Under the pieces are notes generated by a model. That model saw only the letters and a program-made list of their open reading frames with translations, did no database searches and had not been told where the DNA came from. A DNA stretch of 64,000 nt from Haloferula luteola (lineage in GTDB: Bacteria > Verrucomicrobiota > Verrucomicrobiia > Verrucomicrobiales > Akkermansiaceae): assembly GCF_014201715.1 (NCBI RefSeq), contig NZ_JACHFD010000009.1, positions 62,001-126,000 on the forward strand, written 5' to 3'. The position numbers and the translations under genes were made by a program. Below, piece by piece: positions 1 through 64,000 of the stretch. The first letter of the stretch is position 1. The number at the start of each line of letters is the position of its first letter.

Positions 1-1
1 T

Positions 2-616
2 CTGGAGAGCAAGGATGTCGACCAGGGGGTGAATCTCGACGCGGCGGCGGAGCTTTTGGCGGAGCGAGTGCTGTCGGGGGAGTTGGTTTTGAAGAAGTGG
101 GATGCTGCGGTGGAGCAGTGGTGTGCGAGGTTGGGGTGTCTATCGGAATGGATGCCGGAGTTGGAGTTACCGACATGGACGCACGAGGATCAGGCAGCGG
201 CCGTGGCGCAGATTTGCCATGGTGCGGTGAGCTACAAAGAGATCAAGGAGGCGGAGGTGTGGCCGGTATTGCGCGATTGGTTGAGTCCGCCCCAGCAGGC
301 GGCCTTGGATGCGTACGCGCCGGAGCGATTGAAATTGGTGAACGGTCAGAATCCTAAGGTGATGTATGAGGTGGGGAAGGATCCACAGATTGGACTTCGA
401 GTGCGGGATCTCTTTGGAGTTTGGGAGACGCCGAAGATCGCAGGGGGGAAGGTGTCAGTGTTGGTGCATGTGCAGGCACCGAATCAGCGGCCGTGGCAAA
501 TGACGAAGGACTTGGAAAGTTTCTGGAAAGGCGGCTATGCGCTAATGAGGAAGGAATTGGCGGGGAGGTATCCGAAGCACCCGTGGCCGGAGAATCCGAA
601 AGAAAACGGGGGGTAG
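2..616 (+). CDS. hrpB: ATP-dependent helicase HrpB, C-terminal part (5' truncated by window)
   Basis: The reading frame is open from base 2, so the gene begins upstream of the window; the visible part is about 204 residues. The C-terminus carries the HrpB signature: an NQRP-QxTxDL-FW stretch followed by K-x-GRYPKHPWP near the end, which closes DEAH-box helicases of the HrpB family. The helicase core and Walker motifs are outside the window. HrpB proteins are putative RNA/DNA helicases with no settled cellular role in most bacteria. The TAG stop at 614-616 abuts the palindromic repeat array that follows. Confidence 0.9.
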   Translation: MESKDVDQGVNLDAAAELLAERVLSGELVLKKWDAAVEQWCARLGCLSEWMPELELPTWTHEDQAAAVAQICHGAVSYKEIKEAEVWPVLRDWLSPPQQAALDAYAPERLKLVNGQNPKVMYEVGKDPQIGLRVRDLFGVWETPKIAGGKVSVLVHVQAPNQRPWQMTKDLESFWKGGYALMRKELAGRYPKHPWPENPKENGG

Positions 617-622
617 AGGAGT

Positions 623-1009
623 GCGGGGGCATGACCCCGCTTTTTGGGGGAGGTGGGGTTGTGGGGTGAGCTGGGATGGAGCCGACATGTCGGCTCTGAT
701 GGGGGTGCTGGGGTGGGAGCGGCTCGGAGAGAAAAGCGCCGACGTGTCGGCGCAGTCCGGAGGGAGAGAGGAGTGCGGGGGCATGACCCCGCTTTTTTGG
801 GGGAGGTGGGGTTGGGGGGTGAGCTGGGATGGAGCCGACATGTCGGCTCTGGAGAGGGTGCTGGGGTGGGAGCGAGGCGGAGGGGAAAGCGCCGACGTGT
901 CGGCGCAGTCCGGAGGGAAGAGAGAGAGGAGTGCGGGGGCATGACCCCGCTTTTTTGGGTGAGCTGGGATGGGAGCGAGGCGGAGAGAAAAGCGCCGACG
1001 TGTCGGCGC
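623..1009. repeat. Intergenic array of about 2.5 palindrome-rich repeat units
   Basis: This fills the 438-base gap between hrpB and the next gene. Each unit of about 152-158 bp carries up to three hairpin-forming elements. Element A is GCGGGGGCATGACCCCGC at 623-640, 775-792 and 933-950. Element B is the perfect palindrome GCCGACATGTCGGC at 681-694 and 834-847. Element C is GCGCCGACGTGTCGGCGC at 736-753, 889-906 and 992-1009. The third unit lacks element B and the spacer around it. Most frames are open across the array, so long ORFs here are artefacts. It looks like a REP/MITE-like dispersed element that has duplicated in tandem. A related palindrome, AGCCGACGTCGGCT, lies at 9074-9087 inside a gene. 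Confidence 0.85.
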
Positions 1010-1054
1010 AGTCCGAGAGGTCACCGAAACAACTTGGAAGGGAGGGGGAGGTTG

Positions 1055-1615
1055 GTGGAAGTTCAGGACGTGGCCCGATTGCTGATGCTGGTATCTCTGA
1101 TGACGCTGATCGCGGCAGCGGTAGCGCGATGGTGGTTTTGGGGGAGAATTCGAGATCAGGGACGACGGATCCCGTGCGAAATGTCTGTCGCCGAGTTGGG
1201 GAATGCGTTGGGCGTGCCCGCCGGGCGCTCGGGAGAATTGAGGGATGCGGCCGCATTAGGGAGCGCGTTGCGCGAGGCAGGATTGAAATTGATGGAAATG
1301 GAGGGAATTGCAGAGGCGAAGCGTCGGCGAATCGGCTGGTGGAATCTGAGGATTCTTCCGGCGCTGGTGGCAGTGGTGTTGGTGTTTTCCGCGGTAAGCC
1401 GATGGGCGCCCTTTGCTTGGGTTTTGGCAGTGGGGATGTTGGTGATGGCAGGGCACGTGGCCGTCCGCATGAGTGGTGTGGGGGTGGAGTTGGAAGCGGT
1501 GAAGCGGGGTCACATGGAGTTGAGGAAGAAAGTTCGCTTGCGTCGCGTCGACGAGGAAGAGGCGATCTTGCGTTGCGCCCGGGCGAGTGTGTGGGAGACG
1601 ATTTTTCCGTGGTGA
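1055..1615 (+). CDS. Two-part membrane protein of unknown function
   Basis: This 186-aa protein is not a family I recognise. I place the start at GTG 1055 because a purine-rich ribosome-binding site (GGAGGGGGAGG, 1041-1051) sits just upstream; TTG 1052 and GTG 1070 are alternatives. The frame is open far upstream only because it crosses the repeat array. An N-terminal hydrophobic segment (about residues 4-24) is followed by a soluble stretch, then a hydrophobic hairpin at about residues 105-145, then a charged Arg/Glu-rich tail. It ends 4 bases before the next gene, so the two are probably cotranscribed with the menF-like gene. Confidence 0.6.
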   Translation: MEVQDVARLLMLVSLMTLIAAAVARWWFWGRIRDQGRRIPCEMSVAELGNALGVPAGRSGELRDAAALGSALREAGLKLMEMEGIAEAKRRRIGWWNLRILPALVAVVLVFSAVSRWAPFAWVLAVGMLVMAGHVAVRMSGVGVELEAVKRGHMELRKKVRLRRVDEEEAILRCARASVWETIFPW

Positions 1616-1619
1616 GTGG

Positions 1620-2012
1620 ATGGGGTCTGCTTTAGATCGTTCCATGGTTTACTCGCTGTTTTTCGGAATGGGATTCAACTTGGTGCCGCTGATTTTATGG
1701 TGGATCGGCACCTGGATTTGGAGGCGGACGGCGCGGGATTTGGCGTATTGGGCTTTGTGGGTGGGGGTGTTGATCGTGACGTTCGCGGATGGGTTGAACT
1801 TGGTCGTTGGAGGGATGTTGATTGATGGTTTTGGGGGGAATGACTGGATGGGTTGGAATCCGCTGGCAGGCCTTGGCTGGTTGGGGCAGCTGATTTTTTC
1901 TGTGGGCTTCGTGATGCGAGCCTTGCGTTCGGCCCGGGAAATGGAGCGCGTGAAGGAGTTGGAGATGGTGATTCAGGCGCAAAGTGAGCAACTTTCGCGG
2001 CAGGAGGGATGA
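1620..2012 (+). CDS. Small membrane protein with C-terminal helix, unknown function
   Basis: About 130 residues from ATG 1620; ATG 1644 is an alternative start. Three hydrophobic segments, rich in Trp, Gly and Leu, occupy most of the protein. The last 30 residues are charged and helical (REMERVKELEMVIQAQ), compatible with a short coiled coil on the cytosolic side. The stop overlaps the next start (ATGA at 2009-2012), a sign of translational coupling to the isochorismate synthase-like gene. I do not recognise the family. Whether it has anything to do with menaquinone metabolism is open. Confidence 0.6.
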   Translation: MGSALDRSMVYSLFFGMGFNLVPLILWWIGTWIWRRTARDLAYWALWVGVLIVTFADGLNLVVGGMLIDGFGGNDWMGWNPLAGLGWLGQLIFSVGFVMRALRSAREMERVKELEMVIQAQSEQLSRQEG

Positions 2013-3016
2013 AAGACACTTGGGCATTTTTGGGATGGTCGGGAGGCAAGGTGCTGGTGGGCAGAGGGCCCTTTCGAGCATCGGCGGTGGCCCCAGAGTC
2101 GGGCGCGGCCTTTTACCGCAACGATTTTGGTCTGAGCTCGGATCTCCCTTGGTGGATCCCTGCGGAGTGGGCGCTGATGGAGCCTGCGGCGCTGGCGAGG
2201 GAGTGGGAGGGTGAAGAACCGCCTCGGGTGGCGTGGGAGGCATTGGATGCGAGTCCGTTTGCTGGGGTGTTTCAGGAGATCACGACTTCGATTCGCTGGG
2301 GAATTTTTGAGAAGACGGTGCCGGTGGTGGTGGAACGGGGAAGCTTCGTGGCGGGTGCGGGGCCTAGCTTAGCGGTGAGAGCATTGGCAGGGCCTCCGCC
2401 GCTGGTTCCCTATGGGTGGGTGGATGGCCGCGGGGGATTTGCCGGGATGTCGCCCGAGCATCTTCTGATGTTGGAGGGCCGGATGTTGAGAACCATGGCA
2501 CTGGCGGGAACGGCACGTGCCGAAGAGCGCGAGGTTCTGGCCGTGGACGAAAAGGAGATTCGCGAGCACGAGTTTGTCGCCCAGGCATTGGTTTCGAAGC
2601 TGGGAGATCTCGGGAGGTTGGAGCGCGGAGCCCGGGAGGTGCTGGATCTCGGGCCTATTGTTCATTTCCATACGCCGATCGAAGTGGCACTGGATCGCGA
2701 TGAATCGGTCGAATCGCTGATTCGGCGGCTGCATCCGACCCCGGCTTTGGGGCCTCTTCCTCGGACCGGAGAGACGATGTCGAGATTGCAGACCTGGCGG
2801 GAGAGATTGGGGGCTCCAGTGGAGTTCGGGGCCCCTTTTGGAGCCTGGGTGAATGGGGTGGCTCGGGTGCTGGTAGCGATCCGTGGTGTGTGGTGGCGAG
2901 GGGAAGATGTGAAGTTGCCGGCGGGCTGCGGGGTGATTGAAGCCAGTCGGTTGGTAAACGAATGGCGAGAGCTACGACTCAAGAGGGAAGCCGTGAAGGC
3001 CCGCTTTGGGCTATGA
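2009..3016 (+). CDS. menF: Chorismate-binding enzyme, probable isochorismate synthase (MenF-like)
   Basis: A 335-aa member of the chorismate-utilising family. Visible family features are FEKTVPVV near residue 92, an F-x-G-x-SPE-x-L segment followed by a T-x-A-x-AGTAR motif around residues 145-172, DEKE-x-xEH near residue 185, and LHPTPALG near residue 238. These motifs are shared by MenF, EntC, TrpE and PabB. The FEKTVPVV element and the lack of a glutamine amidotransferase partner favour isochorismate synthase, the first committed step of menaquinone synthesis. It is about 100 residues shorter than E. coli MenF, mostly at the N-terminus. No other men gene is in the window. Translation is coupled to the upstream membrane protein. 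Confidence 0.75.
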   Translation: MKDTWAFLGWSGGKVLVGRGPFRASAVAPESGAAFYRNDFGLSSDLPWWIPAEWALMEPAALAREWEGEEPPRVAWEALDASPFAGVFQEITTSIRWGIFEKTVPVVVERGSFVAGAGPSLAVRALAGPPPLVPYGWVDGRGGFAGMSPEHLLMLEGRMLRTMALAGTARAEEREVLAVDEKEIREHEFVAQALVSKLGDLGRLERGAREVLDLGPIVHFHTPIEVALDRDESVESLIRRLHPTPALGPLPRTGETMSRLQTWRERLGAPVEFGAPFGAWVNGVARVLVAIRGVWWRGEDVKLPAGCGVIEASRLVNEWRELRLKREAVKARFGL

Positions 3017-3069
3017 AGCGCGGAAAGATGGTGCTTGGCAGAAGTGCCGTAAGCCCTTGAATCCGGGCC

Positions 3070-3987
3070 ATGGCTGGAGCTTCGCTGTGGATGCTATTGG
3101 ACGATATCGCGTCGATTCTCGACGATGTGTCAGTGATGACCAAGACGGCGGCGTCGAAAACGGCGGGCGTGTTGGGGGATGATCTGGCACTGAATGCCCA
3201 GCAGGTGAGCGGGGTTGTGGCGAAACGGGAGCTGCCTGTGGTCTGGGGAGTGGCCAAGGGCTCAATGGTGAATAAGCTGATTTTGGTGCCCGCTGCTCTT
3301 GCGCTCGATCACTTCATTCCCGGTGCCATTCAACCTTTGTTGATGCTCGGAGGAACGTATCTGTGTTTTGAGGGGGTCGAAAAAGTGCTCGATTGGATCC
3401 AGCACCGTAAGCGGAAAAGCCCGGAGGCTGCAGAGCGGAAGTTGGCGGAAGCTCAGGGGGGGGCGAACGGTGGTTTGGATGAAAAGGCCAAGATCAAGGG
3501 GGCGATTCGGACCGACTTTGTTCTCTCGGCTGAGATCATCGTGATCACGTTGGGAGTGGTGACCCAGAATCCAGAGACGAGTTTTGCCACCAAAGCCATG
3601 GTGCTGGCGGCGATTGGCGTGATCATGACGATCGGCGTCTATGGATTGGTTTCCTGCATCGTGAAGCTCGATGACTTTGGGCTCTTTTTGAGTCAAAAAT
3701 CCGGGATGCTGCGGAAAATCGGACAGGCCATTTTGCGAGCGGCGCCGTATTTGATGAAAACCCTCTCGGTGGTGGGAACGGCCGCGATGTTCCTCGTGGG
3801 AGGAGGCATTCTCGTGCACAATGTGGGGCCACTGCACCATGGGATCGAGCGCGCCTTGGACGGCACCCCTGGGGTGATTCACGGGTTGGCGGCAAATGGC
3901 TTCAATGCGTTGTGCGGGATGGCCGCGGGAGCATTGGTGCTGGCGGTGGTGCACCCATTGACGAAGCGATTCGGCAAGGGGCACTGA
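3070..3987 (+). CDS. DUF808/YedI family inner-membrane protein
   Basis: A 305-aa protein with the DUF808 hallmark start, LLDDIASILDDVSVMTKTAA, followed by KTAGVLGDDLALNAQQV and several hydrophobic segments (around residues 72-100, 150-200 and 228-255). Members of this family, such as E. coli YedI, are multi-pass inner-membrane proteins of unknown function. Length matches the family. It starts 53 bases after the menF-like gene and could be in the same transcript. It converges on sufE with a 21-base gap. Confidence 0.85.
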   Translation: MAGASLWMLLDDIASILDDVSVMTKTAASKTAGVLGDDLALNAQQVSGVVAKRELPVVWGVAKGSMVNKLILVPAALALDHFIPGAIQPLLMLGGTYLCFEGVEKVLDWIQHRKRKSPEAAERKLAEAQGGANGGLDEKAKIKGAIRTDFVLSAEIIVITLGVVTQNPETSFATKAMVLAAIGVIMTIGVYGLVSCIVKLDDFGLFLSQKSGMLRKIGQAILRAAPYLMKTLSVVGTAAMFLVGGGILVHNVGPLHHGIERALDGTPGVIHGLAANGFNALCGMAAGALVLAVVHPLTKRFGKGH

Positions 3988-4008
3988 AATCAGCGGTCGG
4001 CGACTGCT

Positions 4009-4425
4009 TCAGGCATTCGCGAATTCGAGGGCGCGCTGTTTCATCTGGGTCGCCATCAGATTGAGGGCATTGGCGCGGGTGGGTGCCAAGTGCTCTTTGA
4101 GGCCGGTCTGGTCGATGAAGGAGAGATCGGCGGTGAGGATTTCGTCGGCGGGTTGCTGGTCGAGAACCCGCACGAAGAGGGCGATCATGCCCTTGGTGAT
4201 GACAGAGTCCGAGTCGGCGGCATAGTGGACTTTCCCGTTTGCCGAGGTGGCGTGAAGCCAGACTTGGGATTGGCAGCCTTTGATGAGCCAGTCATCTGTT
4301 TTGAGTTCGGCGTCCATGGGAGGCAGGGTTTTCCCGAGGCCGATGACATATTCGTAGCGCTCTTGCCAGTCTTGGAAGAGTCCGAGTTCGTCGAGGACGG
4401 CCTGTTGGTTTTCCGCGATGCTCAT
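4009..4425 (-). CDS. sufE: Cysteine desulfuration protein SufE
   Basis: A 138-aa SufE-type sulfur acceptor. The motif LIKGCQSQVWL places the persulfide-accepting cysteine at residue 51, and a T-x-L-P-PM segment precedes it as in the family. SufE takes sulfur from the cysteine desulfurase SufS and passes it to the Suf Fe-S scaffold in the cytosol. No sufS, sufB, sufC or sufD is in the window, so this copy stands apart from its pathway. It lies 58 bases downstream of the glycerate kinase gene on the same strand and may share its transcript. Confidence 0.92.
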   Translation of the reverse strand: MSIAENQQAVLDELGLFQDWQERYEYVIGLGKTLPPMDAELKTDDWLIKGCQSQVWLHATSANGKVHYAADSDSVITKGMIALFVRVLDQQPADEILTADLSFIDQTGLKEHLAPTRANALNLMATQMKQRALEFANA

Positions 4426-4483
4426 GCCACCGGGATGGGACGACGAGATCCGCGGAAATGCACGGGAAAACTCGCGCCAGGGT

Positions 4484-5635
4484 TCAGCGGGCGCCTACCG
4501 GGCGGAGCTCAGAACGTCCGTCAGGGTCGTAGAGATCCGGTTGGGCCGCAGCGATGGCGAGTTCGTCCGCAGCGTGGGAAATGAGGTAAGGGATCGACTT
4601 CCCGGTATCGGCGAGGGCGACGAGGAAGTCGAATTCCCCGGAGTCGCGCGCGGCTTGGTCGGCGAGCCCACAGAAACCGACGACGGTTTTCCCATGGGCG
4701 CGGCCCATTCGGGCAATGCCGACGGGGCCCTTCCCTGATAGACTTTGGTGGTCGATGGACCCTTCACCCGTGATGACGATGTCGGCCGCGGCGACGCGAC
4801 CTTTGAGATCGAGGAGGCGGGCCAGCAGATCGAATCCCGGGACGAGACGGGCGGAAGTGAAATGGAGCAATCCGAAGCCGAGGCCACCTGCGGCGCCGGC
4901 ACCGGGATCGAGGGAGGCGTCATTGGCTCCGGTGACTTGAACGAGTCGGTTCAGGAAGGCCTCGAGAAGCGGCCGGGTTTCTTCGGTGGATCCTTTTTGG
5001 GTCGAGAACACGGCGGTTGCACCACGTTCGCCGAGCAGTGGATTGTCGACATCACAAGCGACGGTGATGGCAGGAAGAGGAGGAACCTCGGAGGCATCGA
5101 TGCGGGTCAGGGAGGCCAGGGCCGCGGGCGTGGCATCCAGTTCTCTTCCTGCAGCATCGAGGAAATGATAGCCAAGTTCCTGCGCCATGCCACAGCCACC
5201 GTCGTTGGTGGCGCTGCCACCAATGCCGAGCACGATTTTGTCGACATGGTAGGTTTGGATGGCGTGGAGCATCTGTTTGCCCACGCCGCGTGTATGGGTG
5301 AGCATGGGGTCGCGCTCGTTTTCTTGGAGCCGCCAGAGACCGGAAGTTTCGGCCATTTCAATGACGGCGACCCGGCCATCGCGGGTTTCTGCGAGGAGGT
5401 AGCATGACTCGATTTCACGTCCGAGTGCGTCGACCGAGGGGCAGGAAATCCATTTTCCCTGAAGGGCCGGGGCCAATGTGGCCATGAATCCTTCTCCGCC
5501 ATCGGCAATCGGGCAAAGATCGAGTGCGGCTTCTGGGAGCACATTGCGGATCCCGGAGGCGATGGCCTCGGCAGCTTGATTGCCGGTCAGGGCTCCTTTG
5601 AATTTGTCGGGAGCGATGAGAATGCGAACAGGCAT
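4484..5635 (-). CDS. glxK: Glycerate kinase (GlxK/GarK family)
   Basis: A 383-aa protein with the family start RILIAPDKFKGALT and the motif CPIADGGEGF near residue 45, followed by VLGIGGSATNDGG around residue 138 and a DPGAGAAGGLGFGL segment around residue 245. These are characteristic of the glycerate 2-kinase/3-kinase family that phosphorylates D-glycerate with ATP, linking glycolate, glyoxylate or serine metabolism to glycolysis. Family length is about 375-385 aa, so the protein is full length. It is divergent from the dehydrogenase gene at 5804; the 168-base gap between them should hold both promoters. Confidence 0.9.
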   Translation of the reverse strand: MPVRILIAPDKFKGALTGNQAAEAIASGIRNVLPEAALDLCPIADGGEGFMATLAPALQGKWISCPSVDALGREIESCYLLAETRDGRVAVIEMAETSGLWRLQENERDPMLTHTRGVGKQMLHAIQTYHVDKIVLGIGGSATNDGGCGMAQELGYHFLDAAGRELDATPAALASLTRIDASEVPPLPAITVACDVDNPLLGERGATAVFSTQKGSTEETRPLLEAFLNRLVQVTGANDASLDPGAGAAGGLGFGLLHFTSARLVPGFDLLARLLDLKGRVAAADIVITGEGSIDHQSLSGKGPVGIARMGRAHGKTVVGFCGLADQAARDSGEFDFLVALADTGKSIPYLISHAADELAIAAAQPDLYDPDGRSELRPVGAR

Positions 5636-5803
5636 GTGAAGTGTCGGAAGTCGAAAGGTTGAACTAAAACGCGGAGTGCTTGCGACGGGAAGGTGAAATT
5701 TACGTAATGGGCCGAATTGTCGGAAGGAATGAAATTCCAGCGGTTTGAGAACGGTAATTCAGCCAGCCCGCCCCATACGGTCTCAACCCATCGATCCTTC
5801 GCA

Positions 5804-8800
5804 ATGATCCGACTTCTTTTGCTCATTCCTTTGCTGGTTTCCTCCCTTTCGGCCCAAGTCGCCCAGCCGCGCCGCTTGGAAGTCCTCTTTCTCGGGGATG
5901 ATCGAGGTCACAACCCGCTGGAAAGGTATCGCTTTCTGAAGCAAGCTCTCGGTCCGCAAGGCTACAATCTGACCTACACGGAGGACCTTGGGGACATGCA
6001 GCGCGAGGTGCTGGATGGCTACGATGCTTTGGTGGTTTACGCGAACCATGAACAGGATGTGGTGCCGACCGCGATTCTCGGCTGGGTGAAGGATGGAGGC
6101 GGTTTGGTGGCGCTGCACAGTGCCTGCGGATGCTTCCACCCATCACCGGAGTGGTTCTCGCTGGTGGGCGGAAAGTTCAAAAGTCACGAGGGTCACATTT
6201 TCTCGCCGGAGAATATCGATAAGCGTCATCCGATCACCAAGGACTTGCCGGTTTTGGAGGCCTGGGATGAAACGTATGTGCACGAGGATTTGAGCGAAGA
6301 TCGCCACCTGTTGCAGGTTCGACCTCCGATCAACCAAGGCGAGACCAAGCCGGAGCCCTGGACGTGGCTGCGCACGGAGGGCAAAGGCCGGGTTTTCTAC
6401 ACGGCGAGTGGTCATGACCTGCGAGTGTGGAAAGAGCCTGCTTATCAAGAGTTGGTGGCGAGGGCCATTCGTTGGGCAGTTGGCACGCAGAAGGCGGCCA
6501 TGTTTGCGAAATATGAGAAGCCGGAGTTGAAGCTCGATGAGCCACGGGTGCGGGATCGGGCCCACCCGGAGATTCCGATGATGGAGCTTCAGGAACCCCT
6601 GACGCCTTATGGGAGTGCTCGTCACGCGCAGGTCCCGGTTGGAACGAAGCTGGAATTGTTCGCGAGTGAGCCGATGATTGTGAATCCCATCGCCCTTGAT
6701 TGGGATGCCCGTGGACGTTGCTGGGTGGTCGAAGCGTTGGGATATCCGAATGATGTTCCCCTCGATGAAGGCAAGGGTGAGGATCGGATCAAGATTCTCG
6801 AGGATACGAATGGTGACGGGAAAGCGGACAAGATGACGGTCTTTGCCGATCACCTGCGTCATTGCACCGGGCTGACCTTTCATCTCGACGGGGTGATCGC
6901 CACGGATGGTCCTGATTTGGTTTTCCTCCGCGATACGAATGGAGACGACAAGTCGGACAAGAAGGTGGTGCTCGGAAGTGGCTTCAACATGGGCGACACC
7001 CACGCCTCGGTTTCCAATCTGATCTACGGGATGGACAATTGGGCGTATGCGACGGTCGGGTATAGCGGTGTCGACATGCAGGTTGCCGGGAAGCCGAAGA
7101 AGTTCGGCCAAGGGGTCTTTCGTTTCCGTCCCGATCTTTCGGATTTGGACTATCTTCAGGCGACGACCAACAATACCTGGGGAATCGGTCTGCAGGAGGA
7201 TGGATCCGTGTTTGGATCGACGGCTAACAACAATCCTTCCTGGATGGTTTCGATTCCGCAGCGCGTGTATCGCGAAAGTGGGATGGAGCAACCTCGGACA
7301 CCGCAGTTGGATGATCGGCCGTTCATGTATCCGAACACGAGCGACATCACTCAGGTTGACCAAATCGAGCGCTACACGGCCGCGGCTGGGCACTTTTTCT
7401 ACAACGACACCTTGCTCGGGAATCACATCATTCCCAAGGATTCGGCGTTCATCTGCGAACCGACAGGTCACTTGGTTTCGATGGGGAAAGTCACAGATCA
7501 GGGGTCGATCAAGACCACGAATCTGCGGGGGCAAAATCTGTATGCCAGTGCGGATGCCTGGAGTTCCCCGGTGTATGCCCGGACCGGACCTGACGGAGCG
7601 GTGTGGATTGCCGACTGGTACAATCCGATCATTCAGCACAATGTCGTGTTCCGTTTTTGGAACCCGGCGCGGGGATATGATCAACCGCACAGCCCATTCC
7701 ACACCGGCCATCAGAATCCGGGCAAGGGCAATGCGTATGTGACGCCATTGCGCGATCGTGAGCACGGCCGGATTTGGCGGGTTGTGCCTCAAGACCGTCC
7801 GGTGCGGAAGGTGCCCACCATGTCGACTTCGGATCCGTTGGAATTGGCCCGTCAGTTGAATTCGCCATCTCAATTTCTGCGCCTTCAAGCCCAGCGGTTG
7901 TTGATCGAACGTGGGAAGGAAGACGCCGTTCCGACGCTACTTTCATTCCTGCAAATGTCGGCCTCACCGGAGGGGGTCGAGGCGCCCTTGGGAGCTTATC
8001 ATGCCGTGCGAGTGCTGGCGAATTTGCCGGGAGAAGCTGCGAAGAATGCGGTGCGGGATGCTTTGAAGCACGCGGATCCCGGCGTGAGGCTTCAAGCCGC
8101 CGAGTCGGTGGACCTGGGTGACGCCGAGTCGCTCGCCGCTCTCGCCGAGGTCGTGATGAAGGCGGAATCGCCGCGGGATCGCCTGCGAATCTTCACGGTG
8201 GTGGCCGATGCTGCAGAGAATGAGACCTTGGCGCAGGGTCTCTGGCAGGCGGTGAAAGCCGGTCAGTTTGCCGACGACTACGAACGAGATGCCGCGTCGT
8301 TGGCGATGCTACGCCAGGGAGGAGAACTCATCAAGGCGGCGGCGCCAGAGTTGGCCACATCGGCAGGCTGGGCGAAGGACAAGGTGGCTTGGGTTGCTCA
8401 GAGGATGGCTGGCCATGAGGTCGATCCGAGTGTGATTGCGGCTCTGGATGCTGTCGCGGAGCCGGATCGATCGAATTTGATTCGCGCGCTGGGTGAAAAG
8501 CCCACCGAGAAACCGAAGGAGGCTCCGCTTCCGCCTCATTTGGTGAAGGGCAAAGAGCTGTATCAGAAGCTTTGCATCGAGTGCCACCAATCGGATGGCA
8601 AGGGGGTCGCGAAAACATTTCCTCCGTTGTTCGAATCGGAGTGGGTACGAGGAGACATGGACACGGTCGCTCGCATCATGCTTGGGGGCCTGATGGGCCC
8701 GGTGACCGTGAAGGGAGAAGATTATGTGAGCGCCATGCCGGGTCACAGTCATTCGACGGATGACGAATTGGCGGCGATCGCCAGCTACATCCGGAAAGCA

Positions 8801-8923
8801 TTCGGCGGTCTGGACGAAGCGCCGGTGAAGGCCGAAAAGTTTGCGGAACTTCGCCCTGAGGTGGATGCCCGGAAGTTCGTGCCGTGGACCGTGGACGAGT
8901 TGAAGAAGGCCTCCGGAAAATAG
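5804..8923 (+). CDS. Secreted ThuA-dehydrogenase-HEAT-cytochrome c fusion (PVC type)
   Basis: About 1039 residues from ATG 5804, chosen because it opens a clear signal peptide (MIRLLLLIPLLVSSLSAQ); the frame is open 29 codons further upstream. Domains in order are a ThuA-like glutamine-amidotransferase-fold domain (about residues 25-225), a beta-propeller of the putative membrane-bound dehydrogenase type common in Planctomycetes and Verrucomicrobia (about 270-660, with repeated D-x-NGDGKAD-like calcium loops), a helical HEAT-like region (about 680-880), and a C-terminal single-haem cytochrome c domain with CIECH at 924-928. The likely role is periplasmic oxidation of a sugar or related substrate with electron transfer through the haem. 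The substrate is unknown. Confidence 0.85.
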   Translation: MIRLLLLIPLLVSSLSAQVAQPRRLEVLFLGDDRGHNPLERYRFLKQALGPQGYNLTYTEDLGDMQREVLDGYDALVVYANHEQDVVPTAILGWVKDGGGLVALHSACGCFHPSPEWFSLVGGKFKSHEGHIFSPENIDKRHPITKDLPVLEAWDETYVHEDLSEDRHLLQVRPPINQGETKPEPWTWLRTEGKGRVFYTASGHDLRVWKEPAYQELVARAIRWAVGTQKAAMFAKYEKPELKLDEPRVRDRAHPEIPMMELQEPLTPYGSARHAQVPVGTKLELFASEPMIVNPIALDWDARGRCWVVEALGYPNDVPLDEGKGEDRIKILEDTNGDGKADKMTVFADHLRHCTGLTFHLDGVIATDGPDLVFLRDTNGDDKSDKKVVLGSGFNMGDTHASVSNLIYGMDNWAYATVGYSGVDMQVAGKPKKFGQGVFRFRPDLSDLDYLQATTNNTWGIGLQEDGSVFGSTANNNPSWMVSIPQRVYRESGMEQPRTPQLDDRPFMYPNTSDITQVDQIERYTAAAGHFFYNDTLLGNHIIPKDSAFICEPTGHLVSMGKVTDQGSIKTTNLRGQNLYASADAWSSPVYARTGPDGAVWIADWYNPIIQHNVVFRFWNPARGYDQPHSPFHTGHQNPGKGNAYVTPLRDREHGRIWRVVPQDRPVRKVPTMSTSDPLELARQLNSPSQFLRLQAQRLLIERGKEDAVPTLLSFLQMSASPEGVEAPLGAYHAVRVLANLPGEAAKNAVRDALKHADPGVRLQAAESVDLGDAESLAALAEVVMKAESPRDRLRIFTVVADAAENETLAQGLWQAVKAGQFADDYERDAASLAMLRQGGELIKAAAPELATSAGWAKDKVAWVAQRMAGHEVDPSVIAALDAVAEPDRSNLIRALGEKPTEKPKEAPLPPHLVKGKELYQKLCIECHQSDGKGVAKTFPPLFESEWVRGDMDTVARIMLGGLMGPVTVKGEDYVSAMPGHSHSTDDELAAIASYIRKAFGGLDEAPVKAEKFAELRPEVDARKFVPWTVDELKKASGK

Positions 8924-8933
8924 GAAGCTCTGC

Positions 8934-9248
8934 TTAAGCGAGTTCGTCGGTTTTTTCCTCCATGTCGTATCCTTCGGCCGGAAGGCCAAGGAGCGGCAGG
9001 GAGCGGCGGACGATCAGCCGCGAGTAGGCTCCGGTGAGGCCAGCTAGTGCTGTCCAGGCGAGAGCTTCTTTCCAGCCGACGTCGGCTCTCGCCGGATTGC
9101 GTGGCGGGTCGCTGCGGGTCACTCCACGGTAGATCCAGCCTGCTCCCATGCGAGCTACCTTGGCTGCCAAAGCAGGAAGAAGGAACCCTGCACCGATCGC
9201 GATGATGCGAGCGCTTCGGTGCTGTGGAGTGGACGAGTGATGTTTCAT
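8934..9248 (-). CDS. DUF4235 family small membrane protein
   Basis: About 104 residues from ATG 9246-9248; the frame stays open to 9308 but the extra part lies in a terminator hairpin, so I use the internal ATG. It has a hydrophobic N-terminal segment (IIAIGAGFLLPALAAKVA), then PP-NPA-DVGWKEALAWTALAGL and a closing RLIVRRSLP, the pattern of DUF4235. Such proteins usually have two membrane segments and an unknown role. It is third in a minus-strand group with a YqaE-like protein and a lipoprotein. It converges on the dehydrogenase gene. Confidence 0.75.
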   Translation of the reverse strand: MKHHSSTPQHRSARIIAIGAGFLLPALAAKVARMGAGWIYRGVTRSDPPRNPARADVGWKEALAWTALAGLTGAYSRLIVRRSLPLLGLPAEGYDMEEKTDELA

Positions 9249-9255
9249 CGAAGTC

Positions 9256-9292
9256 AAAAAAAGCCGGACCGGGGGATCGAACCCCGGCCCGG
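9256..9292 (-). terminator. Rho-independent terminator after the YqaE-like gene
   Basis: An 11-bp stem (9264-9274 with 9282-9292, one G-U pair) closes a short loop and is followed on the minus strand by a run of seven T. It lies between the YqaE-like gene and the DUF4235 gene. The GGGGATCGAACCCC core resembles a tRNA T-arm, but no tRNA surrounds it. Confidence 0.75.
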
Positions 9293-9304
9293 TTTTGCCG
9301 TGTG

Positions 9305-9487
9305 TCAAAGAATGACGAGCAGGGCGTGAATGAATCCTGGCAGCCAGAACAGGAGGGTGAGAACTAGGTTCAGCAGGAAGCTTCCGTTGAGGCCTTCTTT
9401 CAATGCCACAGCGAGTGGCGGGAGGAAGAAGGCGATGATGATCAGAAGCAGCTTGTTGGTGCCGGTGGCAGTTGTTGGTGTTGCCAT
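9305..9487 (-). CDS. YqaE/Pmp3 family membrane protein
   Basis: A 60-aa protein made almost entirely of two membrane helices. The family pattern is clear: IIAFFLPPLAVAL-x-EG, followed by a loop and NLVLTLLFWLPGFIHALLVI. Bacterial YqaE and yeast Pmp3 are small plasma-membrane proteins linked to salt and membrane-potential stress. It sits 19 bases downstream of a lipoprotein gene on the same strand, so the two are probably cotranscribed. Confidence 0.9.
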   Translation of the reverse strand: MATPTTATGTNKLLLIIIAFFLPPLAVALKEGLNGSFLLNLVLTLLFWLPGFIHALLVIL

Positions 9488-9506
9488 GGTAAGTGGGGGT
9501 TAAGGA

Positions 9507-9791
9507 TTACTCTTCGTTGGCAGGCTCAGCTGGCGGCTCGGTGGCCGGGGCTTCGTTGTCCTCTTCTTCTGGGAGGTCGATATCTACGGTCGGAACTTCG
9601 ACTTCGACCTTCTTCTTGCCGACGGTTACGTCCGGACCTTCGACTTCATATTTGGGCAACTTGGTTTCGCCTTCCACCTTCACCTTCGGCAGCTCTCCGT
9701 CCTCGACTTTATCGACGTCGCAGGAGGTAAGACCGAAGGTCATGATCGAGGTAGCAAAGAGACCCAGAGTTGGAATGTGTTGGAGTTTCAT
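9507..9791 (-). CDS. Small acidic lipoprotein, unknown function
   Basis: A 94-aa protein with a lipoprotein signal sequence ending in a lipobox-like GLTSC (Cys about residue 24). The mature part is low complexity: alternating Val, Lys, Glu and Pro in valine-rich repeats (VKVEGETKLPKYEVEGPDV), ending in an acidic Pro/Glu/Ala tail. It is probably anchored in the outer or inner membrane and extended or beta-rich. It is first in the group with YqaE. Its pairing with YqaE and DUF4235 suggests an envelope-stress set, which is an inference. Confidence 0.75.
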   Translation of the reverse strand: MKLQHIPTLGLFATSIMTFGLTSCDVDKVEDGELPKVKVEGETKLPKYEVEGPDVTVGKKKVEVEVPTVDIDLPEEEDNEAPATEPPAEPANEE

Positions 9792-9968
9792 GTCGGGACC
9801 CTTTTTCGCAAGGGCTGTGCCACGATGAGTGAATGGGTTGTTAAAGTTTTGATAGGCAGCAAGTAACGGTTTTTCGGGGTGTGCGAATCCGGATCCAACT
9901 CATGCCGATTTCGTGCTGATTGCGACTCCCTCCCGTGCATGCATGCAATGCGCAATGCAGGATCTGAA

Positions 9969-11498
9969 CTACTGGATGGGTGCGAGCAGACGCGATACCC
10001 GGACACCCACCTTGAAGGGCCAAGACTGGCGGTCGAGGTCTTCAGGCCGAGCCCGTCGGCTATGGGAAAAATCCTCGCGCAGCATGGCTTCTACCTGGCT
10101 GGCAAAGCCGACATCGCGAATGCCGACTTGGAGCTCGAAATTGAGACGGAACGAGCGGTTGTCGACATTGGCGCTACCGATGGTGGCGAAGTCGTCGTCC
10201 ACCAGCAGCACTTTCTGGTGCATGAATCCCTTTTGAAAGCGCCAGATCTGGACTCCCGCCATCTCCAGTTCCCTGAGGTAGGAATACGACGAGTAACGTA
10301 CAAGGCTGCTGTCGAACTGTTCGGGAATGAGGATGCGGACATCAACGCCCCGTCGACCGGCGAGTTGGAGGGCTTGGGTGATCGGTTCGTCCGGAACGAA
10401 ATAGGGGGTGGCGATCCAGAGTCGCTTCTGGGCTGCGTGAATGGCAGCAAGGTAGTAGAGCGAGCAGGTTTCCATCGGGTCGGCTGGCCCGGTAGGAATG
10501 GCGATGGCTTCCATGCCGTCGGGGGTGTCGGCTGCCTTGGATTCGATGTTCCAATCGAGGTGATCGAGGATTTCCCCGGTTGCCCAGTTCCAGTCTTCGG
10601 CGAAGGGGACCTGAAGGCTGGTGACCACGGGCCCGGTGAGGCGCATGTGAGTGTCTCTCCACGGGCTCAGAGTCGGATGGAGACCGAGGTACTCGTCGCC
10701 GACATTGTGTCCGCCGACAAAAGCGGTCTTTCCATCGACGACGACAAGTTTGCGGTGATTGCGGAAGTTCAGTTGGAAGCGGTTGGCACCGCCGACGAGG
10801 TTGAGGAATGACTGGGCATGCACCCCTGCTTGGCGGAGAGAATCGAGGTAGCTGGAGGAGAGACCGAGGCAGCCGTAGTCGTCGTAAAGGAGGTAGACTT
10901 GAACGCCCTCTCGGGCTTTGCGAGCGAGCCGCTCGGCGAGTCCTCGCCCAGTTTCATCGTCTCGGATGATGTAAAATTGGACGAGGATGTAGTTTTCTGC
11001 CTGATCGATGGCTTCGAAGATCGACTCGAAGGTGGGCGACCCATCGACAAGGATTTCCGCCTGATTGCCATAGGTGACAGGCAGCGACGATAGGTTGGAA
11101 AGGGTTCCCATCAAACCAGGCAGGTCGGTGCGGGCAACATCGGCGGTTTTGACCGACTCGATCAAATGCTCTGCCATGGGTCGGAGGTCCTTGATGCCGG
11201 CTTGGCGGGTTGTGACGTAGGTCTGAAAATCGTTGTCACCAAAGATCATGTAGGCGGGAACGGCGACCACTGGGAAGGTGTTCAGTGAAATGGCCCAGGC
11301 GATGGCTCCTTGGGAGGTGCGGGTATCCATCACTGCGGAGATCGACTGGAAGAAGCCGATGATGTGCATGGTGATGAGGAAAAGCCGGAGGAGGGGACGC
11401 CGTCGTGCGTGGGCAAATCCTAGCCATCGGGCTGTGCGGGGATGGTTGAGACTCAGCCAAGAGGCGAGGCGGCGTGCGTATACTCGGGGGCCATGCAT
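9969..11498 (-). CDS. cls: Cardiolipin synthase (phospholipase D superfamily)
   Basis: About 509 residues from ATG 11498; ATG 11522 is also possible, and the longer open frame reading into the PP2C gene is not real. Two N-terminal membrane segments (LFLITMHIIGFFQSISAV and IAWAISLNTFPVVAVPAYMIFG) are followed by two PLD domains with complete HKD motifs: HRKLVVVDGKTAFVGG in the middle and HQKVLLVDDDFATIGSAN near the C-terminus. The enzyme joins two phosphatidylglycerols into cardiolipin and glycerol at the inner membrane. It follows the PP2C gene on the same strand by 67 bases. Confidence 0.92.
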   Translation of the reverse strand: MHGPRVYARRLASWLSLNHPRTARWLGFAHARRRPLLRLFLITMHIIGFFQSISAVMDTRTSQGAIAWAISLNTFPVVAVPAYMIFGDNDFQTYVTTRQAGIKDLRPMAEHLIESVKTADVARTDLPGLMGTLSNLSSLPVTYGNQAEILVDGSPTFESIFEAIDQAENYILVQFYIIRDDETGRGLAERLARKAREGVQVYLLYDDYGCLGLSSSYLDSLRQAGVHAQSFLNLVGGANRFQLNFRNHRKLVVVDGKTAFVGGHNVGDEYLGLHPTLSPWRDTHMRLTGPVVTSLQVPFAEDWNWATGEILDHLDWNIESKAADTPDGMEAIAIPTGPADPMETCSLYYLAAIHAAQKRLWIATPYFVPDEPITQALQLAGRRGVDVRILIPEQFDSSLVRYSSYSYLRELEMAGVQIWRFQKGFMHQKVLLVDDDFATIGSANVDNRSFRLNFELQVGIRDVGFASQVEAMLREDFSHSRRARPEDLDRQSWPFKVGVRVSRLLAPIQ

Positions 11499-11565
11499 GA
11501 TGGGAAATCCCCTAACATGCATCCTCCGAAACACCGGGCAAGCGGAGGAAGTCCGCGCAAATCCC

Positions 11566-12378
11566 TCACTGGACCTCGATGAGCAGGGCCGTGGTGTTGT
11601 CGCGGCCGGATTCGGACACGGCGTAGCGAACGAGCTGTTCGGCGTCGAACTCGCCGCGGGCCATCTCGTCGATTCTGCGGTCCCACAGGCCATCGCAAAG
11701 TCCATCCGAGCAGAGCAGGAAGCGATCGCCCGTTTGGTAGTCGACGCGACCGAATTGCGGGTCGAGGAACTGGGTTTTTCCGCCAAGGACTTGATCGATC
11801 ACGTTGCGTTGGGGATGGGTCCGTGCTTCGCGTTCGTTGATCTTCCCGAGTCTTCTGAGGTGACCGACCCGGCTGTGATCGTGGGTGATTTGGATCATGT
11901 CGCCGTTTTTGGGGAGCGAGTAGATGCGGCTGTCGCCGACATGTCCGAAGGCCATCCAACCCGGCATGAACCAGGCGAGGCTGAGGGTGGCGCCCATTCC
12001 TCGGCATTCCTCGTAGTGACGGGAGAGCTCGATGAGGGAGGCGTGGGTGGCGGAAAACACCTCGGCGAGCACGTCGGAGAATCCGGCGTCAAGCCTCGAT
12101 GCCCCGAGTTTGAAGCTGGCAGGAAGGAGTCGGGTGATCTTCTCGACTGCGATCTTGCTGGCGACTTCACCCGCCTTGGCGCCTCCCATGCCGTCGCTGA
12201 CGGCGAAAACGAAGTCCGCGAACTCAAGGCTGCCAGATCCATCCTTTCCGAGGTAACGGACTTCTTGATGATCAAAGTTCAGAGCGAGGAAGGCGTCCTC
12301 GTTGTTTTTGCGGAAGCGACCGACATCGGTGCGGCCGGACCATCGAAGTTGGGGAATGGATTGTTCCGGATTTTCCAT
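11566..12378 (-). CDS. PP2C-family serine/threonine phosphatase
   Basis: A 270-aa stand-alone PPM/PP2C phosphatase. Metal-binding motifs are visible in order: RTDVGRFRKNNEDAF at the N-terminus, VSDGMGG near residue 61, HVGDSRIY near residue 140, LCSDGLCD near residue 217 and GRDNTT near the C-terminus. Such enzymes use two Mn or Mg ions to dephosphorylate proteins in the cytosol, usually opposing Hanks-type kinases. No kinase gene is in the window. It is divergent from the glutamine synthetase gene. Confidence 0.9.
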   Translation of the reverse strand: MENPEQSIPQLRWSGRTDVGRFRKNNEDAFLALNFDHQEVRYLGKDGSGSLEFADFVFAVSDGMGGAKAGEVASKIAVEKITRLLPASFKLGASRLDAGFSDVLAEVFSATHASLIELSRHYEECRGMGATLSLAWFMPGWMAFGHVGDSRIYSLPKNGDMIQITHDHSRVGHLRRLGKINEREARTHPQRNVIDQVLGGKTQFLDPQFGRVDYQTGDRFLLCSDGLCDGLWDRRIDEMARGEFDAEQLVRYAVSESGRDNTTALLIEVQ

Positions 12379-12451
12379 ACGAAGGCAGTGCTCAGCCTGC
12401 TCGTGGGAGCGATGTCACTCTAGCGAAAAATTTTCATTCCGTGGTCGCGAG

Positions 12452-12467
12452 TGGCCCGCTATTTGCT
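12452..12467 (+). promoter_or_regulatory. Sigma-54 (-24/-12) promoter of the glutamine synthetase gene
   Basis: The sequence TGGCCCGCTATTTGCT matches the sigma-54 consensus TGGCACG-N4-TTGCW at all fixed positions except one (C for A). GG and GC elements are exactly 10 bases apart. It lies 111 bases before the glnII start, giving a predicted start near 12478 and a 5' leader of about 100 bases. A small hairpin (CCACG/CGTGG, 12476-12491) sits at the leader's beginning. Sigma-54 control fits nitrogen-regulated glutamine synthetase. Confidence 0.7.
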
Positions 12468-12577
12468 TCTTTTGTCCACGGGGATTCGTGGCCATTTCCC
12501 GTTGGGAGTCACGGATTTCCCCCATCCACGCGACTTCGCGTCACGCAAACCGACAAACCACCAAACAACCGACTACG

Positions 12578-13591
<1,014 letters not shown>

Positions 13592-13620
13592 GTGGATTCT
13601 TTGAACTGCTGATTCCAAGA

Positions 13621-13653
13621 CCGTCCGTCCCTCATGGGGGCGGGCGGTTTTTC
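13621..13653 (+). terminator. Terminator of glnII
   Basis: A GC-rich hairpin (CCGTCCGTCCC pairing with the GGGCGGGCGG arm, with G-U pairs) ends at about 13647 and is followed by a T-rich run. It begins 30 bases after the glnII stop. Confidence 0.7.
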
Positions 13654-13733
13654 TTTGGACGCGAGAGGGGATCCTGAGATCCCCCTCTTTGGCGGAGCGG
13701 TGAGCTCTTTGGAGAGTTGCTGGGGTGGGCCGA

Positions 13734-14486
13734 TCAGATCGAGCTGCCGCGAGGTGGCGGCGGCTCGTCGGTCTCGTCGGTCTCGTCGGTCTCGTCGGTC
13801 TCGTCGGTCTCGTCGGTCTCGTCGGTCTCGTCGGTCTCGTCGGTCTCGTCGGTCTCGTCGGTCTCCGTGGCTTCCGTGGCTTCCGTGGCTTCCGTGGCTT
13901 CCGTGGCTTCCGTGGCTTCCGTGGCTTCCGTGGCTTCCGTGGCTTCCGCGGCTTCCGCGGCGACATCCTCAGGGCGACGGCCACCGTGCTCGAGGAGGAA
14001 GATCACGTCCTCTTGGACTCGCTCGACTTCATCGAGCGGGATATTGGGGTCTCGAATCAAGTAGGCTTCACCGGTCTTGCGGTGTTCATAGACGCGAAGA
14101 ATGCCGCCGGGGACGGCTTGGGAGTCTGTTTCTCGAAGGAGTTTCTGCCGTTCGAGCATCACGGCGAGGATGTAGCGGACGTTCTCCGTATGATCCTCGT
14201 CTTCGTCGACCAAACGACGGAGGAGGGTTTCAGGGTCCTCCTTTTTCATGGGGTCCTCCTTTTCCGCCTGAGATGGTGGGAGGTAGACGGTTTTCCAGAA
14301 GGAGAATGGAACCTCGGACGGGGATTCCTGAGCATCCCACGCTTTTAGGGAAAAATCTTTCCGCAGGTAACCGGAGGATTCGGGATCAGGAAACAGGGCG
14401 GTGATGATGGTCTCTCCTTCCGTGAAAGGCTCCCCGGACAGGGCGCAATGACGGGAACGAGAGCGAATGTGCCAGGACTGGAGCAT
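13734..14486 (-). CDS. Conserved hypothetical protein with (EAT)n(TDE)n tail
   Basis: About 250 residues from ATG 14486; the longer frame starting inside lptF is not used. The first 170 residues look globular: an N-terminal SRSRHCALSGEPFTEGE segment, LRKDFSLKAW, a helical acidic segment (DPETLLRRLVDEDEDHTENVRYILAVMLERQKLL) and VYEHRKTGEAYLIRD. The C-terminal third (about residues 175-240) is a pure three-residue repeat, first EAT units then TDE units, ending in PPPPRGSS. No signal peptide is seen. It lies 13 bases downstream of the LptF/G permease gene on the same strand, so they are probably cotranscribed. The function is unknown. Confidence 0.75.
   Translation of the reverse strand: MLQSWHIRSRSRHCALSGEPFTEGETIITALFPDPESSGYLRKDFSLKAWDAQESPSEVPFSFWKTVYLPPSQAEKEDPMKKEDPETLLRRLVDEDEDHTENVRYILAVMLERQKLLRETDSQAVPGGILRVYEHRKTGEAYLIRDPNIPLDEVERVQEDVIFLLEHGGRRPEDVAAEAAEATEATEATEATEATEATEATEATEATETDETDETDETDETDETDETDETDETDETDETDEPPPPRGSSI
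13765..13962. repeat. Two adjacent 9-bp minisatellites inside a coding region
   Basis: Eleven exact copies of TCGTCGGTC run from 13765 to 13863. They are followed without a break by nine exact copies of TCCGTGGCT (13864-13944) and two variant copies (13945-13962). Both periods are nine bases, so copy-number change keeps the reading frame. On the minus strand they encode about 11 TDE and 9-11 EAT units. All six frames are open here, giving several false ORFs. Confidence 0.95.
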
Positions 14487-14499
14487 GGGAGGAGGGGCC

Positions 14500-15846
14500 T
14501 CAGGATTCGTTCGGGATGAGGCGACGCAAGGTTTGATAGATCGGGCGACCGGCGAGGCGACGCTGGAAGAGGAAGATGGCCAGCAGGCCGAAGAGGACGT
14601 TAGGCAACCAAGCTGCGACAAAGGGAGGGAGGTGGCCGGAATCGCCGAGAGTGAGAGAAATGGTGGTGGCGAACATCAGTCCGGCAGAGAGAAAGACGGC
14701 CAAGGCGACGCCACCGCTGGCGCCTCGACGGGAAAAGACGACTCCCAGCGGGGTGGCGAGGAGGACCATGATCAGACAGTTGAAGGGCTGGGCGAAGCGG
14801 TGATGCCACTGGGTACGGTGGGTGGCCCGGGCCGGAGAGACGTGACTTTTGGATTTGAGCCATCCCGCGAGGGCCGGGACGCCGAGTTGGTGAGCGGGGA
14901 GGCCGGGTTGAATGATCTCGGCGGGGGTCTCACGCCAATCGGAGACGATGTAGGGATCGGGGAGGTCGTGAACGAATTTTGGTGGTTGGCCGGCTTCGAT
15001 CTTGCGCATGACGGCGCCGGAAAAGCGCCATTGCTTGCGGACGGGATCCCAGGCGGCGGTGTCGGCGACGAGGCTGCTTTGGAGGCTGCCGTCGGGGTTT
15101 TCTTGAACGACGCGGACGCCAACGAGAGGAGCACCCTGAGTGAAATTGGCAGGGAAGCTCCGGACCATCCAGATGCGCGGTTTGCGGGGGTTGCGGAAGA
15201 GGACGTAATCGGCGGCGGATTCGCTGAGCCCGCGGGCGCTGTCGAGGATCTGTTTTTCGCGGGCGACGGAGGCAGGTGCCCATTGGAAATCGAGGCCCAT
15301 GCAGAAGAGCGTCGCGAGAAGGCCGGTGAGCAGGAAAGGGGTGGTGACGCGGGCGAGGCCGCGCCCGGTTTGAATCATGGCGATGATTTCCCGCGAGGTG
15401 GAGAGTTTGCCCAGGCAGAAGAGCAGGGAGAGCAACAGGGCGTAGGGAATGAGGATGGTAAAGACCTCGGGAAGGCGCGCGGAGTAGAGGCGCAGCATGG
15501 TGAGCCCGACGTTCTGGGAAGACCTCAGTTCGGAAAGGTTGTCCTGGAAATCGATCAGCAGCCAGATCATCAGGAGGGCGCTGAAGGCGAGGCCGAGGAG
15601 GACGAGGAATTGGCGGGTGACGTAGCGAGCCAGGGTGCCCCCGAGTCCATAAAACAGTCCGCCGAGAGCGGGGACGAGGCAGAGTCCGGCGAGGACCCAC
15701 GGGCGGAGTTGTTGGAACGTGGCGTCGGCGTCAGGAAAGCTCGCGAGATGGGTCGTCACGGCAGCCTGTTCCTGCGGCACCAGGACCGCCGCCAGGGCAA
15801 TTCCGGCGATGAGGAGAATGAGGCAGGGGAGAAATCGGCGGGACAT
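14500..15846 (-). CDS. LptF/LptG-family LPS export permease with N-terminal extension
   Basis: About 448 residues from ATG 15846. The core matches YjgP/YjgQ (LptF/LptG): a membrane segment pair, YSARLPEVFTILIPYALLLSLLFCLGKLSTSREIIAM, a periplasmic beta-jellyroll middle (roughly residues 190-330, with RIWMVRSFPANF and W-R-FSGAVMRKI), and three C-terminal helices beginning HHRFAQPFNCLIMVLLATPLGVVFSRRG. These proteins are the transmembrane partners of the LptB ATPase and move LPS to the LptC/LptA bridge. Two extra hydrophobic segments precede the core in the first 80 residues. LptB is not in the window. It is divergent from the DinG-like gene. Confidence 0.85.
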   Translation of the reverse strand: MSRRFLPCLILLIAGIALAAVLVPQEQAAVTTHLASFPDADATFQQLRPWVLAGLCLVPALGGLFYGLGGTLARYVTRQFLVLLGLAFSALLMIWLLIDFQDNLSELRSSQNVGLTMLRLYSARLPEVFTILIPYALLLSLLFCLGKLSTSREIIAMIQTGRGLARVTTPFLLTGLLATLFCMGLDFQWAPASVAREKQILDSARGLSESAADYVLFRNPRKPRIWMVRSFPANFTQGAPLVGVRVVQENPDGSLQSSLVADTAAWDPVRKQWRFSGAVMRKIEAGQPPKFVHDLPDPYIVSDWRETPAEIIQPGLPAHQLGVPALAGWLKSKSHVSPARATHRTQWHHRFAQPFNCLIMVLLATPLGVVFSRRGASGGVALAVFLSAGLMFATTISLTLGDSGHLPPFVAAWLPNVLFGLLAIFLFQRRLAGRPIYQTLRRLIPNES

Positions 15847-15942
15847 GGCTCGGTCGGCCCCAAAGGATGGACGGATCGGTCGGCTTGTAAAGGTTGCGGC
15901 GAGGGGAGGGAGATTGCGGAGGAGGATCAACTTCGGGCTTGG

Positions 15943-17976
15943 ATGGCGGGCGGCGGCGACGCGGAATGGCGGCCGATGATCGGACTTGCGGGAGAACAGG
16001 CGGCACCGGGCGGACTCGCTGCGGAAATTGCCCAGGCTTTTTCACCGGGAGGCTTGTTGTCAAAGTCGCCCGATTTTGAGTTTCGGCAGGAGCAATTGGA
16101 GATGGCGGTGGCGGTGGCCCGGGCGTTGGAGCAGCGGCGGTCGCTGGTTGCAGAAGCGGGGACGGGAGTGGGGAAATCTCTGGCCTATTTGCTGCCGGCC
16201 GCTCTCCATTCTCTTTCGAGTGGGCGTAAGGCGATCATTTCAACCCATACGATCAATCTTCAGGAGCAATTGGTGCGCAAAGACATCCCGATTGTTCGCA
16301 AGTTGCTGGGGCAGGAATTGCCGGCGGTGTTGTTGAAAGGGCGGGGGAACTACCTGTGCCCGGCGCGTCTCAAGCGTGCTCGCGAGCAAACACGGGATTT
16401 GTTCACTTCGGGGGAGGCGGAGGAGTTGGAGGCGATTGCTCGCTGGGCGGAAGCGACCCGGGATGGGACGCTGAGTGATTTGGATTTTCAGCCCTCGATG
16501 AAGGTGTGGCTGCAGGTGTGTTCGGAGGCTCATATTTGCACGGCTCGGTATTGTGGGCCCCGGGGAAATTGTTTTTTTCAGGAGGCGCGGAAGCGGGCCG
16601 CTGAGGCGCGGTTGGTGGTGGTGAATCACACTTTGTTTTTTGCGCTGATGGACACCGGCGAGCTGTCGGAGGACGGCCGCACGGCCGGTTTTTTGTTTCC
16701 AGATGACTTTGCGGTGCTGGATGAGGCGCACACTGTGGAGCAGGTGGCAGCGGTGCAACTCGGGCTGCGGGTGAGCCAGGCCGGGCTGCGATTCGATCTG
16801 CAGCGGCTTTACGACGGGCGACGGCGCAAGGGGTTGCTGCGGGGTTATGGCAACGCTGCGCTGTTCCAAGCGGTGGAGAATGCTCGAATGGCGGCTGAGG
16901 AGATGTTCGATACTCTCGGCGGAGCGGCGGGATTTGGGGAGTGGTCGAAGGAGTGGCGAGTTCGGGAGCCGGAGATTGTGCCGAATTTGGCGGCGGCTCC
17001 GTTGCGGGAATTGTGGGAGAGAATCGATGCGATTGCCGCGGAAACGGAGCATGAGATGAGTCGCAGCGAGCTGCAGGATGCGTCGCGGCGATTGCGAGAG
17101 GTGCACGGGTCGATTGCGGCGTTCCTCGATCAGAGGGACGAGGGTTCGGTGCATTGGGTGGAGAAGGCGGGACGCGACGAGAGTTTGTTTTCGATGCACG
17201 CGGCACCGGTGGATGTGGCGGATCGTTTGCGTCCGTTGTTGTTTGGAGAGGGCAAGACGTGCGTGATGGCGAGCGCGACCTTGGGGGTCGGAGATCCGGC
17301 GCTGTCGTGGTTTCGAGGGCGCGTGGGCGCGGAGGACGTCGAAGCACGGAGTATTGGTAGTCCTTTTGACTACCGGCGTCAGATGCAGTTAAAAATTTGG
17401 AAATCGATGCCGGAACCGAGTTCCCGCGAGTATGGTCCTGCGTTGATTCGGGCGATTGGTGACGCGGTCGCGATGAGTCGGGGACGAGCGTTCGTGTTGT
17501 TCACCAGCTACCGGATGATGCGGGATGCGGCTGCCGCGCTGCGGGATCGCTTTGAGCACGAGGGCTGGCGGCTGTTGGTGCAGGGGGAAGGGATGCCGCG
17601 GCACCGGATGATTGAGGTGTTCCGGGAGGAGACGGACAGCGTGCTGTTCGGGACGGATAGCTTCTGGACCGGAGTGGATGTGCCGGGGGAGGCACTTTCG
17701 AACGTTGTGGTGACACGCCTGCCATTTGCGGTGCCGGATCATCCTTTGACGCAGGCGCGGTTGGAGGCGCTGGAGGCTTCAGGAAAGAACCCCTTCATGG
17801 ATTATTCGGTGCCAGAGGCGATCTTGAAGCTCCGCCAGGGCGTGGGCCGATTGATTCGCACCGCGAAGGACTCGGGAATGGTGTGTCTGCTCGACAATCG
17901 AGTGCTGACGAAGCGCTACGGAAAGATCTTTCTGGATGCACTACCGGATGCTCCCAGAGAGATCGTGGGGGCTTGA
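15943..17976 (+). CDS. dinG: DinG/YoaA-like Fe-S superfamily 2 helicase
   Basis: About 677 residues from ATG 15943; ATG 15976 is possible, and the open frame reaching back to 14467 is a shadow of lptF. Walker A is GTGVGKS at about residues 73-79, and the DEAH box is at 260-263. Four cysteines (C139 in KGRGNYLC, C199, C204 and C210) fit the 4Fe-4S cluster of XPD/DinG helicases. Late motifs include LFGTDSFWTGVDVPGEALSNVVVTRLPF and RQGVGRLIRT. The protein should unwind DNA 5' to 3', including R-loops and DNA/RNA hybrids, during repair. It is divergent from lptF and its stop touches that of aroD. Confidence 0.88.
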   Translation: MAGGGDAEWRPMIGLAGEQAAPGGLAAEIAQAFSPGGLLSKSPDFEFRQEQLEMAVAVARALEQRRSLVAEAGTGVGKSLAYLLPAALHSLSSGRKAIISTHTINLQEQLVRKDIPIVRKLLGQELPAVLLKGRGNYLCPARLKRAREQTRDLFTSGEAEELEAIARWAEATRDGTLSDLDFQPSMKVWLQVCSEAHICTARYCGPRGNCFFQEARKRAAEARLVVVNHTLFFALMDTGELSEDGRTAGFLFPDDFAVLDEAHTVEQVAAVQLGLRVSQAGLRFDLQRLYDGRRRKGLLRGYGNAALFQAVENARMAAEEMFDTLGGAAGFGEWSKEWRVREPEIVPNLAAAPLRELWERIDAIAAETEHEMSRSELQDASRRLREVHGSIAAFLDQRDEGSVHWVEKAGRDESLFSMHAAPVDVADRLRPLLFGEGKTCVMASATLGVGDPALSWFRGRVGAEDVEARSIGSPFDYRRQMQLKIWKSMPEPSSREYGPALIRAIGDAVAMSRGRAFVLFTSYRMMRDAAAALRDRFEHEGWRLLVQGEGMPRHRMIEVFREETDSVLFGTDSFWTGVDVPGEALSNVVVTRLPFAVPDHPLTQARLEALEASGKNPFMDYSVPEAILKLRQGVGRLIRTAKDSGMVCLLDNRVLTKRYGKIFLDALPDAPREIVGA

Positions 17977-18759
17977 TCAGGAGACGGGATAGCTCTGGAC
18001 CGATTGGATGGCCTGCCGCAGTTGCGCCGCGCTCCATTGGCCGGGAGCGGTTGGAGTGTCGCCGAGGTAGCCGTAGTTCAAGACGGATCCGAATTGGGCG
18101 AACGTCACCCGAGAGATCGGAGCAAAGGGTCCCATCCCCATCAGGGCCACGGGAAAGTCAGAGCCGACAATGAATTGCCCGAGGGAAGGGAGGCGATCCA
18201 ACTGCCAGTCCATCGCGAAGGCGGCCTTGAATCCGGCAGCACCGGCGTGTCGGGCCGCTTCTTTGGCGGCATGCAGTTGAGCGATTTCGGGAATTCCGTG
18301 AAAATCATGGAATGAGGCGATCCACGGGAGCTCGTGGGCGGCCAATTCGGTGATCAAGGCGCCCATTTCCGGAATGGAGGCCACTTCGATGTCGATCAGC
18401 GCGGCGTCGTCGAGGATTTCGTTGAGCAGGGCCATGCGCGCTCGCGCGTCCAGATCGCCCGATCCGCCTTCAGAGGCCCTGCGGGCGGTGAAAAGCACCG
18501 GAAGTTTTTCAAATCTTTGCCAATTCCGCAGGCGCCGCTCGTCGGCAGAGAGCAAATCGAGGCGCACCTCGATCAGGTCGCAAGCTGCCTCGACCCTTTC
18601 TGGGGCGAGCTTTTCAAGCGCATCGGCAGTGCCGAAACTGCCCACCACCAGTGGGTGATGAGGGCGAAGCGGGAGGCGGGAAGGTTCCACCCCGCGAGCC
18701 AACTCTGAGCACTGCCAGGTGTCAATCGAAGGCTGTAAATACAAAGGCTGCAGAGCCAT
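17977..18759 (-). CDS. aroD: 3-Dehydroquinate dehydratase, type I
   Basis: A 260-aa type I enzyme of the shikimate pathway. Family features: DLIEVRLDLL near residue 62, LPVLFTARRASEGG around 90, IASFHDFHG with the catalytic His around 150, GFKAAF with the Schiff-base Lys around 177, then MGMGPFAPISRV and LNYGYLG-x-PTAPGQWS near the end. It dehydrates 3-dehydroquinate to 3-dehydroshikimate in the cytosol. The N-terminus is about 20 residues longer than usual. It is divergent from the pilus-like cluster, with 99 bases between, and converges on dinG with no gap. Confidence 0.9.
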   Translation of the reverse strand: MALQPLYLQPSIDTWQCSELARGVEPSRLPLRPHHPLVVGSFGTADALEKLAPERVEAACDLIEVRLDLLSADERRLRNWQRFEKLPVLFTARRASEGGSGDLDARARMALLNEILDDAALIDIEVASIPEMGALITELAAHELPWIASFHDFHGIPEIAQLHAAKEAARHAGAAGFKAAFAMDWQLDRLPSLGQFIVGSDFPVALMGMGPFAPISRVTFAQFGSVLNYGYLGDTPTAPGQWSAAQLRQAIQSVQSYPVS

Positions 18760-18858
18760 CTACGTAGCATCTCGTGGAGCTTTTTTCCTCGTAATACGTC
18801 CTTTTCTCTGGTCAACGCACGGCGTGAACTTCTAGTTCTCAAAAAAACCTTAGGACTC

Positions 18859-19485
18859 ATGAAACCCGCTTCCTTTATCGCGTCCAAACTGGCGCTCGCC
18901 GCCATCGTCGCTGCAGTGTTTGGCCTCTCTGGAGTTGCGCACGCCCAGCGCTCCAAGGCTGATATTTCCGAGCCCGTCTTCGATTCTCTGCCTTCACCTC
19001 AGTTCGAAGGCACGAAAAACAAGAGCTTCAAACCCAAAGATTGGTTGGAGGTGGAAGCTGGTATTTCGATTCCAGCGACGAGTCGTGAGCAGGAAACCGT
19101 GGGGTTCATCGATCAGGTCACTGTGAAGTGGTATGTCGCGGTCAAAGACAAGGCGACCCGCAAGAATGTTCTTCTCACCAAAGACATCACCCACATCAAC
19201 GTTCCCGTGGGGGAGGAGTTCTTCTCCTCCGTGTATCTCTCCCCTAACACTCTCAAGCGTCTGACTGGCACGGACCGTGCATCGAAAGGAGCCGTGGAAG
19301 TGGTGGCTCTCGAGGTTCTGGTGAACGGAACCAAAGTGGGCGAAGCCACCACCAAGTTCGATTCGGGCTGGTGGAATTCCGGCAACCTTTCGCGGACCGA
19401 ACAATTCCCCCTTCTCAGCAAGGACAAGACGCCGTTCAAGAATTTCTGGTGGGATCGCTACGCCGAAATCCAGGAAGAGCGCTGA
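18859..19485 (+). CDS. Amuc_1102-like secreted protein, first gene of the pilus-like cluster
   Basis: A 208-aa protein with a clear signal peptide ending near AHAQ (residue 31). The mature part is beta-rich with no cysteines of note: LEVEAGISIPA, TVKWYVAVKDK and EVVALEVLVNGTKVGEA suggest an immunoglobulin- or OB-like fold. By position and length it matches Amuc_1102 of Akkermansia, a periplasmic or surface protein encoded with a type IV pilus-like assembly. I rely on gene order more than on sequence identity for that match. It starts a tight five-gene plus-strand run and follows a 99-base gap that must hold the promoter. Confidence 0.75.
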   Translation: MKPASFIASKLALAAIVAAVFGLSGVAHAQRSKADISEPVFDSLPSPQFEGTKNKSFKPKDWLEVEAGISIPATSREQETVGFIDQVTVKWYVAVKDKATRKNVLLTKDITHINVPVGEEFFSSVYLSPNTLKRLTGTDRASKGAVEVVALEVLVNGTKVGEATTKFDSGWWNSGNLSRTEQFPLLSKDKTPFKNFWWDRYAEIQEER

Positions 19486-19554
19486 ATTCTCCGGCTGACC
19501 CCTGCGGTCGAATGCCGACCTTGTTGATCCACCGTTTCTTAAGAGAAAATCCCT

Positions 19555-21408
19555 ATGGCTGACAACCAGTCCACTATCGCCCTTAACATCGGGACCCAGA
19601 GGGTCAGCTTGGCGGTCTTCGAGTCATCGAAGTCCGGCGCGCTCGTTCTCAAGGCCTACGATGCCGAGTCCATTCTTGCGGATCCCGCTTCGGAAGCGGC
19701 CCGTGCCGCCCAGATCAGTGGGGCTATCACCACCTTGGTGAAGCGCTCCGGTGTGAAAGGGAAGGTGCGCTACTCCATTTCCGGCCAATCCGTGTTCATT
19801 CGTTTCGTCAAGCTTCCTCCTCTGGATGACGATGACCTCGAGCAACTGGTGGCTTTCGAAGCCCAGCAGCACGTGCCCTTCCCCCTCGATGAGGTGGTGT
19901 GGGACTACGAGGTGCTCGAGTCCGGCGGGGAAAAGGAAGTCGTGATCGTTGCCATCAAGGGCGATGCGCTCGATGAGGTGAACGAAAACGTCAACGATGC
20001 GGGTCTTGCCACGGCCGAAGTCGATGTGGCCCCCACGGCCCTCTACAATGCCTTCCGCGCGGCCAATCCAGGCCTCAGTGAGCCAGTCTTGTTGATCGAT
20101 GTGGGTGCGAAGACCAGCGATCTCCTCTACATCGAGGGCGATCGCTTTTTCACTCGGAGTGCTGCGGTCGGCGGTTCCGCCGTGACCACGGCGATCTCCA
20201 AGGAATTCGACATTCCGTTCGCTGAGGCAGAAATGCACAAAACCCAGAACGGCTTGGTCGCCCTGGGTGGTGGTCACACCGAGCAGCTCGATGACGCCAC
20301 GGCGGCGCTCGCGATGTGCATCCGGAATGCCATGACCCGTCTGGCCACGGAAATCCCGCGGACGACGAACTATTATCGAAGCCAGCACAGCGGCAATGCT
20401 CCCAAGCATGTCTATCTTGCCGGTGGTGGTGCCAATCTCCCTTACGCCAAGGAGTTCTTCGAAGAGAAACTGCGTCTCCCGGTCGACTACTTCAATCCGC
20501 TCCCGGCCATTTCCCTCGGCAAGGGTGTCGATTCTGACCGAGTCTCCAAGGAAGCTCACATGATGGGCGAACTGGTCGGCTTGGGCCTGCGCGGTGTGGG
20601 CAAGTCGAAGCTCAACATCGATCTCGTTCCGACCAAGGTCGGCGAAGCGCGTGCGGCAGAAAAGCGGAAGCCCTTCCTGATGGGTGCGGCCGCTCTCCTC
20701 GTCGGTGGCGCGGCTCTTGCGGGTCTTTTCCGGATGCAGGCAGCCACCAAGGCCGAAGAGCAAGCGGCCAGCGCTGCCGCTCAATTCGAAGAGCTGCGGA
20801 CCCCAGCGAAGGCGATTCAAAGCTCCGAAAAGGTGGAGAGTGCCCTCGTCGCGGTCGCCAGCCAATATGTGGACGCCGAGCAATCCGCTTTGCTCTGGTC
20901 CGATATCTACAAGGAACTCAGCAACGCCTTTGCCAGCGAAGCGATTTGGTTCACCGATTTCAGCCCTGTCGCGGGATACGATCCGTTGGCCACGAAGCCC
21001 CCGCAGCCAGGGGATCCAGTGGTGAAGGACGAATTTTCGGCCCTGCCCTATGGTCAATCGGCGCTGAATGCGGTCACCGTGGCCGCTCCCACCAGCTCCC
21101 GTCCACGCGGTCGCGCGGAAGCGCCTAAGGCAGCGGCGAAAGTCAATGCCATCCGGGTCCGTGGATTCTGGCTCAAGAAGCAGGGGGTTTCCTCGAACAT
21201 TGTGTTCGATCTCCTCAAGCGCCTCGAAGAGAACATCAACGATGGGAACAGCCATTTCACCTTCACGGTGAAGGGAGAAAAGAACGCCCAGGTCAAATTG
21301 GAGCCCAAGCAATTGGCTCCTACGGTTCAATCCGACCCGGCGGAGGGCGAATTTGCTGCCCCCTTCGAGTTGGTGCTGCCACTCGCCCAACCCGTCGACT
21401 ACCGCTAA
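19555..21408 (+). CDS. PilM-like ATPase fused to a PilN-like periplasmic part (Amuc_1101-like)
   Basis: A 617-aa protein. The first 350 residues are an actin-fold PilM domain: IALNIGTQRVSLAVFE at the start, FVKLPPLDDDDLEQLVAFEAQQHVPFPLDEVVWDYEVL near residue 85, VLLIDVGAKTSDLLYI near 180 and VYLAGGGANLPY near 285. A membrane helix follows at about residues 374-391 (LMGAAALLVGGAALAGLF), then a helical and beta C-terminal region that would be periplasmic, as in PilN. In classical type IV pili PilM and PilN are separate proteins. It probably forms the inner-membrane platform with the next two gene products. Confidence 0.85.
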   Translation: MADNQSTIALNIGTQRVSLAVFESSKSGALVLKAYDAESILADPASEAARAAQISGAITTLVKRSGVKGKVRYSISGQSVFIRFVKLPPLDDDDLEQLVAFEAQQHVPFPLDEVVWDYEVLESGGEKEVVIVAIKGDALDEVNENVNDAGLATAEVDVAPTALYNAFRAANPGLSEPVLLIDVGAKTSDLLYIEGDRFFTRSAAVGGSAVTTAISKEFDIPFAEAEMHKTQNGLVALGGGHTEQLDDATAALAMCIRNAMTRLATEIPRTTNYYRSQHSGNAPKHVYLAGGGANLPYAKEFFEEKLRLPVDYFNPLPAISLGKGVDSDRVSKEAHMMGELVGLGLRGVGKSKLNIDLVPTKVGEARAAEKRKPFLMGAAALLVGGAALAGLFRMQAATKAEEQAASAAAQFEELRTPAKAIQSSEKVESALVAVASQYVDAEQSALLWSDIYKELSNAFASEAIWFTDFSPVAGYDPLATKPPQPGDPVVKDEFSALPYGQSALNAVTVAAPTSSRPRGRAEAPKAAAKVNAIRVRGFWLKKQGVSSNIVFDLLKRLEENINDGNSHFTFTVKGEKNAQVKLEPKQLAPTVQSDPAEGEFAAPFELVLPLAQPVDYR

Positions 21409-21426
21409 TCCGATTTTCCAAAAACC

Positions 21427-22404
21427 ATGAGTTTCCAGGAACAAAAGTTTCCGATCGTTCTCGGTTCCGTCACCGCCATCCTCACGGGAGCGCTGGTGTG
21501 GTGGGGCATGCAGAGCGGCAATCGCTACAACGAAGCCCAGACCGCCTACAATTCGGCGGTGTCTGACATTGGTAAGGTCAACAAGTGGAAAACCCCTCCG
21601 ACTGACGAGAATCGCCGCGGTAAGGAAAAGGCCGTCGCCGATTTTGCCAAGGGAGTCGAAGAGCTCCAAACCGCATTCGACCCCTACCGGGCTGCCGAAT
21701 TGGAGAGCATCGATCCTACGGCTTTCAGTGATCGGCTTCTTGAGGCCACCAAGCGCGTCACTGCCAAGTTCGAACAAGCCGGCACGGCGTTGCCTCCTGG
21801 CTTCTACCTTGGCTTCGCCCGCTACACCGACCAATTGCCCAAGGGGAACCAAACCGGGCTCCTCGGCTACGAATTGGCCGCTTCGGAGGAAATGTTTGGC
21901 CTGCTCGCAGAAGCCGGACCTTCCCAGCTCCTCAACGTCTATCGTCGGCCGCTTCCCGAAGAGGCCGATCGCGAGGAGGACTTGAAAGGGAAGGCCTACC
22001 GCACGCACAGCTTTGAAGTCACCTTCAGTGGTCGCGAGAAGGTTCTGCGTGAGTTTCTTTCGTCGCTGGCAAACTCGGAAAGCCACTACTATGTGGTCCG
22101 TACCATGCGTGTGAAGAACGAGCGTGAATCCGCTCCGAACGCTTCGGATGCCAAGTTCGAGCAACCTGCCAGTGCCGACGCAGGGGCCAATGAAAGTCCG
22201 TTTGGTGGAGGTGGATTCGTCTTCCCTGGGGAAGAAGGATCGGACGACGCCGCTGCCGACGAGCCGGCTGCAGAGGTGACTCCTGATGAGCCCAAAGACA
22301 CGGGTGAAATCCTCAAGCAGGTGCTGGGGTCGGAAGACGCGCGCGTTTTCCTGAGAATCGACGTGCTCCAATTCCTCGGTTCCAAGGAGCTCCCGAAAGG
22401 CTGA
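21427..22404 (+). CDS. Amuc_1100-like pilus assembly protein (PilO-like)
   Basis: A 325-aa protein with one N-terminal membrane helix (VLGSVTAILTGALVWWGM) and a long helical region. The motifs LLNVYRRPLP near residue 175 and VVRTMRVKNERES near residue 225 parallel the VYRPQLP and NSIRIRNER stretches of Akkermansia Amuc_1100, the pilus-associated protein known for TLR2 signalling in the host. The C-terminal 100 residues are rich in Ala, Asp, Glu and Pro before a last beta segment. Topology and position are those of PilO. It starts 19 bases after the PilM/N-like gene. Confidence 0.82.
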   Translation: MSFQEQKFPIVLGSVTAILTGALVWWGMQSGNRYNEAQTAYNSAVSDIGKVNKWKTPPTDENRRGKEKAVADFAKGVEELQTAFDPYRAAELESIDPTAFSDRLLEATKRVTAKFEQAGTALPPGFYLGFARYTDQLPKGNQTGLLGYELAASEEMFGLLAEAGPSQLLNVYRRPLPEEADREEDLKGKAYRTHSFEVTFSGREKVLREFLSSLANSESHYYVVRTMRVKNERESAPNASDAKFEQPASADAGANESPFGGGGFVFPGEEGSDDAAADEPAAEVTPDEPKDTGEILKQVLGSEDARVFLRIDVLQFLGSKELPKG

Positions 22405-22427
22405 AAAATCGAGATTTGATCTGACCC

Positions 22428-23525
22428 ATGTCCAAAGCTCCAAAGAATATCGAAAAAATCCTGCTCGGCGCCGGTGTGGTGGTCGGGGGCACGCTTGCGG
22501 CCTTCGGCATCATGAAGAACGTCGGTGTGGGTAAGGACTTCGGTTCCTCCATCACGCAGCCCAGCGATGTGGATACTTCCATCCCGCTAGCCAGCGAGGT
22601 GGGATCCACCCTGAACTCCAGCGGCAGCAAGATCGACGTGCCGTCCGCTGAGGTTCCTGCTCCCAATCTGGAAGGTGGGATGCGCCCCGTCGACCTCTAT
22701 GTGGGATCGGCCCTCTACGCCAGCCGCGATAATCCGAATGAACCGGTGGACCCGGTGACGGCGGACAACATCCACCCGCCCATTCCGAACGCTTGGTGGC
22801 TGAAGTACGGTGCCAAGTTGAACTTTGCCGATTCGCCCAGCCGCGATGACGACAATGACGGCTTCACCAACTTGGAAGAGTTCAAGGCGAAGACGGACCC
22901 GACGAATGCCTCCAAGCATCCGCCCCTGATCGCCAAGTTGACCTACGTCACGGACGAATCGTTCCGCTGGGTCATCATCCCGGGCTTCCCGCTTGAAGGA
23001 AAGCTCTCTCCGAAACTGGAAGCGGGTGATCCAGCCGATAACGCTCCTGTGAAAATGAAGGTGGGCTTCTCGGACCAACTGGAGTCGGGTGCCATCTTCT
23101 TTAAGGAAGGGGATGAGCGCTTTGTGAATCGTTTCAAGTTCCTCGGGATCGAGGAGCGGGCGGTGCGCAACGAGCGCTTGAACATCGATCAGAATGTGAC
23201 CTTCGCCAAGTTCGAGGATCAAAAGGATAACAAGAAGGGCCTCACCTATGAGTTCCCGACCAACATCCCTCGGGCTGAACGGGAAGCACAGTCTCAGTAT
23301 GATCGCTTTGCGGTGCTCGATCTTCGCGCTCTTGGCTTTGAGGGCCAGGATTTCAAGATCGAAGAACGCCGTAAGTTCGCCCTGCCTCCGGATGCCGATG
23401 AGCAGGCCTACTACCTCAAGGAGGTCACGCCTGAGAAGATCGTGGTCGAATGGGAGGAAGGTGGAGAAACCCACGAGGTTGAGATTTCTAAGGGCCAAAT
23501 GCCCGATTTCGATCTCGGTGAGTAA
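22428..23525 (+). CDS. Amuc_1099-like protein with EF-hand-like loop (PilP-position)
   Basis: A 365-aa protein with one N-terminal membrane helix (ILLGAGVVVGGTLAAFGIM). After a Ser/Pro-rich linker it has a calcium-loop motif, DDDNDGFTNLEEFKAKTDP (residues about 141-159), as in Verrucomicrobial secreted proteins. The rest is beta-rich with many acidic residues (FLGIEERAVRNERLNIDQNVTFAKFEDQ). By position it takes the place of PilP, linking the inner-membrane platform to the secretin. I do not see a canonical PilP lipobox. The 23-base gap to the previous gene supports one operon. Confidence 0.75.
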   Translation: MSKAPKNIEKILLGAGVVVGGTLAAFGIMKNVGVGKDFGSSITQPSDVDTSIPLASEVGSTLNSSGSKIDVPSAEVPAPNLEGGMRPVDLYVGSALYASRDNPNEPVDPVTADNIHPPIPNAWWLKYGAKLNFADSPSRDDDNDGFTNLEEFKAKTDPTNASKHPPLIAKLTYVTDESFRWVIIPGFPLEGKLSPKLEAGDPADNAPVKMKVGFSDQLESGAIFFKEGDERFVNRFKFLGIEERAVRNERLNIDQNVTFAKFEDQKDNKKGLTYEFPTNIPRAEREAQSQYDRFAVLDLRALGFEGQDFKIEERRKFALPPDADEQAYYLKEVTPEKIVVEWEEGGETHEVEISKGQMPDFDLGE

Positions 23526-23602
23526 TTGATCCGTTCCTAACCCACACTCCGAAAAAATTCGCTTTCCAAAAGCCGGTCTCCCCGGCAAACCAACCACCAA
23601 CC

Positions 23603-26203
23603 ATGCAAAAAACGCCATCGCTACCGCATCGCACGACCGTTGCCGCCCTCTTGGCAGCGGCCGCAGTGACGCCGGTCTTCATGAACACGGCACAAGCCGG
23701 CGAGGGTGGATCATACGGCAGCTACAGCAGCCTTGCCGAAAAGGAAATGATCCGCCGTCAACAGCAAGTGACCGAGTCGGACCGGCTTCGAGACGAAGCT
23801 CGTGAAGCCTACTCCAAGCAGGAGTATAAGGAGGCTTACGACAAATACAAGCAAGCGCTTCAGATCCTGCCGGATGCCCCGCTTCTGGCTGATCGCCGTG
23901 AGTTCCTGACCGCTTCGCTTGGCGATGCTGCGGTGGCTCTCTCCGAAGAGTATCGCCGCTTTGGCAAGTACGACGAAGCTCGTACGATGCTCAACGATGT
24001 TCTCGAGGAAAACCCCAATAATTTCGACGCGAAGCGCGAACTCGAGTGGATCGACGATCCGATTCGTACCAACCCTGCTCTCACTGAGGAGCACTCCGAA
24101 AACGTGGATGAGGTTCGTCGCGGCCTCTACATGGCCCAGGGTTACTATGACCTTGGTCAATTCGACGAAGCCCACGAGGCATACGAGAAGGTCCTCCGGA
24201 TTGATAAGTACAATACCGCTGCTCGCCGCGGCATGGAAAAGGTGGCGGCCGCGAAGACCAGCTACTATCAGGCGGCCTACGATCAAACCCGCGCCGAGCT
24301 TCTTGCTGAAGTCGACAAAGCTTGGGAGCTTACGGTTCCCCCGGATGCTCCTGCGGTGGACATCAACGGTGGTAGCCCGGTGACGAAGTCTGCAGGTTCG
24401 ACCTACATCCTTCAAAAGCTTCGCAATATCGTCATCCCGGTGATCGATTTCGAGGACACCTCGGTTGAAGAAGCCATCGATTACCTTCGTGTTCGCTCGA
24501 TCGAGCTGGACACCATGGAAATGGATCCGACCCGCAAGGGAATCAACTTCTTCATTCGCAAGCCCCGCACGGGTGGTGGCGATGCAGGTCTGGATGCCGG
24601 CAGTGAGTCGGGTCCGGCTCCGGGTTCCCAGCGGATCTCCGAGCTTCGCTTGCGCAACGTTCCACTTGCCGAGGCCCTCAACTACATCTGCGAGGCGACC
24701 CGCCTTCGCTGGTCCGTTGATGACTTCGCGGTGACGATCAAGCCAGCGACCGAAGTGGGCGAAGACCTCTTCACCCGTACCTACAACGTTCCCCCGGACT
24801 TCCTCGCCCGCATCAGCGGTGGTGGTGATTCCGATAGCGGTGGTGGTTCGGACGATCCGTTTGCGACAGGTGGTGACACGGGCGGAAGCGCTCTGACTCC
24901 CCGGATGAGCATCACGGATGCCCTCAAAGCCAATGGTGTGAAGTTCCCGGCTGACGCATCAGCTCAGTTCTTCGCTGCGAACTCGACCCTGTTGGTTCGC
25001 AATACGCCGACCAACCTCGACATGGTGGAGCAGATCGTTTCGAGCACCGTGACCGATGCGCCGAAGCAAGTGAAGATCTCGACCAAGTTTGTCGAAGTCG
25101 CACAGGAAAACACCGACGAACTCGGCTTCGATTGGATCTTGTCTCCTTTCGCTACCAACTTCGCGGATGACATCTTCCTCGGTGGTGGCACGACGGGTAG
25201 CGGTCAATCCCGCACGAACTCCGATTTCATCAGCCCGCTGGTGGATATCGCCACGGGTGGTGGCACGACCCTGAATGGGGTTCCTGCTGCCTCGAACCAG
25301 GACGTTTACAACATCATCGGCGCGGGTAACCGCTCGGGTGATGGTGCGATCAACCGCGATAGCATTGCCGCCCTCCTGAACAATCCGAACCGCGCCGCCG
25401 AATCGGCCAGCGCCGCTCCGGGCATTCTTTCGCTCACGGGCTTGTTCACCAACGGTCAGGTGCAAATGATCATGCGCGGCCTGAATCAGAAGAAGGGCAC
25501 CGACCTGATGACCGCTCCGAGCGTGACCGCTCGTTCCGGTGAAAAGGCCACGATTGAGATCATTCGTGAGTTCATTTACCCGACCGAATACGAGCCGCCG
25601 GAACTTCCGAACTCGGTGGGCACGGGCACCAGCTTTGGTGGCGGTGGCCTTCTGGGAAGCAGCGCTTCCTCCTTCCCGGTGACTCCGGCAACTCCGACCT
25701 CTTTCGAAACCCGGAACACCGGTGTGACGCTTGAGATCGCGCCGAACATCGGTTCGAACGACTTCGTGATCGACCTCAACTTCGCTCCCGAAATCGTCGA
25801 GTTCGAAGGCTTCGTCAACTACGGTAGCCCGATTCAGTCGCCATCCACGGACCTTCTTGGCAACCCGACCACGGTGGTGATTACCGAAAACCGGATCGAG
25901 ATGCCGGTCTTCTCCAAGCGGAGCGTCAATACCGCGCTGACCATCTTTGACGGCTACACGGTAGCAGTCGGTGGCCTGATGCGGGAAGATGTCCAAAACG
26001 TGGAAGACAAGGTGCCGATTCTTGGTGATCTTCCGCTCATTGGACGTTTGTTCCAAAGCAAGGCGGAGAACCACATCAAGAGCAACCTGATCATCTTTGT
26101 GACCGCAGAGATCATCGATGCGACGGGTCGTCCGATCAATCGCGGCCAAACGCCGACCTCGGCGGATGGAGGGGTTCTTCCTGATTTGCCTCCGGTTCAA
26201 TAA
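23603..26203 (+). CDS. Type IV pilus/type II-like secretin (Amuc_1098-like, PilQ/GspD family)
   Basis: An 866-aa outer-membrane secretin with a signal peptide (cleavage near AQAGEG, residue about 34). The N-terminal third is TPR-like: repeats such as AREAYSKQEYKEAYDKYKQAL and YYDLGQFDEAHEAYEKVLRI. N-domain modules follow, with Gly-rich linkers near residues 325-340 and 405-430. The secretin core includes PKQVKISTKFVEVAQENTDELGFDW, TDLMTAPSVTARSGEKATIEI and the signature VPILGDLPLIGRLF near residue 810. Fused N-terminal TPRs are not part of E. coli-type secretins; in other systems the pilotin and TPR functions are separate. A strong terminator follows. Confidence 0.9.
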   Translation: MQKTPSLPHRTTVAALLAAAAVTPVFMNTAQAGEGGSYGSYSSLAEKEMIRRQQQVTESDRLRDEAREAYSKQEYKEAYDKYKQALQILPDAPLLADRREFLTASLGDAAVALSEEYRRFGKYDEARTMLNDVLEENPNNFDAKRELEWIDDPIRTNPALTEEHSENVDEVRRGLYMAQGYYDLGQFDEAHEAYEKVLRIDKYNTAARRGMEKVAAAKTSYYQAAYDQTRAELLAEVDKAWELTVPPDAPAVDINGGSPVTKSAGSTYILQKLRNIVIPVIDFEDTSVEEAIDYLRVRSIELDTMEMDPTRKGINFFIRKPRTGGGDAGLDAGSESGPAPGSQRISELRLRNVPLAEALNYICEATRLRWSVDDFAVTIKPATEVGEDLFTRTYNVPPDFLARISGGGDSDSGGGSDDPFATGGDTGGSALTPRMSITDALKANGVKFPADASAQFFAANSTLLVRNTPTNLDMVEQIVSSTVTDAPKQVKISTKFVEVAQENTDELGFDWILSPFATNFADDIFLGGGTTGSGQSRTNSDFISPLVDIATGGGTTLNGVPAASNQDVYNIIGAGNRSGDGAINRDSIAALLNNPNRAAESASAAPGILSLTGLFTNGQVQMIMRGLNQKKGTDLMTAPSVTARSGEKATIEIIREFIYPTEYEPPELPNSVGTGTSFGGGGLLGSSASSFPVTPATPTSFETRNTGVTLEIAPNIGSNDFVIDLNFAPEIVEFEGFVNYGSPIQSPSTDLLGNPTTVVITENRIEMPVFSKRSVNTALTIFDGYTVAVGGLMREDVQNVEDKVPILGDLPLIGRLFQSKAENHIKSNLIIFVTAEIIDATGRPINRGQTPTSADGGVLPDLPPVQ

Positions 26204-26226
26204 TTGACGGATTCAGGTCTATTTCG

Positions 26227-26258
26227 GCGGGCGGGGGATTTCCTCCGCCCGCTTTTTT
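26227..26258 (+). terminator. Terminator of the pilus-like cluster
   Basis: An 8-bp GC stem (GCGGGCGG with CCGCCCGC, 26227-26252) is followed directly by six T. It lies 23 bases after the secretin stop and separates the cluster from coaE. Confidence 0.85.
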
Positions 26259-26280
26259 GTGATTTCACTGATTGTCATCC

Positions 26281-26871
26281 ATGAGAGTGCTTGCGCTGAC
26301 AGGAGGTATCGCCAGCGGGAAGTCCTCGGCGATGGAGATTTTTCGCCGGGAAGTGCCCGGAATGGTGGGCTTTGATGCGGATGTCTGTGTCCGTGATCTT
26401 CTCGCCAACGATGAGGGCATCATCGAAAAGGTCGTCGGAGTGTTTGGGGAATCCTGCCGAGCCGATGAGGGAGCCGGAATCCATCGTTCAGAGCTGCGCA
26501 AAAGGGTCTTTGGGAACCCGGAGTTAAGGCAGCTATTGGAGTCTTGGATCCACCCCCGGGTGCGGGAGGAATGTCTTGAAGTTCTGAAATCTGCGGGCAA
26601 ACTCGCGGCGCCTCTGTTCTTGGCTGAAATCCCTCTCTTGTTTGAGGGAGGATTTCATTTTGGACAGGAGCTGAACCTCACTGTGGCGGTCACCAAGGAG
26701 ACGCAACGGAACCGCCTGATGGCACGTAATGGATTCAGCCGTTCCTTGTGCGAATCGATCTTGGAAGCTCAGCTTCCCATGGAGATCAAAATCCGCCGGA
26801 CCGAGGTGGTGCTCTGGAATGAAGGGCCCCAAGTGATGCTGGAGAAGCAGATCCAGCGATTTTTGAAGTGA
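26281..26871 (+). CDS. coaE: Dephospho-CoA kinase
   Basis: A 196-aa P-loop kinase starting at ATG 26281, with LTGGIASGKS at residues 5-14 (Walker A), FDADVCVRDLL, a HPRVREE motif near residue 97, and LAEIPLLFEGGF near 116. These are the standard CoaE motifs. The enzyme phosphorylates the 3' hydroxyl of dephospho-CoA, the last step of CoA synthesis. The start is preceded by the secretin terminator. Rho follows at 26877, only 5 bases after the stop. Confidence 0.93.
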   Translation: MRVLALTGGIASGKSSAMEIFRREVPGMVGFDADVCVRDLLANDEGIIEKVVGVFGESCRADEGAGIHRSELRKRVFGNPELRQLLESWIHPRVREECLEVLKSAGKLAAPLFLAEIPLLFEGGFHFGQELNLTVAVTKETQRNRLMARNGFSRSLCESILEAQLPMEIKIRRTEVVLWNEGPQVMLEKQIQRFLK

Positions 26872-26876
26872 TTCCC

Positions 26877-28208
26877 ATGATGAACGAAGATGCCGCCAAT
26901 GAATCGAACGTCGCAGCTGAGCGGACGTCGGTAACGGATTCCAAGCCTGAGCCGGTTTCGATGAATGTGAATGAGTTCCGGGAAAAGCCCCTTGGGGAAT
27001 TGCAGGCCATGGCGGAAGTTTTGCCGCGCCGCATTCCCGTTGCCTCCACGAAGGCCCAGTTGGTTTTCGATCTGCTCGCCTTCCATGCAAGGGAAGGTGC
27101 GGAATTGGTGGGTGAGGGGATCGTTGAGCAAGCGAAGGAGAACTACGCGATGTTGCGGGATCCCCGCAGGAGCTTTCGCACCTCCCCCGATGATATCCAT
27201 ATCTCCGGGCATTTGCTGAAGGAGTTCGGAATCAAACCGGGTCACCGGGTGAAGGTGAAGGTGCGGAGTCCGCGAGAGCGCGACAAGTTTCTGACGGCGG
27301 TGGAGATTTTGGAAATCGAAGGGACCCCGGCTGCGGAGTTTTCCGCAAGGGTCGATTTTGACCGCTTGACGCCCCTTTTTCCCGATCGGCGATTGATGCT
27401 TGAAGGAACCGGGCCGGATTCGGTGGGTCCTCGGGCGATTGATTTGATTGCTCCTCTGGGGAAGGGGCAAAGAGGGCTGATTGTTGCACCACCGCGCGGA
27501 GGAAAAACGATTTTGCTGAAGCAGATTGCGAAATCGATCCGGCGGAATCATCCGGATGTGGAGTTGATCATCCTCCTGCTGGATGAGCGACCGGAGGAGG
27601 TGACGGATTTTGAAGAAACCGTCGGAGCGACGGTCTATGCGTCGACCTTTGACGAACCGGCGCGGCGGCATGCTCAAGTGGCGGATCTGGTGATTGAGCG
27701 CGCCCAGCGAATGGTTGAATGTGGAAAGGATGTGGTGCTGTTGCTGGATAGCTTGACCCGCCTTGCCCGCGGCCACAATTCAGCTCTTCAGGGAGGGCCG
27801 ATCGGGAGTGGCGGGATCAATCCTAAGGCCCTTCAGGTATCCCGGAAGTTCTTCGGATATGCTCGGAACGTCGAAGAGGGGGGGAGTTTGACGATTTTAG
27901 CGACTGCTTTGATCGAGACGGAGAGTCGCATGGACGACGTGATCTTCGAGGAGTTCAAGGGCACCGGGAACATGGAGGTGCGTTTGGACCGAGAATTGGC
28001 AGAGCGAAGAATTTTCCCTGCCATTCACATTCCTCAAAGCGGAACTCGGAATGACGATCGGCTTTTTCATCCCGACGAATTTGCGAAGGTGCTCGATCTT
28101 CGCCGTCAGCTTGCGCAATTGCCGGTGGGAGAAGCGATTGAGCAACTTGTAAAAAATATCGCCGCGACGCAGTCCAATGCGGAACTTTTGCTCCGTGGAT
28201 TGCGTTGA
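26877..28208 (+). CDS. rho: Transcription termination factor Rho
   Basis: About 443 residues from ATG 26877; a GTG at 26868 overlapping the coaE stop, and ATG 26880, are alternatives. After an acidic 25-residue leader come the Rho N-terminal helical domain ([12 protein letters not shown]), the cold-shock-like RNA-binding domain ([12 protein letters not shown] to [19 protein letters not shown]), and the RecA-like motor with Walker A (VAPPRGGKT) and Walker B ([14 protein letters not shown]), the Q-loop, and the R-loop region. Rho acts as a hexameric RNA helicase that ends transcripts. Its close linkage to coaE suggests cotranscription. Confidence 0.95.
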
Positions 28209-28266
28209 ATCCCCGTCCCACAAAAACGCTTGCAAGCCCCCATCTCAAATCTGACTCTCTCAAAAA

Positions 28267-29937
28267 ATGAAACCCGCCTCAGTTTTTAAAACCTCGTTGC
28301 TGGCGACGTTGGTTGCATCTTCGGGCCTTGACGCCCAGATCATCCTGCAATTCACGAACGGCAAAGATTTCCTGCAAACTGGTCCTGAATCGGAGCAAGT
28401 CGACTTCCGCCGCGGCCTTCTCAATATCAACCTTCGCGATGGTTCTGCGACCCGGTCTTATTGTTCCGGCCAGCCCCTGCCATACTACATCGTGGGTGGG
28501 ATTTATATTGATTGCCCGTTGGGTACCAACGCTTACATCGCGACGGGGGATTCGGATGGAGATGGCTACCTGGATGACACGGGTTTCATTTCGCTTTCGG
28601 CACTTCAAGGTGGCGTGTTGATCGAGCCTTTTGAAGAGGAGTTGGCTTCCTTGGTGGCGGCGCCTCAGTCGAAGCTCCCTCGGCCCTACAGCAATTTCCA
28701 AGATCAAAGCTGGAGCCTGTTCTATGATCTTCATACCGCGGAGATCTATCAGTATGTGATCACTGAATATGATTCGGATCGCGTCTACGGCTCGGGAGAC
28801 TCCGAGTGGCAACGGATCGATCAGGAGGTGGTTTCAGGGCAGTATGTTTTCTCGTTCCCGATGCTTGATAATGAGAATCAAGCAGTTCCCTTGGCGGTGA
28901 CCTATCGGGAAATTCCTGAGGGTCCAGGTCCTCACCACAGGTATCCCAAGCGTGATTTCCGTTTTACGGGTGGAACTTGGGATTCGAACGGTTTTCGTTT
29001 GATTGATCCTGATCTGGGTGAGCTCATCACCTGGCAAGGCAACGACATCACCAATGTCTTCCCTGGGGTGGATGTTCAACGAGTGATGGTTCTCGACCGC
29101 CTGACGGAATCGGACCCAAGCGATCCGATGAAGGTTTTTGATTTGGGGAACTACGATACCCGCAGCTCCTACGAGGATTTGATTCGCGCCGAGATTGTGG
29201 ATGGCGAGGCGATTCCGGATAACCTCGGATTCGGCAACGATGGGGACCAGACGGCGTACCTTCCTTACTTCGACGAGTATCTCCCCATTGTGCTGTTCCC
29301 GCCGAGCCGCGTGCCTTTGCTGCTTCCGTCGGTGTATGATCAGTCGTTTGATTTCCCGCCGGGATTCTTTGAGCCAGGCCAGCGTCGCTATTTCACCGTG
29401 CGCTTTGATCGGACTCTGGGCACGAGTGAGGTCGCCTATGACACCTCGGTGCGGATGTTCCACATGCCGGTGCGATTTGTCTCCACGTACGCCAGCTTCC
29501 AGACTCAAAACTTTGCGTCGGATGCGGATGCTTCCCTGACGAAGTCCGGTGCTGATTTTGATGGAGATGGAGCGTCGAACATCGCCGAGATGGCATTGGG
29601 AACGGACCCAACGGACGACACCGACGTGCCGGCTCAACCTGGTCCTCAGCCTAACGACGATGGCACGGTCACGTTCACCTACACTTTGGCCGCTGATGTT
29701 TACCTGCAGGATCGTTTGGTGATCACGGACCTTTCGACTGGAAAAGTCTGGAAGGTGGGTCGGACCAACGCCGATTGGACGGTGACCCGGGTGACCGATG
29801 TGGAAGTCATTGAAGACCCGATCACGGACACCGAGCTTTCTCCGACGGTGGTGACCGTGACGGTTCAAAGCAAGGATGCGATCGATCCCGCGAATCTCAC
29901 GGCTTACGTGGATGCCTCTCCTCTGACTCTGGACTGA
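28267..29937 (+). CDS. Large secreted protein with calcium-loop motifs, unknown function
   Basis: A 556-aa protein with a signal peptide (MKPASVFKTSLLATLVASSGLDA). Two DxDGDG-type loops are visible: TGDSDGDGYLDDTG near residue 97 and DFDGDGASNIAEMALGTDPTDD near residue 435, the second being a thrombospondin type 3-like repeat frequent in Verrucomicrobial exoproteins. The middle is rich in aromatic and acidic residues. The last 100 residues look like a beta-sandwich (TVTFTYTLAADVYLQDRLVITDLSTGKVWKV). No catalytic motif is recognised. It is 58 bases after rho and is closed by its own strong terminator. Confidence 0.7.
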   Translation: MKPASVFKTSLLATLVASSGLDAQIILQFTNGKDFLQTGPESEQVDFRRGLLNINLRDGSATRSYCSGQPLPYYIVGGIYIDCPLGTNAYIATGDSDGDGYLDDTGFISLSALQGGVLIEPFEEELASLVAAPQSKLPRPYSNFQDQSWSLFYDLHTAEIYQYVITEYDSDRVYGSGDSEWQRIDQEVVSGQYVFSFPMLDNENQAVPLAVTYREIPEGPGPHHRYPKRDFRFTGGTWDSNGFRLIDPDLGELITWQGNDITNVFPGVDVQRVMVLDRLTESDPSDPMKVFDLGNYDTRSSYEDLIRAEIVDGEAIPDNLGFGNDGDQTAYLPYFDEYLPIVLFPPSRVPLLLPSVYDQSFDFPPGFFEPGQRRYFTVRFDRTLGTSEVAYDTSVRMFHMPVRFVSTYASFQTQNFASDADASLTKSGADFDGDGASNIAEMALGTDPTDDTDVPAQPGPQPNDDGTVTFTYTLAADVYLQDRLVITDLSTGKVWKVGRTNADWTVTRVTDVEVIEDPITDTELSPTVVTVTVQSKDAIDPANLTAYVDASPLTLD

Positions 29938-29953
29938 TTTTAAGAAACTGTTG

Positions 29954-30018
29954 AATGGTTTGCCGCCGAAGATCCCAGCTGACCTGAGGCGGGAGCGAAG
30001 GTGGCAAACCATTTTTTT
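29954..30018 (+). terminator. Terminator with long arms after the 28267 gene
   Basis: Perfect 11-bp arms (AATGGTTTGCC 29954-29964; GGCAAACCATT 30003-30013) enclose a 38-base loop and are followed by an eight-T run. It ends the 28267 transcript before rnd. Confidence 0.75.
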
Positions 30019-30038
30019 TGCGAGATTTACGACTGACT

Positions 30039-31115
30039 ATGCAAGCCCAGGAGGGAAACTTCGTCCGTTCAAATGAAGAGTTGGCGGAGCTTCTAAAGGA
30101 GGCGGAATCCTCCGGGGTGTGTGCAGTGGATACGGAGGCGGACAGTCTTCATCGCTACAAGGAATCCCTCTGCCTGATCCAGTTTGCCTGGGCGGAGAAT
30201 TCGGTTCTGATCGATCCACTGGCAGTCGAAGATTTGACTCCGTTCGTTCGCTATCTTGAGCAACGGGTCGTGTGGATGCATGGGGCCGACTACGATATGA
30301 CCATGCTCCGGCGGGAGTTCAACACTCTTCCGGCGGATGTTTTTGATACTCAAATTGGTGTGCGTTTGTTGGGGCTCCGGCAATTCGGGCTCGCCAATCT
30401 GGTCAGTCATTATTTCGGCGTCGAGCTGTCGAAATCGTCTCAGAAGGCGGATTGGGGGAAGCGCCCTCTTTCTGCCAAGATGATTGAGTATGCCTTAAAC
30501 GATGTGCGCTATCTCCTGCCCATGTCGGAGATGATTGTGAAGGAGCTTCACGAAGCTGGGCGGCATGCATGGTTCATCGAAAGCTGTGAGGCTGCGAAGG
30601 CCAAAGTCTTGGAGCGGCCGGAAGATCGTGATGATCCTTGGCGTTTGCAGGGATCGGGTCGGCTTGACCGTGGTGGGTTGCATTATTTGCAGGTGCTATG
30701 GGCCTGGCGTGATGAAGAAGCGAAGCGCTGGGATCGCCCTACCTTCATGGTGGCGACCAACAAGCAGTTGATCGAATGGGCCGCGGTGCTCAGCGGCGGC
30801 TCGAAGATCGATTTGCCTCACCACTATCGCCCCGATCGGAGAAAGCGCTTTGAAGCGATGTTGGCCGAGGCGGCATTGGTGAAGAAGAATGACTACCCTC
30901 AGCGGATTCGTGGGGTGCGTCGGCGTCGCGACAAGGAGTTTGATGATCGTCTGGAAGATCTTTTGAAGCGTCGGAATCAAGTGGCCGAATCGCTCGGGAT
31001 TGAGGGTTCGGTGATCGCCTCGCGGGCGATGCTGGAAGGGTTGGCGGGCGATGAAGAGAACGCGCTTGATGGATTCATGGAATGGCAGAAGGAGTGCCTT
31101 TCGATTCCTTCCTGA
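30039..31115 (+). CDS. rnd: Ribonuclease D
   Basis: About 358 residues from ATG 30039. The DEDDy exonuclease motifs are present in order: AVDTEADS (about residues 31-38), HGADYDMTML (about 80-89) and YALNDVRYLLP (about 151-161), the last giving the Tyr-x3-Asp. A C-terminal half fits the HRDC region (LHYLQVLWAWRDEEAKRWDRP-x-FMVATNKQLIEWA). RNase D trims 3' ends of tRNA precursors and other stable RNAs. The start lies 20 bases after the T run of the preceding terminator. Confidence 0.88.
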   Translation: MQAQEGNFVRSNEELAELLKEAESSGVCAVDTEADSLHRYKESLCLIQFAWAENSVLIDPLAVEDLTPFVRYLEQRVVWMHGADYDMTMLRREFNTLPADVFDTQIGVRLLGLRQFGLANLVSHYFGVELSKSSQKADWGKRPLSAKMIEYALNDVRYLLPMSEMIVKELHEAGRHAWFIESCEAAKAKVLERPEDRDDPWRLQGSGRLDRGGLHYLQVLWAWRDEEAKRWDRPTFMVATNKQLIEWAAVLSGGSKIDLPHHYRPDRRKRFEAMLAEAALVKKNDYPQRIRGVRRRRDKEFDDRLEDLLKRRNQVAESLGIEGSVIASRAMLEGLAGDEENALDGFMEWQKECLSIPS

Positions 31116-31223
31116 GCTTGGTGGGCGCGCGGGCTGGGAGTGATGCTTCCCGGTTCCTCGAGGTGACGAAAGCTTCTGAAATCCTAGAAATTCGGGCAAT
31201 CGGCCTTGCTTCCAAGGGCCTGA

Positions 31224-33797
<2,574 letters not shown>

Positions 33798-33835
33798 GCC
33801 CGAAGGGAAGCGATCGAATTTCAAAGGAATTAATC

Positions 33836-36442
33836 ATGTCTGACGAGACCATCAAAAGGATCAGCGTCGCCGATGAGATGTCGAAGTCGTTCCTCGACTA
33901 CTCGATGTCGGTGATCATCTCCCGCGCCCTGCCGGATGTGCGGGATGGCTTGAAACCTTCTCAGCGTCGCTTGCTTTATGCGATGCACCACGACCTGTCG
34001 CTTGGCCCGGGAAAGCAGCACATGAAGTGCGCTGCGATTGTGGGGGAGACGATGAAGAGTTATCACCCTCACGGGGACGGGGCCATTTATCCGACCTTGG
34101 TGAACATGGCCCAACCGTGGACGATGCGGGAGACTTTGGTCGACGGGCAAGGAAACTTCGGTTCGGTGGAAGGGGATGCTCCGGCTGCGATGCGGTATAC
34201 GGAGGCCCGCCTGACCGACGCCGGCTCGTTGATGATGTCCGATATCGAAAAGGATACGGTCGATCATCAGGTGACGTATGACGAACGGAATCAGGAGCCG
34301 GTGGTTTTGCCCGCGGCGATTCCCAATTTGTTGGTCAATGGCGGCACCGGGATTGCGGTGGGGATGGCGACGAACATCCCTTCTCACAACATGGGTGAAG
34401 TGATCGATGGGGTGTGTGCACGGATCGACAATCCGGCGCTCTCCATTGAGGAAATGAAGACCTACATCAAGGGTCCAGATTTTGCCTCCGCTTGCGAGAT
34501 CCGTGGTTACAAGGGCATCGACAGCTATTTCCGGACCGGGCGAGGTTCGGTGAAAATGCGAGGTGTGATGGAGGTCGATGAGAGTTCGACAGGAGCGGCC
34601 ATCATCACGATTCGTCAGGTTCCCCATGGGGTGAACCGCGCAGTGCTGCAGCAGAGGATTGCGGAATTGGTGAGAGAAAAGGTGCTCACCGATATTTCCG
34701 GAATGCGGGACCTCTCGGACGAGGAGACCCGCATTGAGATCACCTTGAAGCGCGACGCGCGGCCTCAGGTGGTGGTGAATCAGCTCTTCAAGCTGACCTC
34801 GATGGAGACCTCGTTTGGCGTCAATATGCTCGCGATTCATGAGCGGCGCCCGAAGCAGTTGTCTTTGATGGATGCGATCGATGCCTTCATTGAGCATCGC
34901 CGGGAGGTGATTGTCCGACGGACGAAGTTCCTTTTGCGCAAGGCGGAGGATCGCGCAGAAAACCTTGAAGCCTTCCTGCTGGCCTTGGGGCATTTGGATG
35001 AGTTCATCCGAATGATTCGGGATTCGAAGAATCGGGAGGAAGCGCGCGAGAAGATTCGCAGCCGTTCGTTTGATCTCGAGGTGGCGGAGCAGTTGGGGAT
35101 TTTGATTCGGTCCCAGCCGAGCGTGAAGAGCGGAAAGTATGTTTTCACGGAACGGCAGGTGAATGCGATTCTGGATCTTCGTCTCTATCAGCTTACGGCG
35201 ATGGAGCAGGACAAGATCAAGGCCGAGTATGATTCGGTCTTGGAGGAAATCCGTGATTTGCTCGATATCCTGGCGAAGGAGGCTCGTGTGCTGGCGATCA
35301 TCAAGGGCGAGTTGATGGAGATCAAAGAGAAGTATGCGACGCCTCGCCGATGCCCGATTCTTCCGGATGAAGGAGAAATTGCGATCGAGGATTTGATCGC
35401 GAACGATGGCATGATTGTGACCCTGAGCCACCGGGGATATGTGAAGCGCACGGCCGCCAGCGAATACCGGGTGCAGGGTCGCGGAGGCAAAGGCGTGCGG
35501 GGAATGGAAACCCGCGGGGGCCATGACGATGACGACAAGGATTTCGTTGAGCAGTTGTTCTCAGTTCAGGCTCACGACTACCTGATGTTCTTCACCAATA
35601 CGGGAAGGGTGTACGTCGAGCGGGTCTATGAGATTCCCGAGGGCTCCAGGGCGTCGAAAGGACGGAGCATCAAGAATGTTCTGAATCTTCAACCCGAGGA
35701 GTCAATTGCTGCGATGCTGCGTCTGGAGCGAGCGACGGATGAAGATGGTAACGACGTCACCTTCCGTGAGGATGCCGGGTATGTGTTCTTCGCGACTCGA
35801 AATGGGAAAGTGAAGAAGACGGCCCTCAACGACTTCCGCAATTATCGGAAGGATGGCATCATTGCGATCAATCTTGAGGAAGGGAATTCCTTGATTGGAG
35901 CCCGGCTGACCAGCGGGAAGGACGAGGTGATTTTGGTGACTCGAAAGGGATTGAGTATTCGTTTCCCGGAAGATCAGGCACGCCCGATGGGGCGGGCGAC
36001 TGCCGGGGTGACGGGGATTCGCCCGGTGGACGAGGATTACGTCGTCGCCTTGGCACTGGTGTCGGAAGAAGCGACCCTGCTGGTGGCGTCAGAGAATGGT
36101 ATCGGGAAGCGGACTCCGTTTGACGATTACCGGGTGCAAAGCCGTGGAGGCAAAGGCATCATCACGATGAAGGTCGGCGAGAAGACTGGCGAAGTGGTGG
36201 GTGCAGTGGCAGTGACGGAGCAGGATGAGTTGATGTTGATGACTTCTGGAGGTCAGAGCATCCGTATTCGGGTCTCTGAGGTCCGAGAAGCGGGCCGCAA
36301 CACGATGGGTGTGAAGCTTCTCACTCTGAAGGGAGGAGAAAGGCTTCAGGATATTGCCTTGGTGATTGCTGACGACGACTCGAACCCGCTTGAGGAGGAG
36401 AGAGCTTCCGAGACCGAAGGGGATGAGACACCTCAAGATTGA
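33836..36442 (+). CDS. gyrA: DNA gyrase subunit A
   Basis: An 868-aa protein with the GyrA breakage-reunion domain (ISRALPDVRDGLKPSQRR; catalytic Tyr121 in AMRYTEARL) and a C-terminal beta-pinwheel. The quinolone-resistance region reads HPHGDGAIYPTLV, so the positions equal to E. coli Ser83 and Asp87 are Gly82 and Pro86. The GyrA box, normally QRRGGKG, is QGRGGKG at residues 547-553, with a second near-copy QSRGGKG at 768-774. The C-terminus is acidic (EEERASETEGDET). It follows gyrB by 38 bases and has a terminator. Confidence 0.95.
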   Translation: MSDETIKRISVADEMSKSFLDYSMSVIISRALPDVRDGLKPSQRRLLYAMHHDLSLGPGKQHMKCAAIVGETMKSYHPHGDGAIYPTLVNMAQPWTMRETLVDGQGNFGSVEGDAPAAMRYTEARLTDAGSLMMSDIEKDTVDHQVTYDERNQEPVVLPAAIPNLLVNGGTGIAVGMATNIPSHNMGEVIDGVCARIDNPALSIEEMKTYIKGPDFASACEIRGYKGIDSYFRTGRGSVKMRGVMEVDESSTGAAIITIRQVPHGVNRAVLQQRIAELVREKVLTDISGMRDLSDEETRIEITLKRDARPQVVVNQLFKLTSMETSFGVNMLAIHERRPKQLSLMDAIDAFIEHRREVIVRRTKFLLRKAEDRAENLEAFLLALGHLDEFIRMIRDSKNREEAREKIRSRSFDLEVAEQLGILIRSQPSVKSGKYVFTERQVNAILDLRLYQLTAMEQDKIKAEYDSVLEEIRDLLDILAKEARVLAIIKGELMEIKEKYATPRRCPILPDEGEIAIEDLIANDGMIVTLSHRGYVKRTAASEYRVQGRGGKGVRGMETRGGHDDDDKDFVEQLFSVQAHDYLMFFTNTGRVYVERVYEIPEGSRASKGRSIKNVLNLQPEESIAAMLRLERATDEDGNDVTFREDAGYVFFATRNGKVKKTALNDFRNYRKDGIIAINLEEGNSLIGARLTSGKDEVILVTRKGLSIRFPEDQARPMGRATAGVTGIRPVDEDYVVALALVSEEATLLVASENGIGKRTPFDDYRVQSRGGKGIITMKVGEKTGEVVGAVAVTEQDELMLMTSGGQSIRIRVSEVREAGRNTMGVKLLTLKGGERLQDIALVIADDDSNPLEEERASETEGDETPQD

Positions 36443-36492
36443 TCCCTCACGACACGTCGAGTAATGTGAGTGAGCGAAGAGCTTAAAATTCA

Positions 36493-36532
36493 GGGCCAGT
36501 TTCTTCCGAGATGGAGATTCTGGCCCTTTTCT
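36493..36532 (+). terminator. Terminator of gyrBA
   Basis: Arms GGGCCAG (36493-36499) and CTGGCCC (36520-36526) with a 20-base loop are followed by TTTTC. The rest of the 257-base gap to nuoA shows nothing I can support. Confidence 0.65.
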
Positions 36533-36699
36533 TGAGCGGGTGGGAAACGTGAGCGCTCGTGTTGGGCCGGCGCTGGGGGCGGCTCAGGCCATCAACGGAT
36601 GGCGAGAGGGAGCGATGCCGGGATCATGCAGCACCGTGGCGCGACTTTGCAAGCTGGTGGTGAGGCTGATCGACCGGGTGCTTTCCTGATGCCGGGAAC

Positions 36700-37071
36700 T
36701 TACTTCCAGGTCAGGGCGCCCTTTTTCAGAGCGTAGACGTAGGCAAAGGCAAGAATACCTGCGAATCCCGCGATGCTAACGAGGGCGGTGGGGTTGCCGT
36801 TCGCGACGAGGTCGCGGAACTGAACCGCCCACGGATACATGAAGACGACCTCGATGTCGAAAATGACGAAGAGCATCGCCACCAAGTAGAACTTCACTGA
36901 GAAGCGGGGCGCGCCATCACCAATCGGAAGCATGCCGCACTCGTAAGCGGAGTCCTTGGTGGCGTTGCGGCGAGCTGACTTTCCGAGAATCACGCTCAGA
37001 CCCAGCGCGACGGCGGCGAAGCCGATAGCGACAACGATTTGGATGAAGACGGGGAAGAACTGGGAGCTCAT
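36700..37071 (-). CDS. nuoA: NADH-quinone oxidoreductase subunit A
   Basis: A 123-aa protein from ATG 37071; the longer frame to 37293 would add a non-family leader. Three membrane helices and the conserved core are visible: YECGMLPIGDGAPRFSVKFYLVAMLFVIFDIEVVFMYPWA. NuoA is a small membrane subunit of complex I near the quinone site, working with NuoJ, K and H. It is normally first in a nuoA-N operon, yet here no nuoB or other nuo gene follows: downstream on this strand lies gyrA in the opposite direction. Confidence 0.93.
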   Translation of the reverse strand: MSSQFFPVFIQIVVAIGFAAVALGLSVILGKSARRNATKDSAYECGMLPIGDGAPRFSVKFYLVAMLFVIFDIEVVFMYPWAVQFRDLVANGNPTALVSIAGFAGILAFAYVYALKKGALTWK

Positions 37072-37186
37072 CGGGACCCTCGAAATAATCTCAGGTGGCG
37101 GGCCTGCCAAGCCCTGATTGCGTTGAAGGTAGGGTCGACTCTGACGGAGTTGCGCAATCGGGCTCGGGTGGCCGAGTGAAGGGGAA

Positions 37187-37220
37187 AAGAAAAACCCGCT
37201 TTCGGCGGGCCGAAAGCGGG
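37187..37220 (-). terminator. Terminator of the 37244 gene
   Basis: A perfect 12-bp stem with a short loop (37195-37220, CCCGCTTTCGGC arm) is followed on the minus strand by TTTTTCTTTT. It separates the 37244 gene from nuoA. Confidence 0.85.
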
Positions 37221-37243
37221 TCTCAGGGAAAGCGTTGGCGGCT

Positions 37244-37552
37244 TCAGTTTTCCTGCTGTTGGGCGAGGAACTCACTGGAGGCCTCGTGGACACGCTTGGT
37301 GCCTTTGTATTCCTTACCGATCTTTTCGACCAGACCGCGGGTCACCAGGTTCTGAAGTTTCTCATAAGCGCGCAAGCGAAGCATTTCTTCGCCACCGCTC
37401 ACGGCGTTGCGCACCTTCAAGTTCTCAAAGACGCGTTCGAAAAGGTCATTGAAACCAAAGACCTTGTCTTCCGCGAGGACGTTGCAGAGTTCATCCGTAA
37501 CGTGATCGGGAAGCCGGCGTGAGAACCGAGTGCGTTTCGTGGTGGTTGCCAT
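37244..37552 (-). CDS. Small conserved basic protein, unknown function
   Basis: About 102 residues from ATG 37552. It begins basic (MATTTKRTRFSRRLPDHV) and has a helical middle (LCNVLAEDKVFGFNDLFERVFENLKVRNAV), then RLRAYEKLQNLVTRGLVEK-x-GKEYKG, which looks like a small winged-helix or helical bundle, then a Gln-rich end. The basic start and LQNLVTRGLVEK motif resemble wHTH nucleic-acid-binding proteins, but I cannot name a family. Codon use is like its neighbours. It is monocistronic with its own terminator and lies next to a short AT-richer gap before ruvA. Confidence 0.65.
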   Translation of the reverse strand: MATTTKRTRFSRRLPDHVTDELCNVLAEDKVFGFNDLFERVFENLKVRNAVSGGEEMLRLRAYEKLQNLVTRGLVEKIGKEYKGTKRVHEASSEFLAQQQEN

Positions 37553-37723
37553 AGCGCTGTGATGATAGCAGCAACCTGTCACAAAAGCGACCCCAAAAAA
37601 GCTACCCTTTAAAAAAAGTCCTATTTATCGGGCAACCACAAAAATACAGAAATGTAAAATAAATGCTTGCGGTGGTGAGGTCGGGAATTGACGGCCGGAG
37701 GCTCCTCGGCAAGCTGCCGGTCG

Positions 37724-38317
37724 ATGATTGCACGCATGCGGGGAACCGTTTGGGAAAACTACCCCAATCGATTGGTGGTGGATGTTGGGGGGATCGGCTA
37801 TGAGGTGATGGTTCCGTTGACGAGCATCGACCGGCTGCATCCGGTGGAAGGGATGCCGATCGATTTGCGGGTGTACCATCATCAGCGGGAAAATGGGCAG
37901 ACCCTGTATGGATTTGCCACCGATGAAGAACGGGATGTCTTTGTGTTGTTGATCGACCGAGTGAGTGGGATTGGTCCAGCGATTGCGATGGCGATTCTCA
38001 GCGGGATGGCAGCGGGGCGCTTCAAGGCCTGTGTGGCGCATGCGGAGATTGCTGAGCTTTCCCGGATCAAGGGGCTTGGAAAGAAGACCGCGGAGAGAAT
38101 CGTCCTGGAGCTCAAAGACAAGGTCGGCGTGGCCGAGACGTGGAAGGAAGTCGAAGCCGGCGCGGTGCTACCAGCGGCAGCGGATGCGGAATTGGCGTTG
38201 GTGGCGCTGGGTTACAAGCAGGTGGACGCGCGCAAGGCGGTGAAAAAGATTTTGGAATCTCAGCCGGGAGCAACGACGGAAGAATTGGTCCGCGGTGCGC
38301 TTCGCAGCATGGCATGA
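37724..38317 (+). CDS. ruvA: Holliday junction DNA helicase subunit RuvA
   Basis: About 197 residues from ATG 37724, where the family starts (MIARMRGTVWENYPNRLVVDVGGIGYEV). The N-terminal OB domain is followed by the helix-hairpin-helix region (VSGIGPAIAMAIL and IKGLGKKTAERIVLELKDK) and a C-terminal three-helix domain (ALVALGYKQVDARKAVKKIL) that contacts RuvB. RuvA tetramers hold four-way junctions while RuvB drives branch migration. Neither ruvB nor ruvC is nearby. Its stop overlaps a possible ATG of the next gene, though I place that start at 38332. Confidence 0.94.
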   Translation: MIARMRGTVWENYPNRLVVDVGGIGYEVMVPLTSIDRLHPVEGMPIDLRVYHHQRENGQTLYGFATDEERDVFVLLIDRVSGIGPAIAMAILSGMAAGRFKACVAHAEIAELSRIKGLGKKTAERIVLELKDKVGVAETWKEVEAGAVLPAAADAELALVALGYKQVDARKAVKKILESQPGATTEELVRGALRSMA

Positions 38318-38331
38318 ACGAGGAGGGCCCC

Positions 38332-39585
38332 ATGAAGATGAGCTTGGTGAAAGGAGAGCAATTCGGGCGCCGCTGGCAGGGATCGCCGCAGCCGTTTGTC
38401 CTGACGAAGGGTGAGGTGCGTTCGCTGCGCGGGATGGGGCATGTTCTGGCCCGCTTTCAGCAGAGTTGTGATGAAGTTTATCGACGCAGTGCCGCCGGTT
38501 CATTGCCGCCATGGATTGCCGAATTGTTGGATACTGGCAAGCCGACGTGGATGGTGGAATTGCAGCGGGAGGCGGGTCGGCAAGGTCAACTCCCACGGGT
38601 TATCCGCCCGGATTTGATGCTGGGAGAACGGGGGTTTTCCCTAACGGAATTGGATTCCGTTCCGGGTGGGATGGGGCTCACGGCTTGGTTGGCGAAGGCC
38701 TACACTGAAGCGGGCTTCGAGGTGTTAGGAGGTGCCGAGGGGATGGTAGAAGGTTTCCGGCAGATCACGGCGCCGGGCAACGTGACGGTGGTTTCTGAGG
38801 AAGCTGGCGATTACTTTGAGGAAATGGCGTGGCTGGTCGAGGCGGCGGGCGATGGGCGTGGAATCGTCAAAGCGGAGGACTTCGAGCAAGCGGATGAGGT
38901 GTATCGGTTTTTTGAATGGTTTGATTGGGAGAGCATGGAGGTTTTCCGCCGACTTGCTGAAGATTCCGTCAATGGGGGCGTGGTTTTGGCGCCGCCATGT
39001 GTGCCTCACCTTGAGGACAAGCTGTGGTTGTCCTTATTTTGGACTCCGGCGTTGAAGCCCCTTTGGCAATCGCTTTTGCGGGGGAGTCATGTGCAGCGAT
39101 TGCGGGAGTGGATTCCGTTTGGCTGGGTGGTCGATCCAGAGCCGTTGCCACCGCAGGCCGCGCTGCCCCGATTGGGGGTTCACGGCTGGGAAGAGGTGGC
39201 TGGATTCAGCCAGAAGGAGCGACAACTCGTTCTGAAGATCAGCGGATTTCACGAAACCGCCTGGGGGTCCCGAGGGGTCTATATTGGCCACGACCTCTCT
39301 GCCGACGAATGGAAGAGTCAGCTGGGCAAGGCGCTCGATGACTTCAGCCAGCAGCCGTGGATTCTTCAAGAGTTTCGAGAGACTCGGCTGGTCGAGCATC
39401 CGGTCTATGATGCGGATGGCGAGGTGATGTTGATGCCGATGAGAGCCCGCTTGTGCCCGTACTATTTCACGGATGCCCGTGGGCAGACAGAACTGGGCGG
39501 GTGCTTGGCGACCTTAGTGCCCGCTGACAAGAAGAAGATCCATGGTATGAACGATGCGGTTCTGGTGCCATGCATGGAGGGCTGA
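38332..39585 (+). CDS. Possible circularly permuted ATP-grasp-like protein
   Basis: About 417 residues from ATG 38332, preceded by a good ribosome-binding site (AGGAGG, 38321-38326); ATG 38314 overlapping the ruvA stop is the alternative. No signal peptide is seen. The segment LGERGFSLTELDSVPGGMGLTAWLAKAY (residues about 95-122) recalls the E-x-N-x-x-PGG stretch of circularly permuted ATP-grasp enzymes such as glutathionylspermidine synthase relatives. LVLKISGFHETAWGSRGVYIGHDLSADEW and PWILQEFRETRLVEHPVYDADGEVMLMPMRARLCPYYF later fit a carboxylate-amine ligase core. The reaction is unknown. It is likely in a transcript with ruvA. Confidence 0.55.
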   Translation: MKMSLVKGEQFGRRWQGSPQPFVLTKGEVRSLRGMGHVLARFQQSCDEVYRRSAAGSLPPWIAELLDTGKPTWMVELQREAGRQGQLPRVIRPDLMLGERGFSLTELDSVPGGMGLTAWLAKAYTEAGFEVLGGAEGMVEGFRQITAPGNVTVVSEEAGDYFEEMAWLVEAAGDGRGIVKAEDFEQADEVYRFFEWFDWESMEVFRRLAEDSVNGGVVLAPPCVPHLEDKLWLSLFWTPALKPLWQSLLRGSHVQRLREWIPFGWVVDPEPLPPQAALPRLGVHGWEEVAGFSQKERQLVLKISGFHETAWGSRGVYIGHDLSADEWKSQLGKALDDFSQQPWILQEFRETRLVEHPVYDADGEVMLMPMRARLCPYYFTDARGQTELGGCLATLVPADKKKIHGMNDAVLVPCMEG

Positions 39586-39702
39586 ACTTGAGCCCATCCG
39601 ATGGCTGATCGGATGGGGATTGAGGGAGAGCCAGAGTGAGCCCCTGAACCCTCGGGTCCCTTCAGGCCAAGCTGTCTGCCAAGATCGGGAAGAAGCCCCA
39701 AC

Positions 39703-39732
39703 AACAAAAGAGCCCGAGGAGACCCCGGGCTC
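39703..39732 (-). terminator. Terminator of rpmB
   Basis: Arms GAGCCCG (39710-39716) and CGGGCTC (39726-39732) are followed on the minus strand by TTTTGTTGTT. It lies 26 bases after the rpmB stop; the rest of the 172-base gap holds nothing I can support. Confidence 0.8.
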
Positions 39733-39757
39733 GTTGAAAATGGATCTGGGGAATTCC

Positions 39758-40021
39758 TCAGATGATACCGGCTTCCTTGAGCACGGTGTAAGCACCGTTC
39801 TTGGTCACGGTCTTAAGGGCGCGAGCCGAGAGCTTCACGCGGACGAAACGGCCGAGCTCAGGCACCCAGATGCGCTTGGTTTGAAGGTTCGGCGCAACCT
39901 TGCGCTTCACAACTTTGGTGACGTGACGACCGATACCGCCCTTTTTCTTGGCGAGACCGGAACGATTGATACGGCCGCCGGAGCGGACTCGGCTTCCTCG
40001 GATGCTGCAAACGCGGGCCAT
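39758..40021 (-). CDS. rpmB: 50S ribosomal protein L28
   Basis: An 87-aa basic protein typical of bL28. It begins MARVCSIRGSRVRSGGRI with the GxxVxxGNxxSHS-type region altered to INRSGLAKKKGGIGRHVTKVVKRK, then VAPNLQTKRIWVPELGRFVRVKLSARALKT, ending AYTVLKEAGII. L28 binds the large subunit near the exit site. There is no zinc-binding cysteine set. It is not next to rpmG. It stands alone with its own terminator. Confidence 0.92.
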   Translation of the reverse strand: MARVCSIRGSRVRSGGRINRSGLAKKKGGIGRHVTKVVKRKVAPNLQTKRIWVPELGRFVRVKLSARALKTVTKNGAYTVLKEAGII

Positions 40022-40135
40022 GGTGGGAAAGTGGTTGAAGTTGAAGTCCGGTCTTCGGATGGCGGACGGGCGGCGAAGGATGCACGCCGCCCGAAGCCGG
40101 TCAAGGGGAAAACCCGGCGATTTTTAGGTGGAAGT

Positions 40136-41092
40136 TTACGAAGGATCCGACGAGTCAGTTTCGGCGAAGTCTTTCCAGGTGGCCTCCAAGCTCGCTGCGT
40201 CGGGGGTTCCGTGGTGCAGAAGGATGCGGTAGCGGAGATTTAAGGTTTCACCTTGTTGGAGAAGGTAGTCGCCACTTCCAGGGGCTTTTCCGTTTTCGAA
40301 ATCGTGGATCCCAAACGGATTGGCAGCGAGCAGTCCGTAGTCCCGTGCGTGCCACCACGAGGGAAAACGAAGGTTGGAGGGATGGTCCAACATGGCGACG
40401 ACGGCAGGTTCGCCCTTTTCATCAGGTCCATGGAATGCCACCCACTTGGAGCGTTTGCCCCAGCTGTCGCCATCGGTGCGGCCTTCGCTGTCAAGAATGC
40501 CTCCGCGGGCCATTGCGCCTTTGAGGCGAAGGGTGCGATCGACCCGGAGGGCACAGGTGCCTTCTTTTGTGTCGCCCAGAAGGGCATCTTGTCCAGAAGG
40601 TTGAAGTTGGCTGTGGAGGTCGATCCACCAGGTATCAGGGTCGGCTTTTCGAATGCGATAGGTGCGTGTTTCGGTGAGTTGGATTTTTCCATCGGCGACC
40701 CAATCGAGGTCGAGGATGAAGGTGGCGGATTCGGGGTCTGCTGAAAGTTCTCGAACGCCGCGAGTGCGGATTTCTGGATGGCCTTTTCCTGACCATGCCC
40801 AAAAGTCGTAGCCATTCACCGATCCGTGGGAGAACCACATGGACCGATGGTGGGGGTGATCCTTCTCCTCGCCATCGACACCCTCCTCGATCGGCCAATG
40901 CCGGGCCAAATTGGCTCCGGACGGACTGGGGAGAGGGTAAAGGTAGGGCACGCGAGATTCAAAGAGCTGGGTGACGGTCTGGCCGTCATCGAGGATTTCC
41001 ACCCGGTCCTCGTGTTTTCGAATTTCAAGGGCCATGCTGGTCGCCGGCCAAGCGGCGATGCCTGAAAGGAGAAGCCATCGGAGTCGCAACAT
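40136..41092 (-). CDS. Secreted DUF6807 (PmoA-named) family protein
   Basis: About 318 residues from ATG 41092; a TTG at 41104 would add four residues. A signal peptide (LLLSGIAAWPATSMAL) is followed by an all-beta domain. Family marks are HPHHRSMWFSHGSVNGYDFW near residue 80, the EGTCALRVDRTLRLKGAM segment near 180, and WWHARDYGLLAANPFG near 265. Databases call this the PmoA family, but it is not methane monooxygenase; members are linked to polysaccharide degradation and are common in Planctomycetes and Verrucomicrobia. The substrate is unknown. It is 114 bases upstream of rpmB on the same strand. Confidence 0.8.
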   Translation of the reverse strand: MLRLRWLLLSGIAAWPATSMALEIRKHEDRVEILDDGQTVTQLFESRVPYLYPLPSPSGANLARHWPIEEGVDGEEKDHPHHRSMWFSHGSVNGYDFWAWSGKGHPEIRTRGVRELSADPESATFILDLDWVADGKIQLTETRTYRIRKADPDTWWIDLHSQLQPSGQDALLGDTKEGTCALRVDRTLRLKGAMARGGILDSEGRTDGDSWGKRSKWVAFHGPDEKGEPAVVAMLDHPSNLRFPSWWHARDYGLLAANPFGIHDFENGKAPGSGDYLLQQGETLNLRYRILLHHGTPDAASLEATWKDFAETDSSDPS

Positions 41093-41196
41093 GAAGGCAT
41101 TCAAGGGTAGATGAGGAAAAGAGCAAGAAGGCAGCGTCGGGTAAAGATTGCGAATGTTGGCTACTCGGCTGACTGAAATGACTGGCGATATAGATA

Positions 41197-41221
41197 TTTA
41201 AGATAATAAAAGTATCTTAAA
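41197..41221. repeat. AT-rich inverted repeat
   Basis: Perfect 9-bp arms TTTAAGATA (41197-41205) and TATCTTAAA (41213-41221) with a 7-base loop, in a strongly AT-rich patch of an otherwise GC-rich region. It could be an operator or a weak terminator-like hairpin. Confidence 0.7.
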
Positions 41222-41370
41222 GTCAGTGAATTATGGCTTGCTCGAAGGTGTGATGTCGGGTTTTATCAAGGGCGTTCACCCACACCCGCCTGGACTTTGC
41301 CGGAGGCCCCCTTGCAAGGTCTGCTGGGAATTGTGGCTTTTGCCCAACCCCTATTTTACCCTCACCCACC

Positions 41371-41559
41371 ATGAGCCGCGAGGCAGTATTGAAGCTTTCC
41401 TTTATGGGGAAAGCACCGTCAGACCGGAGTGATTTGTTCCGCATTCTCGATCTCGCTGAGAAGATGATGGATGGTGCCCAGCGCACCGATTCGGAGTCTG
41501 AGAAATCGAATGTTGAGAATGTGATTCCCTTCCCTCTTGCGGCGCAGAGTGGCGATTGA
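41371..41559 (+). CDS. Possible 62-aa protein of unknown function
   Basis: ATG 41371 opens a 62-aa frame (MSREAVLKLSFMGKAPSDRS to VIPFPLAAQSGD). The first half could form an amphipathic helix (RSDLFRILDLAEKMMDG); the second is acidic. The stop lies 82 bases before the sigma factor start. There is no recognised family and no strong ribosome-binding site, but the third-codon base use is like real genes here. It may be a small regulator or chance. Confidence 0.4.
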   Translation: MSREAVLKLSFMGKAPSDRSDLFRILDLAEKMMDGAQRTDSESEKSNVENVIPFPLAAQSGD

Positions 41560-41640
41560 TGTCGGGGGAAACTTCCCCGAAATAATGGGCCGATGAAGTT
41601 TCGGGAATAGGGATCCCCATGCGGACTCCCAGTGGAGTCC

Positions 41641-42189
41641 ATGAGCGAATTCGAGGAATTGGTCGACGCCCATTACGAAGCGCTGTTTCGCTTCGCGCTG
41701 TCGCTGTCGAAAAACCGCGAAACCGCTGCCGACCTTGTTCAGCAGACTTTCTGCATCTGGGCCCAGAAGGGTGATCAGTTGCGAGATCGATCGAAGGCGA
41801 AGACCTGGTTGTTCACCACGCTGCATCGAGAGTTTTTGTCCCTAGCGAGGCGACGTCGAAGGTATGCCGACGGGGAACTCACGGAAGAGATCATCGAACG
41901 TACGGGAGCGGAGGAAGACGACTCGGAGCGCCAGATCGATGGTCAGCGAGCGCTGGAACTGCTCGGTGAATTGGACGAAACCTTTCGCGGTCCGATCACG
42001 CTGTTTTACTTGCAGCAGCATAGCTACAAGGAAATTGCGGAGATCCTTGGGATTCCTATTGGCACCGTGATGTCTCGGATTTCCCGAGCCAAGGACATGC
42101 TGAAACGCCGCATGACTCAGGAGCCGTCAAGCGCTCCCAAGAACATTCTCCAACTGCAACCCGAACACCTTCGCAAGCATCATGGATAG
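41641..42189 (+). CDS. ECF-type RNA polymerase sigma factor
   Basis: About 182 residues from ATG 41641. Region 2 is visible as ELVDAHYEALFRFALSLSKNRETAADLVQQTFCIWAQ with KTWLFTTLHREFLSLARRRRR. Region 4 is ALELLGELDETFRGPITLFYLQQHSYKEIAEILGIPIGTVMSRISRAKDML. This two-domain layout is that of group 4 (ECF) sigma factors, which direct polymerase to stress or envelope regulons. Its stop overlaps the next gene by 8 bases, the usual coupling of an ECF sigma with its anti-sigma factor. The regulon is unknown; a GGGGAA-AC-TTCCCC palindrome lies upstream. Confidence 0.92.
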   Translation: MSEFEELVDAHYEALFRFALSLSKNRETAADLVQQTFCIWAQKGDQLRDRSKAKTWLFTTLHREFLSLARRRRRYADGELTEEIIERTGAEEDDSERQIDGQRALELLGELDETFRGPITLFYLQQHSYKEIAEILGIPIGTVMSRISRAKDMLKRRMTQEPSSAPKNILQLQPEHLRKHHG

Positions 42190-43135
42190 GGAAGAAGCAC
42201 GATTCATCCTGCAGTCGTTCCGCCCCGACGGTGCGGATGTGACCGATGAACAGTTTGCCGACGCGTTGGCACTTGCTGCTGAGGATCCTGAATTGGGAGA
42301 CTGGCTGGCGCGAGAGCGGGCAAGCGACGCTGCCTTTGCTGCGGCTCTGGGCAGTGTGACCTTGCCTGCGGGACTTCGTGAAGAGGTGCTCGCCTGCATT
42401 TCAGCGACCGGTGAGGAATCGGTGGAGCTGTCGATGGAGGATCGAATTTTGGCAGAGGAAGTTCAGGCCTGGCGTCCCCCTGTTGGGCTGCGGGATGACA
42501 TCCTCCGTGCCATGACGCAGACGGAATCATCTCTGCCGAAGGTTCATGGCTGGAAGCGAATGGCTCTGCCTCTTTCCGCTGCTGCTGGGGTGGCCCTGGC
42601 TTTGGTGCTGACGCGGCCCACAGGGAAGGAGACGCCTGTTTTGACCGAGAATGACTCCTCTGTGGAGTCGAGCACGAGTCCTCTACCCGGTTTGCCAGTG
42701 GCGTTGGAAGCCGGTGCCACGGTGCCGATTGCGCACGTGGAAGACTCGGCCATTTCTGTTTTGGAGTCGCCAACGTTTTCTCTCGATTTGAGCAATCCGG
42801 ATCACGAGGTGCTGTTTGATTTCATCCGTCGATCGGGGCGAGTATGTCCTGGGGGTTGCGTGCCCAAGGGATTGGAGCGGGTTCCAGGTGTGGGATGCCG
42901 AAAACTCGATGTGGACGGCAAGGAAGGTGCGATCGTTTGCTTCAAGCGAGGCGAGGGCGATGTGGTGCACCTTGTCGTGTTCCGGGAACAGGATGTGAAA
43001 GGTCAGTTACCTACCTGCGGGCATCCGAAGCTCGCGCGACACGGCGATTGGTCAGTGGCTCGCTGGCAGCAAGATGGGCGGGTGTTTTTGCTCCTTGGCC
43101 ACATTCCTCGAGAGAAGCTCGATGAGCTGTTCTGA
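42182..43135 (+). CDS. Probable membrane anti-sigma factor
   Basis: A 317-aa protein overlapping the ECF sigma gene by 8 bases. The N-terminal 130 residues are acidic and helical (EEARFILQSFRPDGADVTDEQFADALALAAEDPELGDWL), a layout common in cytosolic anti-sigma domains of Verrucomicrobia and Planctomycetes. One membrane helix (MALPLSAAAGVALALVLT) sits around residues 122-139. The C-terminal periplasmic part has five cysteines, including VCPGGCVPKG, and ends in a beta-rich HGDWSVARWQQDGRVFLLLGH. No ZAS zinc motif (HxxxCxxC) is seen. Role is inferred from operon position and topology. Confidence 0.7.
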   Translation: MDREEARFILQSFRPDGADVTDEQFADALALAAEDPELGDWLARERASDAAFAAALGSVTLPAGLREEVLACISATGEESVELSMEDRILAEEVQAWRPPVGLRDDILRAMTQTESSLPKVHGWKRMALPLSAAAGVALALVLTRPTGKETPVLTENDSSVESSTSPLPGLPVALEAGATVPIAHVEDSAISVLESPTFSLDLSNPDHEVLFDFIRRSGRVCPGGCVPKGLERVPGVGCRKLDVDGKEGAIVCFKRGEGDVVHLVVFREQDVKGQLPTCGHPKLARHGDWSVARWQQDGRVFLLLGHIPREKLDELF

Positions 43136-44008
43136 TCCACGGCGCCGAACTCTCAACCGGTAGAATCGGAAACCAGTATCGGACGCGGAAAGCACGACTT
43201 TGACGTTTTCCAAGGAGTCGTGGAGGGGGTCTGGCGAGATCTCCAGTTGCTCCGAACCGAGGGGGTGCTGAGTCCAATCATGGAGGTCCTCGGAGGTTTC
43301 GAGAAACCAATCTGTGAGGTCGATGGCTTCGGTGAATCGATCGAATTGGAGGGCTTCAGCATCCAAAGAGATGGGGAGAGAATCAGGTTGGGCCGGATCG
43401 GTGCCAAAGGCATATTCGAGCAGTGCATTAAGGCCATCGAGATCCTTATCCGAGGCGTCCGGATGATTCAAAGGCAGGGCTTGCTTTAAGGGGCCTGAAA
43501 GCGTCGGAGAGGTCACGAGCGGATCGGTGATCGCAATGTTGACCGCATCAGGATTCTGCAAATCAGGAGAGCTGGTTTGACAGGAGAGCGTGCCGAAAGA
43601 AGGGAGAATCCAAGAGGCTGCGGAGAAGATCAAATGGGCCGATGCTCGCGAGAAGTCCCGGGCATCGAGCACCCAAATGTAGACTCGCTGACCTGCTTCG
43701 GTGACGTTGACGGGGACCGCTCCGGAGAAGGCTCCTGTAGAACCCTGCGGGGTGCCATTGAAGGTTCCGACGACCGTGGCGCCATAGGGGTGAAAGTGAG
43801 CGAGGAGATGAAAATGATCGCCTGCGGAGGCGATGACTTCTGCGACCTCAAGGTCAAAGGTGCCGATCATGACCTGACAGCCGATGGGAAGCTCCTGGCC
43901 GGTGGTTCCTCCTACGCCTCCTCCGGGTGCTTGGGCACCATAGCTAACATTCACCGAATCGGCGTGCAGGCATCCGATGGTGAGGAGGATCGGAAGGCGA
44001 TGGATCAT
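43052..44008 (-). CDS. Secreted beta-rich protein, last gene of the copper/haem operon
   Basis: A 318-aa protein starting at ATG 44008, which overlaps the stop of the 2401-aa gene (ATGA, 44005-44008), so translation is coupled. It has a short signal sequence, then a beta-rich N-terminal domain (VMIGTFDLEVAEVIASAGDHF to RVYIWVLDARDFSRASAHLIFS) with HFHLLAHFHPYG, a His-rich stretch. A DKDLDGLNALLEYAFGTDP calcium-type loop follows (about residues 183-201), then a beta domain ending FRFYRLRVRR. Its last 84 bases overlap the anti-sigma gene on the other strand. Function is unknown. Confidence 0.65.
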   Translation of the reverse strand: MIHRLPILLTIGCLHADSVNVSYGAQAPGGGVGGTTGQELPIGCQVMIGTFDLEVAEVIASAGDHFHLLAHFHPYGATVVGTFNGTPQGSTGAFSGAVPVNVTEAGQRVYIWVLDARDFSRASAHLIFSAASWILPSFGTLSCQTSSPDLQNPDAVNIAITDPLVTSPTLSGPLKQALPLNHPDASDKDLDGLNALLEYAFGTDPAQPDSLPISLDAEALQFDRFTEAIDLTDWFLETSEDLHDWTQHPLGSEQLEISPDPLHDSLENVKVVLSASDTGFRFYRLRVRRRGSEQLIELLSRNVAKEQKHPPILLPASH

Positions 44009-47000
44009 TCGGAGTCGGGGAGGTCGTAGCTGAAGGGTTGCTGTCGTTGCCACAAGCCGGGGTCGGTGAAGCGGAAGAGAAGCCACGCGCCACCCGCATC
44101 GATGGGCGTGGTGGCGGCATCCGTGGAATCGTTGCCGATCGCTCTCCATCCCTGTCCCCCCGGCAGCGAGTCATCTTTTCGGTAGTAGGGTTGGAATCCC
44201 CAGGGAGACTCCAAGTAAACGTGACTGTGATTGTCCCAATCGGGGCTCTCCAGAAAGAAGGATTCCAACCCCAAACTGCCGAGGGTGGCGTGCTCGACAG
44301 GAGTTTGACTGCCGACGAGCCGAGTGCCCTGGCGGATGACACGCACGCGGGGGCCAAGGATGACCTCCCCGTGAAACCAAAGATCAAGTGGAGATGACAC
44401 AGGGTGCCTCAGAGTGAATCCTTCACCCGGCTCGATGGCATGGTTGGAGGTATCCAGGAAGGGATCGGCCATGGAGCGCCAGCCTGTGCCTCCAAGCCCA
44501 CCACTGCGGAAATAGTAGTCTTGAAACAGTCCCTCGGAATCGGTGAAGGAGATCAAGTCGGCATCATCGGGTGTACCGGCAATGAGGCCCGACTCGTTAT
44601 AGGGGCCGAAGAGGGAAGCCAAGGTGGCCTGGGGGCGGACCTGATAGGTTCCGGAACCGGCGAGGGCGAGGTGATCGACAATCGCTTCATGGGCAGTGCC
44701 GAGGAACAGATCGTTCTCATCATTGCCCGTGATCATCCCGAGGGATCCTCTTGCGGATCCGGAAGTGATGTGAACCTCGTGGCCGAGCCATTGGTTGGGG
44801 GTCCAATGCGCCTGATCATCGGTCAAAGTACTGCCATCTGTCGTGGTGAACTGGCCTCCAGCGACGGCGTCGCGGGCGAAGGGAGGCGCGAAGAGTTTTT
44901 GATGCCCATCCACTGGCTGTTTCAGCCAACCAAATGGAGCGGAGCGGAGAGTTTCGCCGGCAATGTCCACTGCGAGCCGAAGAAACCCAGAATCGAAAGC
45001 ATACAAACTGGAACGCACCTCTTCCGTCCCATCGCCAACGTCGGAGATTTGAAGGTTCAGGATTTCCGGAGCGATGTCGCTGCCTCCGGATCCATTGAGA
45101 TCGGCGATGATGCCCCATCCGTTCTCCAGATCGAGAGTGCCTTCGAGCCAGTAGGATGCGCCGGTTGGCGTGGGCGTGGGTCGACGAAAAACGAGGTCAA
45201 ATCGTCGGGAACCATCGAGTTGAATGACGGCTTCCAGATGAGGGACGACCAGAGTTTGGTCGATAAATGAGTCGTGCTGGGGGTCGAGGCCAAGGGCAAA
45301 TTCCAGCCCATCGGAAAGGGAGTCTGAATCGGTATCGGTTGCCGGAATCCCACCCAGGTCATGGAGGAGGACCCATTCGTCCCAACGGCCTTTGTCGGGC
45401 ACAGGCGTGACTTGAAGGGACAGGAGGGAGGAAGAGGATCCCGCGGCAGTTGTCGCCACGAGAGTGCATTCTCGGGAGCTTTCGGGCGTGAGCGTTGCTG
45501 ATGTTTCTCCGAGAACATCCTCGCCGTTTAGAGTCAGAGAAATGAGGGGGAAATCGCCGGGCTCGATCGCCCAGGTGAGCAGGCTAGGTTGGCCTGCCAT
45601 CACGGGATTTGGGTTGGCTGAAAACTCAGTGATCGTCGGGAGGGCGGGAGCAGGGGCGGTGAGTTCGCTGTCTTCGATCTGAAGGAGATATTCGACCAGG
45701 TCGTCGAGATCTTGTGTGGAGATTTCGATACCGGCATGAGCTTGAATGGCGGAGTGGAGATCTGGGGCTGAACCGTCGTGGAGAAAAGGAGCGCCATCGA
45801 AGAGACCGCGGAGAGTGGGAGTGTCGATCCCGGTGAGGGGCTCTCCCAATCGTTGGCCGCTGCTCGGTTTTAGGGTACCGATGTCGTGCCAAGGAATGTC
45901 ACCGGAGTCCGTGAAATTCTCTCCTCCGTGGCACGATGCACATTGAGCCGTGAGGAAGACCTGCCTCCCGCGATCTCCAGCGGGGGTTCTCTGGCCATCC
46001 TGTTGCCGGTAGGGGCTGGAGGAGAACTGGGAAAGGGACGAGACATAGGCGGCCAAGGCATCGAGGTCGTCACTGCGTCCGGCGTTGGGTTCGCCCAGTG
46101 GAGGGTGGACGGCTCCGTCGATCAATCCGTCGCCGCTCGCCAGGTCGCGAATCTGGTTTTCGAAATCCTGAACTTCGTCGAAGTTTCCGGACCAATGGAG
46201 AGGGCCATGGCGGGTTCCGGCGCGCCCGCGGAGATCGATCGTATTGCGCAATCCTTCGCCGAATCCGGAGAAGTCCCACACGCGACCATCGTGTCCGCCA
46301 TCGTTGTGGCAGGATGCACAGGAGATATAACTTTCCCGACCGAGCCGGGTGTCCTGAGCGTCGTAGAAGAGTTGCTTGCCGCGCAGTAGCTGTGGGGAGA
46401 GAGCTTCGTTTTGGACCTCACCGAGCGTTGCCAGGTGGGAGGCTCGCGGGAGCCCAAAGTTGATGAGGTCGGCGACGGCGTGAAGCGAGACCGTGCGGCT
46501 CATGAAATTGTGGGTAAAAAGGACGCTGCCGTCTGGCGAGAGAGCCAGACCCTGGGGTGCGAAGCCGACCGGAATGCGGAAGATTTCTGCACCTCCGTAA
46601 ACGTCGATCACAGCGACTTCTCGTGAGCCCTCGAGCGCGACAAAGAGGAAAAGCCCAAACGGATCGAAAAGGGCCGTCGAGGGCATCGCGGCATTGTCGT
46701 GGTCGATTCGCCGTTCCGGAAGTTCGAGGTGCGTCGAGAGATCGACGACGGAGGTGATGGCTCGCAGGGTTGCGTCGTGGTTGAGTTGGAGACCATCGCG
46801 AGAGGTTCCCCGCTGAAGATTGTCTTGTTTCGAGGGAATCCAGGCGAAGTCCCCGGCCGGCGAAAGGACGGCCGGGCCGAGGTAGTTGGGGATGCCGCGG
46901 GCACCGCCGCCGGAGTCGGGTCGCTGGGACGGGCCGAGGAGGGTGGTTCCCAGAAGCGTGAGATCGTTGGCGTCGAGGCGTAGCAACTCACCTCCACCTT

Positions 47001-50000
47001 GATCGGGAGAGGGTTCGATGGTGGCCTCCTCGGGCACCGGAGGACTGATGTAGCGAGTGACGTAGACCGTCTTGCTGTCACCGCTGATGGAGAGGTGGCG
47101 GGGATGGGGGCCGATTTCGACAAGATCGAGGATCTCTCCGCTCGCTGGATCGATGCGGGCGACCTGCCCAGAGGCCTCGAATACGACGAACGCGGCTGAG
47201 CCATCGGGTGCAAATGCAAGGCCGAATGGCGCCACGCCGCGGGGCAGGTCAAGGGTTCGGGTGACGGTGAGAGCATCGGGATCAAGGATGGTGATCGTGG
47301 AATTGCCTGCGTTGGCGACCCACAACGAGCCATCGGGGGCGAAGGCAAGCGATCGGGGTTGGGGGCCGGTGGGAATCTCTGCCAAAATGGCCCCGGTGGC
47401 GGTGTCGAGACTGGAGACGGAACCGTTGTCGGGATTGACGTTCCAGCAACTTCCAGGGCGGACTTGGATGGCTTGGGAAACCGTGGGTCGGCCTTCGGTC
47501 GGGACGGGGCGAATGTTCTGGTAGAAAGTGGTGGTGGTCTCGGTGCCGTTGGCGTCCAGAGCGGTGAGGCTCACCCTATACCGCCCTGGGTGCGTGAAGG
47601 CATGTTGCGCGGAAGGAATGGAGGTCGTGATTTCCTCGGAATCATCGCCAAAGTTCCAGCGGTAAGTGAGATGGGTTCCTCCAGAGGCTTGGATGGAGAA
47701 ATGGACTGAGCTATTGACCCAGTCGACACCCGAGAGGGGAGCTTCGAGATTCGCCTCCGCATGGATTTCCCAGAAGAAGGATACCGAGGTGGAGGCCCCG
47801 CTGGAATCGGTCGCGGTGATCTCGACGGACATCGCCATCGGTGTCGTGGGAATGCCGTGGATTTCTCCCGTGGTGGGATCCAGGCTCAATCCTGCAGGCA
47901 GCCCGGTGGTCGAAAATGTGAGTTGATCGCCGTCGGGATCCGTCGCTTCCAACGGCAGGGTCAGGGCGGTGCCAACGGTGTGCGCTCGGTCGGCAATCGC
48001 CGGGATCTCCGGCACCCGATTGGCGGCAAATGGGGAGAAAAACGAACCGGCAATCGGAGTGATGTCGACTTCTTCCGGGCGTTTCCAAGCGAGGTGGATG
48101 TAGTCGCTTCCGGTGCCCTCGACGTGGAGGATTTCCACATAGTAGCGATGCCCAGCGACCAGCGGCAAGGGGCTCGATCGCTGAGTGGGGGAGTGATTCC
48201 AATCTTCGAGACCGGTGGGCTCTTGCGTGACTTGGGCGACCGTCAGTGCATGCTCGGGCAGATCATCCGGGCTGATTTTGAGTTCAGCGCGTTCGTCGGC
48301 GGAGAGGTAGAGCGTGTAGTCGCCGGTGGTTGGCGCGTGGAGATAGCCCCGGAGGCGCGAGCCATAGGCATCCCCGGAGTCAACAGCGACGGGGAAGCTC
48401 GTGATCTCTTCCCGGATGTCCGGATCATCGGGAAAGCCAGGATGATGGAGTAAGTCACTGAGCTCCGTTCCCGTGAGCGAGGTCCAAACTTCTCGAAGGA
48501 GCGATCCTTCACCTTGGCCCGGCAGTCGGATCGTCCACGTAAAGTGATCGCGATCGGTAACCACGCCGTTGAGGAGAATTTCGATCTGCACCGTGAATTC
48601 TCCGGTGGCGGAAGGCGTTCCGGAAACCACGCCGAGGTTGGCATCGAGGGTAAGGCCATCGGGGAGTCCGCTGGCTGCATAGGCAATCCCGGTGGAGTCT
48701 CCAGGCTGGAGAGGTAGGGCCAATTGGCTTTCCACGCCGACCACGCCGATTTGGTCGGTGAGAGCAAGAAGTGAGGGGATGCCGACGACGCGGCGCAGAT
48801 AAACCTCAGAATCTCCGCTTCGATCTGCGGACCAAATCCAGTGGGCGGGAGTGCCCGAGGGGAAACCGCGAACCTGGCCGCTCCAGGGTGGTGCGCCGAG
48901 TGCCCCATAGTCGGTGGCCTCCGCCCAGTTGGAATCGTCGAATCCAGGTTGTTGCCAGCCATCGGCAGCGATGGAACTCACCTTCCATCCGGTATCGGTG
49001 GAGAACGATTCACCGTCGACGGTGAATTGACCGATGACGCCAGCCAGTTCGTCCGCACTGCGGGCATGGATGGCCAAGGTGGCTTGCTTGCCAGCGGTGA
49101 AGGCTGTGCGCAGCGCGCGCGAGGCATCGGTTCCAATGGAAGTGAGTTGCCCATCCACGAAAAATTCGGCACGTGCCCCTGCCGCCATCACCGCTTCATT
49201 GTCAGGGCGGATGGATCGCAACTGAGTGGAGGGGATCACTGCCTGAGGCGTCCGTGGCGACGACCATTCGAGGTGGATGAGTGCATTGCCACCTGTTTCG
49301 CGATGCTCGAGGCTGAGGGATACAGGGACCCCTGCCTTCAAATCGATGCTGGCGGTCTGGATGAAATCTCCTGAGCCCCTTCCATTGTCGATCCATGTTG
49401 TGCCGTCGACGGTCAGTCGCACGCCTTCATCCGAAGTGACGTGAAAAGTGTAAGTTTCGCTGAACTCGGGAATCAACCAGCCGCTCCAACGGATCGACCA
49501 GGTGTCGGCGTCAAGGATTCCCGGGAGGGGCGTTTTCTCACCAAAGTCGAAGTGGATCTCGGGGTCGATGCGGGTGAATGCGAGGTCGGTGAAATTCGTG
49601 TCTGCGTAGTAGTTGGCGAGCAGTCCGCCGGTTGGTGCTTCGGGGGATTCTTTTACCTGAATGATGGATGCCGGGGAGTAGGTGTCATTCTCATCGAGAG
49701 CGAAGAGCATCCAGAATCCCGGAACCATGACATTGGCGTTCGGGTGGGCGACGAGTTGGTAGTGGCCCGGGGAGGGCTCGGCGAAGGGGATCGGGAGGAA
49801 CCGCTGATCGGTGGAAAGACCATGGGTCGTCGCCATCATCCGGATCATGGTGAAACGCTGAAGTCCGGGGGTGGCGGCGACTTTGAAGACGGAACCGAGC
49901 GTGACGGAATCCGGTGCGGACTGGATCTCCGGGCGAGTGGCGGATGGACCCTCTGTGGTGAAGAGGGAAGGCGGGGTGAAGAGTTGGGCATCGGTGTGAG

Positions 50001-51210
50001 TGGTCGGCGCCACCGGGTTCGAGACTTCAAAGCCTCCTCCACCGGAGAACACTCGTCCATCGGGCAGGAGAAGTGCGGTGGAATGGTAGTTGCGGGGGAC
50101 TGCCATGTCGGCGAGCGATCGCCAGGTGCCTGTGGCGGGGTTCCAGATTTCCGGGGTGAGGATGGAACCTTCGTCGCTGAATTTGAGGCCAGAGGTGTTT
50201 CCTCCGATGATCAGGACTTCGCCGGTGGGAAGCACGATCGCATTCTGAAAGCGCCGGGGGTGGACCATGGGCTGAGTCAGTGCGACCGTCGGCGGGGTGG
50301 TGTTGAGATCGACGGTGTAGCAGATGGTCGACGAGCTATTCGAGTTCGTGAACGAGGCGGATCCACCCGCGACGAGGAATTTTCCGGAGTCGTACATCAC
50401 GACACCTGCGTGCTTGGAATAGTATCCGCCCGGGACTTCGAGTTGGGCTGAGGTCCGTGATCCACGGCCATCTGGAGAGACCCAGTGCATCTCCCGCGTG
50501 GGCCCGAAGTGGAAGAGCCGCCCGTCCGGAGCGACGAAAAGGTAAGGCCACCAGTCGGACTCAAAACCATCGGCCCCGGCGACCGGCTGCCAGTTGATGC
50601 CGCCGAGGCGTTGCCAGGTGTCGGTTTCCGGGTGGTAACGTTCAGCGGTATTCGGCCCTCCGCTGCCGGAGACGGTGAAGACATCCCCGTCCGGCAGGGC
50701 GACGCTGGTTGGATACCAGCGGGGATCAAACATGCTTTGCACCTTGCCCCAACGGTTTTCCCGCCAGTCATAAGTCGAAGAATCTCGGGTGGTGAAACGA
50801 CCACCGGTGGTCTGCAGATTGCCATCGGACCGGAGCACGAGATGGGCGCAGAACATCTCGTGGTCGAGATGGAGGTCGCTGGAAAAGCTCCCGTCTCCAG
50901 GGTCCCAGAGGGCCCATTGGGTTTGATGCTTGGTGCCGGGCCAGTGGCTTGGTTCTTGTCCGGAAAAAGTCAGCACTTTGCCGGTCGGGAGGGCGGCGAC
51001 GGAGACGGGAGTGTGGGGCCATGGGAGGATGTCACTCCATTGTCCGGCCTGATCGGAAGGGCCGGGGGCTGAGGGCTGCCCGTCAAATCCCGGCAATAAT
51101 GCCGCGGCCTCCGCCCAGAAGGCATCGTCTTCTGCGTGGGAATTGGGGTCGGCGAGCACGGGGAGAATGCTGGCGACCACTGCGGGGAGCAAGAGGTGGC
51201 GAGGGGACAT
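44005..51210 (-). CDS. 2401-aa secreted radical copper oxidase-PA14-PKD-YVTN propeller-di-haem peroxidase fusion
   Basis: Signal peptide at 1-20. Residues about 60-520 are a galactose/glyoxal oxidase-type kelch domain plus the DUF1929 Ig-like cap. The Cys-Tyr cofactor pair (C121 in HEMFC; Y166 in RWYPTS) and copper ligands (Y375 and H376 in RNYHST; H463 in TTHGLSTDQR) are present; the stacking Trp in the GGSW position of fungal galactose oxidase is not. Next come PA14 (about 529-665), a carbohydrate-binding-like segment (675-805), a cadherin-like module (810-895), a second PA14-like module (900-1050), another cadherin-like module (1065-1150), PKD (1153-1233), a YVTN-type propeller (1250-1590), and a di-haem cytochrome c peroxidase-like domain with CASCH at 1631-1635 and 1757-1761. 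The last 550 residues have a calcium loop (DTDSDSLSDGLEF) and beta modules of Verrucomicrobial type. Confidence 0.88.
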   Translation of the reverse strand: MSPRHLLLPAVVASILPVLADPNSHAEDDAFWAEAAALLPGFDGQPSAPGPSDQAGQWSDILPWPHTPVSVAALPTGKVLTFSGQEPSHWPGTKHQTQWALWDPGDGSFSSDLHLDHEMFCAHLVLRSDGNLQTTGGRFTTRDSSTYDWRENRWGKVQSMFDPRWYPTSVALPDGDVFTVSGSGGPNTAERYHPETDTWQRLGGINWQPVAGADGFESDWWPYLFVAPDGRLFHFGPTREMHWVSPDGRGSRTSAQLEVPGGYYSKHAGVVMYDSGKFLVAGGSASFTNSNSSSTICYTVDLNTTPPTVALTQPMVHPRRFQNAIVLPTGEVLIIGGNTSGLKFSDEGSILTPEIWNPATGTWRSLADMAVPRNYHSTALLLPDGRVFSGGGGFEVSNPVAPTTHTDAQLFTPPSLFTTEGPSATRPEIQSAPDSVTLGSVFKVAATPGLQRFTMIRMMATTHGLSTDQRFLPIPFAEPSPGHYQLVAHPNANVMVPGFWMLFALDENDTYSPASIIQVKESPEAPTGGLLANYYADTNFTDLAFTRIDPEIHFDFGEKTPLPGILDADTWSIRWSGWLIPEFSETYTFHVTSDEGVRLTVDGTTWIDNGRGSGDFIQTASIDLKAGVPVSLSLEHRETGGNALIHLEWSSPRTPQAVIPSTQLRSIRPDNEAVMAAGARAEFFVDGQLTSIGTDASRALRTAFTAGKQATLAIHARSADELAGVIGQFTVDGESFSTDTGWKVSSIAADGWQQPGFDDSNWAEATDYGALGAPPWSGQVRGFPSGTPAHWIWSADRSGDSEVYLRRVVGIPSLLALTDQIGVVGVESQLALPLQPGDSTGIAYAASGLPDGLTLDANLGVVSGTPSATGEFTVQIEILLNGVVTDRDHFTWTIRLPGQGEGSLLREVWTSLTGTELSDLLHHPGFPDDPDIREEITSFPVAVDSGDAYGSRLRGYLHAPTTGDYTLYLSADERAELKISPDDLPEHALTVAQVTQEPTGLEDWNHSPTQRSSPLPLVAGHRYYVEILHVEGTGSDYIHLAWKRPEEVDITPIAGSFFSPFAANRVPEIPAIADRAHTVGTALTLPLEATDPDGDQLTFSTTGLPAGLSLDPTTGEIHGIPTTPMAMSVEITATDSSGASTSVSFFWEIHAEANLEAPLSGVDWVNSSVHFSIQASGGTHLTYRWNFGDDSEEITTSIPSAQHAFTHPGRYRVSLTALDANGTETTTTFYQNIRPVPTEGRPTVSQAIQVRPGSCWNVNPDNGSVSSLDTATGAILAEIPTGPQPRSLAFAPDGSLWVANAGNSTITILDPDALTVTRTLDLPRGVAPFGLAFAPDGSAAFVVFEASGQVARIDPASGEILDLVEIGPHPRHLSISGDSKTVYVTRYISPPVPEEATIEPSPDQGGGELLRLDANDLTLLGTTLLGPSQRPDSGGGARGIPNYLGPAVLSPAGDFAWIPSKQDNLQRGTSRDGLQLNHDATLRAITSVVDLSTHLELPERRIDHDNAAMPSTALFDPFGLFLFVALEGSREVAVIDVYGGAEIFRIPVGFAPQGLALSPDGSVLFTHNFMSRTVSLHAVADLINFGLPRASHLATLGEVQNEALSPQLLRGKQLFYDAQDTRLGRESYISCASCHNDGGHDGRVWDFSGFGEGLRNTIDLRGRAGTRHGPLHWSGNFDEVQDFENQIRDLASGDGLIDGAVHPPLGEPNAGRSDDLDALAAYVSSLSQFSSSPYRQQDGQRTPAGDRGRQVFLTAQCASCHGGENFTDSGDIPWHDIGTLKPSSGQRLGEPLTGIDTPTLRGLFDGAPFLHDGSAPDLHSAIQAHAGIEISTQDLDDLVEYLLQIEDSELTAPAPALPTITEFSANPNPVMAGQPSLLTWAIEPGDFPLISLTLNGEDVLGETSATLTPESSRECTLVATTAAGSSSSLLSLQVTPVPDKGRWDEWVLLHDLGGIPATDTDSDSLSDGLEFALGLDPQHDSFIDQTLVVPHLEAVIQLDGSRRFDLVFRRPTPTPTGASYWLEGTLDLENGWGIIADLNGSGGSDIAPEILNLQISDVGDGTEEVRSSLYAFDSGFLRLAVDIAGETLRSAPFGWLKQPVDGHQKLFAPPFARDAVAGGQFTTTDGSTLTDDQAHWTPNQWLGHEVHITSGSARGSLGMITGNDENDLFLGTAHEAIVDHLALAGSGTYQVRPQATLASLFGPYNESGLIAGTPDDADLISFTDSEGLFQDYYFRSGGLGGTGWRSMADPFLDTSNHAIEPGEGFTLRHPVSSPLDLWFHGEVILGPRVRVIRQGTRLVGSQTPVEHATLGSLGLESFFLESPDWDNHSHVYLESPWGFQPYYRKDDSLPGGQGWRAIGNDSTDAATTPIDAGGAWLLFRFTDPGLWQRQQPFSYDLPDSE

Positions 51211-51247
51211 TTTGGGGGCAAGGGGTCAGCGAGCCTAGGGGGAGAAT

Positions 51248-51275
51248 GCGTAAATTTTCCTTACGCGATCGCGTA
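51248..51275. promoter_or_regulatory. GCGTA palindromes between the two redox genes
   Basis: GCGTAA (51248-51253) and TTACGC (51261-51266) form an inverted repeat with a 7-base spacer. A perfect 14-bp palindrome TACGCGATCGCGTA (51262-51275) overlaps the second arm, giving three GCGTA half-sites in alternating orientation within 28 bases. It is 3 bases past the upstream gene's stop and 37 bases before the ATG at 51210. It is a candidate operator, or a hairpin controlling the downstream gene. Confidence 0.5.
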
Positions 51276-51278
51276 GGT

Positions 51279-53003
51279 TCAGGGTGGGGGTGTTTGGGCA
51301 AAGGCGGGATCGTCCAGTGTGCGGAGGAAGGCGGCGAGGTCGGCCTTGTCCTGTTCGCTCAAGCCGAGGCCTTGGTGCTTGGAGAGATTGGGATCCAGCG
51401 TGGGTGACGGATGAACGCCAGAGTTGTAGTGCTCGATGACCTCTTCGAGCGTGGCGAAGCGTCCGTCGTGCATGTAGGGAGCGGAGAGCCCGACGTTGCG
51501 CAGCGAAGGGGTTTTGAATTTGCCGAGATCGTCCTCCTTGCCGGTGGTGGCTGCGCGGCCACGATCGTTGGGAAAAGAGGAGTCGATACCGTTATTGTGG
51601 AAGTCGTGATCCGTGAACAAGGCTCCCCCATGACAATGGAAGCAATCGGCTCCGCGCAATTGGCGGGCGGGATCGTTTTCCGTGATGAAGAGCTGGAAGC
51701 CGCGTTTCTCGGCATCGGTGAAAGTCTGTTCTCCGCGCATGGCCCGGTCGAACCGTGAGTCCTGAGAGAGGAGGGAAAGAAGGTATTGCTCCAGGGCGAG
51801 GCCGAGACGTTCGCGAGACACTCCCGGGGAGCCAAATGCGGCCGCAAAGGCCTCGCCATAGGGAGCCTCGAGCTTGGCGGGAAGGCTTTCCAAAGCCTGG
51901 CCCATTTCGTCGGGGTGTTGAATGGGATCGAGCACCTGATCCCGAAGCCGAGTGGCGCGACCATCCCAGAAAAAACTTGGCGACCAAGCGAGATTGAAGA
52001 GGGCCATCGAATGGCGAGCCGGTGAGCGCCCGTCGATGCCGCGGCTTTTGGCCAGTGGATCGGAGAAGGCCGACTCGGGATGATGACAGGAAGCACAAGA
52101 AAGGGTGCCGTCGCCCGACAATCGGGGGTCGAAGAAGAGGGCTCTCCCTAAGGCCACGCCTTCCCGAGTGAGCGGGTTGTCCGCGGGTAGCTGGACCTGT
52201 GGGAAGCGTGCCGAAAGATCGAGACGGAGAGGCGTGGTGCCGGGGGGGGCATGCGTGGCCGGGGCCGCCGATGCGGACTGCCGGTAACCGGGGCGTGAGT
52301 CGAGGAAATGAAAAGCGTGCTGAGTGGCGCGAGCGATCTGTGGGGCGAGAGGATCTCCCACGCGTGAATGTGTGCTCGGGGGAGCTGTCTCCAAATCGAA
52401 ATCGAGCAAAGCATCCAGATCCAAGCCGAGGCGGAGGGTCTGGTCCGCTGCGGGGAACTTCACCGGAACGGTGATTTCCACATGCTGAGGGTCATTCCCG
52501 ATATGATAGGAAAAACCTCGATCGGCGGCGGATGGATTTGCCAAGCGACCCTCAAGGGCGAGGAAGATGAATCCCGATTGCCACTCCCAATGCAGGCGGT
52601 TGGCGGTGGGATGCAGTGGATCATCGACAGCAAAAAGCGCGGGATCGGCATGGTTGATTTCCGCCGGCGGGCCCAAGTGGAAGCGCACCGCTTGCATGGT
52701 TTCCGCAGGCAACCCGCGAAGAAGGGGCGAACGGTCCGCTTCGGTGGCACTGAAGAATCCGTCCCAGCGTGCAAGGGGCAGCCAACGGCCGTCGGCTCGT
52801 TGGAAGGTGATGTCAGATATCAGAAGGTCGGCGCGGGAGATGGCGACCCCGCCACGAACCTCCGAGGTCAAGGGGACATCCCCACGCAGAAAATCCACCT
52901 CCACCCGGATGTCCTTGGTTTCCTGCGCACGGAGAGACGCAGGAACCAGGAGAAGTGGGACGAGGGGAAAGAGTGGGAAAAACAGGCGGAGGGCGCCGGG
53001 CAC
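51279..53003 (-). CDS. MbnP-MbnH-like fusion: copper-binding domain plus di-haem peroxidase
   Basis: A 574-aa secreted protein (signal about 1-26). Residues about 30-205 match the MbnP family: DIRVEVDF at the start, SDITFQRADGRWLPL, then RFHLGPPAEINHADPALF and LHPTANRLHWEWQSGFIFLALEG (Trp139 and Trp141). MbnP proteins bind copper. Residues about 265-565 are a MauG/cytochrome c peroxidase-type di-haem domain, with CASCH at 303-307, CFHCH at 454-458 and PYMHDGRFATLEEVIEHYNSG at 509-529. In methanobactin operons MbnP and MbnH are separate proteins, and MbnH oxidises a Trp of MbnP to kynurenine. Here one polypeptide holds both. The gene lies 68 bases before the radical copper oxidase gene. Confidence 0.88.
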   Translation of the reverse strand: MPGALRLFFPLFPLVPLLLVPASLRAQETKDIRVEVDFLRGDVPLTSEVRGGVAISRADLLISDITFQRADGRWLPLARWDGFFSATEADRSPLLRGLPAETMQAVRFHLGPPAEINHADPALFAVDDPLHPTANRLHWEWQSGFIFLALEGRLANPSAADRGFSYHIGNDPQHVEITVPVKFPAADQTLRLGLDLDALLDFDLETAPPSTHSRVGDPLAPQIARATQHAFHFLDSRPGYRQSASAAPATHAPPGTTPLRLDLSARFPQVQLPADNPLTREGVALGRALFFDPRLSGDGTLSCASCHHPESAFSDPLAKSRGIDGRSPARHSMALFNLAWSPSFFWDGRATRLRDQVLDPIQHPDEMGQALESLPAKLEAPYGEAFAAAFGSPGVSRERLGLALEQYLLSLLSQDSRFDRAMRGEQTFTDAEKRGFQLFITENDPARQLRGADCFHCHGGALFTDHDFHNNGIDSSFPNDRGRAATTGKEDDLGKFKTPSLRNVGLSAPYMHDGRFATLEEVIEHYNSGVHPSPTLDPNLSKHQGLGLSEQDKADLAAFLRTLDDPAFAQTPPP

Positions 53004-53046
53004 GGCAACGATGGTAACATGCCGGTCAAACGCCCTCCGAGGCCGC

Positions 53047-54645
53047 TTAGGCGGGATGCATTTCAGTGTTTTCGATGACGAAGGACGCCGGGGTGTCGAT
53101 CGGGGAATGAGGCCGGGAAACGTACTCGACCGACCGATAGTCGGTGCGCCATTGGTCGGGACGGATCATGCAGCTGACGTAGCCACGGCGGTTGCCATGG
53201 TACTTCACGCAGGGATTCTCTGAAATGAGGTCGTCATAGTACTTGGGGCGCTCGACGCCGTCACCGCCGGAGGTGATCGAGGAGCAAACGAACTCGTGGC
53301 CGACGACCTTGTTGGATGCTGGGTCGAAATCGGTGAGCAGTTCGTTGGCCCAGTGGTTGTGGATATCCCCGGTGATCACGACCGGGTTGGAGATTTTCCG
53401 CTCGTCAAAAGCTTGAAGCAAGTGGCGACGTTCGAACTCGTATCCGGGCCATTGGTCCATGGAGTAGGCTTCCGCTTCTCCCGCCTTGCGATCGGCGCGT
53501 GCCATCATGACCTGTTGGGCCAAGACGTTCCAGGTGGTGTTCGAGGCAGTAAGCCCTGCCAGCAACCACTCGCGCTGCGCGTGGCCGAGGAGAGTGCCTT
53601 CTGGATTCATTTCGGCGGGGCTTGGAGGGCGAAGGCCGTCACCTTGGGGCTGGTCCGTACGGTATTGGCGGGTATCGAGAACGTGAAAATTGACCAGCTG
53701 GCCGTGCTGCAGGCGGCGGTAGAGGCTCATGCCGGGACCTTTGGGAACACAGGCGGCGCGAAGTGGCATGTGTTCGTAGTAGGCTTGGTACGCGGCGGCG
53801 CGACGTTGCAGGAAGGCTTCATGTTCGGCAGGACCTTTCTCCTCCGGGATATCGCCTGCGTAGTTGTTGTCGAATTCGTGATCGTCCCAGGTGACCACCC
53901 AAGGAGCCGCTTGATGCATCGCCTGTAAGGCGGGATCGCATTTGTATTGGGCATGGCGGCGGCGGTAGGCATCGAGGGTCTTGATTTCCTTCCCGGAGTG
54001 GCGGCGGACTTGGCCGTCGCGACTGGAACCCTCGTAGATGTAGTCGCCGAGGTGGAAGACGATGTCCGGGGCTTCGGCCAACATGTGTTCGTAGGCGTTG
54101 TAGAAGCCGGTCTCGAAGTGCTGGCAGGAGGCGAAGGCCATGCGCAACATCGAGGTTTGCGCTGCGGTTCGATCGGGCGACTCAAGAGTGCGGGAGCGAC
54201 CGATGGGGCTGATTTCCGCTCCCGCCTTGAATTGATACCAATACCAGCGGTCCGGACGCAGTCCGGTGACTTCGACATGGACCGAGTGGGCCCAGTCGCG
54301 TTGGGCCACGGCGGTGCCTTTGGCAACGACCTTGGTCATCGCTTCGTCTTCGGCGACCATCCAGTGGACTTGGATGGCGTCTTCGATCACTCCGCCATCG
54401 GCCAATGGTTGAGGAGCCAGTCGGGTCCAGATCACGAAGCCTTCATGATCCGGTTCTCCCGAGGCCACACCGAGTTGGAAGGGATAGTCGGTGAACGACG
54501 GATGGTGGGAGATGCGATCGGTGGCGGCTACGGCGCGGCCCGCGGTGAGGGCGAGGAGGAGGGAAGCGGAGCCGCCAATGAAGGAACGGCGGCTGTGAAG
54601 GGTGGGCTGAAGTGGGAACAGCGGTGGGTTGGACATGGCGGGCAT
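53047..54645 (-). CDS. phoD: PhoD-family alkaline phosphatase/phosphodiesterase
   Basis: A 532-aa protein with a Tat signal (SRRSFIGGSASLLLALTAG; the two arginines at residues 19-20). ATG 54645 or 54636 may be the start. The N-terminal PhoD_N domain (FQLGVASGEPDHEGFVIWTRLAPQP) is followed by the metallophosphatase core: FASCQHFETGFYNAYEHM, FHLGDYIYEG, VTWDDHEFDNNY, NFHVLDTRQYRTDQP and VVITGDIHNHW. PhoD enzymes use calcium and iron to release phosphate from monoesters and diesters outside the inner membrane. It lies 43 bases before the MbnP-MbnH-like gene on the same strand and could be cotranscribed. Confidence 0.92.
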   Translation of the reverse strand: MPAMSNPPLFPLQPTLHSRRSFIGGSASLLLALTAGRAVAATDRISHHPSFTDYPFQLGVASGEPDHEGFVIWTRLAPQPLADGGVIEDAIQVHWMVAEDEAMTKVVAKGTAVAQRDWAHSVHVEVTGLRPDRWYWYQFKAGAEISPIGRSRTLESPDRTAAQTSMLRMAFASCQHFETGFYNAYEHMLAEAPDIVFHLGDYIYEGSSRDGQVRRHSGKEIKTLDAYRRRHAQYKCDPALQAMHQAAPWVVTWDDHEFDNNYAGDIPEEKGPAEHEAFLQRRAAAYQAYYEHMPLRAACVPKGPGMSLYRRLQHGQLVNFHVLDTRQYRTDQPQGDGLRPPSPAEMNPEGTLLGHAQREWLLAGLTASNTTWNVLAQQVMMARADRKAGEAEAYSMDQWPGYEFERRHLLQAFDERKISNPVVITGDIHNHWANELLTDFDPASNKVVGHEFVCSSITSGGDGVERPKYYDDLISENPCVKYHGNRRGYVSCMIRPDQWRTDYRSVEYVSRPHSPIDTPASFVIENTEMHPA

Positions 54646-54735
54646 TCCATGCCGTGGGCAAGCCGCGGAGCAACCGACGATATCTTCGCAAATGGAGGCT
54701 GGACGCCGAGCCCGATTGTCGGAAGGGCTCGTCGA

Positions 54736-55707
54736 TTAGACAATTTTCAGTCGGGCGAGATCCTGAGTATCAATGAGTCCAACCGGGCGGCCGGAGCCGT
54801 CGAGAACGACGACGTCATCGACGCGATGGGAGCCAATGGTGTGAACCGCCTCGGCGGCGAGGGCTTCGGCGGAGACGCTGATGGGTTGGCGAGTCATCAG
54901 ATCGGATACGGGGCGGTCGCCGACATTGGCATCTTGCTGATAGGCGCGGGCGAAATCACCGTGGGTGAAGATGCCGGCAAGGCCTCCGCTCGGGAGGATC
55001 ACCACACAGGCGCCCGAGCGCGCGATGGTCATGGCGGTGAGGGCATCCCGAACACTTGCCTGATCGGAAACCTGAGCCAGAGAGCTGCCGGCCCGCATGA
55101 TGTCAGCGACTTTGGTGAGGAGCGCGCGACCAAGTGAACCGCCGGGATGAAAGCGGGCGAATTGTTCTTCGGTGAAACCTCGAACTTCGAGAAGGGCCAT
55201 GGCCAGGGCGTCACCCATGACCAGCATCGCGGTGGAGGAAGAGGTGGGTGCGAGATTGAATGGGCAGGCTTCCCGTTCGACTGAGGTGTCGAGGGTGATG
55301 TCCGCATGCTCGGAAAGTGAGGAATCGGGGCGTCCGGTCATGGCGATGAGGCCGATGTCGAATCGCCGCAGGTGCGGGAGCAGGTCGAGCAATTCGGTGG
55401 TTTCACCGGAGTAGGAGAGAGCGATCACGGCATCGCCATCGTTGATGAGGCCGAGGTCGCCGTGCAGCGCGTTTTGGGAGTTGAGGACGACGGCGGTGGA
55501 GCCGGTGGAGTTGAGAGTTGCAGCGATTTTGTGGCCGATATTGCCGCTTTTGCCGATGCCCACGACCACGACTTTGCCGCGGGCTTCCACGGTGCGGCGG
55601 AGCAAGTCGACCGCCGCGTTGAAGGTGGCATCGAGGCGTTGGCCCATGGCGATGAGCGCGTGGGTTTCCACTTCGATGACCTGCTTTCCCCGGGCAATGG
55701 CGTCCAT
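54736..55707 (-). CDS. kdsD: Arabinose-5-phosphate isomerase (KdsD/KpsF family)
   Basis: About 323 residues from ATG 55707; the longer upstream frame is a shadow. The SIS domain is visible: VVVVGIGKSGNIGHKIAATLNSTGS, HGDLGLINDGDAVIALSYSGET and ACPFNLAPTSSSTAMLVMGDALAMALLE. Two CBS domains follow (VADIMRAGSS and VSDLMTRQPISV). The enzyme converts ribulose 5-phosphate to arabinose 5-phosphate, the first step to KDO for lipopolysaccharide. It lies 90 bases before phoD and 71 after the next upstream gene, so it may be in the same long transcript. Full length for the family. Confidence 0.93.
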   Translation of the reverse strand: MDAIARGKQVIEVETHALIAMGQRLDATFNAAVDLLRRTVEARGKVVVVGIGKSGNIGHKIAATLNSTGSTAVVLNSQNALHGDLGLINDGDAVIALSYSGETTELLDLLPHLRRFDIGLIAMTGRPDSSLSEHADITLDTSVEREACPFNLAPTSSSTAMLVMGDALAMALLEVRGFTEEQFARFHPGGSLGRALLTKVADIMRAGSSLAQVSDQASVRDALTAMTIARSGACVVILPSGGLAGIFTHGDFARAYQQDANVGDRPVSDLMTRQPISVSAEALAAEAVHTIGSHRVDDVVVLDGSGRPVGLIDTQDLARLKIV

Positions 55708-55778
55708 GGCGGGAGGGTGGGGCGAAATCGGGGCCGAGCAAATGGGAAACTGTGGCTGTGGGCGCGACAGCGCGGGGA

Positions 55779-56339
55779 TCAGTGGACGGGAATCGATGCC
55801 TTCAGGGCGGCTTCGATGAGTTGGTGAAGGCGAAAAGTTTGCTGAGCGGCAATTTTCTGACCGAACTGGGCGACGAGGTAGAGTCCGAGAGCGAGGGCGA
55901 GGGCTCCTGCGAGAATCGCGAATCCCCAGGCGGGTTTGGCCAAGGCGTGCTGGGCCCATCCAAGGGCACCACCGAACAATCCGGCCGAGCTGGCAAGGAG
56001 GTACCCGTAGAGGAACAGCGACCAGAGGTTGGCATTGGGCCCGTAGACGCCATCCAGTTGGGTGTGGCCTTGTTCTGTGGGCTCGAAGGACACGTGGAGC
56101 CGTGGGGACCAAAAGTGGCGCTCTGCGGGAGGAACGCGCAGGCAGAGAAACCCAGGGAAACTCTTGATTTTAAAAGTTTCCCCGAGTCGTTGAAGGCTGG
56201 CCGCGAGGCGGCGCTGCTCCTCCGCCGGAGAACCCGGTCGTTCCAGAGTGAAGTGAGGTCGAAATCCAAATTGGCTCACGGTTTGGCATTCCAGAGGATG
56301 CGCCCGCGAGCTGTCAATGGCGCGCTGTGACTCCAGCAC
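55779..56339 (-). CDS. Small membrane protein, unknown function
   Basis: About 186 residues from a GTG at 56339; no in-frame ATG gives a better start. The first 110 residues are soluble and beta-rich (SFPGFLCLRVPPAERHFWSPRLHVSFEP). Two membrane helices follow (NLWSLFLYGYLLASSAGLFGGALGW and WGFAILAGALALALGLYLVAQFG) and a short helical tail. I do not recognise a family. It starts 13 bases after the Gfo/Idh stop and precedes kdsD, so it seems to be in the middle of a minus-strand transcript. Confidence 0.6.
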   Translation of the reverse strand: MLESQRAIDSSRAHPLECQTVSQFGFRPHFTLERPGSPAEEQRRLAASLQRLGETFKIKSFPGFLCLRVPPAERHFWSPRLHVSFEPTEQGHTQLDGVYGPNANLWSLFLYGYLLASSAGLFGGALGWAQHALAKPAWGFAILAGALALALGLYLVAQFGQKIAAQQTFRLHQLIEAALKASIPVH

Positions 56340-56351
56340 CGAAGGTGGGTC

Positions 56352-57452
56352 TTACTCGAAATCGGTGAATTCGAAGGATTGGCCGGTCGCGGCGGCTTCC
56401 ATGATGCCGCGGATCACGCGGATGTCGCGGCGGCCCATTTCGCCCGGAACTCGGCTTGGCTCGCCGCGCAGAATGGCTTGGGCTTGGCCGTCGATCTGAA
56501 GGGCTTGCTGCGGGACATGATCCAAGGTCATCGGGCCATCGGGGGTTGTGCCCTTTTGGCCACCGTAACCATAGGACGGTTGCAGCTCAACGGTGCCTTT
56601 TTCGACTTCGGCGCGGATCCAATTGCCGGATTTTCCATAGCTGGCCCATCCTTCGGCTTTGCGGCCTCCAGCGAACTCCAAGGTCCATTCGTATGTTTCG
56701 GGAACTTCGGTGAAAATCTCGGTGCGTTCGGTGCTGTGGCGGGCGGTGACGCTGTGCGGGAGTTCCTGAGCGGTATAAAGTTGGCCTTGGACGCAATAGA
56801 CGCCGAGGTCGTAGAGCGCCCCGGCGATACCGAGTTCTTTGCCAATCCTCCAGCGGTTGAGCCCCGTGAAGTTTTCCATGCGGCCGCCATTGGCGGCGGA
56901 AATGGAAGACCAAGGTCCGAACTCGTTCGACTTCATGATTTCCATCAAGCGCAGGTGATAGGGATCCCAATGGAGGCGGTAACCGATCTGCAGGGTGACA
57001 TGGTTCTGCTTGGCAGCATCGATCATGCGAGTGCAGTCCTCGACGGTGGGAGCCATCGGCTTCTCGCAGATGACGTGCTTGCCCGCCTTGGCCGCTCGAA
57101 TGGAAAACTCGGGATGGAGGCCAGTCGGTGTGACCACATAGACGATGTCGATCTCCGGGTTATCGGCGATCGAGTCGAAATTCTCGTAGTTGTAAACGTT
57201 GGTGTCCGGAATGGCATATTTCTCCTGCCATACGGGAACTTTTTCGGGCGAGCCGGTGACGATGCCGGTGAGTTTGGCAAAGCGGGTCTTTTGGAGTGCA
57301 GGAGCCAGTTGGTGGGTCGAGTAGTCGCCCAGTCCGAGGAGGGCGACGCCCAGTTTCTTTCCTCCGGCTTCCTGGGCCCGGAGAAGCGGGTAGGGTGCGA
57401 GGGCGGCAGCGGCAGTGAGTTGGGCGAATTGGCGGCGTGAGATGGATTTCAT
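56352..57452 (-). CDS. Gfo/Idh/MocA family oxidoreductase with Tat signal
   Basis: About 366 residues from ATG 57452. A twin-arginine signal (SISRRQFAQLTAAAALAPYPLL) suggests export, as in many PVC-group members. The Rossmann core begins LGVALLGLGDYSTHQLAPAL (an altered GxGxxG), then DIVYVVTPTGLHPEFSIRAAKAGKHVICEKPMAPT with the catalytic-type EKP motif, and a C-terminal beta-sheet domain with GGALYDLGVYCVQG-like GALYDLGVYCV. Such NAD(P)-dependent enzymes act on sugars. The substrate is unknown. It is divergent from the glycosyltransferase gene. Confidence 0.88.
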   Translation of the reverse strand: MKSISRRQFAQLTAAAALAPYPLLRAQEAGGKKLGVALLGLGDYSTHQLAPALQKTRFAKLTGIVTGSPEKVPVWQEKYAIPDTNVYNYENFDSIADNPEIDIVYVVTPTGLHPEFSIRAAKAGKHVICEKPMAPTVEDCTRMIDAAKQNHVTLQIGYRLHWDPYHLRLMEIMKSNEFGPWSSISAANGGRMENFTGLNRWRIGKELGIAGALYDLGVYCVQGQLYTAQELPHSVTARHSTERTEIFTEVPETYEWTLEFAGGRKAEGWASYGKSGNWIRAEVEKGTVELQPSYGYGGQKGTTPDGPMTLDHVPQQALQIDGQAQAILRGEPSRVPGEMGRRDIRVIRGIMEAAATGQSFEFTDFE

Positions 57453-57637
57453 GGGTGGCAATGAGGTTAAACCGCTCAACTTCGCCGGTTCTTTCGCGGG
57501 GGAAAGCGACTTTTGCCCCGAATGGACTCCACTTCTCCGGCAATCCTGCCTTGTCACCTTCGAGGTGGAGCCGGAGGATGCATCATCGCAAATTCCTAGT
57601 GAACCGCGGCCGTGCGGTGCCTGATTTCTATCCGATC

Positions 57638-58981
57638 ATGAAGAAGCCCCGCGTGCTGATCATCGCCGAAGCGGCGAATCCCGAGCTGACGAGTGTTGCC
57701 TTGATTGGGCATTCGCTTTCCGAAGCACTCGGGAGGGTGTGCGATGGGCATTTGGTCACGGAAAAACGCAACGAAGAGTCTCTTCTGAAGGCGGGAGTTG
57801 CTCAGGATTTTTTCACGGCGGTCGACAACCCGGCACAAAGTGTGGCCTTTCACATCGCCACGGCGCTGCGGGGTGGCAAAAGTCTTGGATGGACGATCCA
57901 TTCGGCGATGGCGACCTTGGCCTACCCTTTGTTTGAACGGAAGGTGTGGTCGGTCTTTCGCGAACGTCTCATGGCGGGAGAGTTCGATGTGGTGCATCGC
58001 ATCACGCCATTGAGTCCGACGTCTCCGAGCTATTTGGCGAAGAAGTTGGCGAAGCTGGGAGTGCCCTTCCTGATGGGGCCCATCAATGGGGGGATTCCGT
58101 GGCCTCCGGGGTTCGATCAGGTGCGGATGGCGGAGCGAGAATGGTTAGGATATGTGCGCGATATCTATCGGTTCATGCCAGGATTGAAGGCGACGCGACG
58201 CTTGGCGAGCGGGCTGATCCTGGCTTCGAAGCACACTTATCGGGAGGTGACCGAAGGTGACCCGGCCTTGGAGGTGAAATCTGTGTGGTTGCCTGAGAAT
58301 GCCATTGATCCGGCACGGTTCCCTGAGATCGATCAGGATCCACCCAGCCCTATTCCAGGGGCACCCCTCAAGATCGCATTCTTGGGCCGTTTGGTGCCTT
58401 ACAAGGGTGCGGACATGCTATTGGAGGCGGCGGCGCCATGGCTGCGCGAGGGCAAACTGGAGTTGGAAATCATTGGGGATGGTCCACAGATGGGCGATTT
58501 GAAAGGACTCGTGGAGCGCGAGGGCCTGGGGAATCAGGTCACCTTTGCCGGATGGGTGGCCCATGGTGAGGTGAGGTCCCATCTTGCGGCGGCGCGTGTT
58601 TTTGCCTTCCCGAGTGTGAGGGAATTTGGCGGCGGTGTGGTTCTGGAGGCGATGGCGCTGGGGCTGGCTCCGGTGGTGCTGGATTATGGAGGCCCTGCCG
58701 AACTGGTGCCCGAGGGGTGTGGCGTGGTGGTGCCCATCGGAGAGCGACCGCAGATCATTGAGGGGTTCCGGAAGGCATTGAGCCAGTTGGCGGAGAACCC
58801 TCAGGAGGCAGATGCCATGGGCCGGCGTGCGCAACAGCACGTTCGTGCGCATTTCACGTGGGATGCGAAAGCCCGGCAAATCCTAGGATTGTACGAAAAA
58901 CTGATCGCAGGGCGGTCGTTGTCGGAGTCTCGATTCGATGAAATCGGTCCAGGTAACGGCTGGGACGAGGTGGGAGGCTGA
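57638..58981 (+). CDS. Glycosyltransferase family 4
   Basis: About 447 residues from ATG 57638, where RVLIIAEAANPELTSVALIGHSL begins; the upstream frame overlaps the Gfo/Idh gene. GT-B fold: the N-terminal Rossmann half includes FDVVHRITPLSPTSPS and MGPINGGIPWPPGF; the C-terminal half includes LPENAIDPARF, LKIAFLGRLVPYKGADMLLEAA, LEIIGDGPQ, VTFAGWVAHGEV and the nucleotide-sugar site EFGGGVVLEAMALGLAPVV. It probably builds a surface polysaccharide or glycolipid from a nucleotide sugar. It stands alone on the plus strand and converges on the 58994 gene with 12 bases between. Confidence 0.88.
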   Translation: MKKPRVLIIAEAANPELTSVALIGHSLSEALGRVCDGHLVTEKRNEESLLKAGVAQDFFTAVDNPAQSVAFHIATALRGGKSLGWTIHSAMATLAYPLFERKVWSVFRERLMAGEFDVVHRITPLSPTSPSYLAKKLAKLGVPFLMGPINGGIPWPPGFDQVRMAEREWLGYVRDIYRFMPGLKATRRLASGLILASKHTYREVTEGDPALEVKSVWLPENAIDPARFPEIDQDPPSPIPGAPLKIAFLGRLVPYKGADMLLEAAAPWLREGKLELEIIGDGPQMGDLKGLVEREGLGNQVTFAGWVAHGEVRSHLAAARVFAFPSVREFGGGVVLEAMALGLAPVVLDYGGPAELVPEGCGVVVPIGERPQIIEGFRKALSQLAENPQEADAMGRRAQQHVRAHFTWDAKARQILGLYEKLIAGRSLSESRFDEIGPGNGWDEVGG

Positions 58982-58993
58982 CGCCTGATCGGG

Positions 58994-59650
58994 TTATTTT
59001 TTGTCCTCCTTCCCGTAGGGCTGGATTTCGAGCGGCTGAGTTTTGCCTGGAGGGGCGGGCTTGGTCGTCGCGGGTTCGGCCTCATCGGTCGCTCCGGCGC
59101 CCCCTTCAGCAGGCACTTCATCTTTGCGCAGGCGCACGGCTTGATAGAGCAAATTGTAGTTGTGCTGCACGGCCGACGGGAATGCGACGCGGCCTGCCTC
59201 AACGATTTTTTCACGCAACAGTTTTGAGGAGAGATCGGCGACCAGGTCGGTACCGACTTTCACGGCACCTGCGACGCCCCCTACTTCCGCTCCTGCGGTG
59301 GCGGTGCTGCGAATGAGGTCGCTGGAAATTGTCCGACCTTGAACGGCAAGGGTGGAGCGAGCGTTGGCGACGGATCCATCTTTTTGAAAAGTGATTTCCA
59401 AGACGGCGTGGTCATCGCTGGCGAGCCAGCCACGTCGGTGATCGATGCGCACCGAGACGAAGATCCCACCGTCTGGAGTGGGGGTGATTTCCGGTTTGTA
59501 GGTTCGATATTGAGCTCCGGAGAGGGCGTAGGAAACGGTGTTGTCCTTCCAGCCGCCAAGGCTCTCCCCATAGGCCGCGATATCGATATCGATGTTCGCC
59601 CGGGCAAAGGGTGCGAGGACAAGCAGGGCGATGGCGAGCAGGACTTTCAT
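58994..59650 (-). CDS. Secreted protein of unknown function
   Basis: About 218 residues from ATG 59650 (MKVLLAIALLVLAPFARANIDIDIAAYG, a clean signal peptide). The first domain is beta-rich (VSYALSGAQYRTYKPEITPTPDGGIFVSVRIDHRRG, VLEITFQKDGSV). A helical Gly/Ala-rich middle (GAEVGGVAGAVKVGTDLVADLSSKLLREKIVEAGRV) could pack against a membrane. The tail is low complexity and acidic, rich in Ala, Pro, Thr and Lys. It is not a family I can name. It is divergent from the UDG-like gene with a 136-base gap. Confidence 0.65.
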   Translation of the reverse strand: MKVLLAIALLVLAPFARANIDIDIAAYGESLGGWKDNTVSYALSGAQYRTYKPEITPTPDGGIFVSVRIDHRRGWLASDDHAVLEITFQKDGSVANARSTLAVQGRTISSDLIRSTATAGAEVGGVAGAVKVGTDLVADLSSKLLREKIVEAGRVAFPSAVQHNYNLLYQAVRLRKDEVPAEGGAGATDEAEPATTKPAPPGKTQPLEIQPYGKEDKK

Positions 59651-59786
59651 GGCAGCTTGGACGGTGGCGTCGCGAAAAGGATACGGAACTTTTTTCAAAT
59701 GTCTCTCCGAAGGACTGGCGTTGTGGAGGAAACATCGATTCCGAGGCGGGGTTGCCAGCGGGTCGGCAACCCGTTAGCGTCGCCGC

Positions 59787-60665
59787 ATGTCCCGCCCTGT
59801 CGATGTTTTGATCGATTTTCTGAAGTCCGAGGAAGCTCGTGGCGTGACCCAAGTGTATTTGGATGAGGAAGCCCGAGCGGCGCTGCGGGAACTGCATCGC
59901 CAAAAGCGAAAAGGGCCGAAGCTCGAACCCGTTGCGGAGGAGTCCGCGGAGGTTTCCCCAGCAGAGGCATCCAAGGAAATGGAGGTTTCCCACCCCCCCC
60001 GTGTGGTGGAGGCACCAGTGGTGGTGAGTCCGGATGGGGGCAGTGCCGCCGAGAAGATTGCGGCGCTCAAGGCGCAGGCAGCAGAGTGGCCCGCGGCCCG
60101 GGCTTTGGGGTCTCTGAGGGAGACCATGGTGTTTTCCGTGGGCAATCCCGACGCGGATCTGATGCTTGTCGGAGAAGCCCCGGGATATCAGGAGGAACGG
60201 GAACAGGAGCCTTTTGTGGGGCCTGCAGGGCAGAAACTCAACGAGATCCTGAAGGCGATGGGTCTGTCGCGCGAAGCGGCTTATATTTCCAATATTGTGA
60301 AATTTCGCCCCTCGATGGAGCGCCAAACCACGAACAATCGTAAGCCGACAGTGGAGGAGATGGCGGCCTGCATGCCGTTTGTTCGCGAGGAAGTTCGAAT
60401 TGTGCGGCCCAAATGCATTGTGGCGCTTGGTGCCACGGCTGCGGAAGGATTGCTGGGGCTGACGGGTGCCGTGGCCCGAATGCGCGAGCAATGGCATACC
60501 TTTGAAGGCATCCCGGTGAGGGTGACCTATCACCCGGCCTATTTGCTGCACGGAAGTGCGGCATTGCAGGACAAGCGAAAGATCTGGGAAGACATGCTGG
60601 CGGTGATGGAGCAGCTGGGATTGTCCATTTCAGAGAAGCAACAGGGATTCTTTTTGCCGAAATGA
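59787..60665 (+). CDS. Uracil-DNA glycosylase superfamily protein lacking most Fe-S ligands
   Basis: A 292-aa protein. Residues 1-100 are a charged leader rich in Glu, Lys, Ala and Pro. The UDG family 4/5-like domain begins near 115: GEAPGYQEE (129-137), PFVGPAGQKLNEILKAMGLSREAAYISNIVKFRP (142-175), PKCIVALGATAAEGLLG and the second motif HPAYLL (249-254). Family 4 enzymes hold a 4Fe-4S cluster with four cysteines; here the N-terminal pair is absent, the third position is Phe173, and only C195 remains. The protein may still excise uracil or may have another base target. It is coupled to the asparaginase gene by ATGA (60662-60665). Confidence 0.8.
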   Translation: MSRPVDVLIDFLKSEEARGVTQVYLDEEARAALRELHRQKRKGPKLEPVAEESAEVSPAEASKEMEVSHPPRVVEAPVVVSPDGGSAAEKIAALKAQAAEWPAARALGSLRETMVFSVGNPDADLMLVGEAPGYQEEREQEPFVGPAGQKLNEILKAMGLSREAAYISNIVKFRPSMERQTTNNRKPTVEEMAACMPFVREEVRIVRPKCIVALGATAAEGLLGLTGAVARMREQWHTFEGIPVRVTYHPAYLLHGSAALQDKRKIWEDMLAVMEQLGLSISEKQQGFFLPK

Positions 60666-61147
60666 GACTGCGTGTGATCACCACGGGAGGGACCATCGAT
60701 AAGGTCTACTTCGATGCGACGTCGGAATATGAGATCGGCGAGCCAACCGTTCCCCATGTTTTCCGCGAAGCCGGAGTTGGGCTTGAATGGGTGCTCGAAC
60801 CGCTGCTCCGGAAGGACAGTCTGGAGCTGGATGCGGAGGATCGGGCCGTCATTCGGCGGGCCTGTGAGGAGGCAGAGGAATCCGCCATCTTGATCACTCA
60901 TGGGACCGACACGATGGCTCTGACGGCGGAGTTCCTTCGCGGCATCCCGGGAAAAACCATTGTGCTGACGGGGGCTCTGGCGCCGGCACGATTCCGTGTC
61001 ACCGACGCGATCTTCAACCTCGGCCTCGCACTAGGGGCCGTGCAATCGAAGCCTGCCGGGGTGTATTTGGCGATGAATGGCCAGCTTTTTGAAGCGGGCA
61101 AGGTGCGAAAAAACCGCGCCGCTGCCCGCTTCGAGAGTTTGGATTAA
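60662..61147 (+). CDS. Single-domain asparaginase-like protein
   Basis: A 161-aa protein equal to the N-terminal domain of type I/II asparaginases. Both catalytic signatures are present: TGGTID at residues 8-13 and HGTDTM at 80-85, followed by IVLTGALAPARFRVTDAIFNLGLALG. The C-terminal domain of normal asparaginases (about 330 aa) is missing, with no frameshift remnant downstream, so this is a natural short form. Short asparaginase-domain proteins occur in several bacteria and their substrate is often unclear. The start overlaps the stop of the UDG-like gene. Confidence 0.82.
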   Translation: MRLRVITTGGTIDKVYFDATSEYEIGEPTVPHVFREAGVGLEWVLEPLLRKDSLELDAEDRAVIRRACEEAEESAILITHGTDTMALTAEFLRGIPGKTIVLTGALAPARFRVTDAIFNLGLALGAVQSKPAGVYLAMNGQLFEAGKVRKNRAAARFESLD

Positions 61148-61164
61148 GCGGAGCGCTCCGATGT

Positions 61165-61875
61165 TCAGTTGCGCTGGCTCATCAGGATGCGCAGCACGTA
61201 CCAGAACAGCAGAGCGATGCTGGAAAACAACGAGAGGGCGGCGGCCACGTGTTGGCCTGGGGCGTAGCGGTGGATGAGGTTGCTCGTATCATAAAGCACG
61301 GCGCCCCCGGCGAATACGACCATGACGAGGGAGAACCACAGCCCGAGTTGAAAGCCGAATAGCAACGAGGCGAGGATCAAACCCAAGGCGACAAAGAATC
61401 CGATTTTCAGCATGCCGCCGAGGAAGCTGAAATCCTTGCGCGTGGTGAAGGCGACGGTGGTGAGTCCGAGCACGAGGGCACCGGTAAGCACCCCGGCTTG
61501 TCCGAGGATGAGGGGCGAGCCGGTGATCAAGATCGCCATGGTCATCAGAGGGAGGAAGATGACCGCCTCGGCGACCACGTAGAGGGCGAGTCCAAGATAT
61601 TGAGTGGCAGGGCTGGCCCCGCTGGCTGCCAGGCGGCTGGCGAGCCAGCCAACCACCATGAAGCCTCCAAGCAGTGCCAGCCACCCGAAACGGCTGCCTC
61701 CGACAAGCTGGAGGGCGGTGTTGCCCAAACCGCTTTTCAAGAGGACGGTTTCGAGCAAAGCAAATGCTGCCAATGCCCCAGCGAGATGCCAGTAGGTCTT
61801 GCGAATGAATGCGGCGCGCTGATCCTCCGGCTGCTCAGCGATGCTTCCCACATGATAGGGATTGTAAGAGTTCAT
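61165..61875 (-). CDS. Bax inhibitor-1 (YccA/BI-1) family membrane protein
   Basis: About 236 residues from ATG 61875; the longer open frame is not real. An N-terminal cytosolic stretch (AEQPEDQRAAFIRKTYWHLAGALAAFALLETVLL) is followed by about seven membrane helices, including YLGLALYVVAEAVIFLPLM, VLTGALVLGLTTVAFTTRKDFSFLGGMLKIG and GGAVLYDTSNLIHRY, the last containing the conserved D of the BI-1 family. BI-1 proteins are pH-sensitive calcium leak channels or modulators of membrane proteases. It is divergent from the last gene of the window and converges on the asparaginase gene. Confidence 0.9.
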   Translation of the reverse strand: MNSYNPYHVGSIAEQPEDQRAAFIRKTYWHLAGALAAFALLETVLLKSGLGNTALQLVGGSRFGWLALLGGFMVVGWLASRLAASGASPATQYLGLALYVVAEAVIFLPLMTMAILITGSPLILGQAGVLTGALVLGLTTVAFTTRKDFSFLGGMLKIGFFVALGLILASLLFGFQLGLWFSLVMVVFAGGAVLYDTSNLIHRYAPGQHVAAALSLFSSIALLFWYVLRILMSQRN

Positions 61876-61963
61876 GATGACGAAGGGATGCCCTGTAAGC
61901 CTCAGAAAGCAAGCTTCTTCATCCCGCGAGGTCTGGCCTGAGGAGTGCTGTGCCGCTGTGAGG

Positions 61964-61997
61964 ATGACGGATTGGTCACAGGCCAATCCGCCGTCAT
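61964..61997. repeat. Imperfect inverted repeat in a divergent promoter region
   Basis: ATGACGGATTGG (61964-61975) and CCAATCCGCCGTCAT (61983-61997) pair along 12 bp with a three-base bulge. It lies 22 bases before the ATG of the 62019 gene and 89 bases from the BI-1 start, so it could be an operator or a 5' leader hairpin. Confidence 0.45.
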
Positions 61998-62018
61998 TGT
62001 GATAATCCCGCGGGCACG

Positions 62019-64000
62019 ATGAAGCGCACCCTCCAGGAAACGATTGGCTATTTTCCCTCGGAATCCGAAGCGGAGGCTGCCCAACGGCGACTGACGGAGC
62101 TGGCAAACGTGAAATTGGCCTCTCGGGGCTTTGCCGTTCCCGAGCAGGGGGGCGATTCTCCGCTGCTTTCTTTGGGGCGATCCTTGTTGGCAAATTTTGA
62201 GGAGAAACTGCGAATCTTTGGTGAGCCGCTGTGTCCGGTCGACCAGGCGATTCATGATTTTCTCGTTCGATATCTGGGGGATCAAGCTGCGGGTGTATTC
62301 GAGGCGGATGAAGCATGGTTGCCGAGTTCCGCGTTGACTCTGGAGCGCCATGGCTTGGCAAGGGTCTTTTCTTTGCCGGCCGATGCGGATCGGCTCGAAT
62401 CTGACATTCTTTCGTCTTACCGGGTGCATCAGGGGGTGTGTCACAATCCTGCCAAGGACCGGCGTACGACGGAAGGCGTTTTCCATATTGTGGAAGATGG
62501 CCTGCCGATCCCGGCAGACAAAAAAGGAGTTCCAAGACGGACCTTCGCCAGGCTGTTGAGGGCGGCTTTGCAGCCGCCAGAAGAGTTCTTGAGATTGCCC
62601 TATACGGCGACCCGGCCGGCCGCCGAACAGGCGCATACTTTTGTGAGTTTGCTCCTGCGCCCCATGGTTTGCCCGGAAGTTCCGGGGGTGGTGCGCCAAC
62701 GGACGATGGAGATCCGCTTCTTCGCGCCAGGGGCCTTGGTGAGCAACCTCGATTTTGTGGAGAGCATTTTCGGCAATGCGGGAGATCCGTCTCTGCCGGA
62801 GAATGATGCGCGGCTGGATGCGGGCGGGTGGACCGGTCACACGGGTTGTGTGATTCTGGCACCCCATTTGACGGGGTTGCGGAAGAAGGACCTCGGACTC
62901 CCTGCTTTCGGAGAAGCGACCGAGCGGCAGCGTGCCGACGGGATGTGCTGGGAGAATGAGGATGAACTCTACAATGAAGGAGGAGCTTTCAAGATTGCCT
63001 GCCGAGATGCCTCGGGGGTGTGCGTGACCCTGATTGCTGATAGCTACTACGGATACTGTAAAAAGGAGGTCAAAACCCAAATCAGCTTTGCTGCGAATCT
63101 CTTCGGGCTGTGCGAGGAAGAACACGCAGGAGGCGCTTTGGCTTTTCCTTCTTTTGATCACGGGGAGGATTTTTCGGTGGCGCAGTTAGGGTCCTTGGTG
63201 AACCACACTTGGGAGGAGGTGGTGCGCCGCCATGGAGCGAACATGGAGGTGAAACCGGAAGGGTATGGGGTGGATCGTCGGTGGCCGGATATCGTCTATT
63301 TGCCTGAGACGGCACGGCTTGATCTGCGAACTCAGCGGATCACCTGGCAGCGTCCAGATGGGCTTTCGGCAGAGCGCAAGATGCTGGCAGGGGAAACCTA
63401 TGTGATGCCTTCCGGCTACAAGGTGGAGATGTCGCAAAGTGTGAAAGGGCAACGATGGCGCTTGGTTGGAACCCAAGCCGAGGGAACCCTTTGCCACAAA
63501 CCTTGTACGGTCTCAGGAGGCGGAAAATCGGAGATCTCCAAGTCTCTGGCGGACGCGATGTTGGCGGGTCCGGTGACGATTCCTCATTTCCAGGAAGCCC
63601 TGCGTCGGGTGCAGGAAATCCTCGACATGGGGCAGGAGTTTTTCACCTCGCGCTTTCACACTCCGCGTCAGCCGCAGTTGCCCAGTCGGCCCATTTTGGA
63701 TCCATCGCGATCCTTTGGATCGGTGGTTCGTATGATGACTCCGGGGCATTTGTTCACGGAGTCGTATAACCGATGGTTGGAAGCAATTCCGCGCCCGGTG
63801 CGGGGGCTTCTGCTGATTTTAAAGCGCCGCTATCAGGCGGAGTGGGGAGATGATTGGGCATCGAAATTCAGTGTCGATATGATCGACGGGCAGCCGGGGA
63901 TCGAGTTGAAGTTTTACAATCAGCGGCTTTATACTCGCTACCTGCGGGTGGGTTTCAGTGGCCAGGGGGCTTGGAGGATTTTCGGCCTACGCAAGGACTT
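62019..64000 (+). CDS. Large cytosolic protein with GGGKS motif, 3' truncated (possible PPi-type PEP carboxykinase)
   Basis: The frame is open from ATG 62019 to the window end, about 660 codons with no stop, so the full protein is larger. No signal peptide. A P-loop-like CTVSGGGKSEISKSL (GGGKS at residues 500-504) is near cysteines. Earlier stretches include WTGHTGCVILAPHLTGLRKKDLGLP, ADSYYGYCKKEVKTQISFAANLFGL and PSFDHGEDF. The size, GGGKS and the ADSYYGYCKKE segment are compatible with the very large pyrophosphate-dependent PEP carboxykinases of Propionibacterium and Entamoeba, but I cannot confirm this without an alignment. Otherwise it is a conserved protein of unknown function. Confidence 0.55.
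   Translation, partial: MKRTLQETIGYFPSESEAEAAQRRLTELANVKLASRGFAVPEQGGDSPLLSLGRSLLANFEEKLRIFGEPLCPVDQAIHDFLVRYLGDQAAGVFEADEAWLPSSALTLERHGLARVFSLPADADRLESDILSSYRVHQGVCHNPAKDRRTTEGVFHIVEDGLPIPADKKGVPRRTFARLLRAALQPPEEFLRLPYTATRPAAEQAHTFVSLLLRPMVCPEVPGVVRQRTMEIRFFAPGALVSNLDFVESIFGNAGDPSLPENDARLDAGGWTGHTGCVILAPHLTGLRKKDLGLPAFGEATERQRADGMCWENEDELYNEGGAFKIACRDASGVCVTLIADSYYGYCKKEVKTQISFAANLFGLCEEEHAGGALAFPSFDHGEDFSVAQLGSLVNHTWEEVVRRHGANMEVKPEGYGVDRRWPDIVYLPETARLDLRTQRITWQRPDGLSAERKMLAGETYVMPSGYKVEMSQSVKGQRWRLVGTQAEGTLCHKPCTVSGGGKSEISKSLADAMLAGPVTIPHFQEALRRVQEILDMGQEFFTSRFHTPRQPQLPSRPILDPSRSFGSVVRMMTPGHLFTESYNRWLEAIPRPVRGLLLILKRRYQAEWGDDWASKFSVDMIDGQPGIELKFYNQRLYTRYLRVGFSGQGAWRIFGLRKD

Follow-up and report, generated by a model that had tools for sequence, protein, structure and literature searches.

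Copper-radical oxidases of the AA5 type, among them the fungal galactose, glyoxal and alcohol oxidases and GlxA of Streptomyces, generate H2O2, and we know of no characterised member that is fused to a haem domain. How their active oxidised state is naturally maintained is an open question. Full activity in vitro requires horseradish peroxidase (HRP), and a separate peroxidase serves some fungi, as described for Colletotrichum and Magnaporthe, where it activates the partner oxidase and the two form a genetic and functional pair (PMC9770985). In Streptomyces, GlxA maturation is reported to need Sco and the peroxidase DtpA (PMC4736821). A second point of comparison is provided by the beta and gamma subunits of hydrazine synthase (5c2v), a seven-bladed propeller followed by a di-haem module. 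Beta-gamma-like proteins are described as highly prevalent in environmental bacteria in PMC12758564, the main text of which does not contain the term 'galactose oxidase', and no description of a copper-radical oxidase/di-haem fusion was found in the open-access literature searched.

An oxidase and a di-haem module in one reading frame

The window, that is, the whole 64,000-nucleotide stretch of Haloferula luteola DNA analysed, contains an ATG-initiated gene, P0001, that reads in a single frame without an internal stop from 51210 down to 44005 (Table 1). An earlier note had read its product as one secreted chain of 2401 residues, in which a galactose-oxidase-type domain and a di-haem peroxidase would make and consume peroxide. 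That this chain holds both an oxidase and a two-haem module is confirmed, as are the five copper/radical residues and the CASCH sites at 1631 and 1757 that the note had listed, with the signal peptide judged by eye only. The proposed linkers PA14, PKD and YVTN propeller were likewise recovered, and the 'cadherin-like' module is He_PIG in Pfam. A frameshift joining two genes had been raised as a threat to this reading; however, the G049 genome aligns with residues 4-1860 of P0001 in one unbroken alignment (52% identity), and the same domain order is found in dozens of genomes, which excludes a chance event or a two-gene join.

Table 1. Features of the fusion gene and its neighbours (positions in the window)
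Feature	Position	Strand	Basis or remark
P0001, fusion gene: copper-radical oxidase/propeller/di-haem, 2401 aa	44005..51210	-	
Probable signal peptide, ~residues 1-21	51148..51210	-	judged by eye
AA5 (galactose-oxidase-type) copper radical oxidase domain, residues 51-519	49654..51060	-	Pfam, PDB 9g43, GlxA model
C121, Cys of Cys-Tyr cofactor	50848..50850	-	relatives' alignment
Y166, Tyr of Cys-Tyr cofactor	50713..50715	-	relatives' alignment
Y375 (axial Tyr) and H376 (copper ligand His)	50083..50088	-	relatives' alignment
H463, copper ligand His	49822..49824	-	relatives' alignment
PA14 domain, residues 529-661, variable binding module	49228..49626	-	Pfam 7e-27
GLEYA/PA14-like region, residues 952-1035	48106..48357	-	Pfam
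He_PIG Ig-like domain, residues 1071-1149 (better-scoring stretch of two)	47764..48000	-	Pfam
PKD domain, residues 1165-1230	47521..47718	-	Pfam
Seven-bladed YVTN-type propeller, residues 1246-1584	46459..47475	-	AlphaFold model and structure match
Di-haem module, residues 1598-1867	45610..46419	-	Pfam, PDB, NCBIfam profiles
Haem 1 site CASCH, residues 1631-1635	46306..46320	-	
W1673, Trp at CCP/MauG inter-haem Trp position	46192..46194	-	alignment
Haem 2 site CASCH, residues 1757-1761	45928..45942	-	
H1825, predicted sixth ligand of haem 2	45736..45738	-	alignment
C-terminal region, residues 2108-2364, weakly TIGR02597-like	44119..44889	-	28.9 bits, below cut-off 50
P0002, MbnP-MbnH fusion, 574 aa, 68 bp upstream of oxidase gene	51279..53003	-	
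MbnP domain, P0002 residues 45-201	52401..52871	-	Pfam PF20243, 71.6 bits, cut-off 27
MbnH/MauG-like di-haem domain, P0002 residues 273-572	51288..52187	-	Pfam 175.3 bits, cut-off 25.6
Possible third operon gene, small secreted-looking protein, family unassigned	43052..44008	-	start codon picked by eye

As judged from its sequence, the N-terminal half of P0001 is a galactose-oxidase-type (AA5) copper-radical oxidase with complete catalytic residues. The Kelch propeller and GO-like E-set are both found within residues 1-520 in the order seen in AA5 oxidases (GO-like_E_set at 426-519, 3e-17), and Pfam also matches Glyoxal_oxid_N, Kelch and a YNCE/Vgb propeller on P0001. The best PDB matches of this half are AA5 enzymes, with galactose oxidase 9g43 covering residues 51-519 at an E-value of 1e-83, and the GlxA model scores 151.7 bits, under its cut-off of 800. 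All five copper/radical residues (C121, Y166, Y375, H376 and H463) align with the AA5 ligands, and they are kept in 105 of the 106 judgeable sequences among 112 non-redundant relatives aligned, the sole exception being L181, where Ala replaces Cys. In contrast, the stacking Trp of galactose oxidase (Trp290) is Gly in P0001 by the 9g43 alignment, and Trp in 11 of the 112 relatives.

The haem half and its nearest relatives

Residues 1236-1869 were modelled by AlphaFold with a mean pLDDT of 88, and the best VIA match of the propeller model is hydrazine synthase beta (5c2v_B; Z 35.5, rmsd 2.0, 303 aligned). In the di-haem module, Pfam finds CCP_MauG at residues 1611-1686 (30.1 bits, cut-off 25.6) and Cytochrom_C at 1746-1844, and the nearest named PDB entry is hydrazine synthase gamma (5c2v_C, E 1.6e-24, first of 38), with cytochrome c peroxidases (CCPs) next at 4e-20. 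The propeller is followed by the di-haem module in both proteins, the likeness of the latter being by sequence only, but hydrazine synthase beta-gamma has no copper-radical oxidase, and its NCBIfam profile NF052342 matches P0001 (E 1e-23) with 83.4 bits, far under the cut-off of 1250.

The sixth ligand of haem 2 is Met or Tyr in CCP and MauG proteins. In 120 of 121 fused sequences, a count that includes repeated contigs, the corresponding column holds His (H1825), whereas in the neighbouring MbnH halves it is Tyr (28/28 aligned). W1673 aligns with W346 of P0002, and Trp is found there in 121/121 fused sequences, again with repeated contigs included. By counting, the position of the catalytic Glu falls on Leu1696, Leu in 121/121, but this placing is uncertain, as the profile alignment has gaps here and the pLDDT of the model loop is low; nearby acidic residues (E1679, D1682 and E1684) are invariant. 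The loop carrying H1672 and W1673 has a pLDDT below 50, leaving the haem-1 pocket poorly defined in the model. The second haem of hydrazine synthase is bis-His (PMC12607021), as is predicted for haem 2 of P0001, whereas gamma-His144 of that enzyme (PMC12758564) is replaced by Trp in the fused modules. Since hydrazine synthase beta-gamma is the nearest named relative, His is the expected sixth ligand of haem 2 and the CCP/MauG Glu is not seen, the haem half departs from a standard cytochrome c peroxidase. The earlier label of di-haem CCP fits the two CxxCH motifs, the CCP_MauG match and the inter-haem Trp, and fails on the His and the nearest named relative. Use of peroxide by this half is plausible.

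Distribution of the fusion and its genomic neighbours

The earlier note had suggested seeking the architecture in relatives, its lack in all of them being a second way to refute the reading; the architecture is common. A survey of 288 genomes of the order gave 59 PF09118 places, 3 of them cut by contig ends, and in 55 of the 56 assessable genes the propeller-di-haem module lies in the same chain as the oxidase, the exception (L072) being a standalone 538-aa oxidase of a more distant type. Two haem motifs are present in the same ORF at 53 of the 59 loci, the other six being the standalone oxidase and five frames cut by contig ends. Pseudomonadota also carry the fusion. It was found at 73 of 80 genome_contigs loci, which were retrieved with the haem module as query; six of the remaining seven are cut at the 5' end and L183 is broken by one in-frame stop. 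As read from these genes, the fusion forms a conserved family, in keeping with a single origin.

Thirteen relatives have the propeller-di-haem part without the oxidase. In a FastTree tree of 121 modules, a branch with a local support of 100 sets all 13 of these apart from the fused modules, and the His at +14 of the fused modules occurs in none of them. Oxidase and haem-module distances are correlated (r 0.68, 98 proteins; the top of 2000 permutations was 0.205), with a median identity of 56% for the haem module versus 38% for the oxidase. The separate side of a supported branch, the His at +14 and the co-variation suggest that the haem module has adapted to the oxidase.

Residues W346, Q356, E366 and Y526 of P0002, presumably the equivalents of MauG W93, Q103, E113 and Y294, are invariant in the 28 MbnH halves aligned of 43 found. 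Comparable pairs are MbnP-MbnH, CorA-CorB and MopE with its partner (PMC3621798, PMC3423442, PMC3912023). The partner of MopE is named SACCP. P0002 unites both halves of the MbnP-MbnH pair and keeps the four MauG-type residues, but is a single chain beside an oxidase gene instead of two chains beside methanobactin genes, and falls under both NCBI equivalog cut-offs (TIGR04039, 227 vs 363 bits; TIGR04052, 35 vs 140). As of 2013, one account offered no data to tie close MbnP homologues to copper (PMC3621798). MbnP-MbnH is directly upstream at 32 of the 59 order loci (31 within 400 bp, plus L107), with 22 of the 31 genes overlapping the oxidase gene by 4 nt, and was not found beside 21 order loci with at least 600 bp upstream (standalone L072 included), some of which adjoin unrelated divergent genes. 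According to later work, MbnP reportedly binds copper via a kynurenine made by MbnH. By an eye count, MbnP is present in 46 of 48 oxidase-bearing genomes versus 81 of 240 others (Fisher p 9e-17, uncorrected for kinship).

Of 52 proteobacterial loci, 15 have the gene for an SCO copper chaperone within 600 bp, and all 10 scanned of these neighbours pass Pfam SCO1-SenC; SCO was not found beside the other 37, some of which lack flanks. These copper-gene neighbours, MbnP-MbnH and SCO, had been missed by the earlier note.

Possible working of the fused oxidase

As the fusion recurs in many bacteria, often beside copper-loading genes, the oxidase and its haem unit probably work together, and their union is probably no accident. 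We give an even chance to the reading of P0001 as a secreted AA5-type oxidase with its own haem redox partner, which deals with the oxidase's peroxide and/or maintains the radical in its active state. Here, the substrate of the oxidase would be an alcohol or aldehyde group, probably of a glycan to which the variable binding modules (PA14, F5/8 type C, lectin) attach, and its oxidation would yield H2O2 with which the haem module would react. Haem 1 would be the reactive site and haem 2 (His/His) would transfer electrons, a division like that in hydrazine synthase gamma. By reacting with the peroxide, the module may remove it and/or hold the copper-tyrosyl radical in its active state through a one-electron oxidation, the choice of job being the least certain part. 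MbnP-MbnH would aid copper loading in many members of the Verrucomicrobiota; in some Pseudomonadota, SCO would do so.

In support of a haem redox partner are the prevalence of the fusion, the supported branch, the distance correlation, the conservation of the haem module, the kept copper residues and the copper-gene neighbours, together with the mono-haem or separate di-haem genes that lie near the fusion in a few loci. Precedents are the fungal peroxidase that activates its oxidase (PMC9770985) and the need for DtpA and Sco in GlxA maturation (PMC4736821), from which it follows that local detoxification, the role proposed in the earlier note, is not the only peroxidase role known for these oxidases. 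The fungal tandem resembles P0001 in pairing an oxidase with a haem enzyme, but consists of two secreted proteins, one a class II peroxidase (PMC9770985), whereas P0001 is one chain with a c-type di-haem fold as the putative activator. The GlxA system likewise joins a bacterial oxidase, an SCO chaperone and a haem peroxidase, but from separate genes and with a DyP-type peroxidase (PMC4736821), whereas P0001 has a fused di-haem c module and its neighbour in Verrucomicrobiota is MbnP-MbnH, not SCO. Against the proposal are the Leu at the counted, though uncertainly placed, Glu position, the poorly defined haem-1 pocket, the gaps in MbnP-MbnH and SCO adjacency, the 2013 account of close MbnP homologues (PMC3621798), the suggestion that the di-haem subunit of hydrazine synthase reduces NO, not peroxide (PMC12607021), and the report that DtpA boosted GlxA in vitro no more than HRP did (PMC4736821). 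More tentatively, direct electronic contact may allow the fused di-haem centre to set the redox state of the copper-radical site, as a self-activating single-chain relay; electrons from the substrate may even go to cytochrome c rather than O2, which would make the enzyme a copper-radical dehydrogenase.

Such a widespread bacterial family with built-in haem, often beside a copper-related gene, makes the upkeep of the radical testable in one polypeptide. The fusion could also suggest a function for two poorly understood groups, the hydrazine-synthase-beta-gamma-like proteins found in ordinary bacteria and the MbnP-MbnH pairs outside methanotrophs, and self-activating oxidases, if real, would be useful biocatalysts.

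Of the competing explanations, it is unlikely that the module is an electron outlet, leading from the reduced copper site through the di-haem and haem 2 to cytochrome c in a dehydrogenase with a lower need for O2. The predicted bis-His haem 2, which resembles the haem that transfers electrons in hydrazine synthase gamma (PMC12607021), and the lack of an obvious peroxidatic Glu would suit an outlet, as would a small mono-haem protein gene, possibly for an electron carrier, that adjoins the fusion in five loci and lies 1.6 kb off in a sixth. However, such a gene was found at just 6 of the 81 loci scanned. In CCPs, and in the mechanism proposed for hydrazine synthase, electrons travel in towards the reactive haem, and the bis-His haem gamma-II of the latter enzyme lies at about -310 to -330 mV (PMC12607021), a low potential that makes for a poor acceptor from a high-potential copper-radical site.

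Also unlikely is a role for the haem module in handling another small molecule, such as NO or O2, or as a sensor or a chassis for binding, with the oxidase as just one among several heads that can be swapped. The 13 oxidase-less relatives, with a Big_5 domain in front in 8/8 and an LVIVD match in 6/8 of those scanned with Pfam, would suit this reading, as would the RoxA-like cytochrome matches at haem 2 of relatives and the hydrazine synthase kinship, but the fused modules stand on their own side of the supported branch, the His at +14 is missing from all 13, and the haem module co-varies with the oxidase.

Copper-radical oxidases are held to form the Cys-Tyr bond from copper and O2 alone, and the fusion persists where MbnP-MbnH is not adjacent; both points make it quite improbable that the haem module or adjoining MbnH makes, or helps to make, this cofactor (and a modified MbnP residue) with no role in turnover. 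GlxA maturation does require DtpA (PMC4736821), and a kynurenine serves as copper ligand in MopE, another secreted copper protein with a di-haem CCP as its partner (PMC3423442, PMC3621798), but the MbnP sequence is described as not markedly similar to MopE or CorA (PMC3621798). The upstream position of MbnP-MbnH at 32/59 order loci and the four residues retained by the MbnH half (28 aligned of 43 found) would also fit a maturation role.

Large adhesin-like proteins frequently shuffle modules, but with two haem motifs in the same ORF at 53/59 order loci, and a haem module more conserved than the oxidase, a structural or adhesive leftover devoid of redox work is very improbable.

Among minor features of these loci, a separate CCP/MbnH-like di-haem gene lies within 150 bp at 3 of 80 (L127, L165 and L189). 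A Pfam scan of the longer ORF at 43052-44149, which covers the putative third gene, gave no match; that gene overlaps the 3' end of P0001 by 4 nt.

Composition and spread of the fusion

The fusion gene of the window forms a single stop-free reading frame of 2401 aa, and the copper and radical residues (C121, Y166, Y375, H376 and H463) and the two CASCH haem motifs (1631 and 1757) that the earlier note had assigned to one chain are found at those positions. That the protein results from a sequencing error or the joining of two genes is ruled out, since a single alignment to a second genome (G049) spans residues 4-1860 and the architecture recurs. In the Haloferula luteola genome this gene is the one match to PF09118, the oxidase-end Pfam model used for copper-radical oxidase (CRO) genes.

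A search with the protein in 57 genomes, its own included, found the oxidase and haem module in one frame in seven genomes besides its own, and PF09118 identified 59 places in 48 of the 288 genomes of the order Verrucomicrobiales, all 59 of which were inspected. The haem module lies in the same ORF as the oxidase at 55 of these loci, three reach the contig end before the module would come, and one (L072) is a standalone oxidase of 538 aa. Both haem motifs are present at 53 loci, the other six being the standalone gene and five cut frames. The standalone oxidase has the top PF09118 score of all 59 places and a low score against a model of the fused-type oxidase (265 against 350-867).

A contig scan with the module as query gave 554 confirmed stretches, of which the best 80 were analysed, and 73 of these 80 carry the oxidase in the same ORF. 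Six of the remaining seven are cut at the 5' end; the seventh (L183) was rejected as a naturally split, two-gene form, as a single in-frame stop between the parts breaks one gene, and it is therefore no evidence for such a form. By record title, the 80 comprise 26 Verrucomicrobiota, 52 Pseudomonadota (Leucothrix, Steroidobacter, Rhizobacter, Ideonella, Aquabacterium, Leptothrix and others), and one MAG each of Chloroflexi and Planctomycetota, which could be mis-binned. The fusion also occurs on a Comamonadaceae plasmid, among the five matches listed of 380 plasmid records. The core common to Pfam-scanned members is an oxidase, Ig and/or PKD parts, a propeller and the di-haem part, with differing binding modules (PA14, F5/8 type C, legume-type lectin). 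In Rivibacter subsaxonicus (L175), one oxidase is followed by two haem-motif pairs (1229, 1360, 2179, 2310) in a 2554-aa protein. The Steroidobacter agaridevorans protein (L132), at 1462 aa, is one of the short members and has an SCO partner.

With high confidence, these proteins represent a conserved fusion family. All five copper residues are present in 105 of 106 relatives, and oxidase distances correlate with haem-module distances (r 0.68 for 98 proteins, against a maximum of 0.205 in 2000 permutations). In a FastTree phylogeny of 121 propeller-di-haem modules, one branch with a local support of 100 parts 13 oxidase-less proteins from all others, namely 101 modules with an oxidase and seven that are truncated or broken. 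The oxidase-less relatives share the propeller-di-haem part, and the eight that were Pfam-scanned have in front of it Big_5 (8/8) and an LVIVD match (6/8). Strong matches of the oxidase-less kind are found in six of 17 other genomes of the genus Haloferula.

Positions of the fusion gene, its parts and other genes discussed in the text (P0001, fusion protein; P0002, MbnP-MbnH protein; L numbers, loci compared)
Feature	Location	Position	Strand	Remark
Fusion gene (P0001)	window	51210..44005	minus
Signal peptide	P0001 N-terminus, first part			by eye
AA5-type oxidase domain	P0001	residues 51-519
PA14, then further PA14/GLEYA-like and Ig-like (He_PIG) parts	P0001, after oxidase domain
PKD, then seven-bladed YVTN-type propeller	P0001, before di-haem module
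Di-haem module	P0001	residues 1598-1867
C-terminal part	P0001, after di-haem module			weak similarity to TIGR02597
MbnP-MbnH gene (P0002)	window	51279-53003	minus	one 574-aa chain
PhoD-like phosphatase gene	window	53047-54645	same as P0002
Sigma-factor-like gene (185 aa), then possible anti-sigma factor	window	41632-43135	plus	by eye
Standalone oxidase	L072	8992-10608
Oxidase with two haem-motif pairs	L175	6800-14464
Mono-haem gene beside or near fusion	L022	11006-11518		proteobacterial
Mono-haem gene beside or near fusion	L148, L187, L190, L193, L202			proteobacterial

Identity and predicted ligands of the di-haem module

The nearest PDB sequence to the di-haem module is hydrazine synthase gamma (E 1.6e-24, first of 38), followed by cytochrome c peroxidase (CCP; E 4e-20), and the NCBIfam model of the hydrazine synthase beta-gamma fusion matches at E 1e-23 with 83 bits, far under its cut-off of 1250. 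The best VIA match for the propeller of the AlphaFold model is hydrazine synthase beta (Z 35.5), level to within 1 with a YVTN protein from an archaeon (Z 34.8), and Foldseek with the propeller-di-haem model lists the archaeal protein (1l0q_A) first and hydrazine synthase beta second. These fold searches listed propeller proteins; the fold comparison covers the propeller, and the di-haem likeness is one of sequence alone. Beta-gamma-like proteins are many outside anammox bacteria, according to PMC12758564, and a word search of its main text does not return 'galactose oxidase'.

A profile comparison of the module with the MbnP-MbnH neighbours gave a probability of 99.6 (E 2e-24). The same alignment pairs W1673, at the inter-haem Trp place, with Trp346 of the neighbours, and H1825, at the predicted place of the haem 2 sixth ligand, with Tyr526. 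Leu1696 would fall at the place of the CCP/MauG catalytic Glu, by counting from W1673 and Q1686 only, with loop 1670-1679 at low pLDDT.

A His at +14 for haem 2 is present in 120 of 121 fused sequences (including contigs counted twice under two names) versus none of the 13 oxidase-less relatives, and would seem to mark the oxidase fusion. The fused sequences of this comparison were picked for two haem motifs, and motif conservation among them is no independent count. That the His marks the fusion alone is weakened by a His 17-22 residues past the His of the HDG-like motif in nine of the 13 (strings read by eye), and by the distal His332 of hydrazine synthase, named in PMC12607021, which by our count on the PDB alignment lies at +21. 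Because a His occurs at other spacings in these proteins, both groups may be bis-His and differ only in His position. For hydrazine synthase, electrons from a cytochrome are proposed to enter at the bis-His haem gamma-II and pass on to gamma-I, the reactive haem (PMC12607021), and by this proposed flow haem 2 of the fusion would be an electron-transfer haem and haem 1 the reactive haem, acting on some small oxidant. The obvious candidate oxidant would be the H2O2 made in the same chain.

A possible haem partner in cis

AA5 oxidases are copper-dependent enzymes with a Cys-Tyr radical cofactor that release H2O2, and are activated in vitro by peroxidase. In fungi, a peroxidase activates its partner CRO (PMC9770985). 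Maturation of the Streptomyces CRO GlxA requires Sco and the peroxidase DtpA, which consumes GlxA-made H2O2 yet gives GlxA no gain in activity over HRP (PMC4736821). Unlike these two systems, the fusion holds its haem partner in the same chain and, by analogy, looks like a third solution, a CRO with a haem partner in cis. The haem module could both remove peroxide and activate the radical, and we put functional coupling of oxidase and haem module at about an even chance.

No description of the fusion was found in the open-access literature searched on CRO/haem fusions, MbnH/MbnP, GlxA/DtpA, hydrazine synthase and kynurenine copper proteins, a scope outside which most subscription papers fall. 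The separate parts are known; no account of their union, spread and neighbours turned up in that literature.

Genes beside the fusion

Directly upstream of the fusion gene lies a gene for an MbnP-MbnH fusion, a single chain where PMC3621798 describes two paired genes. Its haem half retains the four MauG-type residues Trp, Gln, Glu and Tyr, which are invariant in the 28 sequences aligned of 43 found. The AlphaFold model of MbnP-MbnH (12 sequences) was of a quality too low for a fold search (mean pLDDT 69, pTM 0.46). At 31 of the 59 order loci (counting L086, whose contig holds the MbnH haem half only) and at one further locus, L107, the strand of the oxidase gene also carries an MbnP-MbnH gene, which at the 31 lies at most 400 bp upstream; in 22 of the 31 it overlaps the oxidase gene by 4 nt. 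At L113 the distance is 2.3 kb. Upstream sequence is shorter than 600 bp at five of the 59 loci, and 21 with at least 600 bp, one being the standalone oxidase, have no MbnP-MbnH gene beside them. Around the 13 oxidase-less genes, none of the ORFs picked has two haem motifs. Genome-wide, with kinship ignored, MbnP occurs in 46 of 48 oxidase genomes versus 81 of 240 others. MbnP matches fall in 127 of the 288 genomes, and most of the matches listed sit in open frames about 550-700 aa long.

In Pseudomonadota the neighbours are of another kind. Among the best 80 of 554 stretches, an SCO gene lies within 600 bp at 15 of 52 Pseudomonadota loci, or 14 of 42 when limited to those with at least 700 bp downstream. 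SCO genes were counted from BLAST clusters, as a regular-expression motif scan missed most of them and was used for mono-haem genes alone; all ten SCO assignments scanned were confirmed. By the motif scan, a gene for a small mono-haem protein is adjacent to the fusion at five loci, one of them on the plasmid, and at L193 it lies at a distance of 1.6 kb. An RRGGP-like stretch follows the mono-haem motif in all four of the six sequences long enough to show that region. A further candidate, an 81-aa ORF at L161, is probably due to chance and was dropped. The gammaproteobacterial loci L127, L165 and L189 each carry, no more than 150 bp from the fusion, a separate di-haem gene of 442-513 aa that resembles the MbnH half. 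Different copper-related genes therefore accompany one and the same fusion in two lineages, and we take this as the strongest sign that its copper site is made and used.

In the window, the MbnP-MbnH gene is itself preceded by a PhoD-like phosphatase gene, and a sigma-factor-like gene with a possible anti-sigma factor faces the 3' end of the fusion.
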